From positions 1 to 64,000 of the forward strand of contig PBGL02000008.1 in assembly GCA_002718995.2 (NCBI GenBank): a DNA stretch of 64,000 nucleotides, read 5' to 3'. The first letter of the stretch is position 1; each line of letters begins with the position of its first letter. The notes beneath the pieces were generated by a model. It worked only from the letters and a program-made list of their open reading frames with translations, was not told where the DNA came from and did no database searches. This document shows positions 1 through 64,000 of this stretch, piece after piece. A program made the translations under genes and the position numbers. The DNA is from Methanobacteriota archaeon. Lineage in GTDB: Archaea; Thermoplasmatota; Poseidoniia; Poseidoniales; Thalassarchaeaceae.

Positions 1-663
1 TTTCGTGACTATATAAGGCTTTGTATCCACTGCAAAACTAAGTCGATCATTTGGGGCATATTTAACTTTTAAAATTCCCCGAAAATCTTCTCGTTTGTAA
101 TCAGTGTCGTGGCCAGCATGGTCGTCGTCATGGTCGTCGTCATGGTCGTCATGGTCGTCCGAGAGCATCCCGAGGGTAGTGCTCTCAAATGGGCCGTCGT
201 TCATCAATTCGCACAGATCCGCCACTAGAATTGACTCGTAATCGAGCGTGATCTCGCCGCTGGGCATTGTGTGCGTCATGAAGGAAGGGGGTGCATCGCT
301 TCCAAGGGATGCGAGTGTAGCATCGACCCATGGTTCGAGATTCAATCCGTGATAGAAGAAGACATCAGCCTCTTGCAGCCTGATTAAGTCAGCTGCAGAG
401 GGCTCGTAGTCGTGAACAGGAATATTGTCCTGGCTCATGTAGTCCATCACGACGTGGTCGCCTGCGACTGCCTTGACAAGCTCCCCTACGTGATAGGTCG
501 AAACCATCACGCTACCGAATACGGGAATTGGGTCTACGACATCGATCGGGTCTACGACATCGATCTCATCGGCGTCGTTTGCCTCGTCTCCTAGGCATCC
601 AGCTAGGCTGGATGTTACCATCAAAACGCTCAACAGAATTGACCTGTACGTTACACTCTTCAT
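1..663 (-). CDS. ZnuA-like metal ABC transporter substrate-binding lipoprotein (partial, C-terminus outside window)
   Basis: The frame is open from an ATG at 663 to base 1, giving 221 residues without a stop, so the C-terminus lies outside the window. The N-terminus is a lipoprotein signal with lipobox LAGC around residues 20-23. The body resembles cluster A-I metal-binding proteins (ZnuA/TroA): VSTYHVGELVKAVAG is followed by a HDYEPSAADLIRLQEADVFF-type region and a HGLNLEPWV segment. A His/Asp-rich loop of HDD/HDDD units lies near residues 170-190, as in zinc-specific ZnuA. It should capture Zn2+ (or Mn2+) outside the membrane for an ABC importer whose other genes are not in view. A NikR-like regulator is divergently transcribed next to it. 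A TATA-like box lies about 22-30 bases upstream, suggesting a nearly leaderless mRNA. Confidence 0.85.
   Translation of the reverse strand, partial: MKSVTYRSILLSVLMVTSSLAGCLGDEANDADEIDVVDPIDVVDPIPVFGSVMVSTYHVGELVKAVAGDHVVMDYMSQDNIPVHDYEPSAADLIRLQEADVFFYHGLNLEPWVDATLASLGSDAPPSFMTHTMPSGEITLDYESILVADLCELMNDGPFESTTLGMLSDDHDDHDDDHDDDHAGHDTDYKREDFRGILKVKYAPNDRLSFAVDTKPYIVTK
115..170. repeat. Low-complexity GTC/CAT repeat encoding the His-Asp loop
   Basis: Repeated ggtcgtc and catggtc units on the + strand encode the HDD/HDDD metal-chelating loop of the ZnuA-like protein on the - strand. Simple-sequence DNA of this type can change length by slippage. The loop is a known property of zinc-binding ZnuA proteins, where it is thought to tune metal loading. 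Confidence 0.7.
531..566. repeat. 18-bp tandem duplication in the ZnuA-like lipoprotein linker
   Basis: The unit ggtctacgacatcgatcg at 531-548 is repeated at 549-566 with one difference in the last base. It encodes a duplicated IDVVDP hexapeptide just after the lipid-anchored cysteine, in the flexible linker between membrane anchor and binding domain. It looks like a recent in-frame slippage or duplication event. Confidence 0.8.
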
Positions 664-751
664 GGGCCGACCGCCCACTATTACTTATTTAAGAGATGTT
701 AATAACTAGTTAATACGCAATTATTATTACTGAAATATGAGACGGGGCAAT
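664..751. promoter_or_regulatory. Divergent promoter between znuA-like and nikR-like genes, with palindrome
   Basis: This AT-rich spacer separates two divergent genes. On the - strand CTTAAATAAG (around 685-694) is a good archaeal TATA-like element for the znuA-like gene. A perfect 10-bp palindrome TAACTAGTTA lies at 703-712, suitably placed to act as an operator for both genes. It does not match the bacterial NikR operator (GTATGA-N16-TCATAC), so any assignment to the neighbouring regulator is inference from position. Confidence 0.5.
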
Positions 752-1177
752 ATGACCCGCATAGTGTCCTTCAGTACAGATAATGAGTTTGCTGAAAGGC
801 TTGGGAAACTAGTTGAGAGGGCGGGGTACAAGAACAGAAGTATGTTCCTCAGAGATGCGAGTATCCATTTCGCCGAGGAGGCGATTCGGGGCAGCCTAAG
901 TGACATGGAGGACGACCTTGAGGTAGAGGGCACCGCTGTAGTCTACTTCCAGCACGATATTGAGAATAAACTGGCTGAGATCAGGCACTCTGGACGTATT
1001 GACGTTTCATCTTACCATCACAACTGTCTTCCATCCAGTCACTCTTGTGTCGACACAATGCAGGTGAAGGGTACAGCAGAATCGGTCAGGGCAATGGTCG
1101 GTGAACTCAGGAACATAGATGGCGTTGACCGAGTGGTATTTGTTTTGGCGCCCGACCGTGAAGATGGTTGCTGTTGA
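752..1177 (+). CDS. NikR-like ribbon-helix-helix metal-responsive regulator
   Basis: The N-terminal ribbon-helix-helix DNA-binding segment (residues 1-50, starting TRIVSFSTD and including GYKNRSMFLRDA) is followed by an ACT-like NikR C-terminal domain. The family senses Ni2+ and represses transport genes. Possible metal ligands are H89, H90, C92, H97 and C99 (pattern YHHNC-x4-HSC). Compared with bacterial NikR the stretch carrying the LHVHI histidines seems to be missing, so metal preference could differ. The divergent neighbour is a ZnuA-like protein with a His-rich loop, which suggests control of zinc or another divalent metal; this is inference. The start chosen is the ATG at 752, which aligns with NikR N-termini; an in-frame ATG at 737 would add five residues. 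Confidence 0.82.
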   Translation: MTRIVSFSTDNEFAERLGKLVERAGYKNRSMFLRDASIHFAEEAIRGSLSDMEDDLEVEGTAVVYFQHDIENKLAEIRHSGRIDVSSYHHNCLPSSHSCVDTMQVKGTAESVRAMVGELRNIDGVDRVVFVLAPDREDGCC

Positions 1178-1182
1178 ATGCA

Positions 1183-2310
1183 CTATGGGTGCACCAGGAA
1201 GGCAGCCCCCAGTACCACGTATGTTCCTAGTAATAACGCGCCCTCGAGCCAATTTGACTTGCCATCGGATGCGATGATATTTACGATGAGTACAGAGAGG
1301 AACGCGGAAACCGTTTCCAGCTTGCCGAACTCGAAGGTCAGCGGTACGCCCAATACCCATGCAACGATTATCATCATGGGTGCAACGAAAACCGCGATCT
1401 GTGTTGAAGACCCCATCGAGATGGCGAAAGATAGGTCCATCTTGTCCTTCCCAGCTACGGTGACTGCTGTGAAGTGCTCAGCTGCGTTTCCAAACAGTGG
1501 AAGGAGGATAACGCCGATGAACAGGTGGGGGAGTCCCATATCATCAGCGGCATACTCGACTGAGTGAACAAGAATCTCTGCCATCCATGAAACTAGGACC
1601 GTTGCGACTACCAGCAGTATGACAGCATCACGCTGGCTCATCTCTGGCTCCTCATGATTATGGGACTCAGTGGCGAAGAGGTCGACGTGCGACTTGAATT
1701 GGAAGTAAAGGAAAAGTCCGTACAGCATGAGGAGGACGATCGCAGCGACGTGGCTGAGTGTCGCCACGCCCTCGTCTCCCTCTGTACCTCCTACGGTGGA
1801 GTTGAACACTGCTGGGATAATCAGTACAATCATTGCTAGGAGCATCAGAGAGCCATTGGAACTCACCTGGGTCGGCGAAAATTTCTGCTCCGTGTAGTGG
1901 ATACCTCCCCAGACGAATGCCAGTCCCATCACTAGGAGTAGGTTTCCCAGTATACTCCCTATGAGGCTCGCCTGCACTAGGCTGACCATGAGTTCCTCGG
2001 TCTCGCTTCCCGCGGCTGCTTTTGATGCAGCATAAATAGCTAGGAGCGCGATAATCATCTCGGCGGCGTTTCCGAAGGTCGCATTGAGGAGCCCTCCGAG
2101 GGATTCTGATGTCCGCAGGGCGATCTCCTCGGTCGCCCGTCCCATCAGGAAGGCTAGAGGCATTATAGCGACGAGAGACGAGAAGAAGGCCATCGATTCA
2201 TCATGTGCCACATATGAGAAGTAGCATGTAACTGGAACTGCAATCAGTAATAGGTTCAGAATCTTCTCTCGCGGGTGCATGGCACCAATCCAACTAACGT
2301 TCTCAGACAT
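1183..2310 (-). CDS. CAX-type Ca2+/H+ (cation/proton) antiporter
   Basis: An integral membrane protein of about 375 residues with some 11 hydrophobic segments in two homologous halves. Both alpha-repeats carry the CaCA/CAX hallmark: GNAAEMI in the first half (context LLNATFGNAAEMIIALLAI) and GNAAEHF in the second. These acidic/polar repeats form the cation site, and CAX members exchange cytosolic Ca2+ for H+. An acidic, His-containing loop (ATESHNHEEPEMS) joins the halves, as is usual. The start is placed at MSENVSW (2310); an ATG at 2346 would add twelve residues with no family support. It converges with the NikR-like gene, separated by 5 bases. Ca2+ is the expected substrate, but other divalent cations are possible. 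Confidence 0.85.
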   Translation of the reverse strand: MSENVSWIGAMHPREKILNLLLIAVPVTCYFSYVAHDESMAFFSSLVAIMPLAFLMGRATEEIALRTSESLGGLLNATFGNAAEMIIALLAIYAASKAAAGSETEELMVSLVQASLIGSILGNLLLVMGLAFVWGGIHYTEQKFSPTQVSSNGSLMLLAMIVLIIPAVFNSTVGGTEGDEGVATLSHVAAIVLLMLYGLFLYFQFKSHVDLFATESHNHEEPEMSQRDAVILLVVATVLVSWMAEILVHSVEYAADDMGLPHLFIGVILLPLFGNAAEHFTAVTVAGKDKMDLSFAISMGSSTQIAVFVAPMMIIVAWVLGVPLTFEFGKLETVSAFLSVLIVNIIASDGKSNWLEGALLLGTYVVLGAAFLVHP

Positions 2311-2398
2311 GCTTACTCGCTCTCGGCAATGGATGTCCGTGGTCAATGTTACGCTTGTCTCGCGCAGTGTTCATTGCTTCTCACGCGTGCGGACATCC

Positions 2399-2944
2399 AT
2401 GGGAGGAGGTTCTCGGGTCGCTATTACTGGTACGCCTGGCGCAGGAAAGACCTCTGTCAGTCGAATGTTAGAGGAGAAGGGATTCACATTGTTATCCGTC
2501 GAGGATCTGGCCGAGGAATTCAGGTGTATAGGTGAAGTCGATCCTGAAGACGGCGCTAGGCCAATAGACACTGAAAAGTTGGGCCTTTCCCTAAATGTAG
2601 AGTGGGTGAAACCAGATGAGGGGGTAGTGATTGTGGATGGTCATATGTCGCATAATCTTCCCGTTGATGCAGTTGTAGTGCTAAGGTGCTCTCCGGATGC
2701 TCTGAGGGTGAGGCTTGCCGAGAGGGGCTACTCGGAGGGAAAAATAAATTCTAACTGCGAGTGGGAGCTATTGGGTGGAGCTTGGAATGACTTTGAGGGA
2801 GGGATTCCTTGGACGGAATTCGATACTACGGTAAATGAGATAGGGTACGTTGTCGATAATATTCAGAGTTGGATATCAGATGGTTTCAAGCCAATGAGTA
2901 TTGGCTCGACAATAGACTGGGTAGAGCAGATGGAGGAATCGTGA
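2399..2944 (+). CDS. AK6/Fap7-like adenylate kinase family NTPase
   Basis: A 181-residue P-loop protein with Walker A GTPGAGKTS at residues 11-19. The later segment AERGYSEGKINSNCEWE matches the lid-side signature of the AK6/hCINAP/Fap7 family (RGY..KI.EN..aE). Archaeal and eukaryotic members bind uS11 and act in maturation of the small-subunit rRNA 3' end, with adenylate kinase/ATPase activity. The start at 2399 (MGGGSRVAITG) places the P-loop at the expected distance; an upstream ATG at 2279 would add forty unrelated residues overlapping the antiporter. The stop shares one base with the start of the next gene (TGATG), so the two are probably co-transcribed. Confidence 0.85.
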   Translation: MGGGSRVAITGTPGAGKTSVSRMLEEKGFTLLSVEDLAEEFRCIGEVDPEDGARPIDTEKLGLSLNVEWVKPDEGVVIVDGHMSHNLPVDAVVVLRCSPDALRVRLAERGYSEGKINSNCEWELLGGAWNDFEGGIPWTEFDTTVNEIGYVVDNIQSWISDGFKPMSIGSTIDWVEQMEES

Positions 2945-3618
2945 TGTTTGAGAAGATGAGGGCTAAGTGGACAAAGGCAATTCATCCGTTGGTCCTCAGG
3001 ATGGGGGACTTGGACCCGAGTGTATTGACTTGGGCCAGCCTGTTACTGGCAATAGTTGCCTTCTATCTGCTTTCAAGAGCTGGATTGGATGAGGCTGGAG
3101 CGATTGCCATCATGGGAGGAGTGGTACTGATCCTAGTAGCCGGAGTACTTGATGCCCTAGATGGGGCGCTTGCGAGGCACCAGGGTGTTGACGGGCCCTA
3201 CGGGGATTTCCTGGATCACACGATAGACAGGGTTGTCGATGTAGGTCTTCTAGTTGCCTTGGGGATGAATGTGGCCTTCGTGAGTGATCCCCGCTCGGGA
3301 CTTTTGGCCGGTCTTCTGACCCTTTTCGGCTCATACATGGGAACACAAGCACAATCGGTCGGATTGGGTAGAATCTATGGAGGATTCTCGAGGGCCGATA
3401 GGATGGTACTGACCCTAGTGGGCCTCGTAGTCGCTGCTTGGCAGGCTCAGACTGGGACCATTGGGATATCGGCCTCAAGTATTCATGAGTTGGCGGAATG
3501 GGCGTTATTGGGGAATAGTGAGCTCAATGGCGTAACCTTTGCCCTCGCTATTTCTGCATGGGGAGGGCTCTACACGTTCCTAGTTAGATTCGTCAAGACC
3601 AGGGAGCAGCTCCTTTGA
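2944..3618 (+). CDS. CDP-alcohol phosphatidyltransferase family membrane enzyme
   Basis: This 224-residue multi-span membrane enzyme contains the complete family motif DxxDGxxARx8GxxxDxxxD: DALDGALAR, then GDFLDHTIDR. The aspartates bind two metal ions and the CDP-activated lipid. In archaea such enzymes attach polar heads (inositol phosphate, glycerol or serine) to CDP-archaeol. The adjoining motif and length (about 220 residues) favour an archaetidylinositol-phosphate-synthase-like or related enzyme, but the acceptor cannot be fixed from sequence alone. The start overlaps the AK6 stop by one base. A GC-rich hairpin directly follows the stop codon. Confidence 0.85.
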   Translation: MFEKMRAKWTKAIHPLVLRMGDLDPSVLTWASLLLAIVAFYLLSRAGLDEAGAIAIMGGVVLILVAGVLDALDGALARHQGVDGPYGDFLDHTIDRVVDVGLLVALGMNVAFVSDPRSGLLAGLLTLFGSYMGTQAQSVGLGRIYGGFSRADRMVLTLVGLVVAAWQAQTGTIGISASSIHELAEWALLGNSELNGVTFALAISAWGGLYTFLVRFVKTREQLL

Positions 3619-3636
3619 CGGCCCCTCAGGGGCCGT
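3618..3636 (+). terminator. 8-bp perfect hairpin directly after the stop codon
   Basis: ACGGCCCC at 3618-3625 pairs perfectly with GGGGCCGT at 3629-3636 around a 3-base loop. It begins at the last base of the stop codon of the CDP-alcohol phosphatidyltransferase gene and precedes ftsZ. There is no obvious U-tract, so it may act in transcript 3'-end formation or processing rather than as a bacterial-type terminator. Confidence 0.5.
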
Positions 3637-3705
3637 GTCCAAACTGATGTGAAGCGCCCCTCCACTGGGGTAACGGTTATCCTCTGTTCGACTCGGCTCG
3701 CATCC

Positions 3706-4824
3706 GTGAAGCACCTCATCAACAGAGTTCTTGAGATTGATGAAGAGGGGGAAATCCCCACTGGACCCATCGATACAGAGAGTGATCCAGAGCTACAGAG
3801 CCTTCTGATGTCGCTACAGCCGAAGATACGTGTTTTCGGTTGTGGGGGTTGTGGCTCCAATACGGTAGCACGACTAGAGCATGAGGATCTTTTCGATGAG
3901 GAGTATGTTAGAGGGATTGCAGTCAATACTGATGCTCAGCACTTGTTGCGGGTAGCCGTCCGCAACAAAGTTCTGATTGGTAGGTCAGCGCGAGGCAGGG
4001 GCGCTGGAGGAGAACCAGAGAAAGGGGAACAGGCAGCCTACGAGTCCGAACGCTCGTTGAAGGCCGAGATCGAGGATTGCGATCTGGCCTTCATCACAGC
4101 GGGACTTGGTGGGGGTACCGGCACTGGGAGCGCTCATGTCATAGCACGACTTGCTCGCTCCGCCGGTGCCCTCACAATTGCTGTTGTGACCTACCCCTTC
4201 CTCTCAGAGGGCGCCCTAAGGAGGCAAAATGCGGAATGGGGCCTGGAGAGGCTGAGGGAGGTATGCGATACTGTAGTGGTGCTTCCCAACGAGAGGCTAC
4301 TCGAAGTAGAGGGCGTCAGGGACCTGCCTTTGGATGCAGCCTTCCGTGTTGCTGACGAGCTACTAATGAGGAGTATCAAAGGAGTATCGGAGATGATCGC
4401 CAAGGAGGGAATCGTCAATCTCGACTTCCAAGATCTAAGGTCTGTAATGGAGAATGGAGGAGGGGTTGCCATGATTGGCCTCGGCGAGGCAGAGGGCGAA
4501 GATATGGCAATTAAGGCGACAGAGGAAGCCCTGCAATCTCCCTTGTTGGACATTGATATCTCAGATGCCAGGGGTGCCTTGGTCAATGTTGTCGGAGGAT
4601 CAACGCTTTCATTGGGCGATGCGGAAGCCTGTGCGAAAATTATTCGTGATAGGATTAATCCCTACGCTAGAATAATCTGGGGTGCAACTACCGATCCAAG
4701 CATGGGCGAGGGCATAAGGGTCCTCCTGGTGCTTACTGGTGTCAAGAGCGAGCAGATTCATGGGGCAGCACTACACACACAAATGCGCAACCTGCGCAGC
4801 AGAACGGTCGAGTTCGTGGGGTGA
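3706..4824 (+). CDS. ftsZ: Cell-division GTPase FtsZ
   Basis: Tubulin/FtsZ GTPase of about 372 residues. The nucleotide-binding landmarks are in order: FGCGGCGSNT (T1 loop), VNTDAQHL (T3), GLGGGTGTGSA (tubulin signature, T4) and LPNERLL. The T7 region NLDFQDLRSVMENGGGVAMIGLGEAEG contains the catalytic NxxDxxD-like acidic residues. It polymerises into the cytokinetic ring. The GTG at 3706 gives a start VKHLINRVLEIDEEG, typical of archaeal FtsZ; a longer ATG-started reading from 3649 adds 19 residues of atypical sequence. ftsZ upstream of secE-spt5 is the conserved euryarchaeal order. Whether it is FtsZ1 or FtsZ2 type was not resolved. Confidence 0.92.
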   Translation: MKHLINRVLEIDEEGEIPTGPIDTESDPELQSLLMSLQPKIRVFGCGGCGSNTVARLEHEDLFDEEYVRGIAVNTDAQHLLRVAVRNKVLIGRSARGRGAGGEPEKGEQAAYESERSLKAEIEDCDLAFITAGLGGGTGTGSAHVIARLARSAGALTIAVVTYPFLSEGALRRQNAEWGLERLREVCDTVVVLPNERLLEVEGVRDLPLDAAFRVADELLMRSIKGVSEMIAKEGIVNLDFQDLRSVMENGGGVAMIGLGEAEGEDMAIKATEEALQSPLLDIDISDARGALVNVVGGSTLSLGDAEACAKIIRDRINPYARIIWGATTDPSMGEGIRVLLVLTGVKSEQIHGAALHTQMRNLRSRTVEFVG

Positions 4825-4833
4825 GTCGCTCTT

Positions 4834-4850
4834 CGAGCCCCTAGGGCTCG
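4834..4850 (+). terminator. 7-bp perfect hairpin after ftsZ
   Basis: CGAGCCC at 4834-4840 pairs with GGGCTCG at 4844-4850 around CTA, starting 10 bases after the ftsZ stop. It resembles the other tight GC-rich hairpins found between genes in this window. Confidence 0.5.
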
Positions 4851-4857
4851 TCCGGCG

Positions 4858-4904
4858 TGCTTAAATGAGGTCCTCCGGTCGGCAGACCGCTTCGAGGTTG
4901 AGTC
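4858..4904 (+). promoter_or_regulatory. Promoter for the secE-spt5-ribosomal stalk operon
   Basis: A TATA-like GCTTAAATGA box begins at about 4858, roughly 40 bases upstream of the secE ATG at 4905. It lies just after the ftsZ terminator-like hairpin, which supports a separate transcription unit starting around 4885-4890. No strong Shine-Dalgarno motif was seen, only ttgagtc before the ATG. Confidence 0.5.
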
Positions 4905-5168
4905 ATGGCTATCGAGAGTTCTAATATCGGGCCCATCGAGGAGACTGTTCAGGGCTGGCAAGATGGTATCGAAGGACGTGTCAGGAGCCTCCAGACTGGT
5001 TCATATGCAAGAATCTTGAAGATGGCCAGAAAGCCTTCGAAGCAGGAGTTCAGGCAGACCGTTATTGTTTGTGGAATTGGGATGTTTGTCCTGGGCTTTA
5101 TCGGATTCGCTATGCTATGGGCAATGGATACTGCACTTCCCAAGTTCTTCGCATGGCTGATTAACTAG
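4905..5168 (+). CDS. secE: Protein translocase subunit SecE (Sec61 gamma)
   Basis: An 87-residue protein with a cytosolic amphipathic segment (ARKPSKQEFRQTVIV) followed by one transmembrane helix (GIGMFVLGFIGFAMLWAMD). This is the standard archaeal SecE/Sec61-gamma layout. It clamps SecY in the protein-conducting channel. The N-terminal ~40 residues are longer than the roughly 60-residue minimal archaeal form. It lies 8 bases upstream of spt5, the invariant archaeal gene pair. Confidence 0.9.
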   Translation: MAIESSNIGPIEETVQGWQDGIEGRVRSLQTGSYARILKMARKPSKQEFRQTVIVCGIGMFVLGFIGFAMLWAMDTALPKFFAWLIN

Positions 5169-5176
5169 GTGAAAAT

Positions 5177-6076
5177 ATGTCTGATGCATTCGTTGCTTAC
5201 ATCCGCCATGGGGAGAAGGTCCTATTGATGCAGAGAGCCGATGGAGTGGCGGACTTCCCCGGTGCTTGGGACGGAATCTACGGTGCGGGTGATTCAGACG
5301 ATATAGATGCGGTTGCTGCGAGAATCACCGAGACAACTGGAATTGAGGCAGAGAGCTTGACATTCGTTCGATCCGGAGAAGCCAGGGGATTAGAGTTTGG
5401 AAACAGACTTAATGATGTCACTCCACTACTATTCCTGAGTGATAGCGACAGTGTGGAAGCTCGTGGCCTTTACAAGGGATTCAGTTGGGTTGACCCAGGA
5501 TACATCAACTGGGTTGAGCCTGAAGACACCTCAGATAGCAGGTCTTCCAGGTATATGGTTCCACAACTAGGAAACATGTATGGCGATGTTGCTTCTTTCC
5601 TTTACATCTTGAAGACCAGTATGGGGCAAGAGCAGAACGTCTCCAGGGAGATTCGAGCACGTCTTTCAGGAACTGGCTCGCTGAGGGACATTCAAGACAA
5701 GATCTTCGGGGTCCTCAGTCCGAGCTATCTCAAGGGTTTCGTCTTCATAGAGGCGACCGCACTACACCATGTTGAGAAGCTAATCGGGAGAGTTGGTGTT
5801 TCCGCAACGCCAATGAAGAATTGTCGTAAGGTACTTGATGGAGAGTCTCCCCTCCGTGACATTCTACCTTATCTAGAGCCGAAGGCAGCTACTGCAGGAA
5901 TAGAGGAGGGCAACATAGTAGAAATCAGGGGTGGCGCCTTCAAGAGTGCAACTGCCAGAGTTATTGGTGTAAGTGAGAGTAAGGAAGAGGTGACTGTGGA
6001 GCTGTTCGAAGCCGCTGTTCCGGTCGCTTTGAATATCAGAGCTGACCAAGTAAGAGTCACACAAAGAGTGGAATGA
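5177..6076 (+). CDS. spt5: Transcription elongation factor Spt5 with N-terminal degenerate Nudix-like domain
   Basis: A 299-residue protein, about twice the usual ~150 residues of archaeal Spt5. The C-terminal half is canonical: an NGN domain (about residues 138-225, FLYILKTSMGQEQNV, then GFVFIEA) and a KOW domain (about 235-297, GIEEGNIVEIRGGAFKSATARV). Spt5 binds the RNA polymerase clamp with Spt4 and promotes processivity. The N-terminal 130 residues look like a Nudix fold: VLLMQRADGVADFPGAWDG is the typical substrate-side strand, followed by a Nudix-box position reading GAGDSDDIDAVAARITETTG. The catalytic REUXEE is not conserved (RITETTG), so hydrolase activity is unlikely. The frame is continuous with no internal start or stop, and the gene sits in the conserved secE-spt5-rpl11 order. 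Confidence 0.88.
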   Translation: MSDAFVAYIRHGEKVLLMQRADGVADFPGAWDGIYGAGDSDDIDAVAARITETTGIEAESLTFVRSGEARGLEFGNRLNDVTPLLFLSDSDSVEARGLYKGFSWVDPGYINWVEPEDTSDSRSSRYMVPQLGNMYGDVASFLYILKTSMGQEQNVSREIRARLSGTGSLRDIQDKIFGVLSPSYLKGFVFIEATALHHVEKLIGRVGVSATPMKNCRKVLDGESPLRDILPYLEPKAATAGIEEGNIVEIRGGAFKSATARVIGVSESKEEVTVELFEAAVPVALNIRADQVRVTQRVE

Positions 6077-6158
6077 GGGAAGGGGCAATTTTTCAGAGGT
6101 TGCATCACGCTCAAATAGGGAGAGTAGGTCGCCGGGGCGCACCAAGGGGGTACTAGAG

Positions 6159-6437
6159 ATGTCTGCACGTAATGAGACTCCTCACAAGATCATACAATCC
6201 CTGGGCAAGAAGAAGTGCAACGGCTCCTGGGAAGAGGCTACTGAGAATCTCACTATGGACCAGGTCAAGAAGCTGGCTGAGGATCAGTCGGATCGTCTAA
6301 CCGGTGCTACTCTATACGCCAAGTGCCGTGAGATTATGGGAACGTGCGTTTCGATGAGAGTTAATGTTGAGGGGATGTCTCCGAAGGAAGCTCTCGATGC
6401 CATGAGCAAGGGGGACTTCGCTGAGCATTTCGCATGA
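6159..6437 (+). CDS. rpl11: Large-subunit ribosomal protein uL11, C-terminal domain only
   Basis: A 92-residue protein in the exact rpl11 position, between spt5 and rpl1. Residues about 30-92 match the uL11 C-terminal rRNA-binding domain: LTMDQVKKLAEDQ, then a GTCVSM motif, NVEGMSPKEAL and an acidic/aromatic tail. The first 30 residues (TPHKIIQSLGKKK) correspond to the linker after the PPT motif. The N-terminal domain, which has the conserved GxAxPxPPxGPxLG motif and contacts the stalk and factors, is absent. Only 82 bases separate the ATG from the spt5 stop, too few to encode it. Full-length archaeal uL11 is about 155-165 residues. The protein should still bind the GTPase-associated 23S rRNA. 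Confidence 0.85.
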   Translation: MSARNETPHKIIQSLGKKKCNGSWEEATENLTMDQVKKLAEDQSDRLTGATLYAKCREIMGTCVSMRVNVEGMSPKEALDAMSKGDFAEHFA

Positions 6438-6490
6438 TGCTTCACGAATTGCGGGAGAGGGTAACCTCGTTGACCGCAGAGGTGGTTTGA

Positions 6491-7135
6491 ATGAAGGAAA
6501 ACATACAGAACGCTATCCAACAGGCTCTTGATGAGTCTCCAGAGCGTAACTTCGTTGAGACGCTAGAGATGGCTTTCACCCTTAGGGACGTTGATCTGAA
6601 GAATCCAGCCAATAGGATTCAGGAGGAGGTTAGGCTACCTTCTGGGAGGGGGAAGCCTGTCAGAATTGCCATGTTCGCAGGAGGCGAGATGTCCACTAAG
6701 GCAAAAGCCGCAGGAATAGAAGTGATTGATCCTTCTCAGATAGAGGACATCGGCGGAAACAGGCAGCAGGCCAGGAAAATGGCGAATAGATACGACTTCT
6801 TCCTCTCAGAAATACCACACATGGGAACAGTTGGTAGATTCCTTGGTGTTGTTCTTGGACCTAGAGGTAAGATGCCGAGACCGGTTCCTCCAAACGTGGA
6901 TCCAGGGATGATCGCAGCTGGCCTCAAGGACACTGCAATAGTACGATCGAGGGACAAGATAACCTTCCACACCGCCATGGGCTCTAGGGAACAAGGAATT
7001 GGTGACCTCACAGCAAATGGAATGGCGATATGGACTAGAGTCGTTGGAAAACTGGAAAGAGGCGCGGGCAATATCAGGTCGTGCTACGTCAAGACATCAA
7101 TGGGGCCCTCTATCAAGGTGGAGGTGGTTCTTTGA
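6491..7135 (+). CDS. rpl1: Large-subunit ribosomal protein uL1
   Basis: A 214-residue uL1, of normal archaeal length. Landmarks: an N-terminal helix with FVETLEMAFTLRDVDLKNP, the central FFLSEIPHMGTVGRFLGVVLGPRGKMPRPVPP, and the C-terminal ANGMAIWTRVVGKLERGAGNIRSCYVKTSMGPSIKV. It binds the L1 stalk of 23S rRNA and helps E-site tRNA exit; in archaea it can also repress its own operon by binding mRNA. The stop overlaps the TTG start of rplP0 by three bases. Confidence 0.95.
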   Translation: MKENIQNAIQQALDESPERNFVETLEMAFTLRDVDLKNPANRIQEEVRLPSGRGKPVRIAMFAGGEMSTKAKAAGIEVIDPSQIEDIGGNRQQARKMANRYDFFLSEIPHMGTVGRFLGVVLGPRGKMPRPVPPNVDPGMIAAGLKDTAIVRSRDKITFHTAMGSREQGIGDLTANGMAIWTRVVGKLERGAGNIRSCYVKTSMGPSIKVEVVL

Positions 7136-8148
7136 TTCCAAAGATCGCTGGTTGGAAGCCCGATCGCGTTACTGAACTTACCGACATCGTCGGAAAGGAA
7201 GGGATTCTTGGAGTCGTGGACGTAGCCGGAGTCCCTGCAAAGAATATGCTGGACATGAGAAAGTCCCTGAGGGGAATGTTGACCATGACCATGGCTAAGA
7301 AGAGCCTAATCAGGCTCGCATGGAAGGATGCGGGTTTGACCGAAGATGACCTGGAGGCTATGTTGGAGGGAGCTGTACAGCCTTGTGTCGTTCACACTGA
7401 TTCACTAAATTGCTACGAGTTGTTCGAGGAACTAGAGAAGACTCGGCAAGGAAGAGCAGCCAAGGATGGAGAGGTTGCGCCGAATGACATTATTGTCGAG
7501 GCGGGACCGACGGAGTTTGGACCAGGGCCGATTGTCGGGGAGTTCAACGCCGTAGGAATCCCGGCAAAGATAGACAAGGGTGCAGTCGCTATACAGAAGA
7601 CGGTGACTGTAGTCAACAAGGGAGATCCAATCGATGGCGAGCTAGGACTAATGTTGTCAAAATTAGGAATCAACCCTATCGAGATCGGACTGATACTGAT
7701 TGGAGTTCTAGATGGTGGAGATGTCCTCTCGGCTTCTGACTTGGATTTGGATACCGATGGCCTGAGAGACGACATAGTAGTCGCAAATTCTGGTGCCTAC
7801 AATCTGGCATGCAACATTAGGTGGTTCACTTCGATAACTATGCCAGCATTACTTTCGAAGGCTAGCAGTGAGGCTCTCTCTGTTGCCATTGAAGCAGGAG
7901 TTGTCAATGACGAAACTGCTTCTTTGTTCATATCTCGCGCAAATGCGCACGTGCTGGCCTTGGCCAGTCAATTAGATTCCTCAGCGCTCGATGAAGAGCT
8001 CGCAGCTGCGCTTGGCGCTGCTGCAGAATCGAGCACTGCCGCCACGGCCTCCGAAGTGGCGGAAGACGGAGGCGAAGCACCTGCTGAAGTCGAGGAGGAG
8101 GAAGAAGAGGAAGGCGGGTTCGACGGACTCGGTGACCTCTTCGGATGA
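7132..8148 (+). CDS. rplP0: Large-subunit ribosomal protein uL10 (acidic stalk base P0)
   Basis: A 338-residue archaeal P0. The rRNA-binding domain is N-terminal (KIAGWKPDRVTELTDIV, MRKSLRG). An inserted domain II follows (FGPGPIVGEFNAVGIPAKIDKGAVAIQKTV). Helical spine segments for P1 dimers come next, then an Ala/Glu-rich hinge and the conserved tail GGFDGLGDLFG that recruits translation factors. The TTG at 7132 is chosen because a Shine-Dalgarno GGAGGTGGT lies just upstream at about 7120-7128 and the protein then starts IPKIAGWK like other P0 proteins. It overlaps the rpl1 stop, implying translational coupling. Confidence 0.93.
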   Translation: MIPKIAGWKPDRVTELTDIVGKEGILGVVDVAGVPAKNMLDMRKSLRGMLTMTMAKKSLIRLAWKDAGLTEDDLEAMLEGAVQPCVVHTDSLNCYELFEELEKTRQGRAAKDGEVAPNDIIVEAGPTEFGPGPIVGEFNAVGIPAKIDKGAVAIQKTVTVVNKGDPIDGELGLMLSKLGINPIEIGLILIGVLDGGDVLSASDLDLDTDGLRDDIVVANSGAYNLACNIRWFTSITMPALLSKASSEALSVAIEAGVVNDETASLFISRANAHVLALASQLDSSALDEELAAALGAAAESSTAATASEVAEDGGEAPAEVEEEEEEEGGFDGLGDLFG

Positions 8149-8166
8149 AAAAGAAGGTGAAGAAAT

Positions 8167-8478
8167 ATGGAATATGTGTATGCTGCAATGCTACTGCACT
8201 CGGCCGATAAGGAGATTGACGAAAAGGGCGTAAGCGCTGTGCTGACCGCTGCTGGAGTGGACGCTGATAGCGCCCGCGTAAAGGCGATGGTTGCATCGTT
8301 GGGATCCGTGGATATCGGAGAGGCGATGGCCACTGCCGTAGCCGCACCAGTTGCCTCGGCCGCTCCTGCGGCAGCTTCAGGGGGAGCATCGGGAGATGCA
8401 CCAGCAGAAGCAGCTGCGGAAGAAGAGCCAGAGGACGATGGTGGTGGCTTCGAAGGCCTCGGCTCGCTCTTCGGGTAA
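8167..8478 (+). CDS. rpl12: Ribosomal stalk protein P1 (archaeal L12)
   Basis: A 103-residue acidic stalk protein. The N-terminal dimerisation domain [22 protein letters not shown] is followed by a four-helix domain, an Ala-rich hinge and the tail [10 protein letters not shown], nearly identical to the P0 tail. Multiple dimers bind P0 and recruit elongation factors. A GGTGAAG ribosome-binding sequence lies just before the ATG. It is the last gene of the conserved operon. Confidence 0.95.
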
Positions 8479-8507
8479 AGTATCAGTTGAATCATGGTCG
8501 CGAAGGC

Positions 8508-8522
8508 GCTATGGGCGATAGC
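8508..8522 (+). other. Small inverted repeat after rpl12
   Basis: GCTAT at 8508-8512 pairs with ATAGC at 8518-8522 around GGGCG, in the 60-base spacer after rpl12. It may be part of the 3' end of the stalk operon mRNA. The stem is short, so support is weak. Confidence 0.25.
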
Positions 8523-8538
8523 ATAGGGGCGAAGCCAT

Positions 8539-9015
8539 ATGGGCTCAATGCGGGTTCTTGAGATTCCAGTCTCGGTCACTCCCGCGGATGCATTGAGATC
8601 ATTCAGAACTGTATGCGAATCCAGAGGTTGGGAGATGCACAGGGTCGAAGAGACCCGCGTGGTAAATCGCTGGGCGATCATAATGCCGCTAACCAGGTCA
8701 GCGAGAGTCCTGGGGATGGTGATCGACGAGGAGGAAGTTGACGGCCTAAGTCTGAGGTCATGGAGTTTTGTTCCCGGTTCGGCAGGTAGAGTGTCAATGG
8801 TGTCCTTTGATGTCCCCGATACAATTAGTCCGAATGAATGGACTGAAATTTTCTCAGAGTGGTGCTCGATACTTCCAAGATGCCCCTGGAAATGGACGTT
8901 CTGGGAACGTTCCATGATTGGTTACTTCATTCCTGAATTCCGTAGATCGAGAGTTCTTTTCAGGAATGAGGGAGTTGATATCTCATCTTGGAATAGTTCG
9001 TCACGAGTAGGCTAA
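8539..9015 (+). CDS. Hypothetical protein (158 aa)
   Basis: No family was recognised. It is a soluble 158-residue protein beginning MGSMRVLEIPVSVTPADALRSF, with a predicted alpha/beta pattern and many Trp residues in the C-terminal half (WTEIFSEWC, CPWKWTFWERS). There is no signal peptide or membrane helix. The start is the ATG at 8539; an ATG at 8548 is equally plausible. It follows the stalk operon by 60 bases on the same strand. Confidence 0.6.
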   Translation: MGSMRVLEIPVSVTPADALRSFRTVCESRGWEMHRVEETRVVNRWAIIMPLTRSARVLGMVIDEEEVDGLSLRSWSFVPGSAGRVSMVSFDVPDTISPNEWTEIFSEWCSILPRCPWKWTFWERSMIGYFIPEFRRSRVLFRNEGVDISSWNSSSRVG

Positions 9016-9081
9016 TTGCTTCTTGAGGGAGCTGGTGATAGAGGACTTGAAAGATAAGGCGTTAACCGGAGTTTGAAGGAA

Positions 9082-9753
9082 ATGGATATTGAGCAGCTCT
9101 TCGATACCCCGCGGAAAATTGGGATGTTTGCTGGCAGTGTTGCTTTCCTAATTCTATTTCCTGCATATTTTGCCTGGATGCCATTGGTTGATGACGGGAT
9201 GGTTTCTGGTGGCTCTGGTGGCTCTGGGGACTGGGAGGTTGGTTTCGTTGAGACTCCCATAGTCCTGCAAGAAACTCAAGTTATGGGTAATGGGGATTCT
9301 CACGATACTTTCTTTGATGTCGCCTCAGAGATGAATATTGGGTATATCGAGTTGGATATCGACTGCAATGATAACGACGACCCTGGGCCTGGTTTCACCG
9401 ATAGTGCCGAGGGAACCAGTGACGTTAGTGGCGTTATCGGAGATTTTGAGGACCAAAGCGGAGATGGGATGTGCTCAGGGGGGGATTCTGGATTCACCCT
9501 CAGATGGGACGTAACGACGAATTATTCTGGAGCAAATTACACTGCTTCAGGAGTTAGCGAGTGGGAAATAAGATCTGAATGGAATGATGGTGGACTGGGC
9601 AGAGGGACTTGGGCTGCTACAATTACTGCTGATATCAGCTCCCCTCCTTCGCCTCTGGGATCAATAGTTGACTCAGACGAGGAATATGAAATCACGTGGA
9701 CTGCGATGACCTATGAGTTAATCATTCAACCAGCAGTAGAAATGGGGACTTGA
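9082..9753 (+). CDS. Membrane-anchored extracellular protein of unknown function
   Basis: About 223 residues. A cytosolic stub (MDIEQLFDTPRK) leads into one membrane helix (IGMFAGSVAFLILFPAYFAWM), then a Gly/Ser linker (GGSGGSG) and an extracellular Asp/Gly/Ser-rich beta domain. Acidic residues cluster in DIDCNDNDDPGPG, possibly a cation-binding loop, and two Cys residues could form a disulfide. The late pattern ending WTAMTYELIIQPA resembles other small anchored beta-sandwich proteins, but no family was recognised. The ATG at 9082 is preferred; a TTG at 9073 would add three residues. It converges with the GTPase gene with no spacer. Confidence 0.6.
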   Translation: MDIEQLFDTPRKIGMFAGSVAFLILFPAYFAWMPLVDDGMVSGGSGGSGDWEVGFVETPIVLQETQVMGNGDSHDTFFDVASEMNIGYIELDIDCNDNDDPGPGFTDSAEGTSDVSGVIGDFEDQSGDGMCSGGDSGFTLRWDVTTNYSGANYTASGVSEWEIRSEWNDGGLGRGTWAATITADISSPPSPLGSIVDSDEEYEITWTAMTYELIIQPAVEMGT

Positions 9754-11040
9754 TCAGGTCTTTGAGTAAATGCTGATTACATCGCCATCTTGAACCTCGT
9801 AATCCGCGCCTATGACCCTTGAGCTCCTTGCGTCTACTGCCCTGATGAATCCATCTCCCAAGTCGGAGTGGACCTCGTAGGCTAGCCCCTTGGCCGTGGT
9901 TCCCTCGGCGATCAGGACTGCATCGGGGAGGGTGTTTCCGTCTCCATCGGTCCAATGGGTTTCGTCCTGGACGGGATATGCTACCCTTCTCGATAGTCTT
10001 CCGAAGACCACCTCACTCAGTAGCCCAATAAGGCCTCCTCCACTCCACTCTTCGAGTGACTCTGATATTGATTTGAGGGCTTTCTCCTGTTCCTCTGTCA
10101 AGTCGGCCTCCCCCTTTTCTGTAATCTCGAAAGATGCTTCTCCTGGGTCGTTACTAATCAGTCCGGCTATCGATGCCCTTCTCAACGCAAGTTCAGCTTC
10201 GGCACTAGTCAAAACCAGTGTTCCACCATTTTTGATTACCTTTCTGGAAAGGTCTTCCAAAGCTCCCTCGATAGCTCTGTCAGCTTTGTTCGCTGCTATT
10301 GATATGGGGAATAATTCGTTCCTGATTGAAGAGGCGAGGGTAGCGAGGTGATCGGAATTCCAATCCCATGGAGGACCCGCATCCGGGTATTGCGAAATTA
10401 CTTCAGAGATTGCTAGTGAGACATGTCTTTCTTTGGCGCCTATCCCAGTGAGCTGGTCTAGAATGTAGATGGATAGAGCTTTGTCCCCCTCTGCCTGTAC
10501 CCTTCTGGTACCCCTATGCCAACCAGTATTCAGAATTCCAATTATCCAGCGATCAATCTCTTCAAGCAGGAAGCTGTGCTCCTCCATTGGATCGGAGCCG
10601 CCCGATCCTACTGGATTTCCCTCCATATCTGTGGAGCCGGAGACATCGATGACTTGTATCAGGGCGTCGCATCTGGCCAGGTCTGAGAGGAACTGGTTTC
10701 CCCTTCCTCTTCCCTCATGTGCCCCTGGTACAAGTCCAGCGACGTCGATCAGTGTGACTGGAACTAGTCTCCTGTGATTGCTGCATCTACCTGTGTTGGG
10801 GATGCAAATGCTTCCCATTCTAGGGTCTTCTGGGGATGTTTCATCGAGTCTCCCTGACTCCTCTCTCTTGGTTCTCAGTTCCTTGCAAGCACAGCTAACT
10901 GGAAGTGGGAGCCAAGCGACTCCTACATTCGGCTCTATCGTTGTGAAAGGGTAGTTTGCAATTTCGACTAGTGACTCAGTTAAGGCGGAAAACATGGTTG
11001 ATTTGCCGACGTTCGGCTTCCCCACTAGACCTATTCGCAT
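9754..11040 (-). CDS. YchF/OBG-family GTP-binding protein with C-terminal TGS domain
   Basis: A 428-residue translation-associated GTPase. G1 is GKPNVGKST (residues 7-15), the G2-side sequence NYPFTTIEPNVG follows, G3 is DVAGLVPGAHEGRGRGNQFL and G4 is NKAD. The C-terminal TGS domain (VLIAEGTTAKGLAYEVHSDLGDGF, ending EVQDGDVISI) matches archaeal YchF-type proteins. A cysteine-bearing insertion (SCACKELR, then GRCSNHR) between the switch regions could bind zinc and is typical of archaeal members. YchF proteins hydrolyse ATP or GTP and associate with ribosomes. The gene is 50 bases from the following membrane-protein gene on the same strand. Confidence 0.88.
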   Translation of the reverse strand: MRIGLVGKPNVGKSTMFSALTESLVEIANYPFTTIEPNVGVAWLPLPVSCACKELRTKREESGRLDETSPEDPRMGSICIPNTGRCSNHRRLVPVTLIDVAGLVPGAHEGRGRGNQFLSDLARCDALIQVIDVSGSTDMEGNPVGSGGSDPMEEHSFLLEEIDRWIIGILNTGWHRGTRRVQAEGDKALSIYILDQLTGIGAKERHVSLAISEVISQYPDAGPPWDWNSDHLATLASSIRNELFPISIAANKADRAIEGALEDLSRKVIKNGGTLVLTSAEAELALRRASIAGLISNDPGEASFEITEKGEADLTEEQEKALKSISESLEEWSGGGLIGLLSEVVFGRLSRRVAYPVQDETHWTDGDGNTLPDAVLIAEGTTAKGLAYEVHSDLGDGFIRAVDARSSRVIGADYEVQDGDVISIYSKT

Positions 11041-11090
11041 GTCATCCCCATTTGTCTCAACAGAGGTGGTATTCCCTCAAGTTGACGGTA

Positions 11091-12755
11091 TCAGAGTTCC
11101 GTGGCTGACCCAGCCTCTTCACTCTGAGATACTGGGATTACCTCAGTATCCAATGTCGCCCCGCTTGCTAGGATTCTCCTAACTGACGTAGAAGAAGTCA
11201 GTTCGTAGGCATGAGGAGAAAGTGATGTGGACGATTCTACTTCTTCAGACAGTTTTTCTCCCCTGAATTGGCCACTGATAAGATTGGTGCAGTGGAATAT
11301 GGAACCCAAGACAGTGCCGTAGAAGGTCACGGATCCAAGAATCCTAAGTTCCTCTGTGATTGAGGATGGGTTTTCGGCGAGAGACTCAATCAGGGCCATG
11401 TCGTTCAGATCGGCCATGATGGTAAATGTAAGTCCAGCGACGGCACCTCCTGACATGAGCCAGAAGGCCGCTCTTGAGCGGCTTACCGACAGCACCTTCC
11501 TACCGCTAACCTGTGGGAAGACGTAGAGTGCCGTACCCAAAGATAGTGGCATCAAGACCGCCCATAACGAGAGGAGGTCCAGAGTCTGGGAAATCCCCGA
11601 TAGTTCGCCAGCGCCTCCGAGGGCATCGGTCTGGACGAAGAGGGACCCTATTGCTATTGGAATCAGCATCCATGCCCCCATGTTCATCTCTGCTATTCCA
11701 GGGGAGTCTGCATTCTCAACAAATGCGTCCTTTCCCCTGAGTGTAACCAGTAAGTTGGAGCTGTAGGCGATAACCGGTATCATAGCTAGGGCCATCAGGA
11801 ATGATCCGGATATGTGGTCTTGAGTGGAGGAGCTGATTTCAGATGCCTCTAGTCCTAGCATATCAACGGCCATCGATGGATCCGTTGAGCCCATAGGATT
11901 GATTGAGATTAAAGCGCCGAAGAGCGTGAAACCTACCAGAGTCCTAGACCAAAGTGGGTTGCCGCTCCCCATGCTCGAGGCGTAGAGCGAGACGCCGGCT
12001 ATTCCACAGAAGAAGAACGTCCCGCCAATCATGTGGTACACGAGCCACTGTCCCACTCCAGTACCGTATGCTCCGCTTAGGAACACTGAGACAACAGCTA
12101 GAGGGTTCCCGATCAGTCCGAAGATAATTAGCCATCCTGGAATAGCTATTGAGCGTGTAGCATTGGAAATAGTCAGTAGTTGATTCAGGATAATTGCCAT
12201 CATCGCCAATATTTGCAATGCGGTTCCGAGGACAATTATGTCTACTCCAAGAATCTCTTTTGAGTGGGCACCAATGACTAGAATTAGGACTGAGAGAGTC
12301 CAGAGTCCGGAAACAAGAGTTGCATTTGACTCGCTGGCCAGATTCGTCCCTGAGAGTGTTGGGACCACATGTAGTCCAGCCCCTATTACCATCATCCCCA
12401 CTGCCCCAAATAATGCCGCGAATCTGCCTGCGTACATCAGTTCGTGTGAATCAGGGGAGTACCCCCACGCACCTAGGCTGTGCAGTGCAGTTGGATCATG
12501 GGACAGCCAAAGGCCCGCGAAAGTCAAAATGGAGGCTAACATGGCCCAAATCATACCATGCATGATCCAGGTTCTGGATGCAGAACCTGGCTTACCCTGC
12601 ACAAAGTCGATTGCTGGACCTAGTGCTTTCTCAAGCATGAACATGACCATTCCCTTAGCAACATCGTTGAAAATTGACAGTCCCCTCTTCATTAGAATGA
12701 ATGAGACGACCATCAACAGCCAGAAAATAGCCAAGGTTGGAATTATTTCACTCAT
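11091..12755 (-). CDS. Heme-copper oxidase subunit I-like (CcoN/NorB-like) membrane protein lacking metal ligands
   Basis: About 554 residues with 12 or more hydrophobic helices. By eye it lines up with cbb3-type CcoN: an N-terminal GRFAALFG segment takes the place of CcoN RPLHTNAVIFG, and QWLVYHMIGGTFFF resembles the WwfgHNavgfflT segment. Then comes a stretch like SYRL...FWALI, where NPMGSTDPS replaces GPHHLHYT. The later ALYVFPQVSGRKVLS resembles the YylvPr...LYS region. The low-spin heme His, the CuB His-His pair and the helix-10 HxH are not visible; one His (about residue 238) remains. It is therefore unlikely to be an oxidase. The ATG at 12755 follows a GAGGTAAC ribosome-binding site; a GTG at 12773 would overlap the upstream gene. 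Confidence 0.6.
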   Translation of the reverse strand: MSEIIPTLAIFWLLMVVSFILMKRGLSIFNDVAKGMVMFMLEKALGPAIDFVQGKPGSASRTWIMHGMIWAMLASILTFAGLWLSHDPTALHSLGAWGYSPDSHELMYAGRFAALFGAVGMMVIGAGLHVVPTLSGTNLASESNATLVSGLWTLSVLILVIGAHSKEILGVDIIVLGTALQILAMMAIILNQLLTISNATRSIAIPGWLIIFGLIGNPLAVVSVFLSGAYGTGVGQWLVYHMIGGTFFFCGIAGVSLYASSMGSGNPLWSRTLVGFTLFGALISINPMGSTDPSMAVDMLGLEASEISSSTQDHISGSFLMALAMIPVIAYSSNLLVTLRGKDAFVENADSPGIAEMNMGAWMLIPIAIGSLFVQTDALGGAGELSGISQTLDLLSLWAVLMPLSLGTALYVFPQVSGRKVLSVSRSRAAFWLMSGGAVAGLTFTIMADLNDMALIESLAENPSSITEELRILGSVTFYGTVLGSIFHCTNLISGQFRGEKLSEEVESSTSLSPHAYELTSSTSVRRILASGATLDTEVIPVSQSEEAGSATEL

Positions 12756-12765
12756 GGAAGTTACC

Positions 12766-13044
12766 TCACTCACTGGTTGCCTCTGTTAGCATTGTCCCGA
12801 TTATTGCGAATATCCCGAGCATCGCACCCAGTAGGAAGAACCAGATTCCAGAGTCAAATACTCCCTCAAACATGGGTAGAAGCTCGGATACTACCGGCAT
12901 TTCTCTGCCTGGGTAGAGGATTCCATAGAGGAGCAGGAAGGATAGTGAGGCTACCACTCCAAGAGCTATGACTACCGAGGAAGATTGGGGTTCCTTTTCC
13001 CCCTGAATGAACTCCGTGATTTGGCTTGAGCCTTGGTCTGACAT
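12766..13044 (-). CDS. Small two-helix membrane protein, partner of the oxidase-like protein
   Basis: A 92-residue protein with a soluble N-terminus (MSDQGSSQITEFIQGEKEPQ) and two transmembrane helices (SSVVIALGVVASLSFLLLYGIL and GIWFFLLGAMLGIFAIIGTML). It sits 10 bases upstream of the oxidase-like gene on the same strand, so both are probably one operon. Size and layout resemble small accessory subunits of heme-copper oxidases, but there is no clear homology. Function unknown. Confidence 0.65.
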   Translation of the reverse strand: MSDQGSSQITEFIQGEKEPQSSSVVIALGVVASLSFLLLYGILYPGREMPVVSELLPMFEGVFDSGIWFFLLGAMLGIFAIIGTMLTEATSE

Positions 13045-13112
13045 TGGTAAACACCTCGCTACGAGCTGCAGGAGCGGACTGAACCAGCGGAGATTGACCC
13101 TTAAGCATTGGG

Positions 13113-13131
13113 CGAGGGACGTAGTCCCTCG
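13113..13131 (-). terminator. 8-bp perfect hairpin after the RaSEA gene
   Basis: CGAGGGAC at 13113-13120 pairs with GTCCCTCG at 13124-13131 around a GTA loop. On the - strand it begins 3 bases after the RaSEA stop codon and precedes the next gene start at 13044. Stem length, 3-base loop and placement match the hairpin at 3618-3636. Confidence 0.5.
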
Positions 13132-13134
13132 TGG

Positions 13135-14268
13135 TCATGGTGCCCTAAGAGCGTCTATTCTGTTTCCTCGTCTGTCATTACCTGAGCCTAGAGGGGTTGG
13201 CAGGCTACTGTCTGAGAGGATCTCTGAATGCCAAGATGATTTACAATCACAGTTCAGCCCTTCAAATTCTCCTATTTGACCTGAAACTGAGTATCTCTCT
13301 ATGGCTGCGACTAAATCGGCGTCGCACTTGCCACAGTTGTGTGATCCTCGAATTTTCCCTCCTGCCGTGGGATGAACTATTACTCGACAGTCTGTCTCTG
13401 TAATCGTGTCATGAGAGGTAGTGATCATCTCGACGAGTGACCATAGCCAAGGAGGCCTGTACTCCCTGTTCCTGAACAGCCTATCGACTATTGTCCGCTT
13501 CTGGATGTTCATTGGATTTATCGAAACCTCATCCGAAAGTGGGGCTACCTCGGAAATCCATTTCGAAGTGTGAAGGAGGGCGTCCGCCTCAGACATGAAT
13601 GGTGGCTTGAAAAGCAGGTACGTCTTGACCCTGAGATCGTTTTCTCTTAGGTATTCGACAGCTCTGTTCCACTGCTTTGTCGAGAATCCTTTGTTGGCAT
13701 GGAATCTGAGGACAGTGTCATCATATGCCTCGAGCCCTATTGCCACCGTACATCCGGGATGCCTCTCAGCCACCCAGGCAAGTTTCTCACGGGTACACAT
13801 CTGAGCCTGCGCCTCGATCACCAAGTGAAGGCCCATGTCGTGAGTCTCCCTTAGGACCGCTTCTTGCCACTCCGGGGGATTCTCCCTGTCCTCGAAAAAG
13901 GTTCCAGACGTGTAGATCTTAATCATCCCACATCCCTCGAAGTTATTCGTGCGCCTCTTTGCCTCTTCCCATTGGTTGAACATGTCCTCAGATGTTACGT
14001 CGTCTCTGACATCATTGAAGTAGCCACAGAAAGTACAGCCGGATTTCCACCACCATGCACATCCCTTCGTCCTGAGGATGACGGTCACTGCCTGACAGGG
14101 GGTTCCATCGGGAAGATTCTCCGGGGTCTTGTAGACTGTGACTGGCTTGCTGGCATCCCAAGACTCCCTGATTGAAACGGATTCGGGGGTATTCTCAGGG
14201 GCCTTCACTAGATGGTGTACCTTGGTTGACTTTGAACCATCGCCCATCAACCCGCAGGCCTGACCCAT
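13135..14268 (-). CDS. Archaeosine biosynthesis radical SAM protein (RaSEA-like)
   Basis: A 377-residue radical SAM enzyme. The [4Fe-4S] motif is CAWWWKSGCTFCGY, the expanded CxnCxxC typical of RaSEA. Other conserved segments are IKIYTSGTFFEDRENPP, HLVIEAQAQMCTREKL, VAIGLEAYDD and a late cysteine group (CGKCDADL, NCDC). RaSEA works with ArcS to turn the lysine adduct at G15 of archaeal tRNA into archaeosine. No ArcS gene is present in the window. The start at 14268 includes the leader MGQACGLMGDGS; the second Met (MGDGS) is equally possible. The hairpin at 13113-13131 lies downstream. Confidence 0.82.
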   Translation of the reverse strand: MGQACGLMGDGSKSTKVHHLVKAPENTPESVSIRESWDASKPVTVYKTPENLPDGTPCQAVTVILRTKGCAWWWKSGCTFCGYFNDVRDDVTSEDMFNQWEEAKRRTNNFEGCGMIKIYTSGTFFEDRENPPEWQEAVLRETHDMGLHLVIEAQAQMCTREKLAWVAERHPGCTVAIGLEAYDDTVLRFHANKGFSTKQWNRAVEYLRENDLRVKTYLLFKPPFMSEADALLHTSKWISEVAPLSDEVSINPMNIQKRTIVDRLFRNREYRPPWLWSLVEMITTSHDTITETDCRVIVHPTAGGKIRGSHNCGKCDADLVAAIERYSVSGQIGEFEGLNCDCKSSWHSEILSDSSLPTPLGSGNDRRGNRIDALRAP

Positions 14269-14320
14269 GCACGTCCCCAGATGAGGTTCTTATTGAGATT
14301 GGCGACAATATCGAGAATAT

Positions 14321-16177
14321 TTGGTTTCAGAATTCTTGGGCGACACTAAAGACTCGTTAACGTGTCCGAGGGACGTGTCAAGTAATCCGAATGAGGGAGT
14401 AGACAACTCAGATGTAGTTGCTAGACTCCTGAAAGAAATGGATCCCGACTCCAAGAAATCTCTCCAGGGATGGTACTGGTTCGACTGGGCCAACCAGGCC
14501 TTCGCACTAACTGTGATCACCGTAGTGGTCCCAACTCTCCTATCGAGCATGTTCAATCTAGCAAATGGTGGAAGCGCGGACTATGCTGGGATGACCTTCA
14601 CTGGAGACAGTTTCTATGCGGTAGTACTTGGAATCTCAAGTGTATTTGTTGCGATAGTCAGTCCTATCCTAGGTGCCATTGCCGATAGAATGCCAATAAA
14701 AAAGAGGATACTGAAGATATACACTATTGTCGGCATCCTATTCACTGGACTAATGGGTTTGGCCCCGTACATGGATGATGGGTCATCATACAAATTCCTA
14801 GCAATATGCCTAATCATGGGCAACATAGGATTCGCAGGGGGTCATGCAATTTACTCTGCCTTCCTTCCATACCTGGGGGACAAGAGGCTGATGGACCACA
14901 TATCTAGTTGGGGCTATGCATATGGTTTCCTGGGTGGGTCAACACTCCTTACAATTCATCTGATAGTGGGGCTAAAGTTGGGTTTCAACGACCCTAACGT
15001 TCAGTCGTTTGTTTTCTTGACTAGCGCTCTGTGGTGGCTAGGATTCTCGATACCGTTCTTCAGAGACACACCTGAGCCGGAGATACCAAATCCGACCGAA
15101 TACGCCTCTTTTGGAGAGGCAGTAGTTGATGGCATCAGGGAGATAAGGAATACATTCTCCGAGATCAGGAGATACAGAATTTTGACTCTTTTCATGATTG
15201 GCTATCTTCTTTTCTACGATGGAATAAACGCAATTGGCGGACTTGCTGCGGCTTATGCAGATTCGGTTCTGAGAATTGACTTCAGCATGAACTTCGTATT
15301 GCTCCTCTCAGCGAATATTGCCGCTATCCCAATGACCATAATAGGAGGCAAGTTGGCTAGCAAATACAGTAACAAGAACATCTTGGGGGCTGCACTTACC
15401 GTCTTCTGCATCATTTCTGTTCTAGGTGTTGGATTTGCCCCGCTGGAGCTCGAGGGAGATCATGACAGATACGACTTCCAGTACGACTGGGACGAGGAAG
15501 AAGGAGCATATCGCCTCTCCACTTTGTACGATAGAGGGGTTGATGGCTGGGTTAGTGAGTCAGGAGAGGGGGACGAGGAATTCCGTGTAGCCTTCCTGGA
15601 TTATCTGAAGTCAGGGGATGACGAGAGGTCTCTTCTGAATGTAGAGGAGGCGTCAGAGCTCTCTTCTGAAATGTCGGGGATGACAGAACACAGATTCTCT
15701 TTCTCATTCCTCGGAGGGGATTTGAATGGTGAGTATTCAGTCGGGGATGATCACCCCACTGTGATAGAGGGTGGTCCAATAGACTGGTGGCCGAATCTCC
15801 TAAGGGACAACTTATGGGAGCCTGCGGGGCTTGGTATAAACAAGCAGTGGATAATGTTGGGAATGACTTTTGGGATGGTAATGGGAGTTGCAGGGGCCCT
15901 CTCGAGAAGTCTCTTCAGTATGCTAATACCAGCCTCCAAGACGACTGAGTTCTTCGGTTTCTTCGCATTCATTGGGAAGGCTGTGTCGGTTCTTGGTCCG
16001 ATCGTTTATGCTGTCGTCGCGGCTTCCATGGATAGTAGGATGGGGCTTCTGAGCGTGGTGATTCCGATACTTATTGGAATGGGCTTCTTCTTCGTTGTTG
16101 ACGTTGAAGAGGGGATCAAGGTAGCGAATCAGGTAGATCGGGAAGCAGGGCTGATTGATACTCAGGAGGAAGAGTGA
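14321..16177 (+). CDS. UMF1/Atg22-like major facilitator transporter
   Basis: A 618-residue MFS protein with 12 hydrophobic helices. The entry motif SLQGWYWFDWANQAF is the hallmark of the UMF1/Atg22 family, whose fungal Atg22 members export amino acids from vacuoles. The loop signature GAIADRMPIKKRI is of MFS type. A large acidic, hydrophilic insertion of about 130 residues (approximately residues 385-515, with DWDEEEGAYR and GDDERSLLN) separates two late helices and would be extracytoplasmic. The TTG at 14321 gives the longest reading; the true start may be a GTG at 14375 or the ATG at 14441, just before the family homology begins. The substrate is unknown. Confidence 0.75.
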   Translation: MVSEFLGDTKDSLTCPRDVSSNPNEGVDNSDVVARLLKEMDPDSKKSLQGWYWFDWANQAFALTVITVVVPTLLSSMFNLANGGSADYAGMTFTGDSFYAVVLGISSVFVAIVSPILGAIADRMPIKKRILKIYTIVGILFTGLMGLAPYMDDGSSYKFLAICLIMGNIGFAGGHAIYSAFLPYLGDKRLMDHISSWGYAYGFLGGSTLLTIHLIVGLKLGFNDPNVQSFVFLTSALWWLGFSIPFFRDTPEPEIPNPTEYASFGEAVVDGIREIRNTFSEIRRYRILTLFMIGYLLFYDGINAIGGLAAAYADSVLRIDFSMNFVLLLSANIAAIPMTIIGGKLASKYSNKNILGAALTVFCIISVLGVGFAPLELEGDHDRYDFQYDWDEEEGAYRLSTLYDRGVDGWVSESGEGDEEFRVAFLDYLKSGDDERSLLNVEEASELSSEMSGMTEHRFSFSFLGGDLNGEYSVGDDHPTVIEGGPIDWWPNLLRDNLWEPAGLGINKQWIMLGMTFGMVMGVAGALSRSLFSMLIPASKTTEFFGFFAFIGKAVSVLGPIVYAVVAASMDSRMGLLSVVIPILIGMGFFFVVDVEEGIKVANQVDREAGLIDTQEEE

Positions 16178-16899
16178 TGAAGGGCTCGTTCACTCTGATT
16201 CAGAACCTTCTTACACTGCTCATTATACCCTTTTTGGCTTGTATCGTGGGGATTGCCGCTGTACCTGCAATTGCACTTTTCACGGAGCTTCGTGAAGCCC
16301 TTTCCAATGGAGAGTACTGGATCGATCACCTAGCAACGGGGATCTCCCTCGGTATGTCGATAGTAGCTTGGGGAGTTACCCTGGTGATTCTTTGCGGTGC
16401 CTTGGGTGGGCTTCTACGGCCTAGGTTGGACCCAGGGAGGTACCCATTGGAGTCGTTTCTGACGATACAATGGGCATGGTCAATGGTATTCCACAAGATT
16501 GCTCTGTTCTTCTTGCCTCATTTGGTTCCCTCGTTCATCGGCAACCTGTACTACAGGCTATCCGGGGCCAGGATTGGCAGGGGCGCGCAGATCAATACGC
16601 CCAACGTAAACGACGCTGGCTCCGTCACGATAGGCGAGAGAGTGGTGATTGGGGGATACGCGACGATCAACGCTCACCTGACGGAGAAGGGAGAGTTGGT
16701 AATGGCCCCAGTGGTGATTGGAGATGGTGCGCTAATCGGAACTGGATCGATAGTTCAACCGGGATGCACGATTGGAGAGGGTGCTGTGGTCGCATCTAGG
16801 GCAGTGGTACCGAAGTGGACTGAAATTCCACCGGGTGAGACCTGGGGCGGAATACCAGCAAAATGCATTAGGCTAGCTGATGGCAGTAAGCCTGAGTGA
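16177..16899 (+). CDS. Membrane-anchored left-handed beta-helix (hexapeptide) acyltransferase-like protein
   Basis: About 240 residues. Two or three N-terminal membrane helices (LLTLLIIPFLACIVGIAAVPAI, then LGMSIVAWGVTLVILCGALGG) are followed by a short cytosolic or surface domain of hexapeptide repeats: GARIGRGAQINTPNV, GSVTIGERVVIGG, APVVIGDGALIGTGSIV, TIGEGAVVASRAVV. It ends in WGGIPAKCIR, a C-terminal motif of acetyltransferases and of carnitine-carrier proteins such as CaiE. The ATG at 16177 overlaps the MFS stop (TGATG) and is preceded by GGAGGA; a GTG at 16174 is an alternative. The tight coupling suggests a shared envelope-related function. The acyl donor and acceptor are unknown. Confidence 0.75.
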   Translation: MKGSFTLIQNLLTLLIIPFLACIVGIAAVPAIALFTELREALSNGEYWIDHLATGISLGMSIVAWGVTLVILCGALGGLLRPRLDPGRYPLESFLTIQWAWSMVFHKIALFFLPHLVPSFIGNLYYRLSGARIGRGAQINTPNVNDAGSVTIGERVVIGGYATINAHLTEKGELVMAPVVIGDGALIGTGSIVQPGCTIGEGAVVASRAVVPKWTEIPPGETWGGIPAKCIRLADGSKPE

Positions 16900-17526
16900 T
16901 CAATGGTCGTCTTCCTCTGGCTCTTCGCCGGAGTCGCCCTCCTCAGGCGTCTCGGAAGCTGCCTCCTTGGCTGCCTCCAGGGTCTCCTCCATCCTATCTT
17001 TGAACAGGTCCTTCTTCTCCTCGAACTCCTTGTAGGCCTCCACGGCGCTGTCAATCATTGCGTACCTGGTCTGGATTGCCTCGCTGAGGTCCTCGAAGAG
17101 CTTCATGTGCTGGGCGTACCAGTCGTCCCTCGCCTTCATCTCCACCATTGAGGTCTGAAGGGCTGTGTCGAGCTCCTCCGCCACCTCGAACACCCTACCG
17201 AGCCTCGCTTGCTCGCGGGTATACATCTCCTGGGTCTTCTCCAGCTCTGGCTCGAGGTGCTTAACCCTAGTGCCGGCCTTGGCGCCCTCTATCTCGAGCT
17301 CCCTTATTCGATTGTCCTTCTCGTTCAGCAGCGCCTCCAGGCCCTCCTTCTCGATCTCCTTGTCTATGGCATCCTTCTCGAGTACCTCGATGTGCGCCTT
17401 TGCGTCCGAGAAATCGGTTTCTAGTGCCTGATAGGCAACGTACAACTTGTCTAGACGTTCCTTTTCCATGGTCAGCTGCTCGTGGACGTTGTCCTCCGCG
17501 GCCGGAACTTGCTCCTCTTCGCTCAT
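16900..17526 (-). CDS. Acidic coiled-coil protein
   Basis: A 208-residue protein beginning MSEEEQVPAAEDNVHEQ (ATG at 17526; an ATG at 17538 adds four residues). Nearly all of residues 20-190 form long heptad-rich helices (LTMEKERLDKLYVAYQALE, VLEKDAIDKEIEKEGLEALL and the LEPELEKTQEMYTREQARL region). It ends in an acidic tail (TPEEGDSGEEPEEDDH). There is no signal peptide or membrane helix. No enzyme family was recognised; it could be a structural or scaffold protein. It converges with the acyltransferase gene with no spacer and has the high Glu/Lys content usual of coiled coils. Confidence 0.75.
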   Translation of the reverse strand: MSEEEQVPAAEDNVHEQLTMEKERLDKLYVAYQALETDFSDAKAHIEVLEKDAIDKEIEKEGLEALLNEKDNRIRELEIEGAKAGTRVKHLEPELEKTQEMYTREQARLGRVFEVAEELDTALQTSMVEMKARDDWYAQHMKLFEDLSEAIQTRYAMIDSAVEAYKEFEEKKDLFKDRMEETLEAAKEAASETPEEGDSGEEPEEDDH

Positions 17527-17608
17527 GGTGCCCCTCAAACAACTCGAGCCACGCTTCCCCTTTAACCCCGGCGGAAAACGTGAGTCGAAAATATCGCATT
17601 ATGGCCAT

Positions 17609-19021
17609 TCATGAGGATATTGCGGCAATGGTGGATGACATAACCGCAGTGAGCCTCTTTGCAGATGGAATGTGCAGCTTCTCGTCGGGACCATGGGCAT
17701 TATTTCCAGGACCAGATGGTCCTGTGCAGAGGAACTTGGCCTCTGGGTACCTTCCCTGCATCATTGCCATGAATGGTATCGTCCCACCTATCCATGTGGC
17801 AAGAGGAGGTAGTCCTGAGAGGTGCATGGAGGCGTCGTGAATGGCTTCCTTGACCGCTCCTTCCAGAGGGGGAGCGTCGAATCCATTGGCTGATGAGTCC
17901 AGAGTGAACGTCACTTCGGCACCATATGGGGGATTGCGTTCTAGCGTCTCCTTGATAATCGGTTCCAGAGCATCGGCGTCGACCCCGGGCGGTATCCTGA
18001 AGCTCAGCTTCAAATCCGTATTTGTCCTGAGTACGTTGCCCGCGACTTGGACCGGTGGCATTCCATCGGCTCCAATGACGCACAGGGAAGGTAGCCAGTT
18101 CATTCCAAGTATCATCTCGGGAACGCTGTCGGCCACAGGGGTGAGGGTATCCACGGTAGGGAACTGTTCCCAGACCGAGTCTCCTACCACTGAGGCGAGT
18201 GATTCTGCCTTTTCCCTCAACTCGGAGCCTACATCGGCATACATCTCCGGAATTAGTACCCTTCCGGTGGCTGAGTCCTCTACTCTGTCTAGCAGGGCCC
18301 TGGCAATCCTGAATGATGATGGTATCGAGCCGCCTGAGTTGCCTGAGTGTATTCCCTCATGGGATACCTTGACCGAGAGAGTCCCAGATACTAGTCCCCG
18401 GAGTGCCTCAGTCATCCAAATATGGTCGTAGTCTGGACCTCCACTGTCCATTACGACAATCATGTCAGGGTTCCCGAGGTCTTCGTTTAGAGAATCCAGA
18501 TAGGGAGGCAGGTCGAAGGATCCGGACTCCTCGCATGTTTCAATCAGGAAGGTGCATTTTGGGTGTGGGATTCCCGACTCCTGAAGGAGTCTGACCGAGG
18601 TCACGCAAAGATAGCCGCCATATCCGTCGTCGATAGATCCTCTGCCGTACAGCCATGGGTCTCTCCTAACCGGCTTCAGAGGATGGAGCCCTTCGGACCA
18701 TAGCTCTGGCTTGGATGGCTGCTTGTCCAGGTGTGAGTAGAATACCACCTCTCCTTTGCCCGTTCCCTCTATGGTGACAAGGAGTACTGGTGATTTGCCA
18801 TCGATGGTGTGCTTCTGATAGCTCATCCCTGAAATTCCCTGATCGTCTAGCCATGCACTGAACAGGTCGATTGTGGCATCCAACTCCCCCAGTGAATCCC
18901 ACTTCGGTTCGAAGAGGGGAGAGAGGGCCTTGATCCCGATGAATTCCCCTAGTGAGGGCAATATAGAGCTCTCCCATAGCTCATCACTACGTTCCATCAT
19001 CCGGTCTAGTGTCTCCGACAT
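17609..19021 (-). CDS. M20 family metallopeptidase (carnosinase/CPG2-like)
   Basis: A 470-residue dinuclear zinc peptidase. Metal and catalytic residues are visible in order: YSHLDKQP (His and Asp), RGSIDDGYGGY (bridging Asp), ETCEESGS (catalytic and metal-binding Glu), VVMDSGGPDYD (metal Asp) and the C-terminal NAHGPDEKL (metal His). The lid/dimerisation domain contains EGIHSGNSGGSIPSSF. Members hydrolyse dipeptides or remove C-terminal residues from peptides. There is no signal sequence, so it is cytosolic and fits peptide recycling. The start is placed at MSETLDRM (19021); the longer reading to 19045 adds MCKPPHRP, which is unlike the family. Confidence 0.88.
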   Translation of the reverse strand: MSETLDRMMERSDELWESSILPSLGEFIGIKALSPLFEPKWDSLGELDATIDLFSAWLDDQGISGMSYQKHTIDGKSPVLLVTIEGTGKGEVVFYSHLDKQPSKPELWSEGLHPLKPVRRDPWLYGRGSIDDGYGGYLCVTSVRLLQESGIPHPKCTFLIETCEESGSFDLPPYLDSLNEDLGNPDMIVVMDSGGPDYDHIWMTEALRGLVSGTLSVKVSHEGIHSGNSGGSIPSSFRIARALLDRVEDSATGRVLIPEMYADVGSELREKAESLASVVGDSVWEQFPTVDTLTPVADSVPEMILGMNWLPSLCVIGADGMPPVQVAGNVLRTNTDLKLSFRIPPGVDADALEPIIKETLERNPPYGAEVTFTLDSSANGFDAPPLEGAVKEAIHDASMHLSGLPPLATWIGGTIPFMAMMQGRYPEAKFLCTGPSGPGNNAHGPDEKLHIPSAKRLTAVMSSTIAAISS

Positions 19022-19078
19022 GGGCCTGTGTGGGGGCTTGCACAAATGGACTCTTCTGCCATGGGGTAGTGAGTTTTC

Positions 19079-22000
19079 CTAGGGGCAGTTTCCACAGGAG
19101 CAAATATGCTCTGAGATTTTGGACTCTGGTTGTAAAGATATCTTAGCTGCACTAGACAGTAACTGATCCAATTTTTCAATCGTTTCTCTGAACATGTCTT
19201 CGGGGTACTCCACGACTCTCCCTGTAATGCCTACTAGGATGGCAGGCCTCAGTACCTTTCGATGAGGGAGGTTCCTCCTTTTCCGCTCGTCTTCTATGGT
19301 GGAGAGGGCCACGTAGTAGAGGGCTAGCTGCATACCATGGTGCTCTAGCATCTCTATTTCTGCATCGCACGCTGGCTCGATTTTGAAATTTCCATATGGC
19401 TCCATTAGTCCTTCTCTGACATCGGAGTTTACCCTGAAGGCCTCCTCGGTCTTGAGGTCTATTGGTCTGATTGCTCTTCCTTGTTCGGAGACCGTGCAGA
19501 GTACTAGGTCAATTACACCATCCATTTCTACTTCTGCCTCCTCTATCACAGATAGGGGCTCTGGGCCATCAGGGGTCCACCTAGACCTGACTATCGTGTC
19601 TATGGTCGACCTCCTTGACAGGTGGAATGGCATTTCGGTCCTCAGTCCTTCAACCGTTTCCCCACCGTTCTCTTTTCCTGATGTTAGGTCCCCTAGAGGG
19701 CCTTCCTTGATTCGGGATAGCATGGTCTGGGTTAGGGATCTACACCCTTCCCTATCAGCCCCCGGTGGGAGCAGTTCATCGAGAACCTGGTTGATTATCG
19801 ACACATCCTCTAGCTTATCTGGAGTTATTTCCGTCCATGAATCGGGTAGGTTGGCATCGGCTAAGTCAGGAGGTCCTGGATTACCGAGGCCTATCTCGAA
19901 GGCCCTGTGTACTATGTTGCCCAGAGTTGCGGCAGTGACTCCCCTGGGGAGGTTTGGTACCTCCTCTTCCTCGGATCTAGAGACGAAGATATCAGATTTC
20001 ATAGCGGCTCTGGTCTCCAGCCAGTATCTTCGGCTGCACATCTGCAGGACCGGTATCCTGTGAGGAGCCACCCTGACTCTATTGGAGCGCTCCCTTCTAG
20101 GTGCTGGCATCGGAGGAATTTGCTTTCCGAGGGACTGTTGGGCTGCGTCATTTACCATCTCAATCCTCTGGAGAGGGGTTAGTGGGTTCGTGTGGTCGTC
20201 GGCAGTGTCGAGGCAGTCAGGGTGGTGAATCAGTGCGAAACCGGGGAGCGTATTGGTGCCGAGGAACCCCCCGATCAGTGCACTCATTGGATTGATCAAT
20301 CTATGCCCCCCATTGATGGTTCCCGAATATGGCCCGAGCTTGTCTTTCTCTCTCAACCAAAATGAGTCGTCTTCATCGTCATGGCCAAATTCGCTTCTTC
20401 TCCATGAGCCATGACGTAGGGACTCCAGCCACATCTGACCCAACTGGGGGATGGGGTTGGAGTATGTCCATGGTACGTACAATCCCTCTCCCGCTGGATT
20501 ATTCCATTCTGTCCCTCTGGGGGAGCCTGAAATGATCAGCTTATTCTCAGCTCTTGTGGCAGCTACGTATAGGAGTCTTCTAGACTCTGCTTCCTTTCTT
20601 GCGGTGTGGGTCATTATGAGGTGTCTCCAAAGAGGAGAATGTGGGTGGTCCTTGCCCGTTTTCTTGATTGGCCATGGCTTGGGCCTCCCTCCAAACATCT
20701 CAGGTGTGACAATCATCCTGTTGGTGTACTCGTTCCTGAGGTTTGTCTGCCTTCCAGAGAAGACATCGGCGAGTATGACAACCTTTGATTCCAATCCCTT
20801 TGACCCGTGTATGGTCATTATCCTGACTGCCTCATTCTGTTGAGGGGATGATGCTTCTAGTGCTGAGGAGTCGCTATCTTTGATTGCAGACACCCTATCC
20901 GCAATAATCGAGGGGTCTCCCCCGAACTCCCTCGATAGGGACTTGATCAGGGAAATGAATTCTTCAGCGTCTTGCCTGTCCCCAGGACTATTGTTGGCTA
21001 CTAACAAATCGGAGTTGTCTATCGATTCCTCCAAAGCATCGATTATACGGCCAGATGGAGCGAGTTTTGCCCATCTGGATATTAGTTCCCTAAGGCGCTC
21101 ATTGTCGGAAGTTTCAGCCAACCTAGTTACTAGGTTCTCATTTTCGACAGCTCCGCTTAGTAAGTCCTGCAAACTGCTGTCATTCAGTCCGACAATGCTA
21201 CTCCTGGCAACCCATGCAGCATTGTGCCTGGAGGTCGGACGAGCCAGGAACTGGAGTAGTCCGTTGAGGCAGTGAGCCACGGGCCTGTCCAGAAGGCCAC
21301 CCTCCCTGTCTACCTGGGAAGTGACTCCTACGAGGGACAGTTGTCGTACTATGGAGTCCCTCAAAGCACTCCTGCTCGGAAGGAGTATCATGATGTCCCC
21401 TGGTGAAACGGGATCCTCCTCCGGAAGTTGATTCCAGTTTCCCGATGGCCCCCTGACTCTGATGGGTTTCCCGTCGATGAGGTTCCTCACCCTCCTTGCG
21501 ATAAGCAGGGACTGCCTTTCTATTGAGTCGGGGATCCCATCAGTGAATGGGTCTAGGGGCGTAGTCAGGTCGACTGGTGGATCTTCTTCCCCGTCACTCG
21601 TGACAGGGCATATCCACTCCAATGACCCAGGGTTTGCTTTTTTGTTCGGACTTGGGAATAGTGGCTGAGGCGAGGCGTAGAAGTTTCCATCTGGCAGCCC
21701 CCTGTGCCTCTCAGAGAAAATATCCTTCCACCATTCATCCATTACTTCCAGGAGGCCTCCGTCCGTCCTGTAGTTTACTTTGAGCCTGATCAGTCCTCGC
21801 CGACGCAACCTTACCTCTTCTTGGTCGGGTTTTGGAAGGTGCTGGTCCGAAAAGTCAAAGGGTATCCATTCAATTAGATCGAGTCCTGCATTCTCGGCCA
21901 TTCTAGATGCTTTGGTAAAGCCGGAGGAAACGGCATTCCTGGGGTCTCTGCTCTCATCGAATCGCCTTAGTTCAGGACTCCGTGTTAACTCACTAACACT

Positions 22001-23971
22001 GGAGAATTCATGATCGTTGACGGACATCAGGTGATTGGAGTAATCCAAGAATCCTGCAACCTCGGCCTGTCTGAAGGCGTAGATGCTCTGCTTGACGTCA
22101 CCCACATAGCAGATAGTTGGCTGCCATTGGGTGTCTGGTGGCGACAGGTCACTGGAAAGTTGCTCCCTAGGCCCCCATAGTCTGGATAAGAGCCTCCACT
22201 GGAGGGGGGAGTTGTCCTGTGCCTCGTCGATGATGAATGCCCTGTATCTCCTTCTAATTTTCTTCAGTGTCGCCACCCTTCTCTCCAAGTCTTGCCTTAT
22301 TGCGCCGAGTCTGCCGGATGACTCTGCGGCTAGTGATGGGGACTTCTCCAATTTCTCGAGTTGGTTGAAGGCTGAGTGGATATGGTCGTCCCTCCATGGA
22401 GTCGGTCCGAGTGAGTCGAGAGCCGAAATCAGCTGCTTGGGGTAGAATTTCTTGCATGCTTCAGGGCAATTCGCCAATAGCAGGTCACCCGTCAGCCTCT
22501 GGATGTCACTGAAATCATCCACCTCATTAGTGTCCTTGATCTTCTTCAGTATTCCCTTGAATCCCAGATGTACCAGTCTCAAGTCGTTCAGATTCTGTGC
22601 CTCTCCATCTAGATTGAAATGGAAATCGGATGGCATTTTGCCGTCTGGGAGCCTTTCTGGTACCCCCTCGGGGAAGGATTCTGAGTATGGCTTTCTTTCT
22701 TCGGTCGAGCAAGGGGGGTTACGCGTGTCCAATAGCATTGCAAGTTGTGCGTAATGCAGGACGATGCTGCCGTTCTCGGTGGCATACCATCCATTCAGTC
22801 TGTCGTATATTTCATCCATCTCCGATCTGAGTCTCTCCTTGGTAGATTTATCGGATATCCTGCCAATGGTTTCTATTCCCCTGGGCCAGTTTGAGTCTTT
22901 TGGAAGGGTCTTAGCGACGCCGGGGAATATTTTCGGAGGGTCATTACCCGGCCTCTTTAGTAGAGATGCTCTGGAAGCCGTGCATTGCAGATGATGGCTG
23001 ATCCACACGAGTTGCTCCCAGGGGTCAGACGGCCGTGACTTCGACAGGCTGTCCATGCATGCCATCCTAGATTCTGCTGGCCACCCTTGTGGGGCGAAGT
23101 GGGTGGTGTTCCTTTTGATAAGCTCGCAGAAGTCTGTAGTAACTCCTTGTAGTTCGAGAAATACGTGTTCTATCCTTTTCGGGTCAATGGACGACATTAT
23201 TCTACTGAGGAGGAGTTCTCCGTCTATCTCTCCTTCATTGTCGGAGATGGTCCGTACTCCCTCATCTATGAAGACCGAGTTTCTGACTAGTCCCCTCAGG
23301 ATCCTGGAAGCGGTCCACCTTCCATGGTACATCCTCGCTATCCGATCCCTGGCTTCTAGTACCTTCTCAACAATTTCTCCAGCCACTCCTGCATCTACAG
23401 CATCCCCTATTCTGGACCTCGAGCTAGGTAGCCTCCAGAGGATGTTGATTGCCTCGTCTATAGCCAGTTCCCTAGCTGCATCCGATATCTTCTCCTGTGC
23501 GTACGCATCTGCGAGGATGTTCTTGAACGGGGAAACTAGCTGGTTGAAGAACGAGTCTATCGTTCCCACCGGCGCGTCCTCTAGTTGGGCTAGGAGCATC
23601 TCGGGGTCTCCGACATTAGCGACCCTTGATTCATCCGTGATGCTCAAGTCTTGAATCTTCGACCTGAGCCTGTCTTTCATCTCATCCGCGGCCTTGTTTG
23701 TGAATGTCAGTAGGACCACTTCCCCCGGAAGAAGCCCGGGCCATTTCCGGGGGTCGCTGATATCTGCAGGGGCTGAGATGTGCGTTCCCCCTCCGGGGCG
23801 CGGTGGCCTCTCGGGGATGGGTGTCAGCCTAGTTGCCCTCTGGTCACTGGAGAGGTAGTGTTGAATTACCCTGTCAACAATCGTACTGGTCTTGCCAGTT
23901 CCTGCTCCTGCGTCGACTACTATGTGGGAGTCGATATTGAGTGCCAATCGCTGACCGGTATTCAGGAGCAT
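19079..23971 (-). CDS. AddA/RecB-like UvrD-type helicase with C-terminal Fe-S-type nuclease domain
   Basis: A 1630-residue protein. SF1A helicase motifs appear in order: Q motif TGQRL, Walker A DAGAGTGKT (K27), LLTFTNKAADEMKDRL (Ia), IIDEAQDNSPLQ (Walker B), YVGDVKQSIYAFRQAE (III), LKVNYRTDGG (IV), VRIMTIHGSKGLESKVVI (V) and RRLLYVAATRAENKLI (VI). The C-terminus has PD-(D/E)XK motifs: MDGVIDLVL, IRPIDLKTEE and HGMQLALYY. Cysteines at QMCSRRYW and in the last residues (ICSCGNCP) fit a four-Cys iron-sulfur staple like that of AddB and Dna2, which bacterial AddA normally lacks. Together with the next gene it forms a RecBCD/AddAB-like double-strand-break resection machine. Confidence 0.85.
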   Translation of the reverse strand: MLLNTGQRLALNIDSHIVVDAGAGTGKTSTIVDRVIQHYLSSDQRATRLTPIPERPPRPGGGTHISAPADISDPRKWPGLLPGEVVLLTFTNKAADEMKDRLRSKIQDLSITDESRVANVGDPEMLLAQLEDAPVGTIDSFFNQLVSPFKNILADAYAQEKISDAARELAIDEAINILWRLPSSRSRIGDAVDAGVAGEIVEKVLEARDRIARMYHGRWTASRILRGLVRNSVFIDEGVRTISDNEGEIDGELLLSRIMSSIDPKRIEHVFLELQGVTTDFCELIKRNTTHFAPQGWPAESRMACMDSLSKSRPSDPWEQLVWISHHLQCTASRASLLKRPGNDPPKIFPGVAKTLPKDSNWPRGIETIGRISDKSTKERLRSEMDEIYDRLNGWYATENGSIVLHYAQLAMLLDTRNPPCSTEERKPYSESFPEGVPERLPDGKMPSDFHFNLDGEAQNLNDLRLVHLGFKGILKKIKDTNEVDDFSDIQRLTGDLLLANCPEACKKFYPKQLISALDSLGPTPWRDDHIHSAFNQLEKLEKSPSLAAESSGRLGAIRQDLERRVATLKKIRRRYRAFIIDEAQDNSPLQWRLLSRLWGPREQLSSDLSPPDTQWQPTICYVGDVKQSIYAFRQAEVAGFLDYSNHLMSVNDHEFSSVSELTRSPELRRFDESRDPRNAVSSGFTKASRMAENAGLDLIEWIPFDFSDQHLPKPDQEEVRLRRRGLIRLKVNYRTDGGLLEVMDEWWKDIFSERHRGLPDGNFYASPQPLFPSPNKKANPGSLEWICPVTSDGEEDPPVDLTTPLDPFTDGIPDSIERQSLLIARRVRNLIDGKPIRVRGPSGNWNQLPEEDPVSPGDIMILLPSRSALRDSIVRQLSLVGVTSQVDREGGLLDRPVAHCLNGLLQFLARPTSRHNAAWVARSSIVGLNDSSLQDLLSGAVENENLVTRLAETSDNERLRELISRWAKLAPSGRIIDALEESIDNSDLLVANNSPGDRQDAEEFISLIKSLSREFGGDPSIIADRVSAIKDSDSSALEASSPQQNEAVRIMTIHGSKGLESKVVILADVFSGRQTNLRNEYTNRMIVTPEMFGGRPKPWPIKKTGKDHPHSPLWRHLIMTHTARKEAESRRLLYVAATRAENKLIISGSPRGTEWNNPAGEGLYVPWTYSNPIPQLGQMWLESLRHGSWRRSEFGHDDEDDSFWLREKDKLGPYSGTINGGHRLINPMSALIGGFLGTNTLPGFALIHHPDCLDTADDHTNPLTPLQRIEMVNDAAQQSLGKQIPPMPAPRRERSNRVRVAPHRIPVLQMCSRRYWLETRAAMKSDIFVSRSEEEEVPNLPRGVTAATLGNIVHRAFEIGLGNPGPPDLADANLPDSWTEITPDKLEDVSIINQVLDELLPPGADREGCRSLTQTMLSRIKEGPLGDLTSGKENGGETVEGLRTEMPFHLSRRSTIDTIVRSRWTPDGPEPLSVIEEAEVEMDGVIDLVLCTVSEQGRAIRPIDLKTEEAFRVNSDVREGLMEPYGNFKIEPACDAEIEMLEHHGMQLALYYVALSTIEDERKRRNLPHRKVLRPAILVGITGRVVEYPEDMFRETIEKLDQLLSSAAKISLQPESKISEHICSCGNCP

Positions 23972-26900
23972 CAGAAATCATCCTCCAATCTGACGTCACA
24001 TGCACTCTTGACTGGGCAGTACCTGCAAGACGCTTTGGACGGGGTTGGGTGTACTTTCCCATGTGATGCGGATTGTGCTGTCTTCAGAGCGACCGAGAGG
24101 CGATGTGCCAACCATGCCCTGAATGGGTCGCTCTCACTGGCGGCGCTCTCGTCGGGGAATCTGAAAAGCTCGTGGGTTAATCTCGTCCTCTCCCCTATTG
24201 ACTCAGCGCTGACAAAGCCTTCTGAGACCTCGATACGATGCTCAGAACCATGCCCGAATAGGGATATTCCGGCTCCAACAACTAGGTCCCCTGGGTGATT
24301 GACCTCCCATGCTCTGGAATATATTGCTAACTGAAGTTCATCGAGGAGCCCTGTCCTGTGTCTTTCCTCTGGTGTCTTCCCGATTGAGGTCTTCAGATCC
24401 CTTATGGCGACTAGTCTCCTAGGTTTCCAGCCTGAGCCGTGAATCCTCAGAGGTGCTACAGTGTCGCTTCCGTCCTCGTTCACCCAAATCAGACCCGATT
24501 CGTCATGAGGAAGCAGATCCACCCGGTCTATCCATCCTCTGACAAGAATAGAGGGGACGTCTTTCATTTCGGGGATGTGAAGTTGCTTACTCAGAGATAT
24601 TTCTGTTCCTGATTTGTTCGGGCCTGAGATATCCCATTCGACTGCTATTGGCATTGCGCCGGAGACACTGAATTCGGAGGATATCATGGCTCCGATCCTA
24701 CCTGAAACTGGCTTTGGTTCCGGATTCGAAAGCCAGTCTCTCCAGTCTTCTTGGCTCATCCCTGACAGTTCTTTGCGCCAGTGTGTCGATGTGGCGTCTG
24801 TCCGTTCCAGCCAACGGGCCCTTGAGTCTAGGGACTCTAGTGCTGTTTTCATCAAGGATTCTCCTGTAATCCCAGATTTTTCTATGCTGATTGGGGATTC
24901 CCCTCTGAGTACCTCCTCCACGTCCCTCTCCTCTCCCATCTTCATCCCCAGTACTTCGTGAAGGATGTCGTAGTGAATATCATGCATCAAATCTCCATGG
25001 ACTCTCTGGTCTAGATCTTCGGATTGGCTCTCGTCTTCCCTGGCTCTCAGTCCACTGGCCAGCCAACCCCTACGGGGGCATCTCGCCCACTCCTGCAGCC
25101 TGCTAGCAGACCATATCCTAACGTTCTGAATTGGGCCCCTCAGATGCCCGTTTCTGGCATCAGAAACTATTGATCCAGCGGCGTTTGGTGAAAGTGGACG
25201 AGGATCTATTGGTGGAAAAACTGGCCATCTATCCGAGCTCCTTGGCGTATGCATGTTTCCTTCTTCGTCAGCATACTTACTCCCTGATTTGATGAGGAGG
25301 TCTGTGTCAATTGAGGTGAATTGATTCAAAGCGGTGTCCGAGAAGTGTCCATCGGGACCTACATTAGTGGGCTGACGCGCCTCCCTATCCCTCTGAAGTT
25401 CCACGTCAAGAGGGATTGAAATTGAGTCGGGATTCAGAGGTGGTCTTTCAGGGGATATCATTCGGTTTAATTGGGATCCTTCGGACTGTCTCTTGTCCCT
25501 GGGGCTTAAGGGGGCTTTTTCATCATACGCGTATACCTCAGGATCTTCCACGAGATCAATGGTGATCTCCCTGATGGGTGCAGCTGCTGGCGTGGAGGAG
25601 TCGGTGCTGGGATCTAGGATTACTACCCTGGGCGAGCAATGGAGAATGTTGGAAAGGTAATGTCTAGCGTCCATGATTGGTCCCTCGGGACCCAGGAGAT
25701 TTCTCGAGTGCCTCTCACTGTCTCCTAGGAATGAGAATTTAGGGACCTTCAATTTCCACGAAGAGCTTGAGGTGTTTGCCATAATCAGTAAGTCGGAGGA
25801 GCATCCCAACGTCATTGCCGGGCTCATTAGCCTGATTCTGCTTGTGTTCATGGGGTTGTTTGAGATGGTTAAAGATCTGATCAAGTGAGACGTTTCATGG
25901 ACCCACTCTGGACCTTTCTTGGCGGGGTCTATTCCTAGGGTTGACTGGAGTTTTCTTAGGGACCTGTGCTCGGAGAGTATCCTCTGTACTACTATTGCAG
26001 GTGGAATTGAGTTGTCTTCGAGGGATGTTTTGTTGCCTTGTTGAATCAGTATTTTACTGGCATTATTGAGCCATTCGTCCGCATCCCTGGGGGGTTCATG
26101 GACTGGTAATTTTACCCCAGTGTGGCACCCTACGTAGATGTCTTCTCTTTCCAATAGTTCCCTGTCTTCCTTCCTCAAAAGGGGCTTCATAGAGCAGGAA
26201 AGTGAAAGCAGCCACCATTGTGTTGATTCCTTTGCTGGACCGTTATCATCGGACATCGGTGGCACCCTAAGGGCGTCTAACCAGCTAGATAGCGCTCCCC
26301 TGCCTCCAAGAATGTGTTCTGTTCTAGAAAAGGTAGAAAGTAATGCAGGATCGGCTACAGGGCTTATTTCAGGTGAAGAGGGATGTTCGAGTACTGCCTC
26401 GAAAGGACTGATGGAGACTTGCATCGAAAGGGTCCTGATGTCTTCCATGGAGAATGAGTTCGTTCCATGTCCGGAGTTGCATAGCTGGTGAAGCCAGAAG
26501 CCGGCTGGTGTGCTGATCAATGGAGTTTCTGTGTCTTGGGTGGACAGGCCGATATTTCTCAGTAATCTTGTCCATTTGCCGATGCTGTCTTTCAGGGACG
26601 GTTCTACGATTATCACACTGCTGTTGTCATTATTATCCAACTCTTCTTTGATGATGGAGAGTGCAGCATCGAATGAGTGATCCTCGCTTTGGAGCATAAC
26701 CCTACGGAAAGATTGTGCCTCAGGGGCATCTTCGATTTCGTGAGTCGGGACCCACGAGGGGATATCAGAAGTGGAACTGATGGGCTTTTTGTCCTGAAGC
26801 TGGAAGCCATGATGCCCTAGTCTGAAGCTTCCGGGGTTTGTGAGTTGATGAATGGGGCATATTTCGGATAGAGCGAGCAATATTCTGGCATGCGATTTGG

Positions 26901-27531
26901 GGAATGAAGGAGGGTGGTCCAGAAAAATAATCCCATCAATATCCTTCAGAGTAAACGGGATATGGGTATCGGATAGGTTCGCTAGAATTCGAGTGGTGAC
27001 GAAATCTGGATGAGTGCCGCCCAGCCTTTTCTCCAGATCGTGGAGGATCATGGAGAAGGACTTGATTCCCGGGCCATCCCATGACCCTAGTGCATGTTCA
27101 AGGGCGAGGAAGCGATGTAGCTCAGACAGAGAGTTTGTTTTACCCCGCCCCCATGGCATATCGGGGAGTGGGTTGATGACTGGAAAGGAGAGTTTGGCAG
27201 CAGCAGAGGCGCAAGCTTCGTGAAGGACAACCTCGAATGCCGGACCCGTTGAGAGTCTCCTAGGAAGCCTTAGGTCTGCTAGAAGTGCCGACTTCAGTGA
27301 GTTCATGGTGTGGTGGCCATTACGGTCGAAGGCGAATCCAAGTTCGCTAATTCTGTGCATTATCTCCCTTCGACTCTCCTCATTTGGATATATTATGAGG
27401 ATCTTTGAAGGGCCCCCTCTTGATGTTGGTCGCGGGTCTATTGCCTGGTTTACGAGGTGCTCGAAAAGCCAATCGGGGATTGCCCCGGGAGGGGTCTCCT
27501 CTATTGTCAAAGAATCACCTACGTCGGACAT
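23971..27531 (-). CDS. AddB-like subunit: inactive helicase-like N-terminus and Fe-S nuclease
   Basis: A 1186-residue protein ending one base into the AddA-like start (TGATG), so the two are translationally coupled. The C-terminal third is a PD-(D/E)XK nuclease: RVHGDLMHDIHYDIL (motif I region), GWIDRVDLL, AIRDLKTS and ELQLAIYSRAWE. The flanking Fe-S staple is complete: WARCPRRGWL and then CRYCPVKSAC (C-x2-C-x5-C), as in AddB and Cas4/Dna2. The N-terminal two-thirds are divergent; no Walker A was found, matching the degenerate helicase domain of many AddB proteins. It is a probable partner in DNA end resection. This gene pair is rare in archaea, which normally use HerA-NurA with Mre11-Rad50. 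Confidence 0.75.
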   Translation of the reverse strand: MSDVGDSLTIEETPPGAIPDWLFEHLVNQAIDPRPTSRGGPSKILIIYPNEESRREIMHRISELGFAFDRNGHHTMNSLKSALLADLRLPRRLSTGPAFEVVLHEACASAAAKLSFPVINPLPDMPWGRGKTNSLSELHRFLALEHALGSWDGPGIKSFSMILHDLEKRLGGTHPDFVTTRILANLSDTHIPFTLKDIDGIIFLDHPPSFPKSHARILLALSEICPIHQLTNPGSFRLGHHGFQLQDKKPISSTSDIPSWVPTHEIEDAPEAQSFRRVMLQSEDHSFDAALSIIKEELDNNDNSSVIIVEPSLKDSIGKWTRLLRNIGLSTQDTETPLISTPAGFWLHQLCNSGHGTNSFSMEDIRTLSMQVSISPFEAVLEHPSSPEISPVADPALLSTFSRTEHILGGRGALSSWLDALRVPPMSDDNGPAKESTQWWLLSLSCSMKPLLRKEDRELLEREDIYVGCHTGVKLPVHEPPRDADEWLNNASKILIQQGNKTSLEDNSIPPAIVVQRILSEHRSLRKLQSTLGIDPAKKGPEWVHETSHLIRSLTISNNPMNTSRIRLMSPAMTLGCSSDLLIMANTSSSSWKLKVPKFSFLGDSERHSRNLLGPEGPIMDARHYLSNILHCSPRVVILDPSTDSSTPAAAPIREITIDLVEDPEVYAYDEKAPLSPRDKRQSEGSQLNRMISPERPPLNPDSISIPLDVELQRDREARQPTNVGPDGHFSDTALNQFTSIDTDLLIKSGSKYADEEGNMHTPRSSDRWPVFPPIDPRPLSPNAAGSIVSDARNGHLRGPIQNVRIWSASRLQEWARCPRRGWLASGLRAREDESQSEDLDQRVHGDLMHDIHYDILHEVLGMKMGEERDVEEVLRGESPISIEKSGITGESLMKTALESLDSRARWLERTDATSTHWRKELSGMSQEDWRDWLSNPEPKPVSGRIGAMISSEFSVSGAMPIAVEWDISGPNKSGTEISLSKQLHIPEMKDVPSILVRGWIDRVDLLPHDESGLIWVNEDGSDTVAPLRIHGSGWKPRRLVAIRDLKTSIGKTPEERHRTGLLDELQLAIYSRAWEVNHPGDLVVGAGISLFGHGSEHRIEVSEGFVSAESIGERTRLTHELFRFPDESAASESDPFRAWLAHRLSVALKTAQSASHGKVHPTPSKASCRYCPVKSACDVRLEDDF

Positions 27532-27602
27532 TCGACTCCTCCTAGCGAACTCGATTACCGGCCGGGGTTATTCAACCCAGCGATTGTAGGTGGCCAACCG
27601 GC

Positions 27603-28526
27603 TCATTTCTTTCTTCTATTGGGCAATATAGCAGCGAGGCTGCATAGAAGTGTGGATATCCCCGCCGCGGGGAGTGGTGAACCATTGCCCGAGGTTTCTT
27701 GCTCCCAGTCCAAAATGAGAACAACGGTCATGTCATCGCCATCCCAAGTAGAAGGAGGGGTCAATGAGAGAGCCCCGTCTTCTCCTTCCAACTGTATCGA
27801 CTCACGTAGGACGTGTGAGTAGTGTTCGAGTCCATTCGAGCCATCTGGATAGTAGGCTGTTTCCTCGACGAACATGATCCATGGGGTCAGTGACAGGGAA
27901 CTGCACTCGCCTTCACAATTGTAAGTAACTCCAGAAGTATTCCATGTTATCTGAATGCCCTGGCCTGAATTTTCCAAGGTCGATATCGACATTCCCATCT
28001 GCCCGGAAACTGGAGCGGAGGAGCCTTCAGAAATCGATGCTCTAAAGTCGTCTGTGATTGATTCTGTCTTCGGTCGAGTTCCAAAGTGCATTCTCTCACC
28101 ATCGATGATTGTGGTAGGTGCCAAGTGCGGTGCACCTCCTATCTCGGTGACCGCGTGGCCATACATGGATTCCCAGCGCTCCTCAGTACTATTGCTCCCG
28201 AAAGGATCGTTCACCTGGAACCAGTGATCATGGTAGTGGATTAATTCGACTTCCGATTCACCGATTGCCTCTTCCATGTAGCCCTCGGTTTTTACACAGT
28301 TCAAGCACCAAGTAGCTGTATACACCTCGATTACAGTGGGGAGTTCGCTTACCTCAGAGGATACTGATGAAGAATTTTCGGAGAGAGGCAGGGAGATTCC
28401 ACCTATTGTCCCCCCGTTGGAGTCTGAGGAGGTTCTTGCCTCTTCCCAGTCAACTTGGATAGAAGCACTAGAGGTCAATGGGATCAATATGAGGGATGTC
28501 AACAGGACTGCTAACACGGGCCTCAT
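27603..28526 (-). CDS. Secreted thioredoxin-fold protein with C-terminal membrane anchor
   Basis: A 307-residue exported protein. A signal peptide (MRPVLAVLLTSLILIPLTSSA) leads to a thioredoxin-like domain with active site TATWCLNCVKTEG (CxxC), HYHDHWFQVNDPFG and a cis-Pro-like APTTIIDG. A beta-rich domain follows, then a C-terminal tripartite tail (SPLPAAGISTLLCSLAAILPNRRKK; Pro-rich start, hydrophobic helix, basic end), resembling archaeal sortase-type signals, although the PGF motif is absent. Likely a surface thiol oxidoreductase acting on disulfides of secreted proteins. It is not obviously part of an operon; its start lies 39 bases from the threonine aldolase stop, on the same strand. 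Confidence 0.75.
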   Translation of the reverse strand: MRPVLAVLLTSLILIPLTSSASIQVDWEEARTSSDSNGGTIGGISLPLSENSSSVSSEVSELPTVIEVYTATWCLNCVKTEGYMEEAIGESEVELIHYHDHWFQVNDPFGSNSTEERWESMYGHAVTEIGGAPHLAPTTIIDGERMHFGTRPKTESITDDFRASISEGSSAPVSGQMGMSISTLENSGQGIQITWNTSGVTYNCEGECSSLSLTPWIMFVEETAYYPDGSNGLEHYSHVLRESIQLEGEDGALSLTPPSTWDGDDMTVVLILDWEQETSGNGSPLPAAGISTLLCSLAAILPNRRKK

Positions 28527-28565
28527 GGTTTCTTGCGGGCGCCTATGATATTGAACGCTTGTGGG

Positions 28566-29642
28566 TCATTGTGCCTTGTCAAATGCGTTGATCGCCCTAT
28601 CGATATCCTCATCGGTGATATGCAGATGAGTCACTGCCCTGATTGAGGAGTCATCGATTGTGAGGGTGTCTACGCCTTGTTTGGAGAGTTTCGAGACGAG
28701 CCGGTCGGCTTCACCCTCTTCGCAGCCGATGTACACCATATTGGTCTGGACTTGATCGAGATCGACTGAGAAGGCTGGCATTTGCTCGACTGCTTCTGCA
28801 AGCCTCCTCGCCCTACTATGATCCTCCGATAGCCTGTCTATGTTGTTGTCCAAAGCATAGTTTCCACCTGCGGCAATAATTCCCGCCTGCCTCATACCAC
28901 CGCCGAACATTTTGCGCCATCGGTACGCTCGAGATATCATCTCGTAGGAGCCGGCCAGGACGCTTCCCACTGGGGCCCCGAGTCCCTTGCTAAGACAAAT
29001 TGAGACTGAGTCGTAGTCCCTGACGATCCGTGAGACGTCTTGGCCGGTAGCAACAGATGCGTTGAATATCCTAGCTCCATCTATGTGGGAGGTGCATTCA
29101 TTCTCCCTGGCAACCTCTGCAATAGCGTCCATGGTCTCCAAGGAGTAGCAAGTCCCGCCTCCTCTGTTGGAGGTATTCTCGACGCATATCATCGATCCGT
29201 TCGGGAAGTGCCCGAGGCTTCCATCTCCCTTCCTTACCGCCCTAGCCACATCGTCCGGATCCATAATTCCCTGAGTGCCTGGAACCAATGCAACGGAGAC
29301 TCCAGAGAGAGCGGCAAAGCCCCCTCCCTCATAGATGTAAATGTGGCTGTGTGACTCTGTAATTATCTCATCACCGGGTTCGGTCTGGGCTCTGATTGCA
29401 GTGGCGTTCGACATAGTTCCCGAGGAGACGAACAGTGCTGACTCCTTGCCCAGCATACGAGCAATCTTTTCCTGTAGCTCGATCACAGTTGGGTCGTCCC
29501 CTAGAACATCGTCACCAACCTTCGCGGAAGCCATTGCTTCCCTCATCGAGGGAGTGGGTTGTGTCACTGTGTCACTTCTGAGGTCCACTCTGTCGGATGG
29601 GTAATCTCGCACGTTCTGGGCAGGAAAGCTATCCCATATCAA
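28566..29642 (-). CDS. Low-specificity L-threonine aldolase (PLP-dependent)
   Basis: A 358-residue fold-type I PLP enzyme. Conserved segments: VDLRSDTVTQPTPSMREAM near the N-terminus, VGDDVLGDDPTVIELQ, FVSSGTMSNATAI, SHSHIYIYEGGG, VENTSNRGGGTCY, HIDGARIFNA, and the Schiff-base lysine in CLSKGLGAPVGS. It cleaves threonine or allo-threonine to glycine and acetaldehyde. Family length is about 340-350 residues. It is apparently a single gene, with a short gap of 39 bases to the secreted thioredoxin-fold gene downstream. Confidence 0.92.
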   Translation of the reverse strand: MIWDSFPAQNVRDYPSDRVDLRSDTVTQPTPSMREAMASAKVGDDVLGDDPTVIELQEKIARMLGKESALFVSSGTMSNATAIRAQTEPGDEIITESHSHIYIYEGGGFAALSGVSVALVPGTQGIMDPDDVARAVRKGDGSLGHFPNGSMICVENTSNRGGGTCYSLETMDAIAEVARENECTSHIDGARIFNASVATGQDVSRIVRDYDSVSICLSKGLGAPVGSVLAGSYEMISRAYRWRKMFGGGMRQAGIIAAGGNYALDNNIDRLSEDHSRARRLAEAVEQMPAFSVDLDQVQTNMVYIGCEEGEADRLVSKLSKQGVDTLTIDDSSIRAVTHLHITDEDIDRAINAFDKAQ

Positions 29643-29844
29643 CTAATTCAGGTGAACTGCCTCAGTGCGTAGCACTGAACTTTATGATAAAATACTAGAT
29701 ATTCTCCGCGATATCAAGTGTTGTTGGGAACACCGGCAAATAACAAAACATCGGTTTTTGGCTGTTTTTGGCGTATTCCATAGGTTCTAATTATAACATA
29801 TGGGTCTTGTGGGCAACCGCTCACTAAGGTGAGGAGGAAAAAAT
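29643..29844 (+). promoter_or_regulatory. Promoter region of the aquaporin-like gene
   Basis: A 202-base AT-rich spacer between divergent genes. TAATTATAACATATG around 29788-29802 contains a TATA-like box about 50 bases upstream of the ATG at 29845. A strong Shine-Dalgarno GGTGAGGAGG at 29829-29838 precedes the start by 6 bases. The poly-T/poly-A stretches (CGGTTTTTGGCTGTTTTTGG) are another candidate regulatory feature. A strong RBS and TATA box suggest good expression. Confidence 0.5.
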
Positions 29845-30429
29845 ATGGAAATGGACAACAGAGCAATGATGAATGAAGTTGGAGGTGCCTTTATGGTATC
29901 CTGGATGGTTCTCGCGGGAGCCGGACTAGGAAGCCTAGAGGGCGCTGTCCTACTAGCTGCAGCATGGATGGCAATAAGTGGAGCGCACATCCTGCCTGTT
30001 GTTACTTGGTGCCACATGATGACCGGTGACCTGAGTGACACAGACGGAATGATGGGTAACGCTATGCTACTCTTATCTCAGGTAGTCGGTGCCGCACTAG
30101 CGATCGCACTGATGACCGAGGCTGGAGCTATAGAGACCGGTTGGGCAGCAACAGCCTGGGAGGCCCCTGAGCTATGGGGAGCACTCGGGATGATTGCAGG
30201 TGGTGCAGTATTCTGGACCATCTACACCCGATGTGACGCATGGATGGCGGCCTTCTCGTTGATGGCGCTAGCCGGTGCAATGGGCGGAATGGACGCAGCG
30301 CACGAGATGGGAGCTTCGCTCCTAAGCGGCGCAGATGGCATCCAAGATGTCGCCCTAGACTGGATTGTCGACGGCCTACTAGTAGGTCTCGGCGCCAGAG
30401 TCGGCGTAATGGTCGACGACATGGTCTGA
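29845..30429 (+). CDS. Divergent aquaporin/glycerol-facilitator (MIP) superfamily membrane channel
   Basis: A 194-residue, six-helix membrane protein. The MIP pattern can be read through: EVGGAFMVSWMVLAGAG (TM1), SGAHILPVVTW at residues 45-55 in place of SGAHxNPAVT, LLLSQVVGAALA (TM3, matching yiiAQxlGA), and GGMDAAHEMGASL at 147-159 in place of GxxMNPARxxG. The two NPA motifs read LPV (50-52) and DAA (150-152), and the selectivity-filter Arg is His153. MIP channels conduct water, glycerol or other small neutral solutes; these changes predict an altered filter. The gene has its own promoter and a perfect 11-bp terminator-like hairpin, consistent with a monocistronic unit. Confidence 0.65.
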   Translation: MEMDNRAMMNEVGGAFMVSWMVLAGAGLGSLEGAVLLAAAWMAISGAHILPVVTWCHMMTGDLSDTDGMMGNAMLLLSQVVGAALAIALMTEAGAIETGWAATAWEAPELWGALGMIAGGAVFWTIYTRCDAWMAAFSLMALAGAMGGMDAAHEMGASLLSGADGIQDVALDWIVDGLLVGLGARVGVMVDDMV

Positions 30430-30461
30430 GATCGGTAAAACGATTGGTCAGAATAACGTAA

Positions 30462-30491
30462 GACGGACTGGGGGTCAACTCCCAGTCCGTC
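30462..30491 (+). terminator. 11-bp perfect hairpin after the aquaporin-like gene
   Basis: GACGGACTGGG at 30462-30472 pairs perfectly with CCCAGTCCGTC at 30481-30491, with an 8-base loop. It lies 33 bases after the stop at 30429. It also lies 25 bases from the 3' end of the convergent pth2 gene, so it could serve both transcripts. Confidence 0.6.
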
Positions 30492-30515
30492 GAAACTCAA
30501 ACACCTTCTGTGCTT

Positions 30516-30860
30516 CTAGTTGACCAGTGGCAGACTACTGGTTATCGAGTCTATGGAACTCCTAGGGCCTGGCCCGATACCCACCACTGTCACTGTACCT
30601 GGTGGAATCTCTGTGTGGCCTGCATCTTTCACCATGTGGGCTATCAATCCGCTCTCGGCGGCTTCACCGTATATCCTCTTCAGACCTTCCAAGTGAGGAG
30701 CGGCTACTACGATCTTGCGAGCCCCTCCGCTTAGGTACCGCTTCAGAGTCTTCGGCTCCCTGGAATTGGCCTTGAGGATGCATTCGCTTACTGCATGTCC
30801 GCACTGTGCTGCTAGCTTTCCCTTGGATAGGTTAAGATCAGCTCTTGTGACCAAGACCAT
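30516..30860 (-). CDS. pth2: Peptidyl-tRNA hydrolase, archaeal type (Pth2)
   Basis: A 114-residue Pth2. It starts MVLVTRADLNLSKGKLAAQCGHAVSE, with the family RxDLxLxxGKxAAQCxHA signature. AHMVKDAGHTEIPPGTVTVVGIGP matches the conserved DAGxTxxxxGTxTxxxIGP block. It releases peptides from peptidyl-tRNA. Full length for the family. The start lies 7 bases from the stop of the ECF S-component, suggesting co-transcription. Confidence 0.95.
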   Translation of the reverse strand: MVLVTRADLNLSKGKLAAQCGHAVSECILKANSREPKTLKRYLSGGARKIVVAAPHLEGLKRIYGEAAESGLIAHMVKDAGHTEIPPGTVTVVGIGPGPRSSIDSITSSLPLVN

Positions 30861-30867
30861 GGTCAGC

Positions 30868-31518
30868 TCAGATTCTGGACGCGACAGCCTCTCTCACCAC
30901 CGTTCTCCTGAGATTGTGTCGGGACATCATCTCAGATAATGGAGTCGCGAGCCATGCGACGAAGAACACGTTTCCAGATGCATGGAGAACATCGAATGGA
31001 ATTCCTGAGACGATGTACAATGGTAGCATCTCTGCCCCGAATGAGTGTAGAGCACTAAGCGAGACTGTCCAGTCGAAGATGAATGCAGCAGCCACAGACA
31101 GGACAGCGACCCTAGAAACTGAGATACTGCCAGAAGGAGCCAGCCTCTGTGAGAGAAGGGCACCCGATACCCCCACCAGAGACCATGCAGCAGCCTGGTA
31201 TAGTGTCCATATCCCGTGACCGAGGAATAGATTCGAAACCAACGCAACTGAAGTTGCTAGAACTACAGATCTAGGGGCACCGTAGTGAATCCCTGCAAGC
31301 AGGACGACTACTGTAACTGGCTGTACATTCGGAAGAGGCTCTAGAAGGACCCTCCCGGAGACTGCAAATATCCCAAGTAGGAACAGAACTGCGACGTCAT
31401 TACCGGGATTCAGTCCCCTCTCAGCCTTCCACATCGACCAGCCAATAATAGCTAGGAGAATGAGGTTCATGACGAAGGTCTCCGCGGGAGACAGAGTCAC
31501 TGCGTGCGCGTCTAACAT
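30868..31518 (-). CDS. ECF transporter S-component (vitamin-type substrate-binding membrane subunit)
   Basis: A 216-residue protein with about six transmembrane helices. The segment LPNVQPVTVVVLLAGIHYG followed by SNLFLGHGIWTLYQAAAWSLVG matches ECF S-components that bind vitamins or cofactors and team with a shared ATPase-T module (absent here). The start is placed at MLDAHAV (31518); an ATG at 31536 adds six residues. An upstream same-strand protein has a DUF4430-like C-terminal domain, found in transcobalamin-type proteins, which raises the possibility of a cobalamin-related substrate. The substrate is inference. Confidence 0.7.
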   Translation of the reverse strand: MLDAHAVTLSPAETFVMNLILLAIIGWSMWKAERGLNPGNDVAVLFLLGIFAVSGRVLLEPLPNVQPVTVVVLLAGIHYGAPRSVVLATSVALVSNLFLGHGIWTLYQAAAWSLVGVSGALLSQRLAPSGSISVSRVAVLSVAAAFIFDWTVSLSALHSFGAEMLPLYIVSGIPFDVLHASGNVFFVAWLATPLSEMMSRHNLRRTVVREAVASRI

Positions 31519-31577
31519 GGTTGCACCCTCACACACATGGGAGGATTAGTCTAATCATGATTTTGCTTCCCAATAGC

Positions 31578-32210
31578 TCACCAGGTCTCAATTGTCCAAG
31601 TTACTACGCTATCGTCGTCAAGGGGAAGGTCACTGATTCCAACAGGTGCCATCTGGCCATTGTGGTAAAGTGCATAGTATGCTCCGGATGAGAAGTCCTC
31701 TGGGCACGGTGCTACATCGCATGGCTCAACACCTCCGATGGAGTCAATCTGAATGCCGAATGAGAATTGTGTTGAGGTGTAGGCAAAGTCCCCTCCTGAT
31801 GCCATTACCGCCTCATCAAATAGATCAATTCCAGTCTCATAGCCAGAGAAGCCCCCGACACATGCTCCGGAGCCGTTCCAATTGGAGTCGGTCATGAAAT
31901 TCGTTCCGTCGCTGTCAATGTGGTGCCTTCCGCCGCCATATCCCTCGGGTGCAATATCCTCTGGGAAATCGAAGCACACGACTTGCTTTCCTTCCCAGAT
32001 ATCAGGCAGGCCATAGTGGGGGTCTCCTTCATCATCAACTAGCTCAGAGGTCATCCTCGCCCACTCAGTGGAAATAATCGAGGAGGATAGCAAGATCACG
32101 ACTAGCCAAAGTGCTGAGAGGACCTTTAGTCTGTCTTCTTCTTTTATGTTGCTTGCAAGTGCCATAGATGCTGCAATCATGATCACGAGTATTGAGGCTA
32201 TGTCGGACAT
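31578..32210 (-). CDS. Membrane-anchored protein with DUF4430/transcobalamin-like C-terminal domain
   Basis: A 210-residue protein. An N-terminal membrane helix pair (SILVIMIAASMALAS and the SALWLVVILLSSSI segment) anchors an extracellular domain. The C-terminus GAYYALYHNGQMAPVGISDLPLDDDSVVTWTIE resembles DUF4430, the beta domain found in transcobalamin and related surface proteins (Y..NG...GI...l.dGD.v.w). It contains four Cys residues (VCFDF, ACVGG, PCDVAPCP). It may capture a ligand for the ECF S-component encoded downstream on the same strand. The cobalamin link is inference. Confidence 0.6.
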   Translation of the reverse strand: MSDIASILVIMIAASMALASNIKEEDRLKVLSALWLVVILLSSSIISTEWARMTSELVDDEGDPHYGLPDIWEGKQVVCFDFPEDIAPEGYGGGRHHIDSDGTNFMTDSNWNGSGACVGGFSGYETGIDLFDEAVMASGGDFAYTSTQFSFGIQIDSIGGVEPCDVAPCPEDFSSGAYYALYHNGQMAPVGISDLPLDDDSVVTWTIETW

Positions 32211-32279
32211 GGAAAAATAGCCGGGCTGAGAAGGTAATTTAACTATGCTAATACAATATAGAAGGCTGAATAATAAGTC

Positions 32280-34310
32280 TCAATCTAGAATTTCGGAGAT
32301 TTTCTCCCTTAGGACCTTGCTGACGACTTTCCCATCTGCCGAACCGCCTAGCTTGCCCATAACTACTCCCATGAGTGGCCCTATTGCTGCTTGGCCCCTC
32401 TCTCTGATGAATTCCTCTCGCTCCTTCAGAACCTCGTCCACAGCAATTTCTACTTCACCATCAGCGGCAGGGGTGAAACCCCTTGACGAGGCCTCGGATG
32501 CCATCCACCCCAGGAGGTGTTCCGTATCCTCAGATTGTGCCTGTGCCACCAGGGGCGATACCCCTTCCCTTGTCATCACTCCATTCTCCCTCAGGTGGAT
32601 GGCGACCTCTAGAGCTCTGATATTGGATGCACCAAACTCCAGTAGAGCACTCGCCCATGCCTTTGCAGGGATCTTGAGATCGCCCTCGACTCCCTCAACC
32701 AGGAAGTCATCCAGTTCATTGTTCAGGATGGATTGTTTTTGATTCTCAGAGATATCGTAGGGGTCGATTCTTTCGGCTCTCTGAAGTGATGAGAGGGGTA
32801 GTCTTCCACATATTTCGTCCCATCTCTGAGAGGGGATTTCCAAAACTGGGACATCGGTCTCGGGATACATCCTGGCTCCCCCCGGGAGCGGGCGCATGGC
32901 AGTAGTGGTTCCGTCTTCGGGCTGACCCTTCCTGATCACAACGTTTCGTACTTCCTGAGGAATCCTGTGGTAGGCCATCCTAGCCCTGCTTACTACTGAT
33001 TCAAGGGCTAATTCTGCTTGCCAACGGGGAGCGATGCATATTGCGAATGCATCGGTATCTGAAAGCGATAGTTCACGGACTATTGAATCGACTTGCTCTT
33101 GGCCGATTCCATATGCGGGAAGTTCGTCTGAATGAAAAATTCCTGCCACGCCAGCTAGTTTTGCAGCGCTTGCCAGTTCCCTGCCGAGACGAGGCAACTG
33201 AGCGCCTTCGGAGTCTTTGTCCTTTGTTCCCAGCTTCCCTGAGAATCCAGGTAGTGGGACACAGAGGGACTTCTCCCCCATCTGTAATGCCTCAATCACC
33301 CTTGTTGAGTCGCAAGCGGAAAGGATACTGGATACATCGTGCATCTCCAGGGGGATTTTCGATTGTGTGGCCAGCGCAACCCTGTTTTCTACCGGTCTCT
33401 CGGTTTTTCTTCTATCAGAGGGGAGTAACGGAAGTCCGGACTCCTCGCGAAGCTCATTTGCCAGCCTGTACATATGCAGTTGCCTGGCCATCTCGAGACG
33501 GATGATCTTGGGGATCCATTCGAGGTCCTGACATCCCTTTATCTCCACCCTGTCCCCACATGCGAGACTTACGTTGAGATCTTGCCTGATTGAGCCGAGG
33601 CCTCTCCTAACCCTACGGGTGTCGCGCAGAAGAGTGCCTAGGGCCAATGCGGTCTCCTTGGCATGCTCTGGTGATACGATATCCGGTTCTGTTGCGATTT
33701 CTACCAGAGGCACTCCTAATCTATCGAGTGTGTATGTTACCACTTCTCCGGCAGGGGTTTTACTAGACTCAAGCTTTCTGGCTGAGTCCTCCTCTAGGCA
33801 TATCACTGCTATCCCGACATCTCCGGAGGGCGTCTGTATTGTCCCGTTTGTTGAGGCCAGGGTAGTTCTCTGAAAGCCACTGGTATTGGAGCCGTCTACA
33901 ACTGTCTTACGCATTGCCTGCATCGCGGGAACTGGCTTTGCATCCATCATTGCTGATATGGTAAGGACGACTTCGACCGCTTCCTCGTCATGCGCCAGCG
34001 GGGGTGCCTCATCCATCTCGATCAATCCTGAATTTGGAGACTGTATGTAGACGAAGGAACGGTTTCTCCTCTGTTCGAACCTAGCTGCCACATCGACACC
34101 ACCGCTTTCGCCCTGAGAGGCCCTGAGTCTTCTCTTGGAAATGGTCCAATTGGGAGGGACATCGCTCATTCCAAACTCATAGAGCTCGCTTGGCATTCTA
34201 GAGTGCAGCTTGCCCGTAGCTAGTTGCTGGTGAATCTCAAGACCGCACATGAAACCTAGGGCAGCTGGGTCCAAAGTTGAGGGCGCATGTACGTCACCCA
34301 TGGGCTCCAT
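32280..34310 (-). CDS. gatE: Glutamyl-tRNA(Gln) amidotransferase subunit E
   Basis: A 676-residue GatE, the archaeal-specific subunit that pairs with GatD to convert Glu-tRNA(Gln) to Gln-tRNA(Gln). Hallmarks: CGLEIHQQLATGKLHSRMPSE at the N-terminus, FVYIQSPNSGLIEMDEAPP, RKTVVDGSNTSGFQRTTLAS, VPLVEIATEPDI, GLGSIRQDLNVSLACGDRVEIKGCQDL, then the GatB-like YqeY-type C-terminal domain. The AspRS-type insertion domain lies in the middle. The start could be 34310 or the Met four codons downstream. It follows mcm on the same strand with 32 bases between. Confidence 0.95.
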   Translation of the reverse strand: MEPMGDVHAPSTLDPAALGFMCGLEIHQQLATGKLHSRMPSELYEFGMSDVPPNWTISKRRLRASQGESGGVDVAARFEQRRNRSFVYIQSPNSGLIEMDEAPPLAHDEEAVEVVLTISAMMDAKPVPAMQAMRKTVVDGSNTSGFQRTTLASTNGTIQTPSGDVGIAVICLEEDSARKLESSKTPAGEVVTYTLDRLGVPLVEIATEPDIVSPEHAKETALALGTLLRDTRRVRRGLGSIRQDLNVSLACGDRVEIKGCQDLEWIPKIIRLEMARQLHMYRLANELREESGLPLLPSDRRKTERPVENRVALATQSKIPLEMHDVSSILSACDSTRVIEALQMGEKSLCVPLPGFSGKLGTKDKDSEGAQLPRLGRELASAAKLAGVAGIFHSDELPAYGIGQEQVDSIVRELSLSDTDAFAICIAPRWQAELALESVVSRARMAYHRIPQEVRNVVIRKGQPEDGTTTAMRPLPGGARMYPETDVPVLEIPSQRWDEICGRLPLSSLQRAERIDPYDISENQKQSILNNELDDFLVEGVEGDLKIPAKAWASALLEFGASNIRALEVAIHLRENGVMTREGVSPLVAQAQSEDTEHLLGWMASEASSRGFTPAADGEVEIAVDEVLKEREEFIRERGQAAIGPLMGVVMGKLGGSADGKVVSKVLREKISEILD

Positions 34311-34342
34311 GGTATCACCGGAACGGGCAATTGCTCATAGGC

Positions 34343-36487
34343 TCAGCGGGCAAAGGAGTACGTGTCGTTCCTTGGCATGAATAACTCACCCGACATCCTC
34401 ATCTTGGATAGTGCCTCTTCAACCGTCTGCTCCGTTAGGTCCCTCGCCCTGCATCTATTGAGGATATCAGTTAGCTCGGCCGTGCCATCTGTTTCCTGAC
34501 AGATGTCCCTGACTACTTGCCTAATGACGGAATTGGCGTTCCTCTGCCGGTGTGGCACACCAGAGTATAGTTCGGAGTCGTCTTCTATTCCCGACTCGTC
34601 TCTCCAATGCTTGAAAACGGCCAAAGCAACTGACGCATCACGCTTGTTCGCGACCTGTCTGAGGTGCATCCTAGCGTGAGCCTCAGTAAGGCGTATCAGT
34701 GCCTCTAGTGCCCTAGCAGTGACTGGAACTGGGGCTTCGTCCGAGCCGTCTTCCCTTCCGTATGATTGCCTCTCACTGATGTAATACTCGTGAATAGCGG
34801 TTTTGGCATCATCGTCCAAATCTGGGTGGACGTGTCTCTTAGCATAAGCGACGTACTTCCTCAGGAACTCAAGGGTCAGGTGTTCGTGGCCATCAACGCC
34901 AACGGAGTAAACCTGATCTTTGTCTGGCTCTGATGGATCCATTTCCATTGATTCCTCCATTTTTATTTCACTCATGGCGCTTGTTCTTGTGTCCAGGATG
35001 TGCTTGGCTATCCTCGCATCATCCTCGGCCTTGACTTCGTCCCTTATCATCCAAATAATATCAAATCTGGATGCTAGAGGTGCTGGGAGGCCTGTCTCCT
35101 CGTACATTCTTAGGACACTCTGATTAGGCCCTCTCCTCGAGAATCTTCCTTCCTTTGGATTCGCTGCTGCTAGCACTGCACATCTCGCGGGTAGAGTGGC
35201 TGTGATTCCACCCTTGGCCACGTGAATCTGCTGTTGCTCCATTGCTGGGTGGATAGCGCTCCTATCTTCTTTGGTTATCTTATCAAACTCGTCAATCGCC
35301 GCCAGTCCTTTATCGGATAGAGGGAGAACGCCTGCCTCCAAGGCAAATCTTCCATCACCAAATGCATCCTTCACAGCGGCAGCGGTGAGGCCTGCTCCTG
35401 TGACTCCGCCTCCAGAGGCGAGTTTACCCCTTGGAGCTAAAGTGGACATGTAGGAAAGGAGTTGGGACTTTGCGACTCCTGGGTCTCCCATCAGGAGTAT
35501 GTGGATATCGCCTCTGAGGTGGCTCTTGTCAGAGGTAGACCTCCTGACTCCGCCGAATAGCTGTAGTGCCAATGATCTCTTGACGTGATTCATCACCCTA
35601 GTGGCGAAAATTGAGGGGGCTATTGACCTCTGCATCAGAGTCACTAGGTCTTCCCTCTGAGATACTTCCATGATTACTTCCCTGTCTTCCTCGTTGATCT
35701 TTATTTCAGTGAATGGGACGCTCTCATGTTCTGAGCTAACCAAGTGGTAGATGATGTCGAACATCGGGGTTTTCTTTCTATTTTTTACCTCGCTGTGTAC
35801 GACAGGTATCACATTTGCAGTTATTCTCTCCCCTGGAAGGTGTTTGTTGACGAGATCCCCCTCGACAAGGGTGATTCCCCTCCTTGGCTGCGCGCCGCTA
35901 GGAACGTTCTCTGGTAGCTCCTGAACCTCAAGCCACTGATTGTTGATCATTCTGGAGATGTTCATGACTAGTTTGAATCTTGTTTCCCTCGACGATGAAC
36001 CGCAGCCAGTTTCCGGAGAGCATTCGAGTGGCTCTTCCAACTCCCTCTCGTTCTTTTGATCCACTTCCATGATAGAACCGCACTTCTGACATTCAAAGAC
36101 GGCCCTGTGGATTCTAGGTTTCAATTCTGATACCTTTGTTACTGAAACGTCCACGCGCCTTAGTTTCTCAATGTCCGAGCTACCTATTTCCCTCAGGGGC
36201 CTGCGACTATCCCTCGGGAGGTCGGTAACCCTTACCATTGCATCTAGATCAACTCCCCTCTCCTTGCAGATGTCACTAAGGGTGGCGCTTCCACTTCCCA
36301 GAATTTGCCTTGGCTCGTTGAGTATATCCTCTGCGAAGTCGGGGTCGAATCCCGTGAGGTCGTGGAATGACACTTCAATCACAGGAGTCTGGGTCTGCTT
36401 GGAAAGGAGCAGCGTGATCTCCTTCTCCTTGGCCTCATTAAGGAATGTCCTCCACCTAGGAGAGGAGTCGTGTACGGCCATTGTCAT
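34343..36487 (-). CDS. mcm: Replicative DNA helicase MCM
   Basis: A 714-residue minichromosome maintenance helicase. The N-terminal domain has a zinc site (CQKCG and later CSPETGC). The AAA+ core includes Walker A GDPGVAKSQLL, Walker B IDEFDK, sensor-1 AANPKEGRFS and arginine-finger GLPAPLASRFDIIW. PRGKLASGGGVTGAGLTAA is the MCM signature region. A C-terminal winged-helix domain closes the protein (TDILNRCRARDLTEQTVEEAL). It is the hexameric helicase of archaeal replication. No intein is present. The start is ATG 36487 (MTMAVHD); ATG 36481 is nearly equivalent, and the longer reading to 36523 is unlike the family. Confidence 0.95.
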   Translation of the reverse strand: MTMAVHDSSPRWRTFLNEAKEKEITLLLSKQTQTPVIEVSFHDLTGFDPDFAEDILNEPRQILGSGSATLSDICKERGVDLDAMVRVTDLPRDSRRPLREIGSSDIEKLRRVDVSVTKVSELKPRIHRAVFECQKCGSIMEVDQKNERELEEPLECSPETGCGSSSRETRFKLVMNISRMINNQWLEVQELPENVPSGAQPRRGITLVEGDLVNKHLPGERITANVIPVVHSEVKNRKKTPMFDIIYHLVSSEHESVPFTEIKINEEDREVIMEVSQREDLVTLMQRSIAPSIFATRVMNHVKRSLALQLFGGVRRSTSDKSHLRGDIHILLMGDPGVAKSQLLSYMSTLAPRGKLASGGGVTGAGLTAAAVKDAFGDGRFALEAGVLPLSDKGLAAIDEFDKITKEDRSAIHPAMEQQQIHVAKGGITATLPARCAVLAAANPKEGRFSRRGPNQSVLRMYEETGLPAPLASRFDIIWMIRDEVKAEDDARIAKHILDTRTSAMSEIKMEESMEMDPSEPDKDQVYSVGVDGHEHLTLEFLRKYVAYAKRHVHPDLDDDAKTAIHEYYISERQSYGREDGSDEAPVPVTARALEALIRLTEAHARMHLRQVANKRDASVALAVFKHWRDESGIEDDSELYSGVPHRQRNANSVIRQVVRDICQETDGTAELTDILNRCRARDLTEQTVEEALSKMRMSGELFMPRNDTYSFAR

Positions 36488-36511
36488 GTTTTTCACCGTC
36501 CGGCTTTGATG

Positions 36512-36525
36512 CCGTGATGTCACGG
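36512..36525. promoter_or_regulatory. CCGTGA-TG-TCACGG inverted repeat upstream of mcm
   Basis: A 6-bp perfect inverted repeat with a 2-base spacer lies 25-38 bases upstream of the mcm start. Its position is compatible with an operator or transcription start-site region. There is no independent support. Confidence 0.25.
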
Positions 36526-36547
36526 TCTATAACCAAAATGGAAGGAG

Positions 36548-36696
36548 TTGCACACCCCCTTGCTTCCAGTGGAGAGAAATGACTGGCGCATCGTGATGAT
36601 AGGTGGTTTGTTGCTTCCACTGAATTGTTTCTCGATTATTGCCGAAATGGTGGTTGATGTGAGAGGGGTTGAAATTGATGAGGTGATAGGCGGACC
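36548..36696 (+). other. Spacer upstream of the PCC-domain gene with an uncertain small reading frame
   Basis: The region between mcm and the PCC-domain gene contains an open frame (start 36548) that would run 73 codons and overlap the PCC gene out of frame. Its translation has no recognisable domain and lacks a clear ribosome-binding site, so it is treated here as non-coding or doubtful. Confidence 0.3.
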
Positions 36697-37125
36697 ATGG
36701 AGCACGCACGTTCGGGAAGTGATCTCCTCGTGCGACTTGACCCGGGGGAAGAAATACACACAGCACTAAGGAAGCTGGCAGACGATCTTGGATTTGATGC
36801 GGCTGCTATCACAAGCGGTATTGGTCGGACTCGTGACAATCAATATGGGTACATGGATGAGGAAGGAGTCTACCAAAGGCGCCCTTTGGATTCACCATCC
36901 GAACTGGTCAGCCTCTCTGGAAATATTGCTCGTACAGAGAAGGGAGATGCATTCACCCATATCCACTGCTGCTGGTCTGATGATGACAACAACGTCCATG
37001 CCGGTCATTTGTTCCAAGCTACTGTTCATGTTGTGGCTGAAATCCATATCAGAGTCATGGATCATGCCACCATGACGCGCTGCCCTCTTGCTGAGTTCGA
37101 GTTGTTGGGACTGGAATTTGACTAG
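36697..37125 (+). CDS. PCC/DUF296-domain protein
   Basis: A 142-residue protein with the PCC (DUF296) fold: EEIHTALRKLADDLGFDAAAITSGIGRTRD, SLSGNIARTEKGDAFTHIHCCW and HAGHLFQATVHVVAEIHI. The His pattern (THIHC and HAGHL) is the family's putative metal-binding cluster. Archaeal and bacterial stand-alone PCC proteins form trimers with unknown ligands; in plants the domain is fused to AT-hooks. It is followed 20 bases later by a hydrolase gene on the same strand. Confidence 0.82.
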   Translation: MEHARSGSDLLVRLDPGEEIHTALRKLADDLGFDAAAITSGIGRTRDNQYGYMDEEGVYQRRPLDSPSELVSLSGNIARTEKGDAFTHIHCCWSDDDNNVHAGHLFQATVHVVAEIHIRVMDHATMTRCPLAEFELLGLEFD

Positions 37126-37145
37126 AACAAATACGATGGGGGATA

Positions 37146-37757
37146 ATGATGCGAGTTCTATTCGCACATGGGTTCGAAGGCGGTCCATCCGGGTCCAAGC
37201 CGACATTCATGAGAGAAGTACTGGGGTGGGATGTAACTGCTCCAGTAATGTCGGAACTCGGATGGGATATCGGGAAGCAAACAGAGGTGCTCCTCAAGAG
37301 AATTGATGAGTCAGACTACGACTTAGTGATCGGTTCTTCCATGGGCGGACTTGCAGCGGCCAATGCCTCATCACTTAGGAGAGATTCTAGTTTCCGAGTT
37401 CTTCTTATCGCTCCCGCCTTCGGACTTTCAGATGCATACACCAACAGACTAACTGAACAGGAACTGTCTGAATGGAGGGAGTCTGGAACTAGGGAGTATC
37501 GAGGCTTCGAATTGGACATAGAACTGGGATGGGAGTTCATGGAGACTGCAGAGAGGATGTCGTGGCCGGCCCCGGGACACATGACTACGATTGTACATGG
37601 TAGACTAGATGATGTCGTTTCGATTGAAGTATCCAGGAGGGTGGCTGGAGAGAGCGATCTCGTTGAGTTGGTTGAGATTGACGATGGTCACAGGATGAAA
37701 GGCTGCTTGCCTCTAATAGCCGATCTGGCTTCTGAACTAATGGCCCGTGGATCCTAG
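37146..37757 (+). CDS. YqiA-like alpha/beta hydrolase
   Basis: A 203-residue alpha/beta hydrolase of the short YqiA/UPF0227-like type. Features: VLFAHGFEGGPSGSKP (oxyanion-side HG), nucleophile elbow IGSSMGGLAA (Ser), and a C-terminal catalytic His in VEIDDGHRMKG; an Asp in VHGRLDDVVS is the likely acid. Probably a serine esterase or thioesterase with unknown substrate. The ATG pair at 37146/37149 leaves two equivalent starts. Its 3' end overlaps the convergent livF gene by 21 bases. Confidence 0.8.
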   Translation: MMRVLFAHGFEGGPSGSKPTFMREVLGWDVTAPVMSELGWDIGKQTEVLLKRIDESDYDLVIGSSMGGLAAANASSLRRDSSFRVLLIAPAFGLSDAYTNRLTEQELSEWRESGTREYRGFELDIELGWEFMETAERMSWPAPGHMTTIVHGRLDDVVSIEVSRRVAGESDLVELVEIDDGHRMKGCLPLIADLASELMARGS

Positions 37758-38456
37758 GAAGTACTCGCCAATCTCTGGGTCGGTGAGTATCTTCTTAGCG
37801 TCCCCTGTATGCACGATCTTGCCATTTGAAACGATGTATCCCCTATCTGACCTGGATAGAGAAAGTCTGGCGTTCTGCTCCACGATAAGCACGGTTATTC
37901 CTTGTTCTCTCAGGGAGTCGATGCGCTCGATTATCTGCTGCTGGTACAGAGGGGAGAGGGCTGCAGTTGGCTCGTCGAGAAGCAGGAACTTGGGATCTGA
38001 AATTAGGGCTCTGGAGATTGCCAGCATCTGCCTCTCGCCCCCTGACAATGAGGCTGCTAGGTCGTGCACTCTGTCCTTGAGGTCGGGGAACATTTCCATT
38101 GCCCTTTCGATCCTTTCATTGAGTAATGCGCTTGAGAGGCTATTACCGCCCATCTGCAGGTTCTCCAAGACGGAGAGTGAGGGGAATACATTGTCTACCT
38201 GCGGGACGTAAGCTATGCCTTGGTTCACCAATTGATCTGTTCTCCACCCCGAAACATTGGTCCCCCTGTATGAGACCTCTCCCGAGTAATATGTGGCGAT
38301 CCCGAAAATTGTCTTGATGAGCGTTGACTTACCACAGCCATTGGGGCCAATTATCGTGACAAACTCCCCCTCATCGACATACATGTCTATCCCATAGAGA
38401 ATCTGGACCGAACCATAGCCCCCCTCTAGGCCGTTTACTTCGAGAACTCTTGTCAT
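37737..38456 (-). CDS. livF: Branched-chain amino acid-type ABC transporter ATPase LivF
   Basis: A 239-residue ABC ATPase. Walker A GPNGCGKST, Q-loop FPSLSVLENLQMGG, signature LSGGERQML, Walker B FLLLDEPTAAL and the switch His region match LivF. It starts MTRVLEVNGLEGGYGSVQILYGID, typical of the family. It energises the LivHM permease. The start overlaps the livG stop by 4 bases, so it is translationally coupled in an operon read right to left. Confidence 0.93.
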   Translation of the reverse strand: MTRVLEVNGLEGGYGSVQILYGIDMYVDEGEFVTIIGPNGCGKSTLIKTIFGIATYYSGEVSYRGTNVSGWRTDQLVNQGIAYVPQVDNVFPSLSVLENLQMGGNSLSSALLNERIERAMEMFPDLKDRVHDLAASLSGGERQMLAISRALISDPKFLLLDEPTAALSPLYQQQIIERIDSLREQGITVLIVEQNARLSLSRSDRGYIVSNGKIVHTGDAKKILTDPEIGEYFLGSTGH

Positions 38457-39259
38457 TCATCATCCTCCGATGGGTCGCCCGCTGCTCCAAGATACGCCTC
38501 GATAACTTCCTTGTTTGCCCGGACCTCGTCAGGAGTCCCTTGCATCAGGATCTCCCCTTCGTTCATAACGACGATTTTGTCAACGCCCTGCCTGAGTATG
38601 AAGTCCATGTTGTGCTCTATGATCAACACCGAGATTCCAGTTTCATCTACGATGTTCCTAAGGTTGTTGAAAATCTTCATCGCTAGCGGGCCGGCGACTC
38701 CCGCAACTGGCTCATCGAGAAGGAGGAGGTTTGGGTCACCCATCATGGATCTCCCTATGTCAACTAGCTTGCTCTGCCCTCCTGACAGTTCGCTTGTGAG
38801 GTTGTGTGCCATATGAGGTACCTCTAGCTGGTCCAGGACCCCATATGCCCTCGAGAGTCTCTCCTCTTCGGCTGGGTTGGAAGGCATCAGAAGGGACCTC
38901 GCAAGTTCCTTGATTGATGATCCGAATTGCCTCCTCGGAGGGACCATGAGGTTCTCTATAACAGTCATCTGACGCCAGAGATTTGTGTGCTGGAATGTCC
39001 TGGTCATCCCAAGATTCTGAATCTGATCTGGCCTCATATACGATACGTCGTTTCCGAACATCTCGATGCTTCCTGATGTCTGTTCGAGAAGCCCGCTGAT
39101 ACAGTTGAAGGTCGTCGACTTACCACATCCGTTTGGGCCTATTAGGCCGACGAACTCTCCCTTTCCTACCGTGAATGAGACGTCCTTGACGGCTACTAGC
39201 CCGCCAAACTCCTTCCTGAGCTTGTCGACCTTTAGAACTGGATCAGTCACCGGCAACAC
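38453..39259 (-). CDS. livG: Branched-chain amino acid-type ABC transporter ATPase LivG
   Basis: A 268-residue ABC ATPase with Walker A GPNGCGKSTTFN, the LivG-specific RPDQIQNLGMTRTFQHTNLW Q-loop region, signature LSGGQSKLVDIG, Walker B LLLLDEPVAGV and a His switch in LIIEHNMDF. The C-terminus is acidic. It overlaps the permease-fusion gene by 17 bases and livF by 4 bases. It is the second ATPase of the Liv-type importer. Confidence 0.93.
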   Translation of the reverse strand: MLPVTDPVLKVDKLRKEFGGLVAVKDVSFTVGKGEFVGLIGPNGCGKSTTFNCISGLLEQTSGSIEMFGNDVSYMRPDQIQNLGMTRTFQHTNLWRQMTVIENLMVPPRRQFGSSIKELARSLLMPSNPAEEERLSRAYGVLDQLEVPHMAHNLTSELSGGQSKLVDIGRSMMGDPNLLLLDEPVAGVAGPLAMKIFNNLRNIVDETGISVLIIEHNMDFILRQGVDKIVVMNEGEILMQGTPDEVRANKEVIEAYLGAAGDPSEDDE

Positions 39260-42200
39260 CTCCAGAGGGCCTCTCAGGCCGGACAGGGACTTCTGGGAGA
39301 AGTCCCTTGGAATTGAACTTGAGAGAGAACAGCATCAAGCAGCCGATTAGGAGAAGCTTGACGTAAAGCATGTCGGCACTAACGACACCACTGAAGAATG
39401 ACTCTTCTATCGACCTCTCTCCGAGAACTATGGCTCCGAAAGAGAAAATTGCCGCACCTGAGGCTCCAATGTCCAATAGCCTCTCGGAACGCACGACGAA
39501 TCCAGCTGCCATTACGATAGCGAAAACCTTGGCTGCCTCCCATTGATTCGTGAATAGCCATTCGAAGAGTGAGTCGATTCTCGAAGCAGTTGTGTGGAGG
39601 GGGAGGTCTGGGGATCCCTGTCCTGCCACTAGTACATTGAAGACGAACTCCATCAGGACGATGATGAATGCCCCGACCACCATTCCCCTATTGTTGGAGG
39701 TTCCGCCAATGATGAATGCAGCCCAGACGAGGAAGGTGGAGCGGGCCGGAGACATGAATGTTGGTTCGAAGCCTGTGAGCTTCCAAGCCCAAATCGCGCC
39801 TGCAAGAGCGGCAATGGCTGCTCCGAGAGCGAGGCTTGCCGCCTTGTGAGTCAGTATGTCATGTCCATGGTGCTGAGCGACTTCCTCGTCCTCTCTAATC
39901 GCCTTCAGGACCCTGCCCCAAGGAGAGGATAGGAGATTAGAAAGCAGCTTCCAGACCAAGGCGACTGAAATCAATGAAATTACCATCAGAATGAACAGAT
40001 AAGGCGCTGGTTCACCAAGGTTCAGTAGTTCTGCAACTTGATTTGCAGGTGTGTCGATTAGCGAGATGTCGTCTCTGCAGGCATCTGGGCTGACCCACTG
40101 GGAGTCTGGACCGGGCTCCTCGGAGCCACAGAACCACCAATTCTCCAGCGGCAGCGGGTAGGCAGAGATTCCGATAGCTGAGCCCACGGCGCCAACCCTG
40201 AGCAGGGGCTCTCCAGCCAGGAGTACCCTGACTATCTCGCCTAGGGAAATTGTGACGATTGCGAAGTAGTCAGTTCTGAGCCTAGCGGTCGGATACGCCA
40301 ATGCCCAGCCCAAAAATGCGGCTAGTGCCACCCCCATCATCGTGGCTGGAAGTATCCCCCATCCATACCCGTGCAGTTCCTCTGGTGCTGTGAGTATTCC
40401 CACTGTGATGGTCCCTATTCCGACGAAGAAGATGACGCCGAAGTTGACCATGCCAGTGTATCCGGTATGCAGGTTCAGTGAGAATGCCATCAATATGAAG
40501 ATGGCCAGTGAGACTAGGACGTTGGAAACCTGGAGGGTCTTCTTCCACCTGAAGTCGTCAGTCTCAGCTATTGGCAGCCACAGAAGGAAGAGCAGTAGGA
40601 TGGTCAAGAGGATAGAGAAGAATATCCAAGACCCGATTGGACTCTCTCTGCCGTACTTCTCGAGCTTGCTTCTCTGATCGGGAGAGCCTCTTGTGATGAA
40701 GGTCAGGGCATTGGACGAGGAGGAGGAAATAATCGAGGACGCCTTCTCTCTGGGAATTGCTGATATCTCCCGGAGTTGTTCCGTTATACTGTTCACTGCC
40801 GTACGGTGCCTTCTATCGAAATCTGACCATTTTCTGAGCATTCCCGTCTTTGCTGTGGATATTGTTTCTGATATCGATGACTGCAGCGATTGTATTTGGT
40901 TCCATGAGCTTTCTACGTGCTTGTTCTTAGAGTCTGAATCCGAAAGGATGCCTATGCCCTCGTAGATTGAGTATCCCCATAAGGCGATAATCGCACCGGG
41001 CCAGATCAAGTCGCCTAGGTCTACGATGAAGTTGACAAGTCCTATTTCGAAGTTCATCATGCTCAACCAAGACTCATGCATGGATGCAACTGCGTCGGAC
41101 ACCCACTGTTCGGCCTCGAAGGGGGAAAGCTCGCTCGGGGGGCTCATCTGATCGAGTAGGTGGGACTCTGTGAGTGGCGAGTCCTCGAGAAGTAGTGTTC
41201 CGTCGTTTCTCCCCGTCATGACGGCTAGGTTGGTCTCCGCGAATTCGTTGGAGGCGCAAGAGTCCGCACAAGCCCCGTCCGCGAAGGAGTTCCTCTCGAC
41301 GAAGTCGCTGAGTCTGTGGAATACGTAGACAGCGATGGCAGCGGCAGAGAAGCTCTGCATCCGGTGAGTACGGTTCGACCACCAGTGATGGAGGCCGAAT
41401 ATTCCAGTGGGCATTATGGCTAGAGCTGCCGCTATCTTCTGCGTCTTGTCCGAGTCATCCTCCTTGCGCTTTCTGAGCCTCTCTATCTTCCATTTCTCAT
41501 ATGCATCACCTATTCCCTCTGGCATAATCATCAGGATGGCGACGAGGAAAATGTATGGCATCACACCATCGAGAGCGGAGTAGTTTGATCTCCCCAGAGG
41601 CATTCCTATCCCTATCAGGACCGGAGACGATAGAGCCCTTACGAACCCAACAATCAGAGATCCCACTATGGCGCCTGGGACGGAGCCTATGGTGCCTAGG
41701 ACAATGATGGCAAAGGAAGGCAACAGTAAGGTGAATGCGGTTTCGGGGTTGAACCTCAGGGTCAATGCAAAGATAGCCCCGCCCATCCCGGAAAGTCCTG
41801 CGGACAGGAATGCGCTGGTCAGGTGGACCCTTTCGACGTTGATTCCGCTGCTGGCAGCTAGCTCTGGGTTGTCAGCGACGGCCCTCATTCTCCTTCCTAG
41901 CCTGGTCTTGTTCAGTAGGAGAAGGAGTAGGAGTACTGCTGAGAAGATGACTACTGGGACTGCTCCCTTGTAGTATGCGTAGTTGGTGGTGGCTTGAGTG
42001 ACACAGTCTGTTGTAGTGTCGTAGAGCTCGATGGCTGGTTTCGAGGAATCACTGACGATTCTAGAGAGGATTGGCTCACCTGTCACCTCGTCGACGCCTG
42101 TTTGCTCGCAGTTGAAGTGCGTGTACGTCCTGTCATCCTCCAGCGTCCTCTCCCCTAGGTTGAAGCGTAGCTTAGTGGTTGGAAACTCCCACCTGAGGTT

Positions 42201-43001
42201 TGGCATCCTCCAGTCGCCCTCTGGCTCGAACATGTTCCTGCTAGCCCCGAACCTGAGGTAGGTGAGTGCCCGTAGGATAAGAGCGACGCCTAGTGATGCT
42301 ATCATCATCACCTGGGGGCTCGTGTTGGTCTTCCGGAATCCCTTGTAAACGAGTCTGTCGATAATAATGCCAGCTATGCCTGTGAGTACGAAGGCAGCCA
42401 CCAAGGTGAACAGGAGGACGGACCATGTCAGTACCCCGTCCTTGGTAGTAGAGAGGTTTGACATGGGGAAGAAGTAGTCAGTCCAAATCATGATCATGGA
42501 GAGGTACATTCCAATCATGAAGAGCTCGGATTGGGCGAAGTTCCCGTATCTCTGAACTTTGTAAGTAAGAGTCAGTCCTATCGCTATTGCTAGGTATGTG
42601 GAGGACCAAGTCAGGGTGCCTGTTGAAATTGAGACGAGGTCTAGGGTGAATGACGCGTCTTCGCCTAGGCCCTGCAGCAGGATATCTAGTGAGAAGAATG
42701 TGATAGCGACCATGAAGATGGGAGAAAGCAGTATTGCGACTGTCCTCGGAATCCCGCTGGGAATGTCATCGAAGAGGACCTTGACAACTACGAAGCCCGC
42801 TGCTATGGACTCGACCAGTTGCAGTAGCCAGACCATGTCATTGGGAAGCCCCCCTCCCAGTAACTTGTCCAGAATATTGAGGGCCCCCAGACCATTTAGA
42901 GTCCCCAGAAAGTTAGCATCGATGAACAGTAGGGCTGCGATAATCAGTCTGCGGGTCCCCCTAGGGAGCTCCGAGAACTGTTTACGGGCTTCGTGCAGCA
43001 T
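39243..43001 (-). CDS. Fused LivH-LivM permease of a branched-chain amino acid-type ABC transporter
   Basis: A 1252-residue membrane protein. Residues about 120-515 are LivH-like: LTYKVQRYGNFAQSELFMIG and the cytosolic coupling region GRRMRAVADNPELAASSGIN. Residues about 790-1240 are LivM-like: HTGYTGMVNFG, YPTARLRTDYFAIVTISLGE and GRVLKAIREDEEVAQHHGHD. Between them is a roughly 275-residue linker with a TM2-like pair (AAALAIMPTGIFGLHHWW), further membrane helices and a Ser/Lys-rich helical segment. LivH and LivM are normally separate genes; here the frame is continuous. It forms the translocation pore for the LivFG ATPases and the adjacent binding lipoprotein. Confidence 0.9.
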   Translation of the reverse strand: MLHEARKQFSELPRGTRRLIIAALLFIDANFLGTLNGLGALNILDKLLGGGLPNDMVWLLQLVESIAAGFVVVKVLFDDIPSGIPRTVAILLSPIFMVAITFFSLDILLQGLGEDASFTLDLVSISTGTLTWSSTYLAIAIGLTLTYKVQRYGNFAQSELFMIGMYLSMIMIWTDYFFPMSNLSTTKDGVLTWSVLLFTLVAAFVLTGIAGIIIDRLVYKGFRKTNTSPQVMMIASLGVALILRALTYLRFGASRNMFEPEGDWRMPNLRWEFPTTKLRFNLGERTLEDDRTYTHFNCEQTGVDEVTGEPILSRIVSDSSKPAIELYDTTTDCVTQATTNYAYYKGAVPVVIFSAVLLLLLLLNKTRLGRRMRAVADNPELAASSGINVERVHLTSAFLSAGLSGMGGAIFALTLRFNPETAFTLLLPSFAIIVLGTIGSVPGAIVGSLIVGFVRALSSPVLIGIGMPLGRSNYSALDGVMPYIFLVAILMIMPEGIGDAYEKWKIERLRKRKEDDSDKTQKIAAALAIMPTGIFGLHHWWSNRTHRMQSFSAAAIAVYVFHRLSDFVERNSFADGACADSCASNEFAETNLAVMTGRNDGTLLLEDSPLTESHLLDQMSPPSELSPFEAEQWVSDAVASMHESWLSMMNFEIGLVNFIVDLGDLIWPGAIIALWGYSIYEGIGILSDSDSKNKHVESSWNQIQSLQSSISETISTAKTGMLRKWSDFDRRHRTAVNSITEQLREISAIPREKASSIISSSSSNALTFITRGSPDQRSKLEKYGRESPIGSWIFFSILLTILLLFLLWLPIAETDDFRWKKTLQVSNVLVSLAIFILMAFSLNLHTGYTGMVNFGVIFFVGIGTITVGILTAPEELHGYGWGILPATMMGVALAAFLGWALAYPTARLRTDYFAIVTISLGEIVRVLLAGEPLLRVGAVGSAIGISAYPLPLENWWFCGSEEPGPDSQWVSPDACRDDISLIDTPANQVAELLNLGEPAPYLFILMVISLISVALVWKLLSNLLSSPWGRVLKAIREDEEVAQHHGHDILTHKAASLALGAAIAALAGAIWAWKLTGFEPTFMSPARSTFLVWAAFIIGGTSNNRGMVVGAFIIVLMEFVFNVLVAGQGSPDLPLHTTASRIDSLFEWLFTNQWEAAKVFAIVMAAGFVVRSERLLDIGASGAAIFSFGAIVLGERSIEESFFSGVVSADMLYVKLLLIGCLMLFSLKFNSKGLLPEVPVRPERPSGGVAGD

Positions 43002-43043
43002 GCTACTACACTGACCCGTCCATCATGCGAAATAATTGTTGGG

Positions 43044-43074
43044 GCAGTGCGGCGGGACTCGCCCGCCGCACTGC
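43044..43074 (-). terminator. 13-bp perfect hairpin between the binding-protein and permease genes
   Basis: GCAGTGCGGCGGG at 43044-43056 pairs perfectly with CCCGCCGCACTGC at 43062-43074 around a 5-base loop. It lies 15 bases after the stop of the binding-lipoprotein gene and before the permease ATG. It could stabilise the 3' end of the binding-protein mRNA or attenuate read-through, giving more binding protein than permease, as seen in many ABC operons. Confidence 0.6.
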
Positions 43075-43089
43075 TTTACGTTATCCAAT

Positions 43090-46000
43090 CTAAGCAGTTG
43101 TTATGCCGTTGACTGGGTCCCAGTTCCTTGCACAGTCGTACGAGACAGTGTCGGTAGTTGCATCGTGAGAGAACTCACCTATGCAGAAACCGGCTGCAGG
43201 TACGTCACCGTTGCCCAGGAAGCTGATTGCTCCGCTGGCTCCATTCCATCCCTGGCCAGTACCCATGACGGCCATGTTGGCGTCAAGTCCGGGTGTGGCT
43301 AGAGCGGTGAATGCCGCGAAAGCAACGATGGTCACAGCGTCGAAAGCCTCAGCGGTGTAGATACCGCCAGCGCAATCTGGGCTCTGGGCGCACAGTGCTG
43401 CGAAGACATATCCGACCTCGGACATGCCGCCTGCGGCTGCGGGCTTGGTAGCGATGATGCCATCGACAAGTGACTTGTCGGACATGTCTGCTGCAAGGCC
43501 CTCCTCTGCGATTCCATCAGCGCCGTAGATAGCTCCAGAGTAACCCTGGGAAGCCATCTCCTCGATGATAGCAGCGCCGTCGGACGCGTATGATACCATC
43601 ATGACTGATGTGCAACCTGCATCGATGATCGACTGCACGTTGCCGCTGTGGTCGGTTGTGTCCTCTGCGTAGCCAATCTGGGTGCAGATGTTGTCAGCTC
43701 CCATGTTTGCCACGAATGCATCGGCCAGTCCAGCGCCGTACGCGTTGGTCATGTGCAGAACAGCGACGTTGTCTTGCATGTCTGCGGCCATGACGTCAGC
43801 AACCACTGATCCCTGGAATGCGTCACTTGGGACGACTCGGAAGAATCCTGGGTATGCTGCTGCGTCGGACAGGGCTGGGCTCGTGCTCGCGTAGGATACC
43901 TGTGGTATTCCTGCTGCGGCTAGAACGGCGTTAGCGCCCATCGAGGCACCGGAGCAGGCTGCTCCGACTACGCCCCAGACGCCGGCGTCGACTAGTGCCT
44001 GGCCGGCTGTTCCGCCCATGGTACCATCGCAGCCAGAGTCAGCGTAGACTATCTCGAACTGCACTCCGTTGCTGTATCCGATCGTGTTGGCTAGGCCGAC
44101 AGCGATCTGGGATGCTGCAACGAAACCTGGTCCGTACACCGCGATTGGGCCGGTAGCGTCGTTCAGGAAGCCGATCTTTACAGTGGCTCCTGCCCATGCT
44201 ACTGCGGAGACGCCAGCAGTGGCGTCCCACATCCTGTCGCAGTTGAAGTACTCGCCGTAGGTTGGCACGTGGTGGAAGGTGCAGACATCGTAGCCTGACC
44301 CGCCAACGTCACCGTTGTCCAGGAAGGAGTGGGTTCCACTCTCTCCAGCGTAGCCGTCACCGACCATGTCGATGTGCATAGCCATGTTAGCTCCATCCTC
44401 GTGCATTGCAGCGTGACCGATCATCATTACCGCGTCGTATGCCTCTGCGGTGAAGATTCCAGTCGAGCAGACGTCGTCTGCTGCGCAAGCGTCAGTGAAA
44501 GCGGTTGAACCGCCAGCTGCGGCTGCTCGTGGTCGTGTGACCTCGATGCCGTTTGCTGCTGCAGGGTTGGTGTAGTCGTTCAGTGCGGCCTCTCCGGCCA
44601 TTCCGTCAGCGCTGAAGATTGGGATTGCTGCTCCCATGACTGCCATGGTCTCTACGATCATGGCTCCGTCGGAGGAGTACGATCCTAGGAACACGGAGTC
44701 GCAACCAGCGTCCATAACTGCCTGAACGGCAGCTGCGAAGTCGGTGGTTGTATCCTCGTATCCAGCCTGTAGGCAGACGTTGTCTGCGCCCAGGTTGGCT
44801 GCGACTGAATCTGCTAGACCTGCTCCGTACGCGTTGGTCATGTGCACGACTGCGGTGTTGGAAGCGCCGCTTCCTGCAATCATGTCAGCTGCTGCCTGGC
44901 CCTGTAGTGCGTCGCTTGGCACAATCCTGTAGAAGTGAGGGTATGCAGTTGCGTCGCTCAGAGATGGCGATGTGCTGGCGTAGGAAATCATTGGGATTCC
45001 TGCAGCCGATAGGATAGCGTTAGCACCCATCGAAGCACCAGAGCAAGCTGCTCCAGCCACTGCCGCAACTCCTGCGTCCGCTAGGGACTGTGCAGCTGCC
45101 TGTGCCATTGTACCGTCGCATCCCGAGTCAGCCTCGATGACCTCGAAGACGTAGTCGTCTCCCATTGCGTTCAGGTCATTCATTGCTGCTGTCCACGCGA
45201 AGGTGAACGGGGCTGCGAACTGGGATATAGGTCCAGATGCGTCATTTAGGAAACCTAGCTTGATGGTCACTGCTGGGTCGTCCACGACAGGAGCCTCGAA
45301 CATTGGGTTCTCGGTTCCCATGTAGTGAGCCGCGATCTCGTCCACTAGTGCGTGGGCGATGTCAGCGTCGAAACCGACTACGGATCCATCGTCAGCGTAG
45401 CTCTCGAATGGGGGGTAGAACGGGTCGGTGCACAGCCTGAGGCTGCCGGACTCCAGGACTGCTGTCAGGTCGCTGCCCTCGCTTGGCGATGGGTATGCGG
45501 TTGCCGTGTCAGCGGTCGTGTCGTCAGCCAGTGTGACTGCTCCGTCGAACCAGGCGCCGTAGATGGCGTCGTACTCTCCGGATGCAACCATGGCGCCTAT
45601 AGCGACGTTCAGTGCGTCCAGAAGCTGCCCGGAGGATTCGCGTGTTGCGAGTCCAAAGTTCTCGTCAGAGAAGGTGACCATCAGGTCGCCCTCCAGGGAG
45701 AGAACAGGGGCGTCTCCCATAGCGTAGTGCGCGTCACCGTTGTTAATAGCGGCGATTACCGAAGGGAAGTCGTCGAAAGCGCTGATCGTAGCCATACCTA
45801 GGTTCTCATTGGCGTATAGGTCCGAGGTGGTCCCGGACTGTACGGCAATTGTGGTACCTGCTGCGTTCAGGTCTGAGACATCCGATATAGCGTCTGCACC
45901 GTCTGCACCGATCACACCCTGGCTACTTGTGTAGTAGGCCCTGGTGAAGTCGACGACCTGGTCGCGCGCTTCTGTCTTCGTCATCGCCGAGATTATGGCA

Positions 46001-46197
46001 TCGCACATCTCGCCGGCATTCAGGTTGGGGATTATTGGATCCCAGCCGGACTCTACAAAGTCGGCACTAACGTCACTGGCCATGGTAATTGACCAGTCAT
46101 CTTCGGGTTCCTCATCATCCCCACCAAGGCATCCGGCGAAAGCTGCCGCCAGCATGCTCATGGTAAGCATCATTGCAATCATCTTGTTGTTCTTCAT
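43090..46197 (-). CDS. Composite substrate-binding lipoprotein: permuted SBP_bac_3-like domain plus two LivK-like domains
   Basis: About 1035 residues. A lipoprotein signal with lipobox FAGC (Cys23) is followed by three binding modules. Residues ~40-230 resemble SBP_bac_3 from its second strand to the end: SGWDPIIPNLNAGEMCDAI, MTKTEARDQVVDFTRAYY, then YDAIYGAWF. The canonical N-terminal segment of that fold (LRLCTDPFYPPFESY, then GSVVGFDADIAHAL) appears only afterwards, at ~250-288, suggesting circular permutation. Two Peripla_BP_6 (LivK) domains follow, starting at VTIKLGFLNDASGPI (~310) and TVKIGFLNDATGPIAVYGPG (~671); they look like tandem paralogues sharing ADSGCDGTM and ISYASTSP/VSYASTSP. 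It is the surface receptor of the adjacent LivHMGF importer. The start at ATG 46197 gives a clean signal peptide; 46224 adds nine residues. Confidence 0.85.
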   Translation of the reverse strand: MKNNKMIAMMLTMSMLAAAFAGCLGGDDEEPEDDWSITMASDVSADFVESGWDPIIPNLNAGEMCDAIISAMTKTEARDQVVDFTRAYYTSSQGVIGADGADAISDVSDLNAAGTTIAVQSGTTSDLYANENLGMATISAFDDFPSVIAAINNGDAHYAMGDAPVLSLEGDLMVTFSDENFGLATRESSGQLLDALNVAIGAMVASGEYDAIYGAWFDGAVTLADDTTADTATAYPSPSEGSDLTAVLESGSLRLCTDPFYPPFESYADDGSVVGFDADIAHALVDEIAAHYMGTENPMFEAPVVDDPAVTIKLGFLNDASGPISQFAAPFTFAWTAAMNDLNAMGDDYVFEVIEADSGCDGTMAQAAAQSLADAGVAAVAGAACSGASMGANAILSAAGIPMISYASTSPSLSDATAYPHFYRIVPSDALQGQAAADMIAGSGASNTAVVHMTNAYGAGLADSVAANLGADNVCLQAGYEDTTTDFAAAVQAVMDAGCDSVFLGSYSSDGAMIVETMAVMGAAIPIFSADGMAGEAALNDYTNPAAANGIEVTRPRAAAAGGSTAFTDACAADDVCSTGIFTAEAYDAVMMIGHAAMHEDGANMAMHIDMVGDGYAGESGTHSFLDNGDVGGSGYDVCTFHHVPTYGEYFNCDRMWDATAGVSAVAWAGATVKIGFLNDATGPIAVYGPGFVAASQIAVGLANTIGYSNGVQFEIVYADSGCDGTMGGTAGQALVDAGVWGVVGAACSGASMGANAVLAAAGIPQVSYASTSPALSDAAAYPGFFRVVPSDAFQGSVVADVMAADMQDNVAVLHMTNAYGAGLADAFVANMGADNICTQIGYAEDTTDHSGNVQSIIDAGCTSVMMVSYASDGAAIIEEMASQGYSGAIYGADGIAEEGLAADMSDKSLVDGIIATKPAAAGGMSEVGYVFAALCAQSPDCAGGIYTAEAFDAVTIVAFAAFTALATPGLDANMAVMGTGQGWNGASGAISFLGNGDVPAAGFCIGEFSHDATTDTVSYDCARNWDPVNGITTA

Positions 46198-46373
46198 TAG
46201 AAACTCACGTTCCAGTGCCCGCACGACGACGTATATATGTTATAGAGATTCTCGAAAAAAAGTCAAAAAAACGCGTTTTTTGAAGAAACGGCTCTTAATC
46301 TTATTTTTTTTATTCAAATATCTCAGGGCATGACAAGCGAGAGTATCATGAGCATTGTCGTATCCGGAGCGTC
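46198..46373. promoter_or_regulatory. Divergent promoter region between binding-protein and purM genes
   Basis: AT-rich spacer of 176 bases. For the lipoprotein gene (- strand) a strong TATA-like element ACATATATAC lies at about 46230-46241, 35-45 bases upstream of its ATG. A perfect 16-bp palindrome AAAAAACGCGTTTTTT sits at 46266-46281, within an A-tract and a later T-tract. For purM (+ strand) TTCAAATATC around 46313-46322 is a possible TATA box. The palindrome's location upstream of the transporter suggests an operator, but no factor is known. Confidence 0.5.
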
Positions 46374-47498
46374 ATGGACGATGGGCCAATGGACTATGCG
46401 TCGAGTGGCGTGGACATAGATTCAGAGTCAAAGGCGATATCGAGCCTGATTGGCGCCCTGTCTGCCTCGAGCAGGGAAAGTGGCGTCATAGGTGCTCCCG
46501 TGCCGCTACCAGGTGGATTTGGTGGTATTATCGAATTTGGCGACTCTAGGCTTGCTCTGGCGACTGACGGAGTTGGCTCCAAGCTGCAGATTGCTAACCA
46601 CCTTGGAAGGCTGGAGGGGGTGGGCATTGACTGTGTAGCAATGAACGTCAATGACCTCATATGCGTGGGTGCAGAGCCGATCGCCTTTGTTGACTACATC
46701 GCAGTTCCTGAAACCATTCCCTCTGTTCATGCAGCACTCGGCTCATCTCTATCTGAGGCCTGTTCCATCGCTCGAGTGACATTGGCAGGAGGGGAGACAG
46801 CTACCCTTCCAGGCATAGTGAAGGAGTTGGACATGTCAGGGACTGCTTTGGGGTGGTTTCCAGAGGGTGGCGAGATAACTGGTTCTAGATTGGCCTCGGG
46901 GGATGTGATTATTGGTCTGCCGAGCAGTGGAATCCACTCTAATGGTTACACTTTGGTAAGGGCTGTATTGGATAGGTCGGGCCTTACACTTGATTCTCCT
47001 GCTCCTTTCGATGTGATTCACCCGGGACGTGAGGTTAGGAGATTCCCGGAGGAGAATGGAGAGGTGAGCATTGGGGAGGTTCTTCTGAATCCGACTAGGA
47101 TTTACGTCGATCCGATTATTGATTTGATCAATCTTTGCAGATCTGGAGAGGGTCCATGTGATATTGAGGATATCAAGGCCATAGCGCATATTACAGGAGG
47201 GGGGCTATCGAACCTCCTACGCCTACACGAGTCACTGGGTTGGCATATCTCAAACCCCCTACCTGTTTCTCCAGAGTTTGAATGGATTTCCGAAGTGGGT
47301 GATGTGGAGATCAAGGAGATGCATAGAACGTTCAACATGGGGATGGGGATGGCAGTTGCCGTTTCTGAACCAGTTGGGAGTATCGTAAGTTCTTGGATTT
47401 CCAAGAGGCTTCCAGGAACACGAATAGTGGGAGAAATCAGGGATGAAGGACACAAAGTAACCCATGTGGACAGCAGGATTTCGTTTGATCACTACTGA
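46374..47498 (+). CDS. purM: Phosphoribosylformylglycinamidine cyclo-ligase (AIR synthetase)
   Basis: A 374-residue PurM. The N-terminal DYASSGVDIDSESKAI matches the YxxAGVDI motif. LALATDGVGSKLQIA is the ATP-binding/PurM signature, followed by NVNDLICVGAEPIAFVDY, GGETATLPG, SSGIHSNGYTLVR and the C-terminal AHITGGGLSNLLR. It converts FGAM plus ATP to AIR in purine biosynthesis. Full length. The ATG at 46374 is used; ATG 46389 (MDYASSG) is the alternative. No other pur genes lie nearby. Confidence 0.95.
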   Translation: MDDGPMDYASSGVDIDSESKAISSLIGALSASSRESGVIGAPVPLPGGFGGIIEFGDSRLALATDGVGSKLQIANHLGRLEGVGIDCVAMNVNDLICVGAEPIAFVDYIAVPETIPSVHAALGSSLSEACSIARVTLAGGETATLPGIVKELDMSGTALGWFPEGGEITGSRLASGDVIIGLPSSGIHSNGYTLVRAVLDRSGLTLDSPAPFDVIHPGREVRRFPEENGEVSIGEVLLNPTRIYVDPIIDLINLCRSGEGPCDIEDIKAIAHITGGGLSNLLRLHESLGWHISNPLPVSPEFEWISEVGDVEIKEMHRTFNMGMGMAVAVSEPVGSIVSSWISKRLPGTRIVGEIRDEGHKVTHVDSRISFDHY

Positions 47499-47544
47499 TT
47501 TTCACTGACGTCAATACCTTGAGTCATGAGGGTGTCGCGGTGAC

Positions 47545-48873
47545 GTGGTGTCGGACGAGCCAGTGGGCTGGCCTGGGGTTGTCCATAGAGAAGGGCGTAC
47601 CGTCATGAGGGTGGCTGAGAGGCCCGTAGAGGGGAGTCGTGGTCCCGCAGCCAAGGGAGGGGGGACGTTTCTCAACCCGGCTATGTCCGGCAGCAGGACC
47701 CGTAGTGTCCTCCTACTACAACATGCGATAGAAAGTGGGATGCTAGGGGATGGGGCGATATACGCACTGGATGGCCTCGCGGCAACAGGGGTTCGTGCTA
47801 GAAGGTGGATTAACGAGCTGCCACAAGAAAGTGCAGACAGACTGGATGTTGTAATGGGTGATCTCGATGAAGAGTCGCTTTCTTGGGCGATGAATAATCA
47901 TCTAGATTTCCCTCCCTCCCATGGCAGGGGTAAGTTGCGGGCCGTGAAAGGGGATTTGCGGGCAATGGTCCTCAACCACGGTAGGCATTGGGTAGATATC
48001 GATCCTTACGGTTCGCCAGTTCCATTCTTGGACACAGCAGTTCAATCATTAGCCAGGGGAGGCGTTATTGAAGTCAGTGCAACGGACACAGCAGCTCTGA
48101 CTGGCTCCTCCAAGGACCCACTGCTTAGAAGGTACGGTGCCAGGGTCAGGACCGATGGTCTGGCTCACGACTCAGCGTTGAGAGTCCTGCTAGCAACCCT
48201 TGCCAGAACTGCTGCAAAGCATGACAGGGCCATAGTCCCGCTGATTTCCATCTGGGACTCGCATCACCTGCGTGTTTCGGCTCGTACGATTAAGAAAAAG
48301 GGAGCGGCTAGTGAGGTGGAGGACAATCTTGGGTGGAGAGTTAATTCCCCTAGCGTCGATGAGGTGTCCTCCTCAATCCGGTCTGGCTTGCATCCAGAAA
48401 CATCCCTTGAGAAATTGCCGATGGACTGCATGCTACCACTTTCACACCCAGTCATGAGGGGCGATAGTAGAGTTTCCGGGCCGCTGTGGATTAGTAGCAT
48501 GGGAGATCAAGGGGCCATGGCATCGATGACTGAAGAAAGGGCTCTGGCAATGTGCACCGATTCCTACGGAGAGGGGGACGTTGCTGGCTGGTCAGAGGCA
48601 GATTTCGAAAGAGAGTCCAGGAGAGTATCTAGAAGTGTCAAAAACATCCATGAGGAGTCAGGGGTTATTGACTCGCCCCATCACATCATAGTGGACGATC
48701 TTTCCAGTTGGCTCGAGATTCAGGGGCCTCCGAGCCCGAGGTCCTTGGTTGAGTGCTTGAAAGAGAGGGGTTTCAGGGCGGGGCTCACTCACTATGGGAA
48801 ACCATCCATCAGAACCGATGCGCCTTGGGACGAGATCTTGGAAGCGACGATGTCACTTCAGCCGCCAATGTAG
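47545..48873 (+). CDS. trm1: tRNA (guanine(26)-N(2))-dimethyltransferase Trm1
   Basis: A 442-residue SAM-dependent RNA methyltransferase. FLNPAMSGSRTRSVLLL is the Trm1 N-terminal motif; SAM-fold strands follow (YALDGLAATGVRARRW, VVMGDLDEESL). The catalytic motif is DIDPYGSPVPFLDTA. The C-terminal domain has SHPVMRGDSRVSGPLWIS and a winged-helix-like tail. It dimethylates G26 in tRNA. The GTG start at 47545 is the only good start upstream of the homology. Its end overlaps the convergent moaA gene by 16 bases. Confidence 0.93.
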   Translation: MVSDEPVGWPGVVHREGRTVMRVAERPVEGSRGPAAKGGGTFLNPAMSGSRTRSVLLLQHAIESGMLGDGAIYALDGLAATGVRARRWINELPQESADRLDVVMGDLDEESLSWAMNNHLDFPPSHGRGKLRAVKGDLRAMVLNHGRHWVDIDPYGSPVPFLDTAVQSLARGGVIEVSATDTAALTGSSKDPLLRRYGARVRTDGLAHDSALRVLLATLARTAAKHDRAIVPLISIWDSHHLRVSARTIKKKGAASEVEDNLGWRVNSPSVDEVSSSIRSGLHPETSLEKLPMDCMLPLSHPVMRGDSRVSGPLWISSMGDQGAMASMTEERALAMCTDSYGEGDVAGWSEADFERESRRVSRSVKNIHEESGVIDSPHHIIVDDLSSWLEIQGPPSPRSLVECLKERGFRAGLTHYGKPSIRTDAPWDEILEATMSLQPPM

Positions 48874-49898
48874 GACATCTCCACCCTCTCCCTGCTCGCT
48901 GTTTCTTCGGATCTAATCTCGGAGTATCTATCCTGCCTGCTCTCCCATTGCTGCCTGATCAGGGTCTCAATTTCGGTATCTGTATATCCGTCCCTCATAG
49001 GAGATAGCAGATCAATACCACGATTTGCGAATAGGCATGTGAATAGCTTTCCATCGGCAGAAACCCTAGCTCTCGTACAGTGCCCACAGAATGGTTCTGT
49101 CACGCTTGTGATTATTCCTACCTCGTTACCTTCTGGCAGAATGTACCTCTTCGCAACATCGCTATCCTTCGGGGATTCAATAAATTCAAGACTTCCAATT
49201 TTTTTCCTAATCTCATCCGCTGTAACGACCTCTTCTAGGCTCCATCCGTTCGTATTGCCTACATCCATGTACTCAATGAATCGAACTGCGATGTCCCTAT
49301 CTGAGAATCGTTCGATGAGTTGGACTATCTCTTCCTCGTTGGATCCCTTTCTTACTACTGTGTTAATCTTGATTGGGCCCAATCCGACAGATTCTGCGGC
49401 CTCTATTCCTGCCAGAACTGAGGCGACGGTGTGACCGGAATCGGTGATTGCCGCAAAGGTCTCCTCATCGATCGCGTCAAGGCTCACAGTAACTCGATCT
49501 AGTCCTGCAGCGGAAAGGGCTGGTGCATACCTAGGCAAGAGAACCCCGTTAGTCGTCATAGCAATCTCGACCCCCCTCATAGATAACATAGATACTAGCT
49601 CGTGTAGATTTCTACGAAGTAGTGGTTCACCGCCCGTTAGGCGTATTTTCTCCACTCCAAGCGACGCAAAAATACCAACCAATCTGTCAATCTCCTCGAA
49701 TGTCATTATGTTAGATCGTTCCATGAAAGGAAAGTCGTTTCCGAATATCTCCCTTGGCATACAATAGCGGCAGCGGAAGTTACACCTGTCTGTGACAGAT
49801 ATTCTCAAATCTCGAAGGGGCCTTCCTAGTTTGTCTGTTACTCCGAGTCCCGCCACGTACCTTGGAAGGGGAGGGAGGTGATAGTGGTACCCGAGCAA
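48858..49898 (-). CDS. moaA: GTP 3',8-cyclase MoaA (molybdopterin biosynthesis)
   Basis: A 346-residue radical SAM enzyme. The N-terminal SAM cluster is TDRCNFRCRYCMP (CX3CX2C), then RLTGGEPLLRRNL, TTNGVLL, VSLDAIDEETF. The GTP-binding C-terminal cluster is CGHCTRARVSADGKLFTCLF (CX2CX13C). It ends in the conserved Gly-Gly (SYIGG). It makes the first committed intermediate of molybdenum/tungsten cofactor synthesis. ATG 49898 gives MLGYHYH before the canonical VTDKLGRPLRDLRIS; the true N-terminus may be shorter. Confidence 0.95.
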   Translation of the reverse strand: MLGYHYHLPPLPRYVAGLGVTDKLGRPLRDLRISVTDRCNFRCRYCMPREIFGNDFPFMERSNIMTFEEIDRLVGIFASLGVEKIRLTGGEPLLRRNLHELVSMLSMRGVEIAMTTNGVLLPRYAPALSAAGLDRVTVSLDAIDEETFAAITDSGHTVASVLAGIEAAESVGLGPIKINTVVRKGSNEEEIVQLIERFSDRDIAVRFIEYMDVGNTNGWSLEEVVTADEIRKKIGSLEFIESPKDSDVAKRYILPEGNEVGIITSVTEPFCGHCTRARVSADGKLFTCLFANRGIDLLSPMRDGYTDTEIETLIRQQWESRQDRYSEIRSEETASRERVEMSYIGG

Positions 49899-49916
49899 GC
49901 CTTGAAGAACGACGGG

Positions 49917-50501
49917 ATGTTACGAGTGTCGAGAGAGATGTTGAGTTTCAGCCCTAAGGCCAAGGAAATGTTGGACCATTTCGCCGAAGCGACGGAGGAA
50001 ATTAGTCAGGTCTGTCTCAGAGTAGAAATCACTGGAAGGAGCAAAGATGGGTTCCAGTACGATTTGCAGTTTATCGAAAAGAAAGACTCGAAGGAAGGAG
50101 ATATCGAGGTAGTTGTAGAGGGGATGGTGGTCTTCGTTGACCCGAAGAGCGCGAAGTACCTGGAGGGGACAACCCTGGACTACCAAGAGACACTCATGGG
50201 GGGCGGATTTAGTTTTGAAAATCCTAACCCCCTCTGGATGGATGAAATTTCCAAGGCAGTTGCAGAGATAATTGAAACTGAAGTCAACCCGGCCGTGGCC
50301 TCGCATGGAGGGCACGTTGAATTGATGGGCGTTGAGGATGGCAAAGCGGTAATTGTGTTCGGGGGAGGATGTCAGGGTTGCGGGATGGCTGATGTCACTC
50401 TGAAGCAGGGCGTTGAGAGTATGATCAAAGATCACGTTCCTTCGATTGATGAGGTTATTGATGCAACGGATCACGCTGCTGGGACTAACCCGTTCTACTA
50501 A
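49917..50501 (+). CDS. Fe-S biogenesis protein NfuA-like (A-type domain plus NifU-like domain)
   Basis: About 194 residues. The N-terminal A-type (HesB/IscA) domain (MLSFSPKAKEMLDHF to YQETLMGGGFSFENPNP) lacks its usual cysteines, as in E. coli NfuA. The C-terminal NifU domain has INPAVASHGG-like VNPAVASHGGHVELMGV and catalytic-type GGGCQGCGMADVTLKQGVE (CxxC). It should accept and deliver [4Fe-4S] clusters. The ATG at 49917 is chosen; ATG 49938 aligns best with NfuA starts, and the longer reading to 49878 overlaps the divergent moaA gene. The neighbouring MoaA is itself a cluster-dependent enzyme. Confidence 0.85.
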   Translation: MLRVSREMLSFSPKAKEMLDHFAEATEEISQVCLRVEITGRSKDGFQYDLQFIEKKDSKEGDIEVVVEGMVVFVDPKSAKYLEGTTLDYQETLMGGGFSFENPNPLWMDEISKAVAEIIETEVNPAVASHGGHVELMGVEDGKAVIVFGGGCQGCGMADVTLKQGVESMIKDHVPSIDEVIDATDHAAGTNPFY

Positions 50502-51269
50502 TTAGAGGATCATCGGGACGTCGTCCTCGTCGTCTGGTCCAGGGGCCGGTAACGCTGTTGACTGGGCTCTTTCAAAGGCCTCTCTGACCCTCTCTTCTAT
50601 GCTACGGGCATCCTCTAGGAGCTCCTGGACTGGAATTTCCATATCCATTATCTCACTGAGTCCGTCGATTGCCATCAATGCCGCCCGAGCATCTGGATAC
50701 ATTGGATTGCACTCCGCCAGTAGAGCTGTGACTTCTAGGCCCCTCCTCTCGCCCTCTGCAATTAGATAGCCAGAAATTCCGGATACTATTCCTTGTTGAA
50801 TCTGCTGAACTCCTGCGTCGCTCAAACTGTCCCTTCCAGACGTAGTAGAGGAGACTCCCCATAGATCGCTTTCCTCCTTGATTCCTAGGTCGTTGCTGAC
50901 AACCCCATCGATCACTATCAATCTATCAAATCCCCCCTTCGTGAACCACTCCAGCACGGTTTCCCCGAAGTATGCGTCATTATCTGGGGGGAATTGTATC
51001 TCAGCGGTGAAAACACCAATTTCGTCTCCTTGGTAAACCCTGACGGGGTGCTTTGGGACTGAATCGTGGATTAGTGCAATAGCTGGGAACTTAGGATGCA
51101 TAACGGTCCCCATCGGAGACAAATCGAGTGATTTGATCAGGTGCGTGGCCGCTATTACGCCAACTGAACCAACCGTGGAAAATCCGCAGACTGCTGTTCC
51201 TCCTAACTTGGAGGGGTCAGCATTGGCGTGAAGGACCAATGGATATCCTGCACTGGAGTCTTCCCTCAT
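50502..51269 (-). CDS. PAC2-family proteasome assembly chaperone-like protein
   Basis: A 255-residue PAC2-fold protein. Conserved stretches: GTAVCGFSTVGSVGVIAATHLIKSLDL, PVRVYQGDEIGVFTAEI, RLIVIDGVVSN, GIVSGISGYLIAEGERRGLEVTALLAE and the C-terminal helical VQELLEDARSIEERVREAFERAQ. Archaeal PAC2 proteins (PbaA-like) bind the proteasome alpha ring. The tail ends in DDEDDVPMIL, a C-terminal hydrophobic motif like the HbYX-type tails of proteasome-binding factors; that comparison is inference. It converges with the NfuA-like gene. Confidence 0.82.
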   Translation of the reverse strand: MREDSSAGYPLVLHANADPSKLGGTAVCGFSTVGSVGVIAATHLIKSLDLSPMGTVMHPKFPAIALIHDSVPKHPVRVYQGDEIGVFTAEIQFPPDNDAYFGETVLEWFTKGGFDRLIVIDGVVSNDLGIKEESDLWGVSSTTSGRDSLSDAGVQQIQQGIVSGISGYLIAEGERRGLEVTALLAECNPMYPDARAALMAIDGLSEIMDMEIPVQELLEDARSIEERVREAFERAQSTALPAPGPDDEDDVPMIL

Positions 51270-51389
51270 GCCGGCGCCTCTGCTTTGACTGATTTAATGG
51301 TAGCCCGCGTTTCGATGTTTGATTTTGTAGCTTTGTTAAGGAAAAGATGGAAATAATAACTTGATAATAAGACACCCTCTGCGCTAGGT

Positions 51390-51917
51390 ATGAGTGAAGA
51401 AGAAGGTGGCATGATGGGCAGGATATACATCAAAGTTGGATCCGAGGAGATTGATCTCACTGGTGAGGAGGGCGAACTGTCGGAGAGCTTTAGCAAGATA
51501 TTGAAGACTGATACATGGCAGTCGGCACTCTCGAAAATTCGCCGGTCTAGGGATGCGGCAATAGAGGAGGCGACCCAGCGAGCGAAAATGGCTGGGATAC
51601 CCGAAAGGGGCTCTTCTTTCAAGCAGCTTTTGACATCCTGCGGTGTTGACAAGACTTCTGATGTGATACTCTCTTCCATTCACTACCTCAGGAATGTTGA
51701 GAGGGAGAGGGACACTCCTCCTAGAGAGATTAGAAGGCTCATTTGTCAAACAGGTGAGTGGACCGAGGACGAGGTTGAGAAGTGGAACCTTTCACTGTAC
51801 ATCAACAGGATGATTGAGGGGGAATTGCTAACTTATCCCACAGGGAGTCCGAAAAAGAACCGGTTCGTTGTTCTCACCGATACTGGTCTTGATCACTTGG
51901 AAGACCTGTCGATATGA
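51390..51917 (+). CDS. Hypothetical protein with C-terminal winged-helix-like segment
   Basis: A 175-residue acidic/basic protein. No family was recognised. The N-terminus is an Asp/Glu-rich beta segment (GRIYIKVGSEEIDLTGEEGE), then helices with ARMAGIPERGSSFKQ-like residues. The C-terminal part (INRMIEGELLTYPTGSPKKNRFVVLTDTGLDHLEDL) resembles a winged-helix ending, suggesting a DNA-binding or regulator-like fold. The next gene begins 10 bases later, so the two may be co-transcribed. No signal peptide. Confidence 0.6.
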   Translation: MSEEEGGMMGRIYIKVGSEEIDLTGEEGELSESFSKILKTDTWQSALSKIRRSRDAAIEEATQRAKMAGIPERGSSFKQLLTSCGVDKTSDVILSSIHYLRNVERERDTPPREIRRLICQTGEWTEDEVEKWNLSLYINRMIEGELLTYPTGSPKKNRFVVLTDTGLDHLEDLSI

Positions 51918-51926
51918 GGTGATTAT

Positions 51927-52316
51927 TTGTCGGAGCCCAAAGACTGGTCATACACTTCCCACATTGGCAAGGACCTTCGGGGCGTTGACCTATCCGGAGC
52001 TGACCTCAGGAGGGCGGTTTTTGATAGGGCCGACTTGGAAGGGGCTGACCTATCCGGAGCAGATATGAGAAAAGCCTCATTCAAAGGAGCGAATCTCATG
52101 AAGGCCGCGTTCGATGAAGCAGACATGCGCGACGCTGTGTTCCTCAAAGCAAAGATGAATTTGTCTAATTTCCAAGGATCAAAACTAGATAGGGCTGATT
52201 TGAGAGGAATCAGAGGGAGATATGCTATCTGGAGGAATGCTAACTGGTGGGATGCTCGAATGAATGACGACCTAAGGAAAGCACTGGAAAAGAAGTGGCC
52301 AAGGGAAGATGAGTGA
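51927..52316 (+). CDS. Pentapeptide-repeat protein
   Basis: A 129-residue protein of about ten A(D/N)Lxx units between residues 15 and 95 (DLRGVDLSGADLRRAVFDRA, then ADLEGADLSGADMRKASFKG and similar), forming a right-handed beta-helix. The C-terminus is a short helical tail (DARMNDDLRKALEKKWPRED). The TTG at 51927 is supported by GAGGTGATTA just upstream. Pentapeptide proteins can mimic DNA or act as scaffolds; no function is assigned. It is probably in the same transcript as the preceding gene. Confidence 0.85.
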   Translation: MSEPKDWSYTSHIGKDLRGVDLSGADLRRAVFDRADLEGADLSGADMRKASFKGANLMKAAFDEADMRDAVFLKAKMNLSNFQGSKLDRADLRGIRGRYAIWRNANWWDARMNDDLRKALEKKWPREDE

Positions 52317-52319
52317 TTA

Positions 52320-52733
52320 TCAGTTACTGAGCTTTGAGAGCCCTTCACGCATCCAGTCAGGAACCGAGATTTTCGACTTTAGCTCATCCATACTGGTGCA
52401 GACTGTGATTTGCTTTGCTTTCCAGCAAAGGGTCCCTTCTTGGTTCCTGAATTCGTAATGCCACTCTATCGAGGTGTTTCCGACCCTGGGGACGGTGATG
52501 GTGCAATGCACTGTATCCCCATATGAAAGGGGGTGGAGGAATTCTGCCTCACTGTGAACCAAGGGGAATCCTATACGATGATCGCTTAGGATGTGATTGT
52601 AATGCATCCCACATGAGTACTCCCATGACTCCTCATAGAACCTATGGGCCATGTCCCAGAATCTTGGGTAGTATACTATCTTGGCTAAGTCAACCATTGG
52701 GAAATCGACTCTACGCTCTGATACGAATGGCAT
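52320..52733 (-). CDS. Hotdog-fold acyl-CoA thioesterase (4HBT family)
   Basis: A 137-residue hotdog protein. FPMVDLAKIVYYPRFWDMAHRF matches the conserved DxxGxVyyxxYxxxxe catalytic region, with Asp as the catalytic acid. HPLSYGDTVHCTITVPRVG and IEWHYEFRNQEGTLCWKAKQITVC form the beta-sheet. It hydrolyses small acyl-CoA thioesters. Chain preference cannot be read. The gene begins 75 bases from the small membrane-protein gene on the opposite strand. Confidence 0.85.
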   Translation of the reverse strand: MPFVSERRVDFPMVDLAKIVYYPRFWDMAHRFYEESWEYSCGMHYNHILSDHRIGFPLVHSEAEFLHPLSYGDTVHCTITVPRVGNTSIEWHYEFRNQEGTLCWKAKQITVCTSMDELKSKISVPDWMREGLSKLSN

Positions 52734-52808
52734 GCTCTAGTCTACGGACGTTGGGAATAAGCAAATGTATTTTACCAATCAATCTTGAGAGGGGGATGGA
52801 GGATTACA

Positions 52809-52982
52809 ATGACAGGACAAATGACAAGGATTGGCTTGATGGCAAGCGCGGTTTCGATAGCTGCGTCGATTTACATCTATTTCTCCCATGACGGCGGGGA
52901 CCCCATGCTGGGGATCTTCGTCGGTCTTTGGGCGCCCACGCTGATTCTTTTTGCACAAGAGCTAGACAGAATGAATGAGTGA
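52809..52982 (+). CDS. Small two-helix membrane protein
   Basis: A 57-residue protein with two hydrophobic helices (IGLMASAVSIAASIYIYF and GIFVGLWAPTLILFAQELD). No family was recognised. The ATG at 52809 gives MTGQMTRIG; ATG 52785 adds 8 residues. Supported mainly by its typical membrane topology in an otherwise empty gap, so the call is tentative. Confidence 0.5.
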   Translation: MTGQMTRIGLMASAVSIAASIYIYFSHDGGDPMLGIFVGLWAPTLILFAQELDRMNE

Positions 52983-53077
52983 ATGCGATACTGCAGTAGC
53001 TCGCTCGTTTCGGCCGATATGGCGCAGCCATGTCAGCTGTGGCCATTTGCTTCTGAGAATCGTGCTACTGGGGCGAT

Positions 53078-54151
<1,074 letters not shown>

Positions 54152-54199
54152 GCTGACAATGTCGAGGAAACCGGTTATCTAGTCTCCGCTAGAAATTAA

Positions 54200-54276
54200 T
54201 GGCGGACCCACCGCGATTCGAACACGGGTTACAAGCTCCGCAAGCTCATGTGATATCCAGGCTACACTATGGGTCC
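54200..54276 (-). tRNA. tRNA-Arg (anticodon GCG)
   Basis: A 77-base tRNA on the - strand. The acceptor stem GGACCCA pairs with TGGGTCC, discriminator G, and the 3' CCA is encoded. The anticodon stem TGAGC/GCTTG encloses the loop TTGCGGA, anticodon GCG (reads CGC, Arg). The T arm is CCGTG-TTCGAAT-CGCGG. A TATA-like GGTTAAACAC lies about 25-32 bases upstream (around 54299-54308). CCA encoding is found in some archaeal tRNA genes. Confidence 0.92.
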
Positions 54277-54326
54277 AGCAAGTTTTCGACCGGCATCTCG
54301 TGTTTAACCCCGACGGTTTTCGAACT

Positions 54327-54680
54327 CTACATTGATATTGGGAGTATTGTCTTCCACCTTGGTTCGGCTAGTTTCTTTGAATTCGGACCGGTCATGACAT
54401 TCTTAGTCTTGTGAGTCAGGATGCCATGCATGCCCTCTACTGCGAACTTCACTCTGAGGTCTAGTGCCCTGTCCCTTTCAGCGACTTGCATTTGCTCTGA
54501 ATCGAGCTCGATACTGGCGGATGATGCTTCTTCACCCTCATTAAACAAGTTGATCGTGCTTCCCTCCATGGAAGCCCTGGGTGAGAAGTCGTAGTCCCTC
54601 GGGTCTTTCATCAGGACATTAACATCGACGACCAGCTTCTCTCGAATCGAGATCTTCTTGATCTCAATCGACTTGACCAT
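54327..54680 (-). CDS. Hypothetical protein (117 aa)
   Basis: No family was recognised. A small soluble protein starting MVKSIEIKKISIREKLVVDV, apparently beta-rich and strongly charged, with no signal peptide or membrane helix. No conserved cysteines or motifs. It is placed between the tRNA-Arg gene and the PKD protein, all on the - strand, and might be a small binding or regulatory protein. Confidence 0.5.
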   Translation of the reverse strand: MVKSIEIKKISIREKLVVDVNVLMKDPRDYDFSPRASMEGSTINLFNEGEEASSASIELDSEQMQVAERDRALDLRVKFAVEGMHGILTHKTKNVMTGPNSKKLAEPRWKTILPISM

Positions 54681-54731
54681 GTCTGTGCCAGATAAGCCGA
54701 GTTCAAAGCACTTCGCACTAGGAGGTGTGTC

Positions 54732-55922
54732 TCATGTGCCTACTTCGCTTAGTCTAAGGACGAATACAACAACCCTGACTGAAAGATCCCAATCATTCCC
54801 TTGGTCCGGGTCGACACCGTCTACTGGCAGATCTGGATCACACTCATCTGCCGTGATCGTCCACTCCCAGGTGCCTTGTCCGAATCTCTCTCCGGCCTCG
54901 TTCAGGAGTGTTTCTTCAAGGGAGTTCTTTGAGTCAGATGTTATCGTATAGCCACTTTCTGGATAGGAATTCATCTCTCCTCTTTCAATGGAGGCTGATG
55001 AGTTCAGGGTGATGTTGTCCTGCTGAGTGGAGGAGAAAGAGCTCCATCCAGACTGCATGTCTATGGATAGGGTGAAGTTGTCCTCGGGCCACATTATTGG
55101 TATCAGGTCCCTTGCTAGGGTTAGTGTCGCATTTACTTGCATAACCCTCGCCCCGATACCCGGCTCGTGATCAATTGTGAATGACTGGCCTTGTTCCAGG
55201 TATCCAGACCACTCGAAGTCAATTATCTGCTCCTCCCAAACAACGTTGAAGGTTCGGGAGGTTACCATCAGTGACCATATCATAGTTGAGGTGGCGCCCT
55301 TGTCGTCCACGACTGTTATGGAGCCAGTTCTGTTACCCGATTCATCAATCGTGAGTTCGGCTATTGGGGACACCGAGTCAGCGTCATTGGAAGGAATCCC
55401 GTCATTATTTGAATCCGACATTATGTTGAAATCCCAGATGAACTCCATGCTGGCTCCTTCTGGATCGAAGGAATCGCTGGCATCCAATGTCGCTGTGTCG
55501 CCCGCCCTTATGTAACCTGGAATATCCAGAACTACCGAAGGAGCAGAATTTACGAATATCGAAACTGACGCCCTGTCGGTCTCACCTGCATCATTCAGCA
55601 CTGTGACTCTGACATCGTGATATCCCGAGTCGAGGAATGTGTGGCTAGCAACCCCCTGTTTGGTGGTCTTCTGGTTTCCATCTCCAAAATCCCACTGGTA
55701 CTCTTCGACAATTGTTGGGTTGGGTGTGGATGATTCCCTGGCATCGAAATTAACCGTTTCACCCACATTAATCTCGGTCTGGTCCGCATTTATTTCTGCA
55801 TTAGGCGCTGAGTTTCCTATTCCAGAACATCCGGCCATGGAGGTCACTAGGAGCATTGCCACCATTGCGAAAGTGGGGTTGGTTGTGCCAGTCACGGTAC
55901 TCTTGCATGGACTTCTGCTCAT
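54732..55922 (-). CDS. PKD-domain surface lipoprotein
   Basis: A 396-residue lipoprotein. The ATG at 55922 yields a signal peptide with lipobox SMAGC. Two PKD-type beta-sandwich domains follow: the first contains VNFDARESSTPNPTIVEEYQWDFGDGN and the second TATLDASDSFDPEGASMEFIWDFN, each with the WDFGDG-like motif of PKD folds. A C-terminal beta-rich domain ends in WDLSVRVVVFVLRLSE. PKD repeats occur in surface and adhesion proteins and in enzyme accessory regions. The longer reading from 56141 has an implausible N-terminus. Confidence 0.78.
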   Translation of the reverse strand: MSRSPCKSTVTGTTNPTFAMVAMLLVTSMAGCSGIGNSAPNAEINADQTEINVGETVNFDARESSTPNPTIVEEYQWDFGDGNQKTTKQGVASHTFLDSGYHDVRVTVLNDAGETDRASVSIFVNSAPSVVLDIPGYIRAGDTATLDASDSFDPEGASMEFIWDFNIMSDSNNDGIPSNDADSVSPIAELTIDESGNRTGSITVVDDKGATSTMIWSLMVTSRTFNVVWEEQIIDFEWSGYLEQGQSFTIDHEPGIGARVMQVNATLTLARDLIPIMWPEDNFTLSIDMQSGWSSFSSTQQDNITLNSSASIERGEMNSYPESGYTITSDSKNSLEETLLNEAGERFGQGTWEWTITADECDPDLPVDGVDPDQGNDWDLSVRVVVFVLRLSEVGT

Positions 55923-56016
55923 ATGGCTGTTGGGTGCTTCGATGTGTAGTAAGCGATTGAGAGGGTTCATGGGAGGAGCGGTAGGGCGTATGTTTGTGAC
56001 AGGAGTCTTGGAGGGC

Positions 56017-56571
56017 ATGAAGGTGCTTGGATTCGACTTGGAGACAACGGGGTTTGACCCCAGATCGGAGCGGGTCGTAGAGTTCGCACTGGTTGGTAGT
56101 GATGTGGATGGCACCCCAATGAACGTACAGTCTCTAGTCAATCCTGGCAGGAGGATTCCTAAAAATGCGACAGCGGTGCATGGGATTGCTGACTCAGATG
56201 TCAGAGAAGTGGGGGCTTTCGAGAGTCACTTTGGGGAGTTGTCTAGGGCAATTTCAGACTCTGTAATTGTGGGACATAATGTGTTGGACTTTGATTGGAG
56301 GTTCCTGGAGATGGAATGTTTGAGGGCTGGTGTAGAGACACCAATCCCCAGGGCGATAGTAGACACGTTGGTAATTTCGAGGCGGCTAATGATACCGGGG
56401 AGGCACAGACTGGGCGATCTTTGTGAGAAATTTGGGATCCCCCTCGATGGAGCACACAGAGCCGGGGCTGATGCCAGTGCAACCCTGCTTCTTCTATGGA
56501 GGATAATGCAGAGATACCCGGAAAAATTCAAAGGGACCTTGGATGAAGTCCTGGCTTCATTCTCTGATTGA
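56017..56571 (+). CDS. DnaQ-like 3'-5' exonuclease (DEDDh family)
   Basis: A 184-residue exonuclease. Exo I is FDLETTGFDP (catalytic Asp and Glu), Exo II HNVLDFDWRFLEMEC (Asp), and Exo III HRAGADASAT (His and Asp, DEDDh type). It degrades single-stranded DNA 3' to 5', perhaps in proofreading or repair. Start ATG 56017 is preferred because GGAGGGC precedes it and the DEDD fold begins immediately; earlier in-frame starts overlap the PKD-lipoprotein gene. Confidence 0.88.
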   Translation: MKVLGFDLETTGFDPRSERVVEFALVGSDVDGTPMNVQSLVNPGRRIPKNATAVHGIADSDVREVGAFESHFGELSRAISDSVIVGHNVLDFDWRFLEMECLRAGVETPIPRAIVDTLVISRRLMIPGRHRLGDLCEKFGIPLDGAHRAGADASATLLLLWRIMQRYPEKFKGTLDEVLASFSD

Positions 56572-57711
56572 CTTCAGAAGTGGAGACCAAGGGAGAATCT
56601 CGGACCAGTCGCCTAGATGCATGACCTTTCCATCTGCTTTGGCACTTCCAATGAAAATGGGGCCTTCGTGGTCTGAATCACTCAGTTCTCTCATATGAAC
56701 AAGGGCCTGATCCCTCAGCAAGGCGCCGAACTTCTGCTCCGACCTTCCAACATCGCCATCATCGCCCAGAGGGGGTGCTCTTTCGAAAAGTGCAGCCCCG
56801 GAGTTAGGATCGAACTTCAGTAGATTCACCACCTCATCTCTGAAAACCCCTCCTGGAGGGAGCGTGCCGTCTCTGCGTGCGGCCCACCAAGTAGGACACC
56901 ATGCTTTCCATTCGCAGAAGCCGCAGGATTGGCTGTCTGGTGTTCCCTCGAGGGGCGTTTCGCTATGCCTCATTCCCTCCCATGCAATCATTGCATCATC
57001 CAAAACCGAAGGGCCTTCCGCCCTATGGACTGTCTGATTTGCAGAATACCACCCTTCAGCATGGAGAGGAGGGTGCTCAGGATTGTTTTGCTTCAGGAGA
57101 TCCCTGTAAAATCTCAATTGACGGCTTACCTTCTCGTTTAGGTCTATCTTTGGTGGCCTCCCTGTTTTTAGATCAGCCACGATCCATCCCACCGAATTCC
57201 CCTCTTCGTCTAAATCAGCAATTAGTAGATCCAGTCTCCCCATCATACGTCCGCATTCCGAGACAAGTGTGCCCTCATTGGCGAGGACCATCGTCTGGAC
57301 CTGCCTCCACATTCCAACTGATACTTCTGAAAGTGCGGCCTTTTCCATTCTGGATTTTGAAAATAGGATATTTAGTGCCCCTACAAGTCCGTCATGTGCC
57401 TTCGTTATCATCTCGTCTTTCCATCGAGGATGTCGTGGTGTGTCTAGAAAGGCCGCCTTCTCTAGAGCCCAATGACGGTCCAATATCGCTTTGGCGGTTG
57501 GCGGTAACCAACCAGTCTCTGACTCTTCCCTGTCGGAGATATCCAAGTTGCATATGTCTTCTACGGAGTTATGAACAGCTGTGCCCATAGCAGCTGGCAT
57601 GCTAGCCTTTCTTGGTAGCCTCTGCCTAGATAGCCAGTACTTTCGAGGGCATTCCTCGTATCTGCTCCATGAAGAGGGGGATAGTTGGTGAGCGACGAAA
57701 TTTTCTTCCAT
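56557..57711 (-). CDS. RecB-family PD-(D/E)XK nuclease with Fe-S cluster (Cas4/AddB-like)
   Basis: A 384-residue nuclease. SWSRYEECPRKYWLSRQ gives the first iron-sulfur cysteine. AMGTAVHNSVEDI is the motif I histidine. MGRLDLLIADL and WIVADLKTGRPP are the catalytic D..DxK motifs, and SRQLRFYRDLL is the QLxxY motif. SCGFCEWKAWCP supplies the final three cysteines (C-x2-C-x5-C). A C-terminal domain of about 100 residues follows (LLKFDPNSG, PPLGDD and GPIFIGSAKADGK), with an OB-like beta pattern. The start at ATG 57711 (MEENFVAHQ) gives the domain its normal beginning. No Cas genes or CRISPR array were seen nearby. Confidence 0.85.
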   Translation of the reverse strand: MEENFVAHQLSPSSWSRYEECPRKYWLSRQRLPRKASMPAAMGTAVHNSVEDICNLDISDREESETGWLPPTAKAILDRHWALEKAAFLDTPRHPRWKDEMITKAHDGLVGALNILFSKSRMEKAALSEVSVGMWRQVQTMVLANEGTLVSECGRMMGRLDLLIADLDEEGNSVGWIVADLKTGRPPKIDLNEKVSRQLRFYRDLLKQNNPEHPPLHAEGWYSANQTVHRAEGPSVLDDAMIAWEGMRHSETPLEGTPDSQSCGFCEWKAWCPTWWAARRDGTLPPGGVFRDEVVNLLKFDPNSGAALFERAPPLGDDGDVGRSEQKFGALLRDQALVHMRELSDSDHEGPIFIGSAKADGKVMHLGDWSEILPWSPLLKSIRE

Positions 57712-57788
57712 TTTTGGACCTCCCCGGTGCCTTCTTATGCTATACCGAGAGTGCCAAGTGTTAGAAGCACTTGCGCTCATTGGAGGCC

Positions 57789-58592
57789 ATGAGCCCCGAC
57801 CCTGTAATCGATATCGATGACGAAACGAATGCATCGGGGGCCCTAATCATCAACTGCTTTCCTTCGGTTGGTTTCGTCAGCAGCATCGTGGCGCATTTCC
57901 TAGTAGACAAGTTGGGTTTAGAATTGATTGGAGGGGTCAGGCACCCCGGTCTTCCTCCGGTTTGCTTGGTCCAAGATGGGATGCCTCTCCCACCAATGCG
58001 ATTCTATGGAGGAGAGCCGATTTGCACAGTGGATCGGTGCGATAGGGTGATCCTGATTGCCTCGGAAATCCAAATTTCGCCAGAGTTAAAGCTCCCAATA
58101 GCGAGTAAAATACTAGATTGGATGAGTGAGTCTGGGGCAAGTACCTCGATTATGATTGATTCGTATGCACATGGGGAGGGGCAGAAGCATTCAATTTTCG
58201 ATGAGGACCAGTCGCCGGACTCAGTAGTCGGAATTGGGTCCACTGAAGCAGCCAAGGAGATTCTGAGTCAAATTGATGCTCCTTTGCTAAAGCAGGGCGT
58301 AGTTGGTGGAATGACCGGAGTGATGCTAGGGGAGAGTCGGAGGAGGAGAGTTGATTCTCTGGCGATTTTAGCTGAGTCGGGTGGCGAGTTTGGGGGCGGG
58401 GGGATTCCAGATGCCCGGGCCGCTGCAAGAATCATCGAGTGCCTAGATGGGTTACTTCCAGCTGTTCAGCTTGACCCAGAGCCACTATTGGAAGAGGCTC
58501 AGAGGATTGAGGCACAAATCAGAGAGATGATGGCTCTGAGTCTGAACTCGGAAAACGATGTGGTAAGTCCACCAAGTACAATGTATGGTTAG
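57789..58592 (+). CDS. PAC2-family protein (second copy)
   Basis: A 267-residue PAC2-fold protein: GALIINCFPSVGFVSSIVAHFLVDKLGLELIGG, PPVCLVQDGMPLPPMRFYGGEP, and ILIASEIQISPELKLPIA resemble the PAC2 core. Its architecture matches the other PAC2-type protein in the window (50502-51269), including the helical C-terminus (LLEEAQRIEAQIREMM). The start at ATG 57789 follows a GGAGGCC ribosome-binding site. Probably a proteasome assembly-associated protein. Confidence 0.75.
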   Translation: MSPDPVIDIDDETNASGALIINCFPSVGFVSSIVAHFLVDKLGLELIGGVRHPGLPPVCLVQDGMPLPPMRFYGGEPICTVDRCDRVILIASEIQISPELKLPIASKILDWMSESGASTSIMIDSYAHGEGQKHSIFDEDQSPDSVVGIGSTEAAKEILSQIDAPLLKQGVVGGMTGVMLGESRRRRVDSLAILAESGGEFGGGGIPDARAAARIIECLDGLLPAVQLDPEPLLEEAQRIEAQIREMMALSLNSENDVVSPPSTMYG

Positions 58593-60698
58593 TCAGAACT
58601 CGCCTAGAGTCGATTGCCTCTCTTCGGGTAGGTTCTCCAAAATCGCCCCCCCTAGGAGGCTATCTAGATCCTCCTCGGATAGCACCCTTACCCCTAGCCT
58701 AGTGGCTTTGTCGAGTTTTGAGCCTGCGGCGGAGCCAGCTACGAGGTAATCCAGCTTCCCCGAAACGGAAGATGATATCTTGCCGCCCTCAGATTTTATT
58801 GACAGCGCTATCTCCTTCCTTGGCCTACTTAGTGTGCCTGTGATGCAGAATGTGCTTCCAGAGAGGAGGCCCCCCTCTTCCCTAACGCCCCCTTCCACTA
58901 CCTCCAGTTGCGAGTGGAGGTCGAGGATGTCGTCCTTTCTTTCTGCGATCCCATCCAAAAGAAGCGCTGCTACGGTATCTCCTATCCTATCGATGGAAGT
59001 TAGCCTGTGTATTGATTGGTCCCTTTTTTCCAGCATTTCCATCAATTCTTCAAAGGTCCTAATCTCTGAGCATACTAGAGATGCGATTTCAGGGCCTATC
59101 CTTGGTAGTCCGAGTGCGGAGATGAATTTACTGAGAGTCATCGATCGGCTGGAGCTCAGCTCCTCCAGTATGTTTCTAGCCGATTTCTCGGCCATCCTCT
59201 CCAGGCCTAGGAGTTCTTTCTCGGTGAGCCTGTAGAGATCCGCGAGATTTCTGACGAGGCCTGTTGAGCATAGCTGCTCTGCTAGCTTCTCTCCTATGCC
59301 ATCCATCTCCAGTTTTCTACACCAATATAGGATAGCCCTCTCGAGCCTGGACGGGCAATTCAGATTCGTACACCTGATGAACGCCCCGTCCTCAATCAGT
59401 GTTGTTTGGCATCTCGGGCATTCAGTAGGCATTGTTACTGTTGTCCTTGGAGGGAGCGGGGCATCGAAGGCTTTTCCATCGGAGTGTTTCCTTCCAGAAA
59501 GATCTGAATTTACAGCAGGCCCCAGGACTTCCACTATCTTGGGGATGACGTCGCCCCTACGCACTATCCTGACCTTGTCACCGATCATTAATTCCAATCT
59601 TTCAACTTCGCCGCGGTTGTGGAGGGTCGTGCTCTCCACCGTGACCCCAGAGACTACCACTGGTGCGACTTTTGAGACCGGCGTTACGTTTCCAGTCCTA
59701 CCGGTCTGCCACTCAACGCCCATCAGAACGGTTGTGGCTTCTTCCGGAGGGAATTTCCAAGCTAAGGCCCATCTGGGATGATGTGCAGTTCTCCCCAAGA
59801 GTGTTCTTTTATCCAGTCTGTCGAGTTTTATGACAACTCCATCAAGCTCCCATGCTGCCTTGTCTCTTTCATCGGTCCATCTTCTGGTTACACGTAGGAT
59901 CCCGTCTGCTGTTTCAGAGTCATCCTTGCCGGAAATAACCTCATTCCCGGCGGCTCTGATTCCGATTGACTCCAGCCAGTCTATTACCTCCGAGTCGAAT
60001 GAGAATGAGGGTGGCTCGGGACTATCTGGGTGCCTAGTTGATTCTGATGGGAACTCCACACCATAAGCCAGGAATATTAGGTCCTCAGCCCTGCCTTTTC
60101 CTGCATCGATATGCTTCTGCCTCAGGGAGCCAGCGGCTAGGTTTCTGGGGTTCGGGGCAATTTCTGAGTATTTGCTATTGAATATCTCTAGGGGCATAAC
60201 GACCTCCCCACGGACATGACAGTCCCCCTCCCATGACACCGCCTCGGGGACGTTCTGGATTCTCCGGGCATTTGCTGTAACATCCTCTCCCCTTGACCCG
60301 TTGCCTCGTGTAGCTGCTCGTACCAGCCTCCCTCTGCGGTATTCCAGTGATAATGCAGAGCCGTCGAGCTTTGGCTGACAGACGAACCTGCGGCCATTTG
60401 CTGTTGTCTGAGAAACAAAATGCCTGACCTCTTCCTCTTTACTCGCTTTGTCGAGGCTCCTCATAGGGAATTCATGCTCCACCTTCACTGAACCGGGAGA
60501 CGGGTCAGAGCCCACTCTCGACAACTGCGGATGATCGGGGTCGAGTGATTTTAGCTGATCCCATATTTCGTCGAATTCTGCATCACTAATCTCGGGTGAA
60601 GCTTCGTTATAGTAGAGGTTGGAGTGGAACGCTATGAGCTTCGCTAGCTCGTCTATGCGTGCCCGGTTCCCGAGACCATCTGAAGACGCTCCAACCAT
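58593..60698 (-). CDS. ligA: NAD+-dependent DNA ligase LigA
   Basis: A 701-residue bacterial-type ligase. The N-terminal Ia domain (LAKLIAFHSNLYYNEASPEISDAEFD) provides NAD+ specificity. The nucleotidyl lysine is K110 in CQPKLDGSALSL. An OB fold follows (GRTGNVTPVSKVAPVVVSGV, STTLHNRGEVERL), then the zinc motif CPRCQTTLIEDGAFIRCTNLNC, a helix-hairpin-helix domain (DGIGEKLAEQL, LPRIGPEIA) and a C-terminal BRCT domain (GSTFCITGTLSRPRKEI, KLDYLVAGSAAGSKLDKA). Archaea usually have ATP-dependent ligases, so this is most simply an acquisition from bacteria. The locus on its own does not show whether an ATP-dependent ligase also exists. Confidence 0.94.
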   Translation of the reverse strand: MVGASSDGLGNRARIDELAKLIAFHSNLYYNEASPEISDAEFDEIWDQLKSLDPDHPQLSRVGSDPSPGSVKVEHEFPMRSLDKASKEEEVRHFVSQTTANGRRFVCQPKLDGSALSLEYRRGRLVRAATRGNGSRGEDVTANARRIQNVPEAVSWEGDCHVRGEVVMPLEIFNSKYSEIAPNPRNLAAGSLRQKHIDAGKGRAEDLIFLAYGVEFPSESTRHPDSPEPPSFSFDSEVIDWLESIGIRAAGNEVISGKDDSETADGILRVTRRWTDERDKAAWELDGVVIKLDRLDKRTLLGRTAHHPRWALAWKFPPEEATTVLMGVEWQTGRTGNVTPVSKVAPVVVSGVTVESTTLHNRGEVERLELMIGDKVRIVRRGDVIPKIVEVLGPAVNSDLSGRKHSDGKAFDAPLPPRTTVTMPTECPRCQTTLIEDGAFIRCTNLNCPSRLERAILYWCRKLEMDGIGEKLAEQLCSTGLVRNLADLYRLTEKELLGLERMAEKSARNILEELSSSRSMTLSKFISALGLPRIGPEIASLVCSEIRTFEELMEMLEKRDQSIHRLTSIDRIGDTVAALLLDGIAERKDDILDLHSQLEVVEGGVREEGGLLSGSTFCITGTLSRPRKEIALSIKSEGGKISSSVSGKLDYLVAGSAAGSKLDKATRLGVRVLSEEDLDSLLGGAILENLPEERQSTLGEF

Positions 60699-60788
60699 GA
60701 ATTTCGAGGAGGGGTTGCCCCCTTGAACCTGCGGTTTCAGTCCTTCTTACAAAGTCAAAATTGGTAAATTTCCATCTGAATTTTCCAA

Positions 60789-60866
60789 TGGTGGGCCTGC
60801 CAGGATTTGAACCTGGGTCGCGCGACCCCCAGCCGCGAAGTATAGGCCAAGCTAACCTACAGGCCC
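60789..60866 (-). tRNA. tRNA-Pro (anticodon GGG)
   Basis: A 78-base tRNA on the - strand. The acceptor GGGCCTG pairs perfectly with CAGGCCC, discriminator A, and CCA is encoded. The anticodon stem CGCGG/TCGCG encloses CTGGGGG, anticodon GGG (reads CCC, Pro). The T arm is CCAGG-TTCAAAT-CCTGG. The D loop contains the conserved GG. It sits directly between the ligase gene and the ribosomal operon. Confidence 0.93.
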
Positions 60867-60877
60867 CATTTGGGAAC

Positions 60878-60896
60878 TGTGCGCACGTGTCGCACA
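60878..60896 (-). terminator. 6-bp perfect hairpin after rpoN
   Basis: TGTGCG at 60878-60883 pairs with CGCACA at 60891-60896 around a 7-base loop, between the rpoN stop (60916) and the tRNA-Pro 5' end. It is a candidate 3'-end signal for the ribosomal protein operon. Confidence 0.4.
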
Positions 60897-60915
60897 TCAA
60901 AGCCCTGTCGCTAGG

Positions 60916-61122
60916 CTACTGATCTCTAGGTATGCTGAATGGTGCGACCTCGTCAATGAGTTCGACGTGGCCCAGGAACATTCTCCTGCAGCAATACAAG
61001 TCTAGTCCTGCATCATCCATTGCCTTGTCAGGGTCTTCCCCTGCCTCGACAGCCTTCTTGTAGCCCTCATATGCGTGTGCGATAACCTTGCCACAGCTCC
61101 AACACCTTACTGGAATAATCAT
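60916..61122 (-). CDS. rpoN: RNA polymerase subunit Rpo10 (RpoN/Rpb10)
   Basis: A 68-residue zinc-binding subunit starting [21 protein letters not shown]. The zinc site CWSCG...CCRRM (C7, C10 and the adjacent Cys pair) is complete and the protein ends IPRDQ. It is a core, essential component of archaeal/eukaryotic RNA polymerase near Rpo3/Rpo12. The ATG at 61122 is the true start; a longer reading to 61356 is the shadow of rps9. It is 10 bases from the rps9 stop, as in other euryarchaea. Confidence 0.95.
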
Positions 61123-61132
61123 CCTTTTCACC

Positions 61133-61573
61133 TCACCTATACGACTTCTGCCACTTCTTGCGGGCACCACGACCCATTTGATGCTTGGGTTCCTTTCTTC
61201 GAGGGTCGTTAACAAGTAGGCTTCTGTCGAATCTGAGGTACTCGTCACGGAGTTCCTCGTCATCACCTTCGGCTCCACCGTTCCACTTGACCAGCCCTCT
61301 AGCGATTGCAGTTCGAATTGCGTCGACTTGCCCCATCTGGCCACCGCCTTCGACATTCACGATGACGTCTACATCACTGAGTCGGTTCATCGCCTCGGCG
61401 ATCTGTACTGGCTCCAGAGCCTTTCTCTGTGCGAGGCTTGGCCCCATGATGTGGATTGGCTCTCCGTTGACCCTCACTGTTCCCTTGCCCTTCCTTACCG
61501 TGGCCCTGGCAACAGCGGTCTTCCTCTTGCCACTGGTGTTGACTGCGACTTTCTTTGTCTTCTTCCTTGCCAT
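61133..61573 (-). CDS. rps9: Small-subunit ribosomal protein uS9
   Basis: A 146-residue uS9: [24 protein letters not shown] at the N-terminus, then [43 protein letters not shown], and the tail [13 protein letters not shown] that reaches the P-site tRNA. Slightly longer than many archaeal forms because of an acidic insertion ([14 protein letters not shown]). One base separates it from the rpl13 stop. Confidence 0.95.
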
Positions 61574-61574
61574 A

Positions 61575-62060
61575 TCACTCAGCCTCCCATCTTGTTGAGT
61601 CGACTCCTAAGGCAGAGCTGATTTCGCCCAATCGGACGAACTTGAGCGGCAGAGGCCTGTCAATTCCTGCAGTATCTCCCCACGAGTGCCCATCTGGTAG
61701 CTCATCACCGCTTAGGTTCGAGGGGGTTCCTATCATGACCCTCAGGTCCCTGAGTGAGTTACGGCCGCTGCTGTTCTTTTGGTATGGGAGCATGCCCCTC
61801 ACTGTCCTCTTCAGAATCTGGTCTGGCATCCTTGGGAAGAATGGCCCTTTCCTTGCGTGATTGAGCTTGTACTTCGCCCTGTAGTCCCCCAGGACTCGCG
61901 TTCTTGGACCTGAAACTATCGCGTTCTCCGCGTTCAGGATGATTACCCGCTGTTGACTGCCTTTCTTTCGGGCCGTCAGCATCTGAGAGGCGACATGGCT
62001 AGCCAATCGGCCGAGGATCTTGTCGCTAGCATCATACACTAGAGTGCTAGAATTATCCAA
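61575..62060 (-). CDS. rpl13: Large-subunit ribosomal protein uL13
   Basis: A 161-residue uL13: [55 protein letters not shown], and the LRVMIGTP-containing end. Conserved core of the large subunit. It overlaps rpl18e by 8 bases and precedes rps9, the conserved archaeal order. Confidence 0.95.
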
Positions 62061-62418
62061 GTATCCTCACCTCCTTGCCCTCGGGATTCTCCTTCATCAA
62101 TTCCCTGATGGTCAAGACGCGTCCTCCTGCGCCCTCAATCTTGGTCCTAGCTCCGGCACTGACACTGTAAGCGGCGACGCTAGGCTTCCCCTCGACATCG
62201 CCGCTCCCGAGGAGCTTGCCTGGGACGAGAATCATCTTCTCGTCAGAGGCATGCCTCGACAGTCGGCTTAGGTTTGGTTCTGCCCAATTGCTTCGACTGG
62301 ATTCCAGTCTACGCGCTACGTCTCGCCACAGTGCCGAACCGGTGGACCTGCTCTGCTCCTTCAAGTCGCCAATTAAGGCGACAAGAGACTGGTTGGTCTT
62401 TCTGTTCAGCTTACTCAT
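62053..62418 (-). CDS. rpl18e: Large-subunit ribosomal protein eL18
   Basis: A 121-residue archaeal/eukaryotic-specific eL18: RKTNQSLVALIGDLKEQS, ALWRDVARRLESSRSNWAEPNLSRL, LVPGKLLGSGDV and AYSVSAGARTKIEGAGG. First gene of the rpl18e-rpl13-rps9-rpoN operon. A possible TATA-like TTCATAAC element lies near 62467-62474, upstream on this strand. Confidence 0.93.
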   Translation of the reverse strand: MSKLNRKTNQSLVALIGDLKEQSRSTGSALWRDVARRLESSRSNWAEPNLSRLSRHASDEKMILVPGKLLGSGDVEGKPSVAAYSVSAGARTKIEGAGGRVLTIRELMKENPEGKEVRILG

Positions 62419-62480
62419 ATGACTCCCTCGACGTTACTCGGGTAGGCGCGCCACCTGAGGCCGTGTTATGAATGCTGCGG

Positions 62481-62497
62481 GCGCCCCAAAGGGGCGT
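62481..62497 (-). terminator. Tight GC-rich hairpin upstream of the ribosomal operon
   Basis: GCGCCCC at 62481-62487 pairs with GGGGCGT at 62491-62497 (six Watson-Crick pairs and one G-T) around AAA. On the - strand it follows the stop of the gene at 62544 and precedes rpl18e, in keeping with the stop-adjacent 3-base-loop hairpins elsewhere in the window. A further short palindrome TGGCCGGCCA lies at 62501-62510. Confidence 0.45.
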
Positions 62498-62543
62498 GCG
62501 TGGCCGGCCAAGAGGCTGGGAGCGGGTAGTTTCGCACTGGTGG

Positions 62544-64000
62544 TCAGATTCTGAAGTTCTCATCAGGGCTGTCCTCGTCCACTCCAGCAAGCCTTACCTG
62601 GCCCTCAGAGTCTATGTACTCTCCAGCCTTTGTGACCGAGCTATACATCTCGGACTCGTTTGCTGAAGTTCTCAAGAGCATGCTGTCCCCAAGGGATGAC
62701 GTCATGTGACTGATGATGGACTGCAGTGTTGCAATTGCCCGGTCTCTCTGGTCAGACCCTATTTCGTGATCCGAGTACCTTGCCTCCTCGAAAATCGCGA
62801 AGAATTCATCGAGATCCTCGGGAGGAGCTATTCCCCCGAGCATTGAGTTGAGGGCATCCTCGAACTCTCTGGTAGTCTCGTACACCTTCTTCATTGCCCC
62901 TCTCGAGCGGAAGTATCTGACTAGGTCCTTGTAGCAGTTGAAGATGGTCTGGATATAGTCATTTGAGGCCTTCAATGACATCAGAGAGTCGGTCAAAATT
63001 CCTCGAATAATCTCAATTCTCCTTCTCTCAGCATAGTTTCTGTACATTATCGCGCCGATTAGAATGGCGAAAGACAGTGCTATCAGGAGGACTACGGTTA
63101 CTTGCGCAGTGAAGAAGCTGGTTTCTCCTTCTGCCACGGTGGTGTCCATCCTGATCAAGGGGGTATTCTCAAGCGTCTCTTCCTGGAAGAATGATGATCC
63201 TTGGAATTCAACGGTGACTCTCCATTGGCCATTTACAGCACAGGGCCCTCCCTGATCGCATTCAACTTGGCCTGGTATGTCGTTACCCGTGTACATGAAC
63301 TGGAAGTCAGCAACGCCTTGCTCGTTTGTGACGTCATATATTGGCTGAGTATTCACGTATCCCGAGCCATTCCAGTACTGAATCCTGAAAATCACTGTCT
63401 CACCAAGCACTGCAACATCTAGACGGTCCCTGAGTATGGCGACGGAGCCCGTGATATTTTCACCGACACTGTAGCCGACAGGATCCGCCCAGTGATTCTT
63501 GAGTAATATATCGACTCTGCTTCTGACTAACACTTCTATGTCCATGAATGAACTGTTCACGACTGGAGTAGTCTCTGCTCGGCAACCACCGGGTAGCTCT
63601 CTCTCGGGTTCATACGCGACCCTCAGTGTTCTGAATCCTTCCAGTGACTCTCCATCGGGTTCCACTCCTCTACGACTTGGATTGTCGTCGGGGTCCCCTG
63701 AGAACCACTTTACCCAGCCAGTTCCATCTTCTGTCGTCATGGTGGCTATTGGCCTGGTGTTTGTCTCTGGATTGATGTAGATATTGAGGCATTTGCCGCC
63801 TATTGGATTACCATTTACCTGAGTCAGAAGGGCTTCAACGTGGAATGATTCTTTCAGGTAAAGAACAGGGAATACAGATCCGTTCTGGAACGTGAAAGTA
63901 TCAACATCGGACCTGAATGGTCCGACTTCCAAAATCTGTGTCGTGGAGTTCGAGAAAACGGGGAATACTCGAGTTGAAGATGCGTTACTGTACCTGAATC
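62544..64000 (-). CDS. Large membrane-anchored extracellular protein of unknown function (5' end outside window)
   Basis: The frame stays open to the right window edge, so the N-terminus is missing; at least 485 residues are visible. The visible extracellular part is beta-rich with Ig-like or transthyretin-like segments (VEALLTQVNGNPIGG, VAILRDRLDVAVLGETVIFRI, GQWRVTVEFQGSSF), followed by one transmembrane helix (TAQVTVVLLIALSFAILIGAIM). The cytosolic C-terminus of about 150 residues is helical (LMSLKASNDYIQTIFNCYKDLV, REFEDALNSML), resembling the DUF4129 domain of transglutaminase-like proteins. No enzyme motif is visible. Probably a surface protein with a cytoplasmic signalling or scaffold tail. 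Confidence 0.65.
   Translation of the reverse strand, partial: FRYSNASSTRVFPVFSNSTTQILEVGPFRSDVDTFTFQNGSVFPVLYLKESFHVEALLTQVNGNPIGGKCLNIYINPETNTRPIATMTTEDGTGWVKWFSGDPDDNPSRRGVEPDGESLEGFRTLRVAYEPERELPGGCRAETTPVVNSSFMDIEVLVRSRVDILLKNHWADPVGYSVGENITGSVAILRDRLDVAVLGETVIFRIQYWNGSGYVNTQPIYDVTNEQGVADFQFMYTGNDIPGQVECDQGGPCAVNGQWRVTVEFQGSSFFQEETLENTPLIRMDTTVAEGETSFFTAQVTVVLLIALSFAILIGAIMYRNYAERRRIEIIRGILTDSLMSLKASNDYIQTIFNCYKDLVRYFRSRGAMKKVYETTREFEDALNSMLGGIAPPEDLDEFFAIFEEARYSDHEIGSDQRDRAIATLQSIISHMTSSLGDSMLLRTSANESEMYSSVTKAGEYIDSEGQVRLAGVDEDSPDENFRI

Follow-up and report, generated by a model that had tools for sequence, protein, structure and literature searches.

The window, i.e., the whole 64,000-nt stretch of DNA that was analysed, encodes at positions 43090-46197 the lipid-anchored receptor that belongs to a LivHMGF operon; in this protein, a complete, circularly permuted SBP_bac_3 domain (type II, Cluster F) for amino acids is joined to two LivK domains. 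We hold with high confidence that this is the correct reading of the gene, that the permuted domain would have arisen by tandem duplication and trimming, and that it belongs to one archaeal clade that holds three permuted orders (CP-1, the type found in the window, CP-2 and CP-3) and two proteins of normal order. The importer to which the permuted domain delivers lies outside this confidence and is considered separately below. SBP_bac_3 is among the commonest binding folds, and the carriers of the receptor are abundant surface-ocean archaea.

Architecture of the receptor gene and its operon

The ORF is open throughout, starts with ATG and encodes 1035 aa. The genes for LivH-LivM, LivG and LivF lie downstream of it on the same strand. 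The features are:

43090..46197 (-): whole gene, lipoprotein of 1035 aa (signal peptide, permuted SBP_bac_3, LivK, LivK)
46129..46197 (-): signal peptide with lipobox LAAAFAGC and Cys23, read from the sequence and kept in homologues
45496..46074 (-): permuted domain, first-written part (segments N2-C1-C2), residues 42-234, SBP_bac_3 38-131; pocket residues W52, S70, T73, R78, S121, T124 and D162
45442..45495 (-): closing linker and N-terminal helix (YPSPSEGSDLTAVLESGS), connecting the natural C-end with the natural N-start
45307..45441 (-): permuted domain, last-written part (segment N1, strand 1 and helix 1), residues 253-297, SBP_bac_3 1-36; pocket residues D258 and Y261
44203..45270 (-): LivK-type domain 1, residues 310-665
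43102..44187 (-): LivK-type domain 2, residues 671-1032
39243..43001 (-): LivH-LivM permease pair in one 1252-aa chain, with two PF02653 stretches
38453..39259 (-): LivG-type ATPase (ABC_tran and BCA_ABC_TP_C)
37737..38456 (-): LivF-type ATPase (ABC_tran)

The SBP_bac_3 profile (PF00497) scored 89.8 bits, above its curated cut-off of 26.4, and matched in two pieces, profile positions 38-131 coming first (window 45544-46071, E 1.1e-19) and positions 1-36 further C-terminal (45334-45441, E 9.5e-6). The initial annotation had proposed that the domain starts in its middle and that the opening segment is written last, and this order was found; its placement of the opening segment after the rest of the domain also stands, with the coordinates corrected from about 45332-45445 to about 45307-45441 (residues 253-297). 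In an unpermuted domain the opening segment leads into a strand that here forms the N-terminus of the mature protein. The lipid anchor that had been proposed is borne out by the lipobox, and the two LivK-type domains that had been described as paralogous were assigned by PF01094/PF13458, C-terminal of the permuted domain, and are 51% identical to each other.

A receptor with LivK domains (Peripla_BP_6/ANF_receptor) is thus encoded together with LivHMGF, which is the natural partner of such domains. The single LivH-LivM chain has a long middle region that is largely hydrophilic. In relatives of the sister family (f2) and in some f1 relatives, the signal peptide is followed directly by one or two LivK domains, without the permuted domain, so that the latter was probably inserted behind the lipobox. 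A GC[MT]DATANNYNADAT.DDGSCTY repeat was seen in L023, L069, L071, L078 and their relatives, either at the junction between the lipobox and the permuted domain or at that between the permuted domain and LivK. An apparent N-terminal gap in one genome (G005) was rejected as an insertion, since it is a run of N. Another apparent mix of binding-protein classes was noticed by eye in G035 (L038, minus strand), where the lipoprotein encoded by a 1053-aa ORF joins a LivK domain to an apparent SBP_bac_5-like (oligopeptide-binding) domain.

The permuted domain is complete and under purifying selection

On AncCDT-1 (5t0w), the first-written piece corresponded to residues 62-245 and the last-written piece to residues 14-61, with neither gap nor overlap. 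After rotation in silico, the sequence aligned with AncCDT-1 in a single stretch (E 4.7e-29), and with the binding domains of GlnPQ (E 8.5e-36). The cut lies in lobe 1, between helix 1 and strand 2. As judged from the AncCDT-1 tiling and the elements of the AlphaFold model, the secondary-structure segments of both lobes are all present, in the order N2-C1-C2-N1 and not the canonical N1-N2-C1-C2; hence, the domain is filed as a permuted variant of SBP_bac_3 rather than as a plain member.

An AlphaFold prediction from 40 homologues (pLDDT 85.2, pTM 0.81) gave, in model numbering, a confident strand at the N-terminal end (21-26), low confidence for residues 30-38, and confident strand 1 and helix 1 at the C-terminal end (strand 229-234 and helix 253-270); the packing of this last-written segment was judged from the AlphaFold confidence alone. 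Among solved structures, Foldseek ranked type II amino-acid-binding proteins first; since its alignments follow the chain order, this result alone does not tell whether the permuted segment completes the lobe. On this model, strand 1 and helix 1 would complete lobe 1, as the initial annotation had anticipated, and we infer that the two lobes close into a Venus flytrap in vivo, around a pocket of the LAO/ArgBP type that would bind alpha-amino acids.

Compared with AncQR (4zv1), the window reads D-Y-W-S-A-M-T-R-(S)-T-T-D at the pocket positions, which are invariant or nearly so in 20/20 CP-1 rows; among these rows R78, predicted to contact the ligand carboxylate, and D162, for the ligand amino group, are invariant. 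The predicted pocket is of the LAO/ArgBP type (Asp-Tyr-Trp-Ser-Thr-Arg-Thr-Asp), and its residues point to alpha-amino acids as the ligand class, so that the domain very likely binds amino acids. The dN/dS values between the window and five relatives were about 0.05-0.16 for both pieces; the permuted domain is under purifying selection.

A true circular permutation conserved in Thalassarchaeaceae

A profile built in the permuted order (A1) gave one continuous match in 70 or more genomes, most of those of six Thalassarchaeaceae genera, and CP-1 was found in about 79 of the 148 genomes of this family (Ca. Thalassarchaeaceae), with no match to the profile in the sister family f2. In the genome collection the carriers are named Ca. 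Thalassarchaeaceae or Thalassarchaeum (MGIIb). A scan of named public genomes with two peptide patterns, by which distant bacterial permutants would be missed, recovered the CP-1 order in 63 ORFs, and the architecture permuted SBP_bac_3-LivK-LivK is common to 46 complete public ORFs. The boundaries are therefore shared by homologues, with the same junctions in dozens of assemblies, and the suggestion that homologues might show the normal order, with this genome misassembled, did not hold. CP-1 is also complete in five isolates (AG-404-A19, AH-287-M04, AG-457-A01, AG-422-I20 and AG-313-L18), whose AG- and AH- names we take to be those of single-cell genomes. No residual DNA repeat was found within the DNA of the permuted domain. 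These data confirm the SBP_bac_3 domain as a true circular permutation conserved in Thalassarchaeaceae. A chance match was rejected because the order is conserved, and a persisting tandem in the window because there is no DNA repeat.

The initial annotation had left a choice between a permutation and the scar of a deletion between tandem copies. The permutation stood, and the two alternatives merge into one route, in which a tandem duplicate was trimmed, as relatives with tandem units (L184 and L203) suggest. These same relatives make a tandem origin likely and would also suit a dead scar, i.e., two broken SBP_bac_3 fragments left by a collapsed array and serving as a non-functional spacer. 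This is very improbable, because the pieces are exactly complementary, with nothing doubled or missing, the pocket residues are all retained and dN/dS is about 0.05-0.15; in addition, the fold is predicted confidently. That the order was produced by misassembly of a metagenome bin, for which the draft state of the window's genome (30 contigs) might speak, is refuted to the point of being scarcely conceivable, since dozens of assemblies made independently from many samples have identical junctions, as do the AG- and AH- isolates that resemble single-cell genomes, and the junction lacks any repeat that could mislead an assembler.

All four rotations and tandem forms occur in archaea

The chain orders of related domains were read with one 256-position profile in the canonical order N1 N2 C1 C2. 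The window type, CP-1, runs from profile position 59 to 256 and then from 1 to 60; CP-2, which is cut at the hinge and starts with the C-lobe, from about 127 to 256 and then from 1 to 131; CP-3 from 206 to 256 and then from 4 to 214; and the normal order from 1 to 251. Taken as a ring of four segments, the domain occurs in archaea in all four rotations, as read from the profile matches.

CP-2 was found in the genome that the window comes from (C14, L004) and in its relatives, in another family within its class (L227-L230), which is probably Marine Group III, and in Asgard archaea, namely L188 (Kariarchaeota) and L189, L202 and L184 (Heimdallarchaeota). CP-3 was found in one Heimdallarchaeote (L187). 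Many Asgard proteins have the normal order, as do two proteins of Thalassarchaeaceae, L037 (894 aa) and L084 (1219 aa); both are large proteins with LDL-receptor-A-like repeats (C...IP..W..DG..DC.DGSDE). The pocket residues are kept in the CP-2 domains of Asgard and of the probable Marine Group III, and in CP-3. An AlphaFold prediction of the CP-2 form from nine sequences (pLDDT 64, pTM 0.59) was not informative, so that CP-2 is defined by its sequence only.

Permutation by duplication predicts tandem forms (PMC3320104). Two CP-2 units stand in tandem in L184 and two normal units in L203, and other Thermoplasmatota carry three (L261, 823 aa) or four (L256, 1285 aa) normal-order SBP_bac_3 domains in one chain. 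No relative with one full and one truncated copy was seen among the loci scanned, a limited sample. In the proposed mechanism, the SBP_bac_3 domain would have been duplicated in tandem, and trimming of both ends of the duplicate would have left the permuted domain.

Candidate importers for the permuted domain

In Asgard archaea, the probable Marine Group III and Thalassarchaeaceae, the CP-2 and CP-3 genes adjoin a fusion of a YCF48 propeller with a HisM-type permease (PF14870 and PF00528), accompanied by a GlnQ-type ATPase where the contig is long enough, and the closest single-domain kin of CP-1 in other lineages lie beside the same YCF48-HisM and GlnQ-type importer. On contig C14 of the window's genome (G000, about 37.1-41.1 kb; L247:7122-11139), a CP-2 binding protein that lacks the pocket residues is divergent from the YCF48-HisM fusion and the GlnQ-type ATPase. 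The Thalassarchaeaceae CP-2 partner of YCF48-HisM has lost the pocket residues, whereas the CP-1 pocket is kept. Both CP-1 and the YCF48-HisM permease were present in 72 genomes, CP-1 only in 7 (among them G132 and G070), the permease only in 14 and neither in 55. This co-occurrence largely reflects shared ancestry; within six genera the association gave p 0.003, a signal that gaps in incomplete genomes might produce as well. Because of the CP-2/CP-3 adjacency, the pocket-less CP-2 partner and the co-occurrence, we tentatively favour a division of labour, close to an even call, in which the permuted domain would feed the separate YCF48-HisM/GlnQ importer and the LivK domains would feed LivHM.

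All three domains might instead feed the LivHMGF of the operon, so that three sites would serve one permease with a wider substrate range. The receptor does share a polypeptide and an operon with LivHM-LivG-LivF, and nearly every complete CP-1 ORF carries the fused LivK domains. This arrangement is nevertheless rather unlikely: Cluster F binding proteins dock on HisMQ-type permeases, the closest single-domain kin of CP-1 adjoin a HisM-type permease, and such a permease co-occurs with CP-1 while its own CP-2 partner is without a pocket. A sensing or regulatory role, in which the permuted domain would gate the receptor and deliver no substrate, is less probable still. Ionotropic glutamate receptors (iGluRs), in which an added Venus-flytrap domain plays a regulatory part, do carry LivK-type and SBP_bac_3-type domains in one chain, and weak Lig_chan-Glu_bd matches occur in domains related to that of the window, but no transmembrane or signalling module was found in the 1035-aa chain and the pocket is of the transport type.

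Order of events

Trees were built after rotating all the units to one order, and the careful trees did not include the pocket-less Thalassarchaeaceae CP-2 proteins, which have long branches. The permuted units grouped with the two normal-order Thalassarchaeaceae units in a single clade, apart from the remaining normal-order archaeal proteins (support 99/94; 99/97 with wider outgroups). The four orders on this tree imply at least four changes, so that, to go by the sequences, the chain order of the SBP_bac_3 fold has changed repeatedly within one archaeal clade. A constraint that placed all the normal-order proteins on one side was rejected (p 6.8e-6 and 0.003); hence, the clade has either returned to the normal order or acquired several of its rotations independently. 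The normal-order pair L037/L084 nested within CP-1 (98/95 and 98/92), but monophyly of CP-1 was not rejected (p 0.147), so that the pair is not strictly forced inside it; monophyly of CP-2 was not rejected either (p 0.30).

A possible course, put forward with some reserve, is that the chain ends walked around the fold. The hinge-cut form that Asgard archaea, the probable Marine Group III and Thalassarchaeaceae have in common would then be the source of two or more other rotations and, for two proteins, of a return to the normal order; in Thalassarchaeaceae the binding function of the HisM-type importer would have moved from its own permuted partner, which now lacks the pocket, into a LivK fusion that would serve two importers. 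Each rotation may also have arisen independently from normal-order ancestors, the Thalassarchaeaceae pair then being retained ancestors and not reversals, and we regard this as conceivable but doubtful; the survival of CP-1 monophyly in the test (p 0.147) and a similar number of events under parsimony are consistent with it, whereas the nesting of the pair inside CP-1 (98/95 and 98/92) and the rejection of all normals on one side argue against it. Whichever course was taken, all four rotations of one domain, together with tandem forms, in one clade are a rare series for permutation by duplication, and one in which it can be asked whether this process reverses.

Comparison with known systems

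No earlier report of a permuted SBP_bac_3 domain or of its fusion to LivK was found in the literature searched, which lacked most subscription journals. The amino-acid receptors of the group and the strong transcription of livK are treated in papers that do not describe the architecture (PMC9723583, PMC6336850, PMC6461757). In Thalassarchaeaceae, livK ranks with the most highly transcribed genes (PMC9723583), and this livK is probably the receptor of the operon in the window. Since these papers call the receptor simply livK, it would seem that the third binding site and the rotated order have so far escaped notice.

Natural circular permutation is already known, and it is the fusion of two binding-protein classes and the series of rotations that make this case unusual. 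The circularly permuted glucose-binding protein TpMglB-2 (Tp0684) of Treponema pallidum has been solved and binds glucose, and its class was proposed as 'Type Ic / Cluster Bc' (PMC4990184). Both are natural, tethered permutants kept in a clade, with the opening strands of lobe 1 now C-terminal. TpMglB-2 is a type I sugar binder (Cluster B) with a single domain and one permutation reported, whereas the domain of the window is of type II (Cluster F), with an amino-acid pocket, a LivK fusion and several rotations in its clade. With AncCDT-1, AncQR, LAO, HisJ and the GlnPQ binding domains it shares the sequence after rotation, the predicted two-lobe fold and the pocket residues, but differs from them in the order N2-C1-C2-N1 and in the fused LivK.

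As in LivK/LivHMGF branched-chain importers, LivK (here two domains), LivH, LivM, LivG and LivF are encoded in one operon; the differences are the permuted Cluster F domain added to the receptor and the joining of LivH and LivM in one chain. GlnPQ (6h30) likewise has more than one binding domain per chain, but its two normal-order domains are of one class and are fused to the permease, whereas the three domains described here are of two classes and are separate from it. In the iGluRs, LivK-like and SBP_bac_3-like domains also share one chain; the receptor of the window lacks an ion channel, has its domains in another order and carries an SBP_bac_3 part that is permuted with no pore interrupting it, and we claim no homology of architecture from this likeness.
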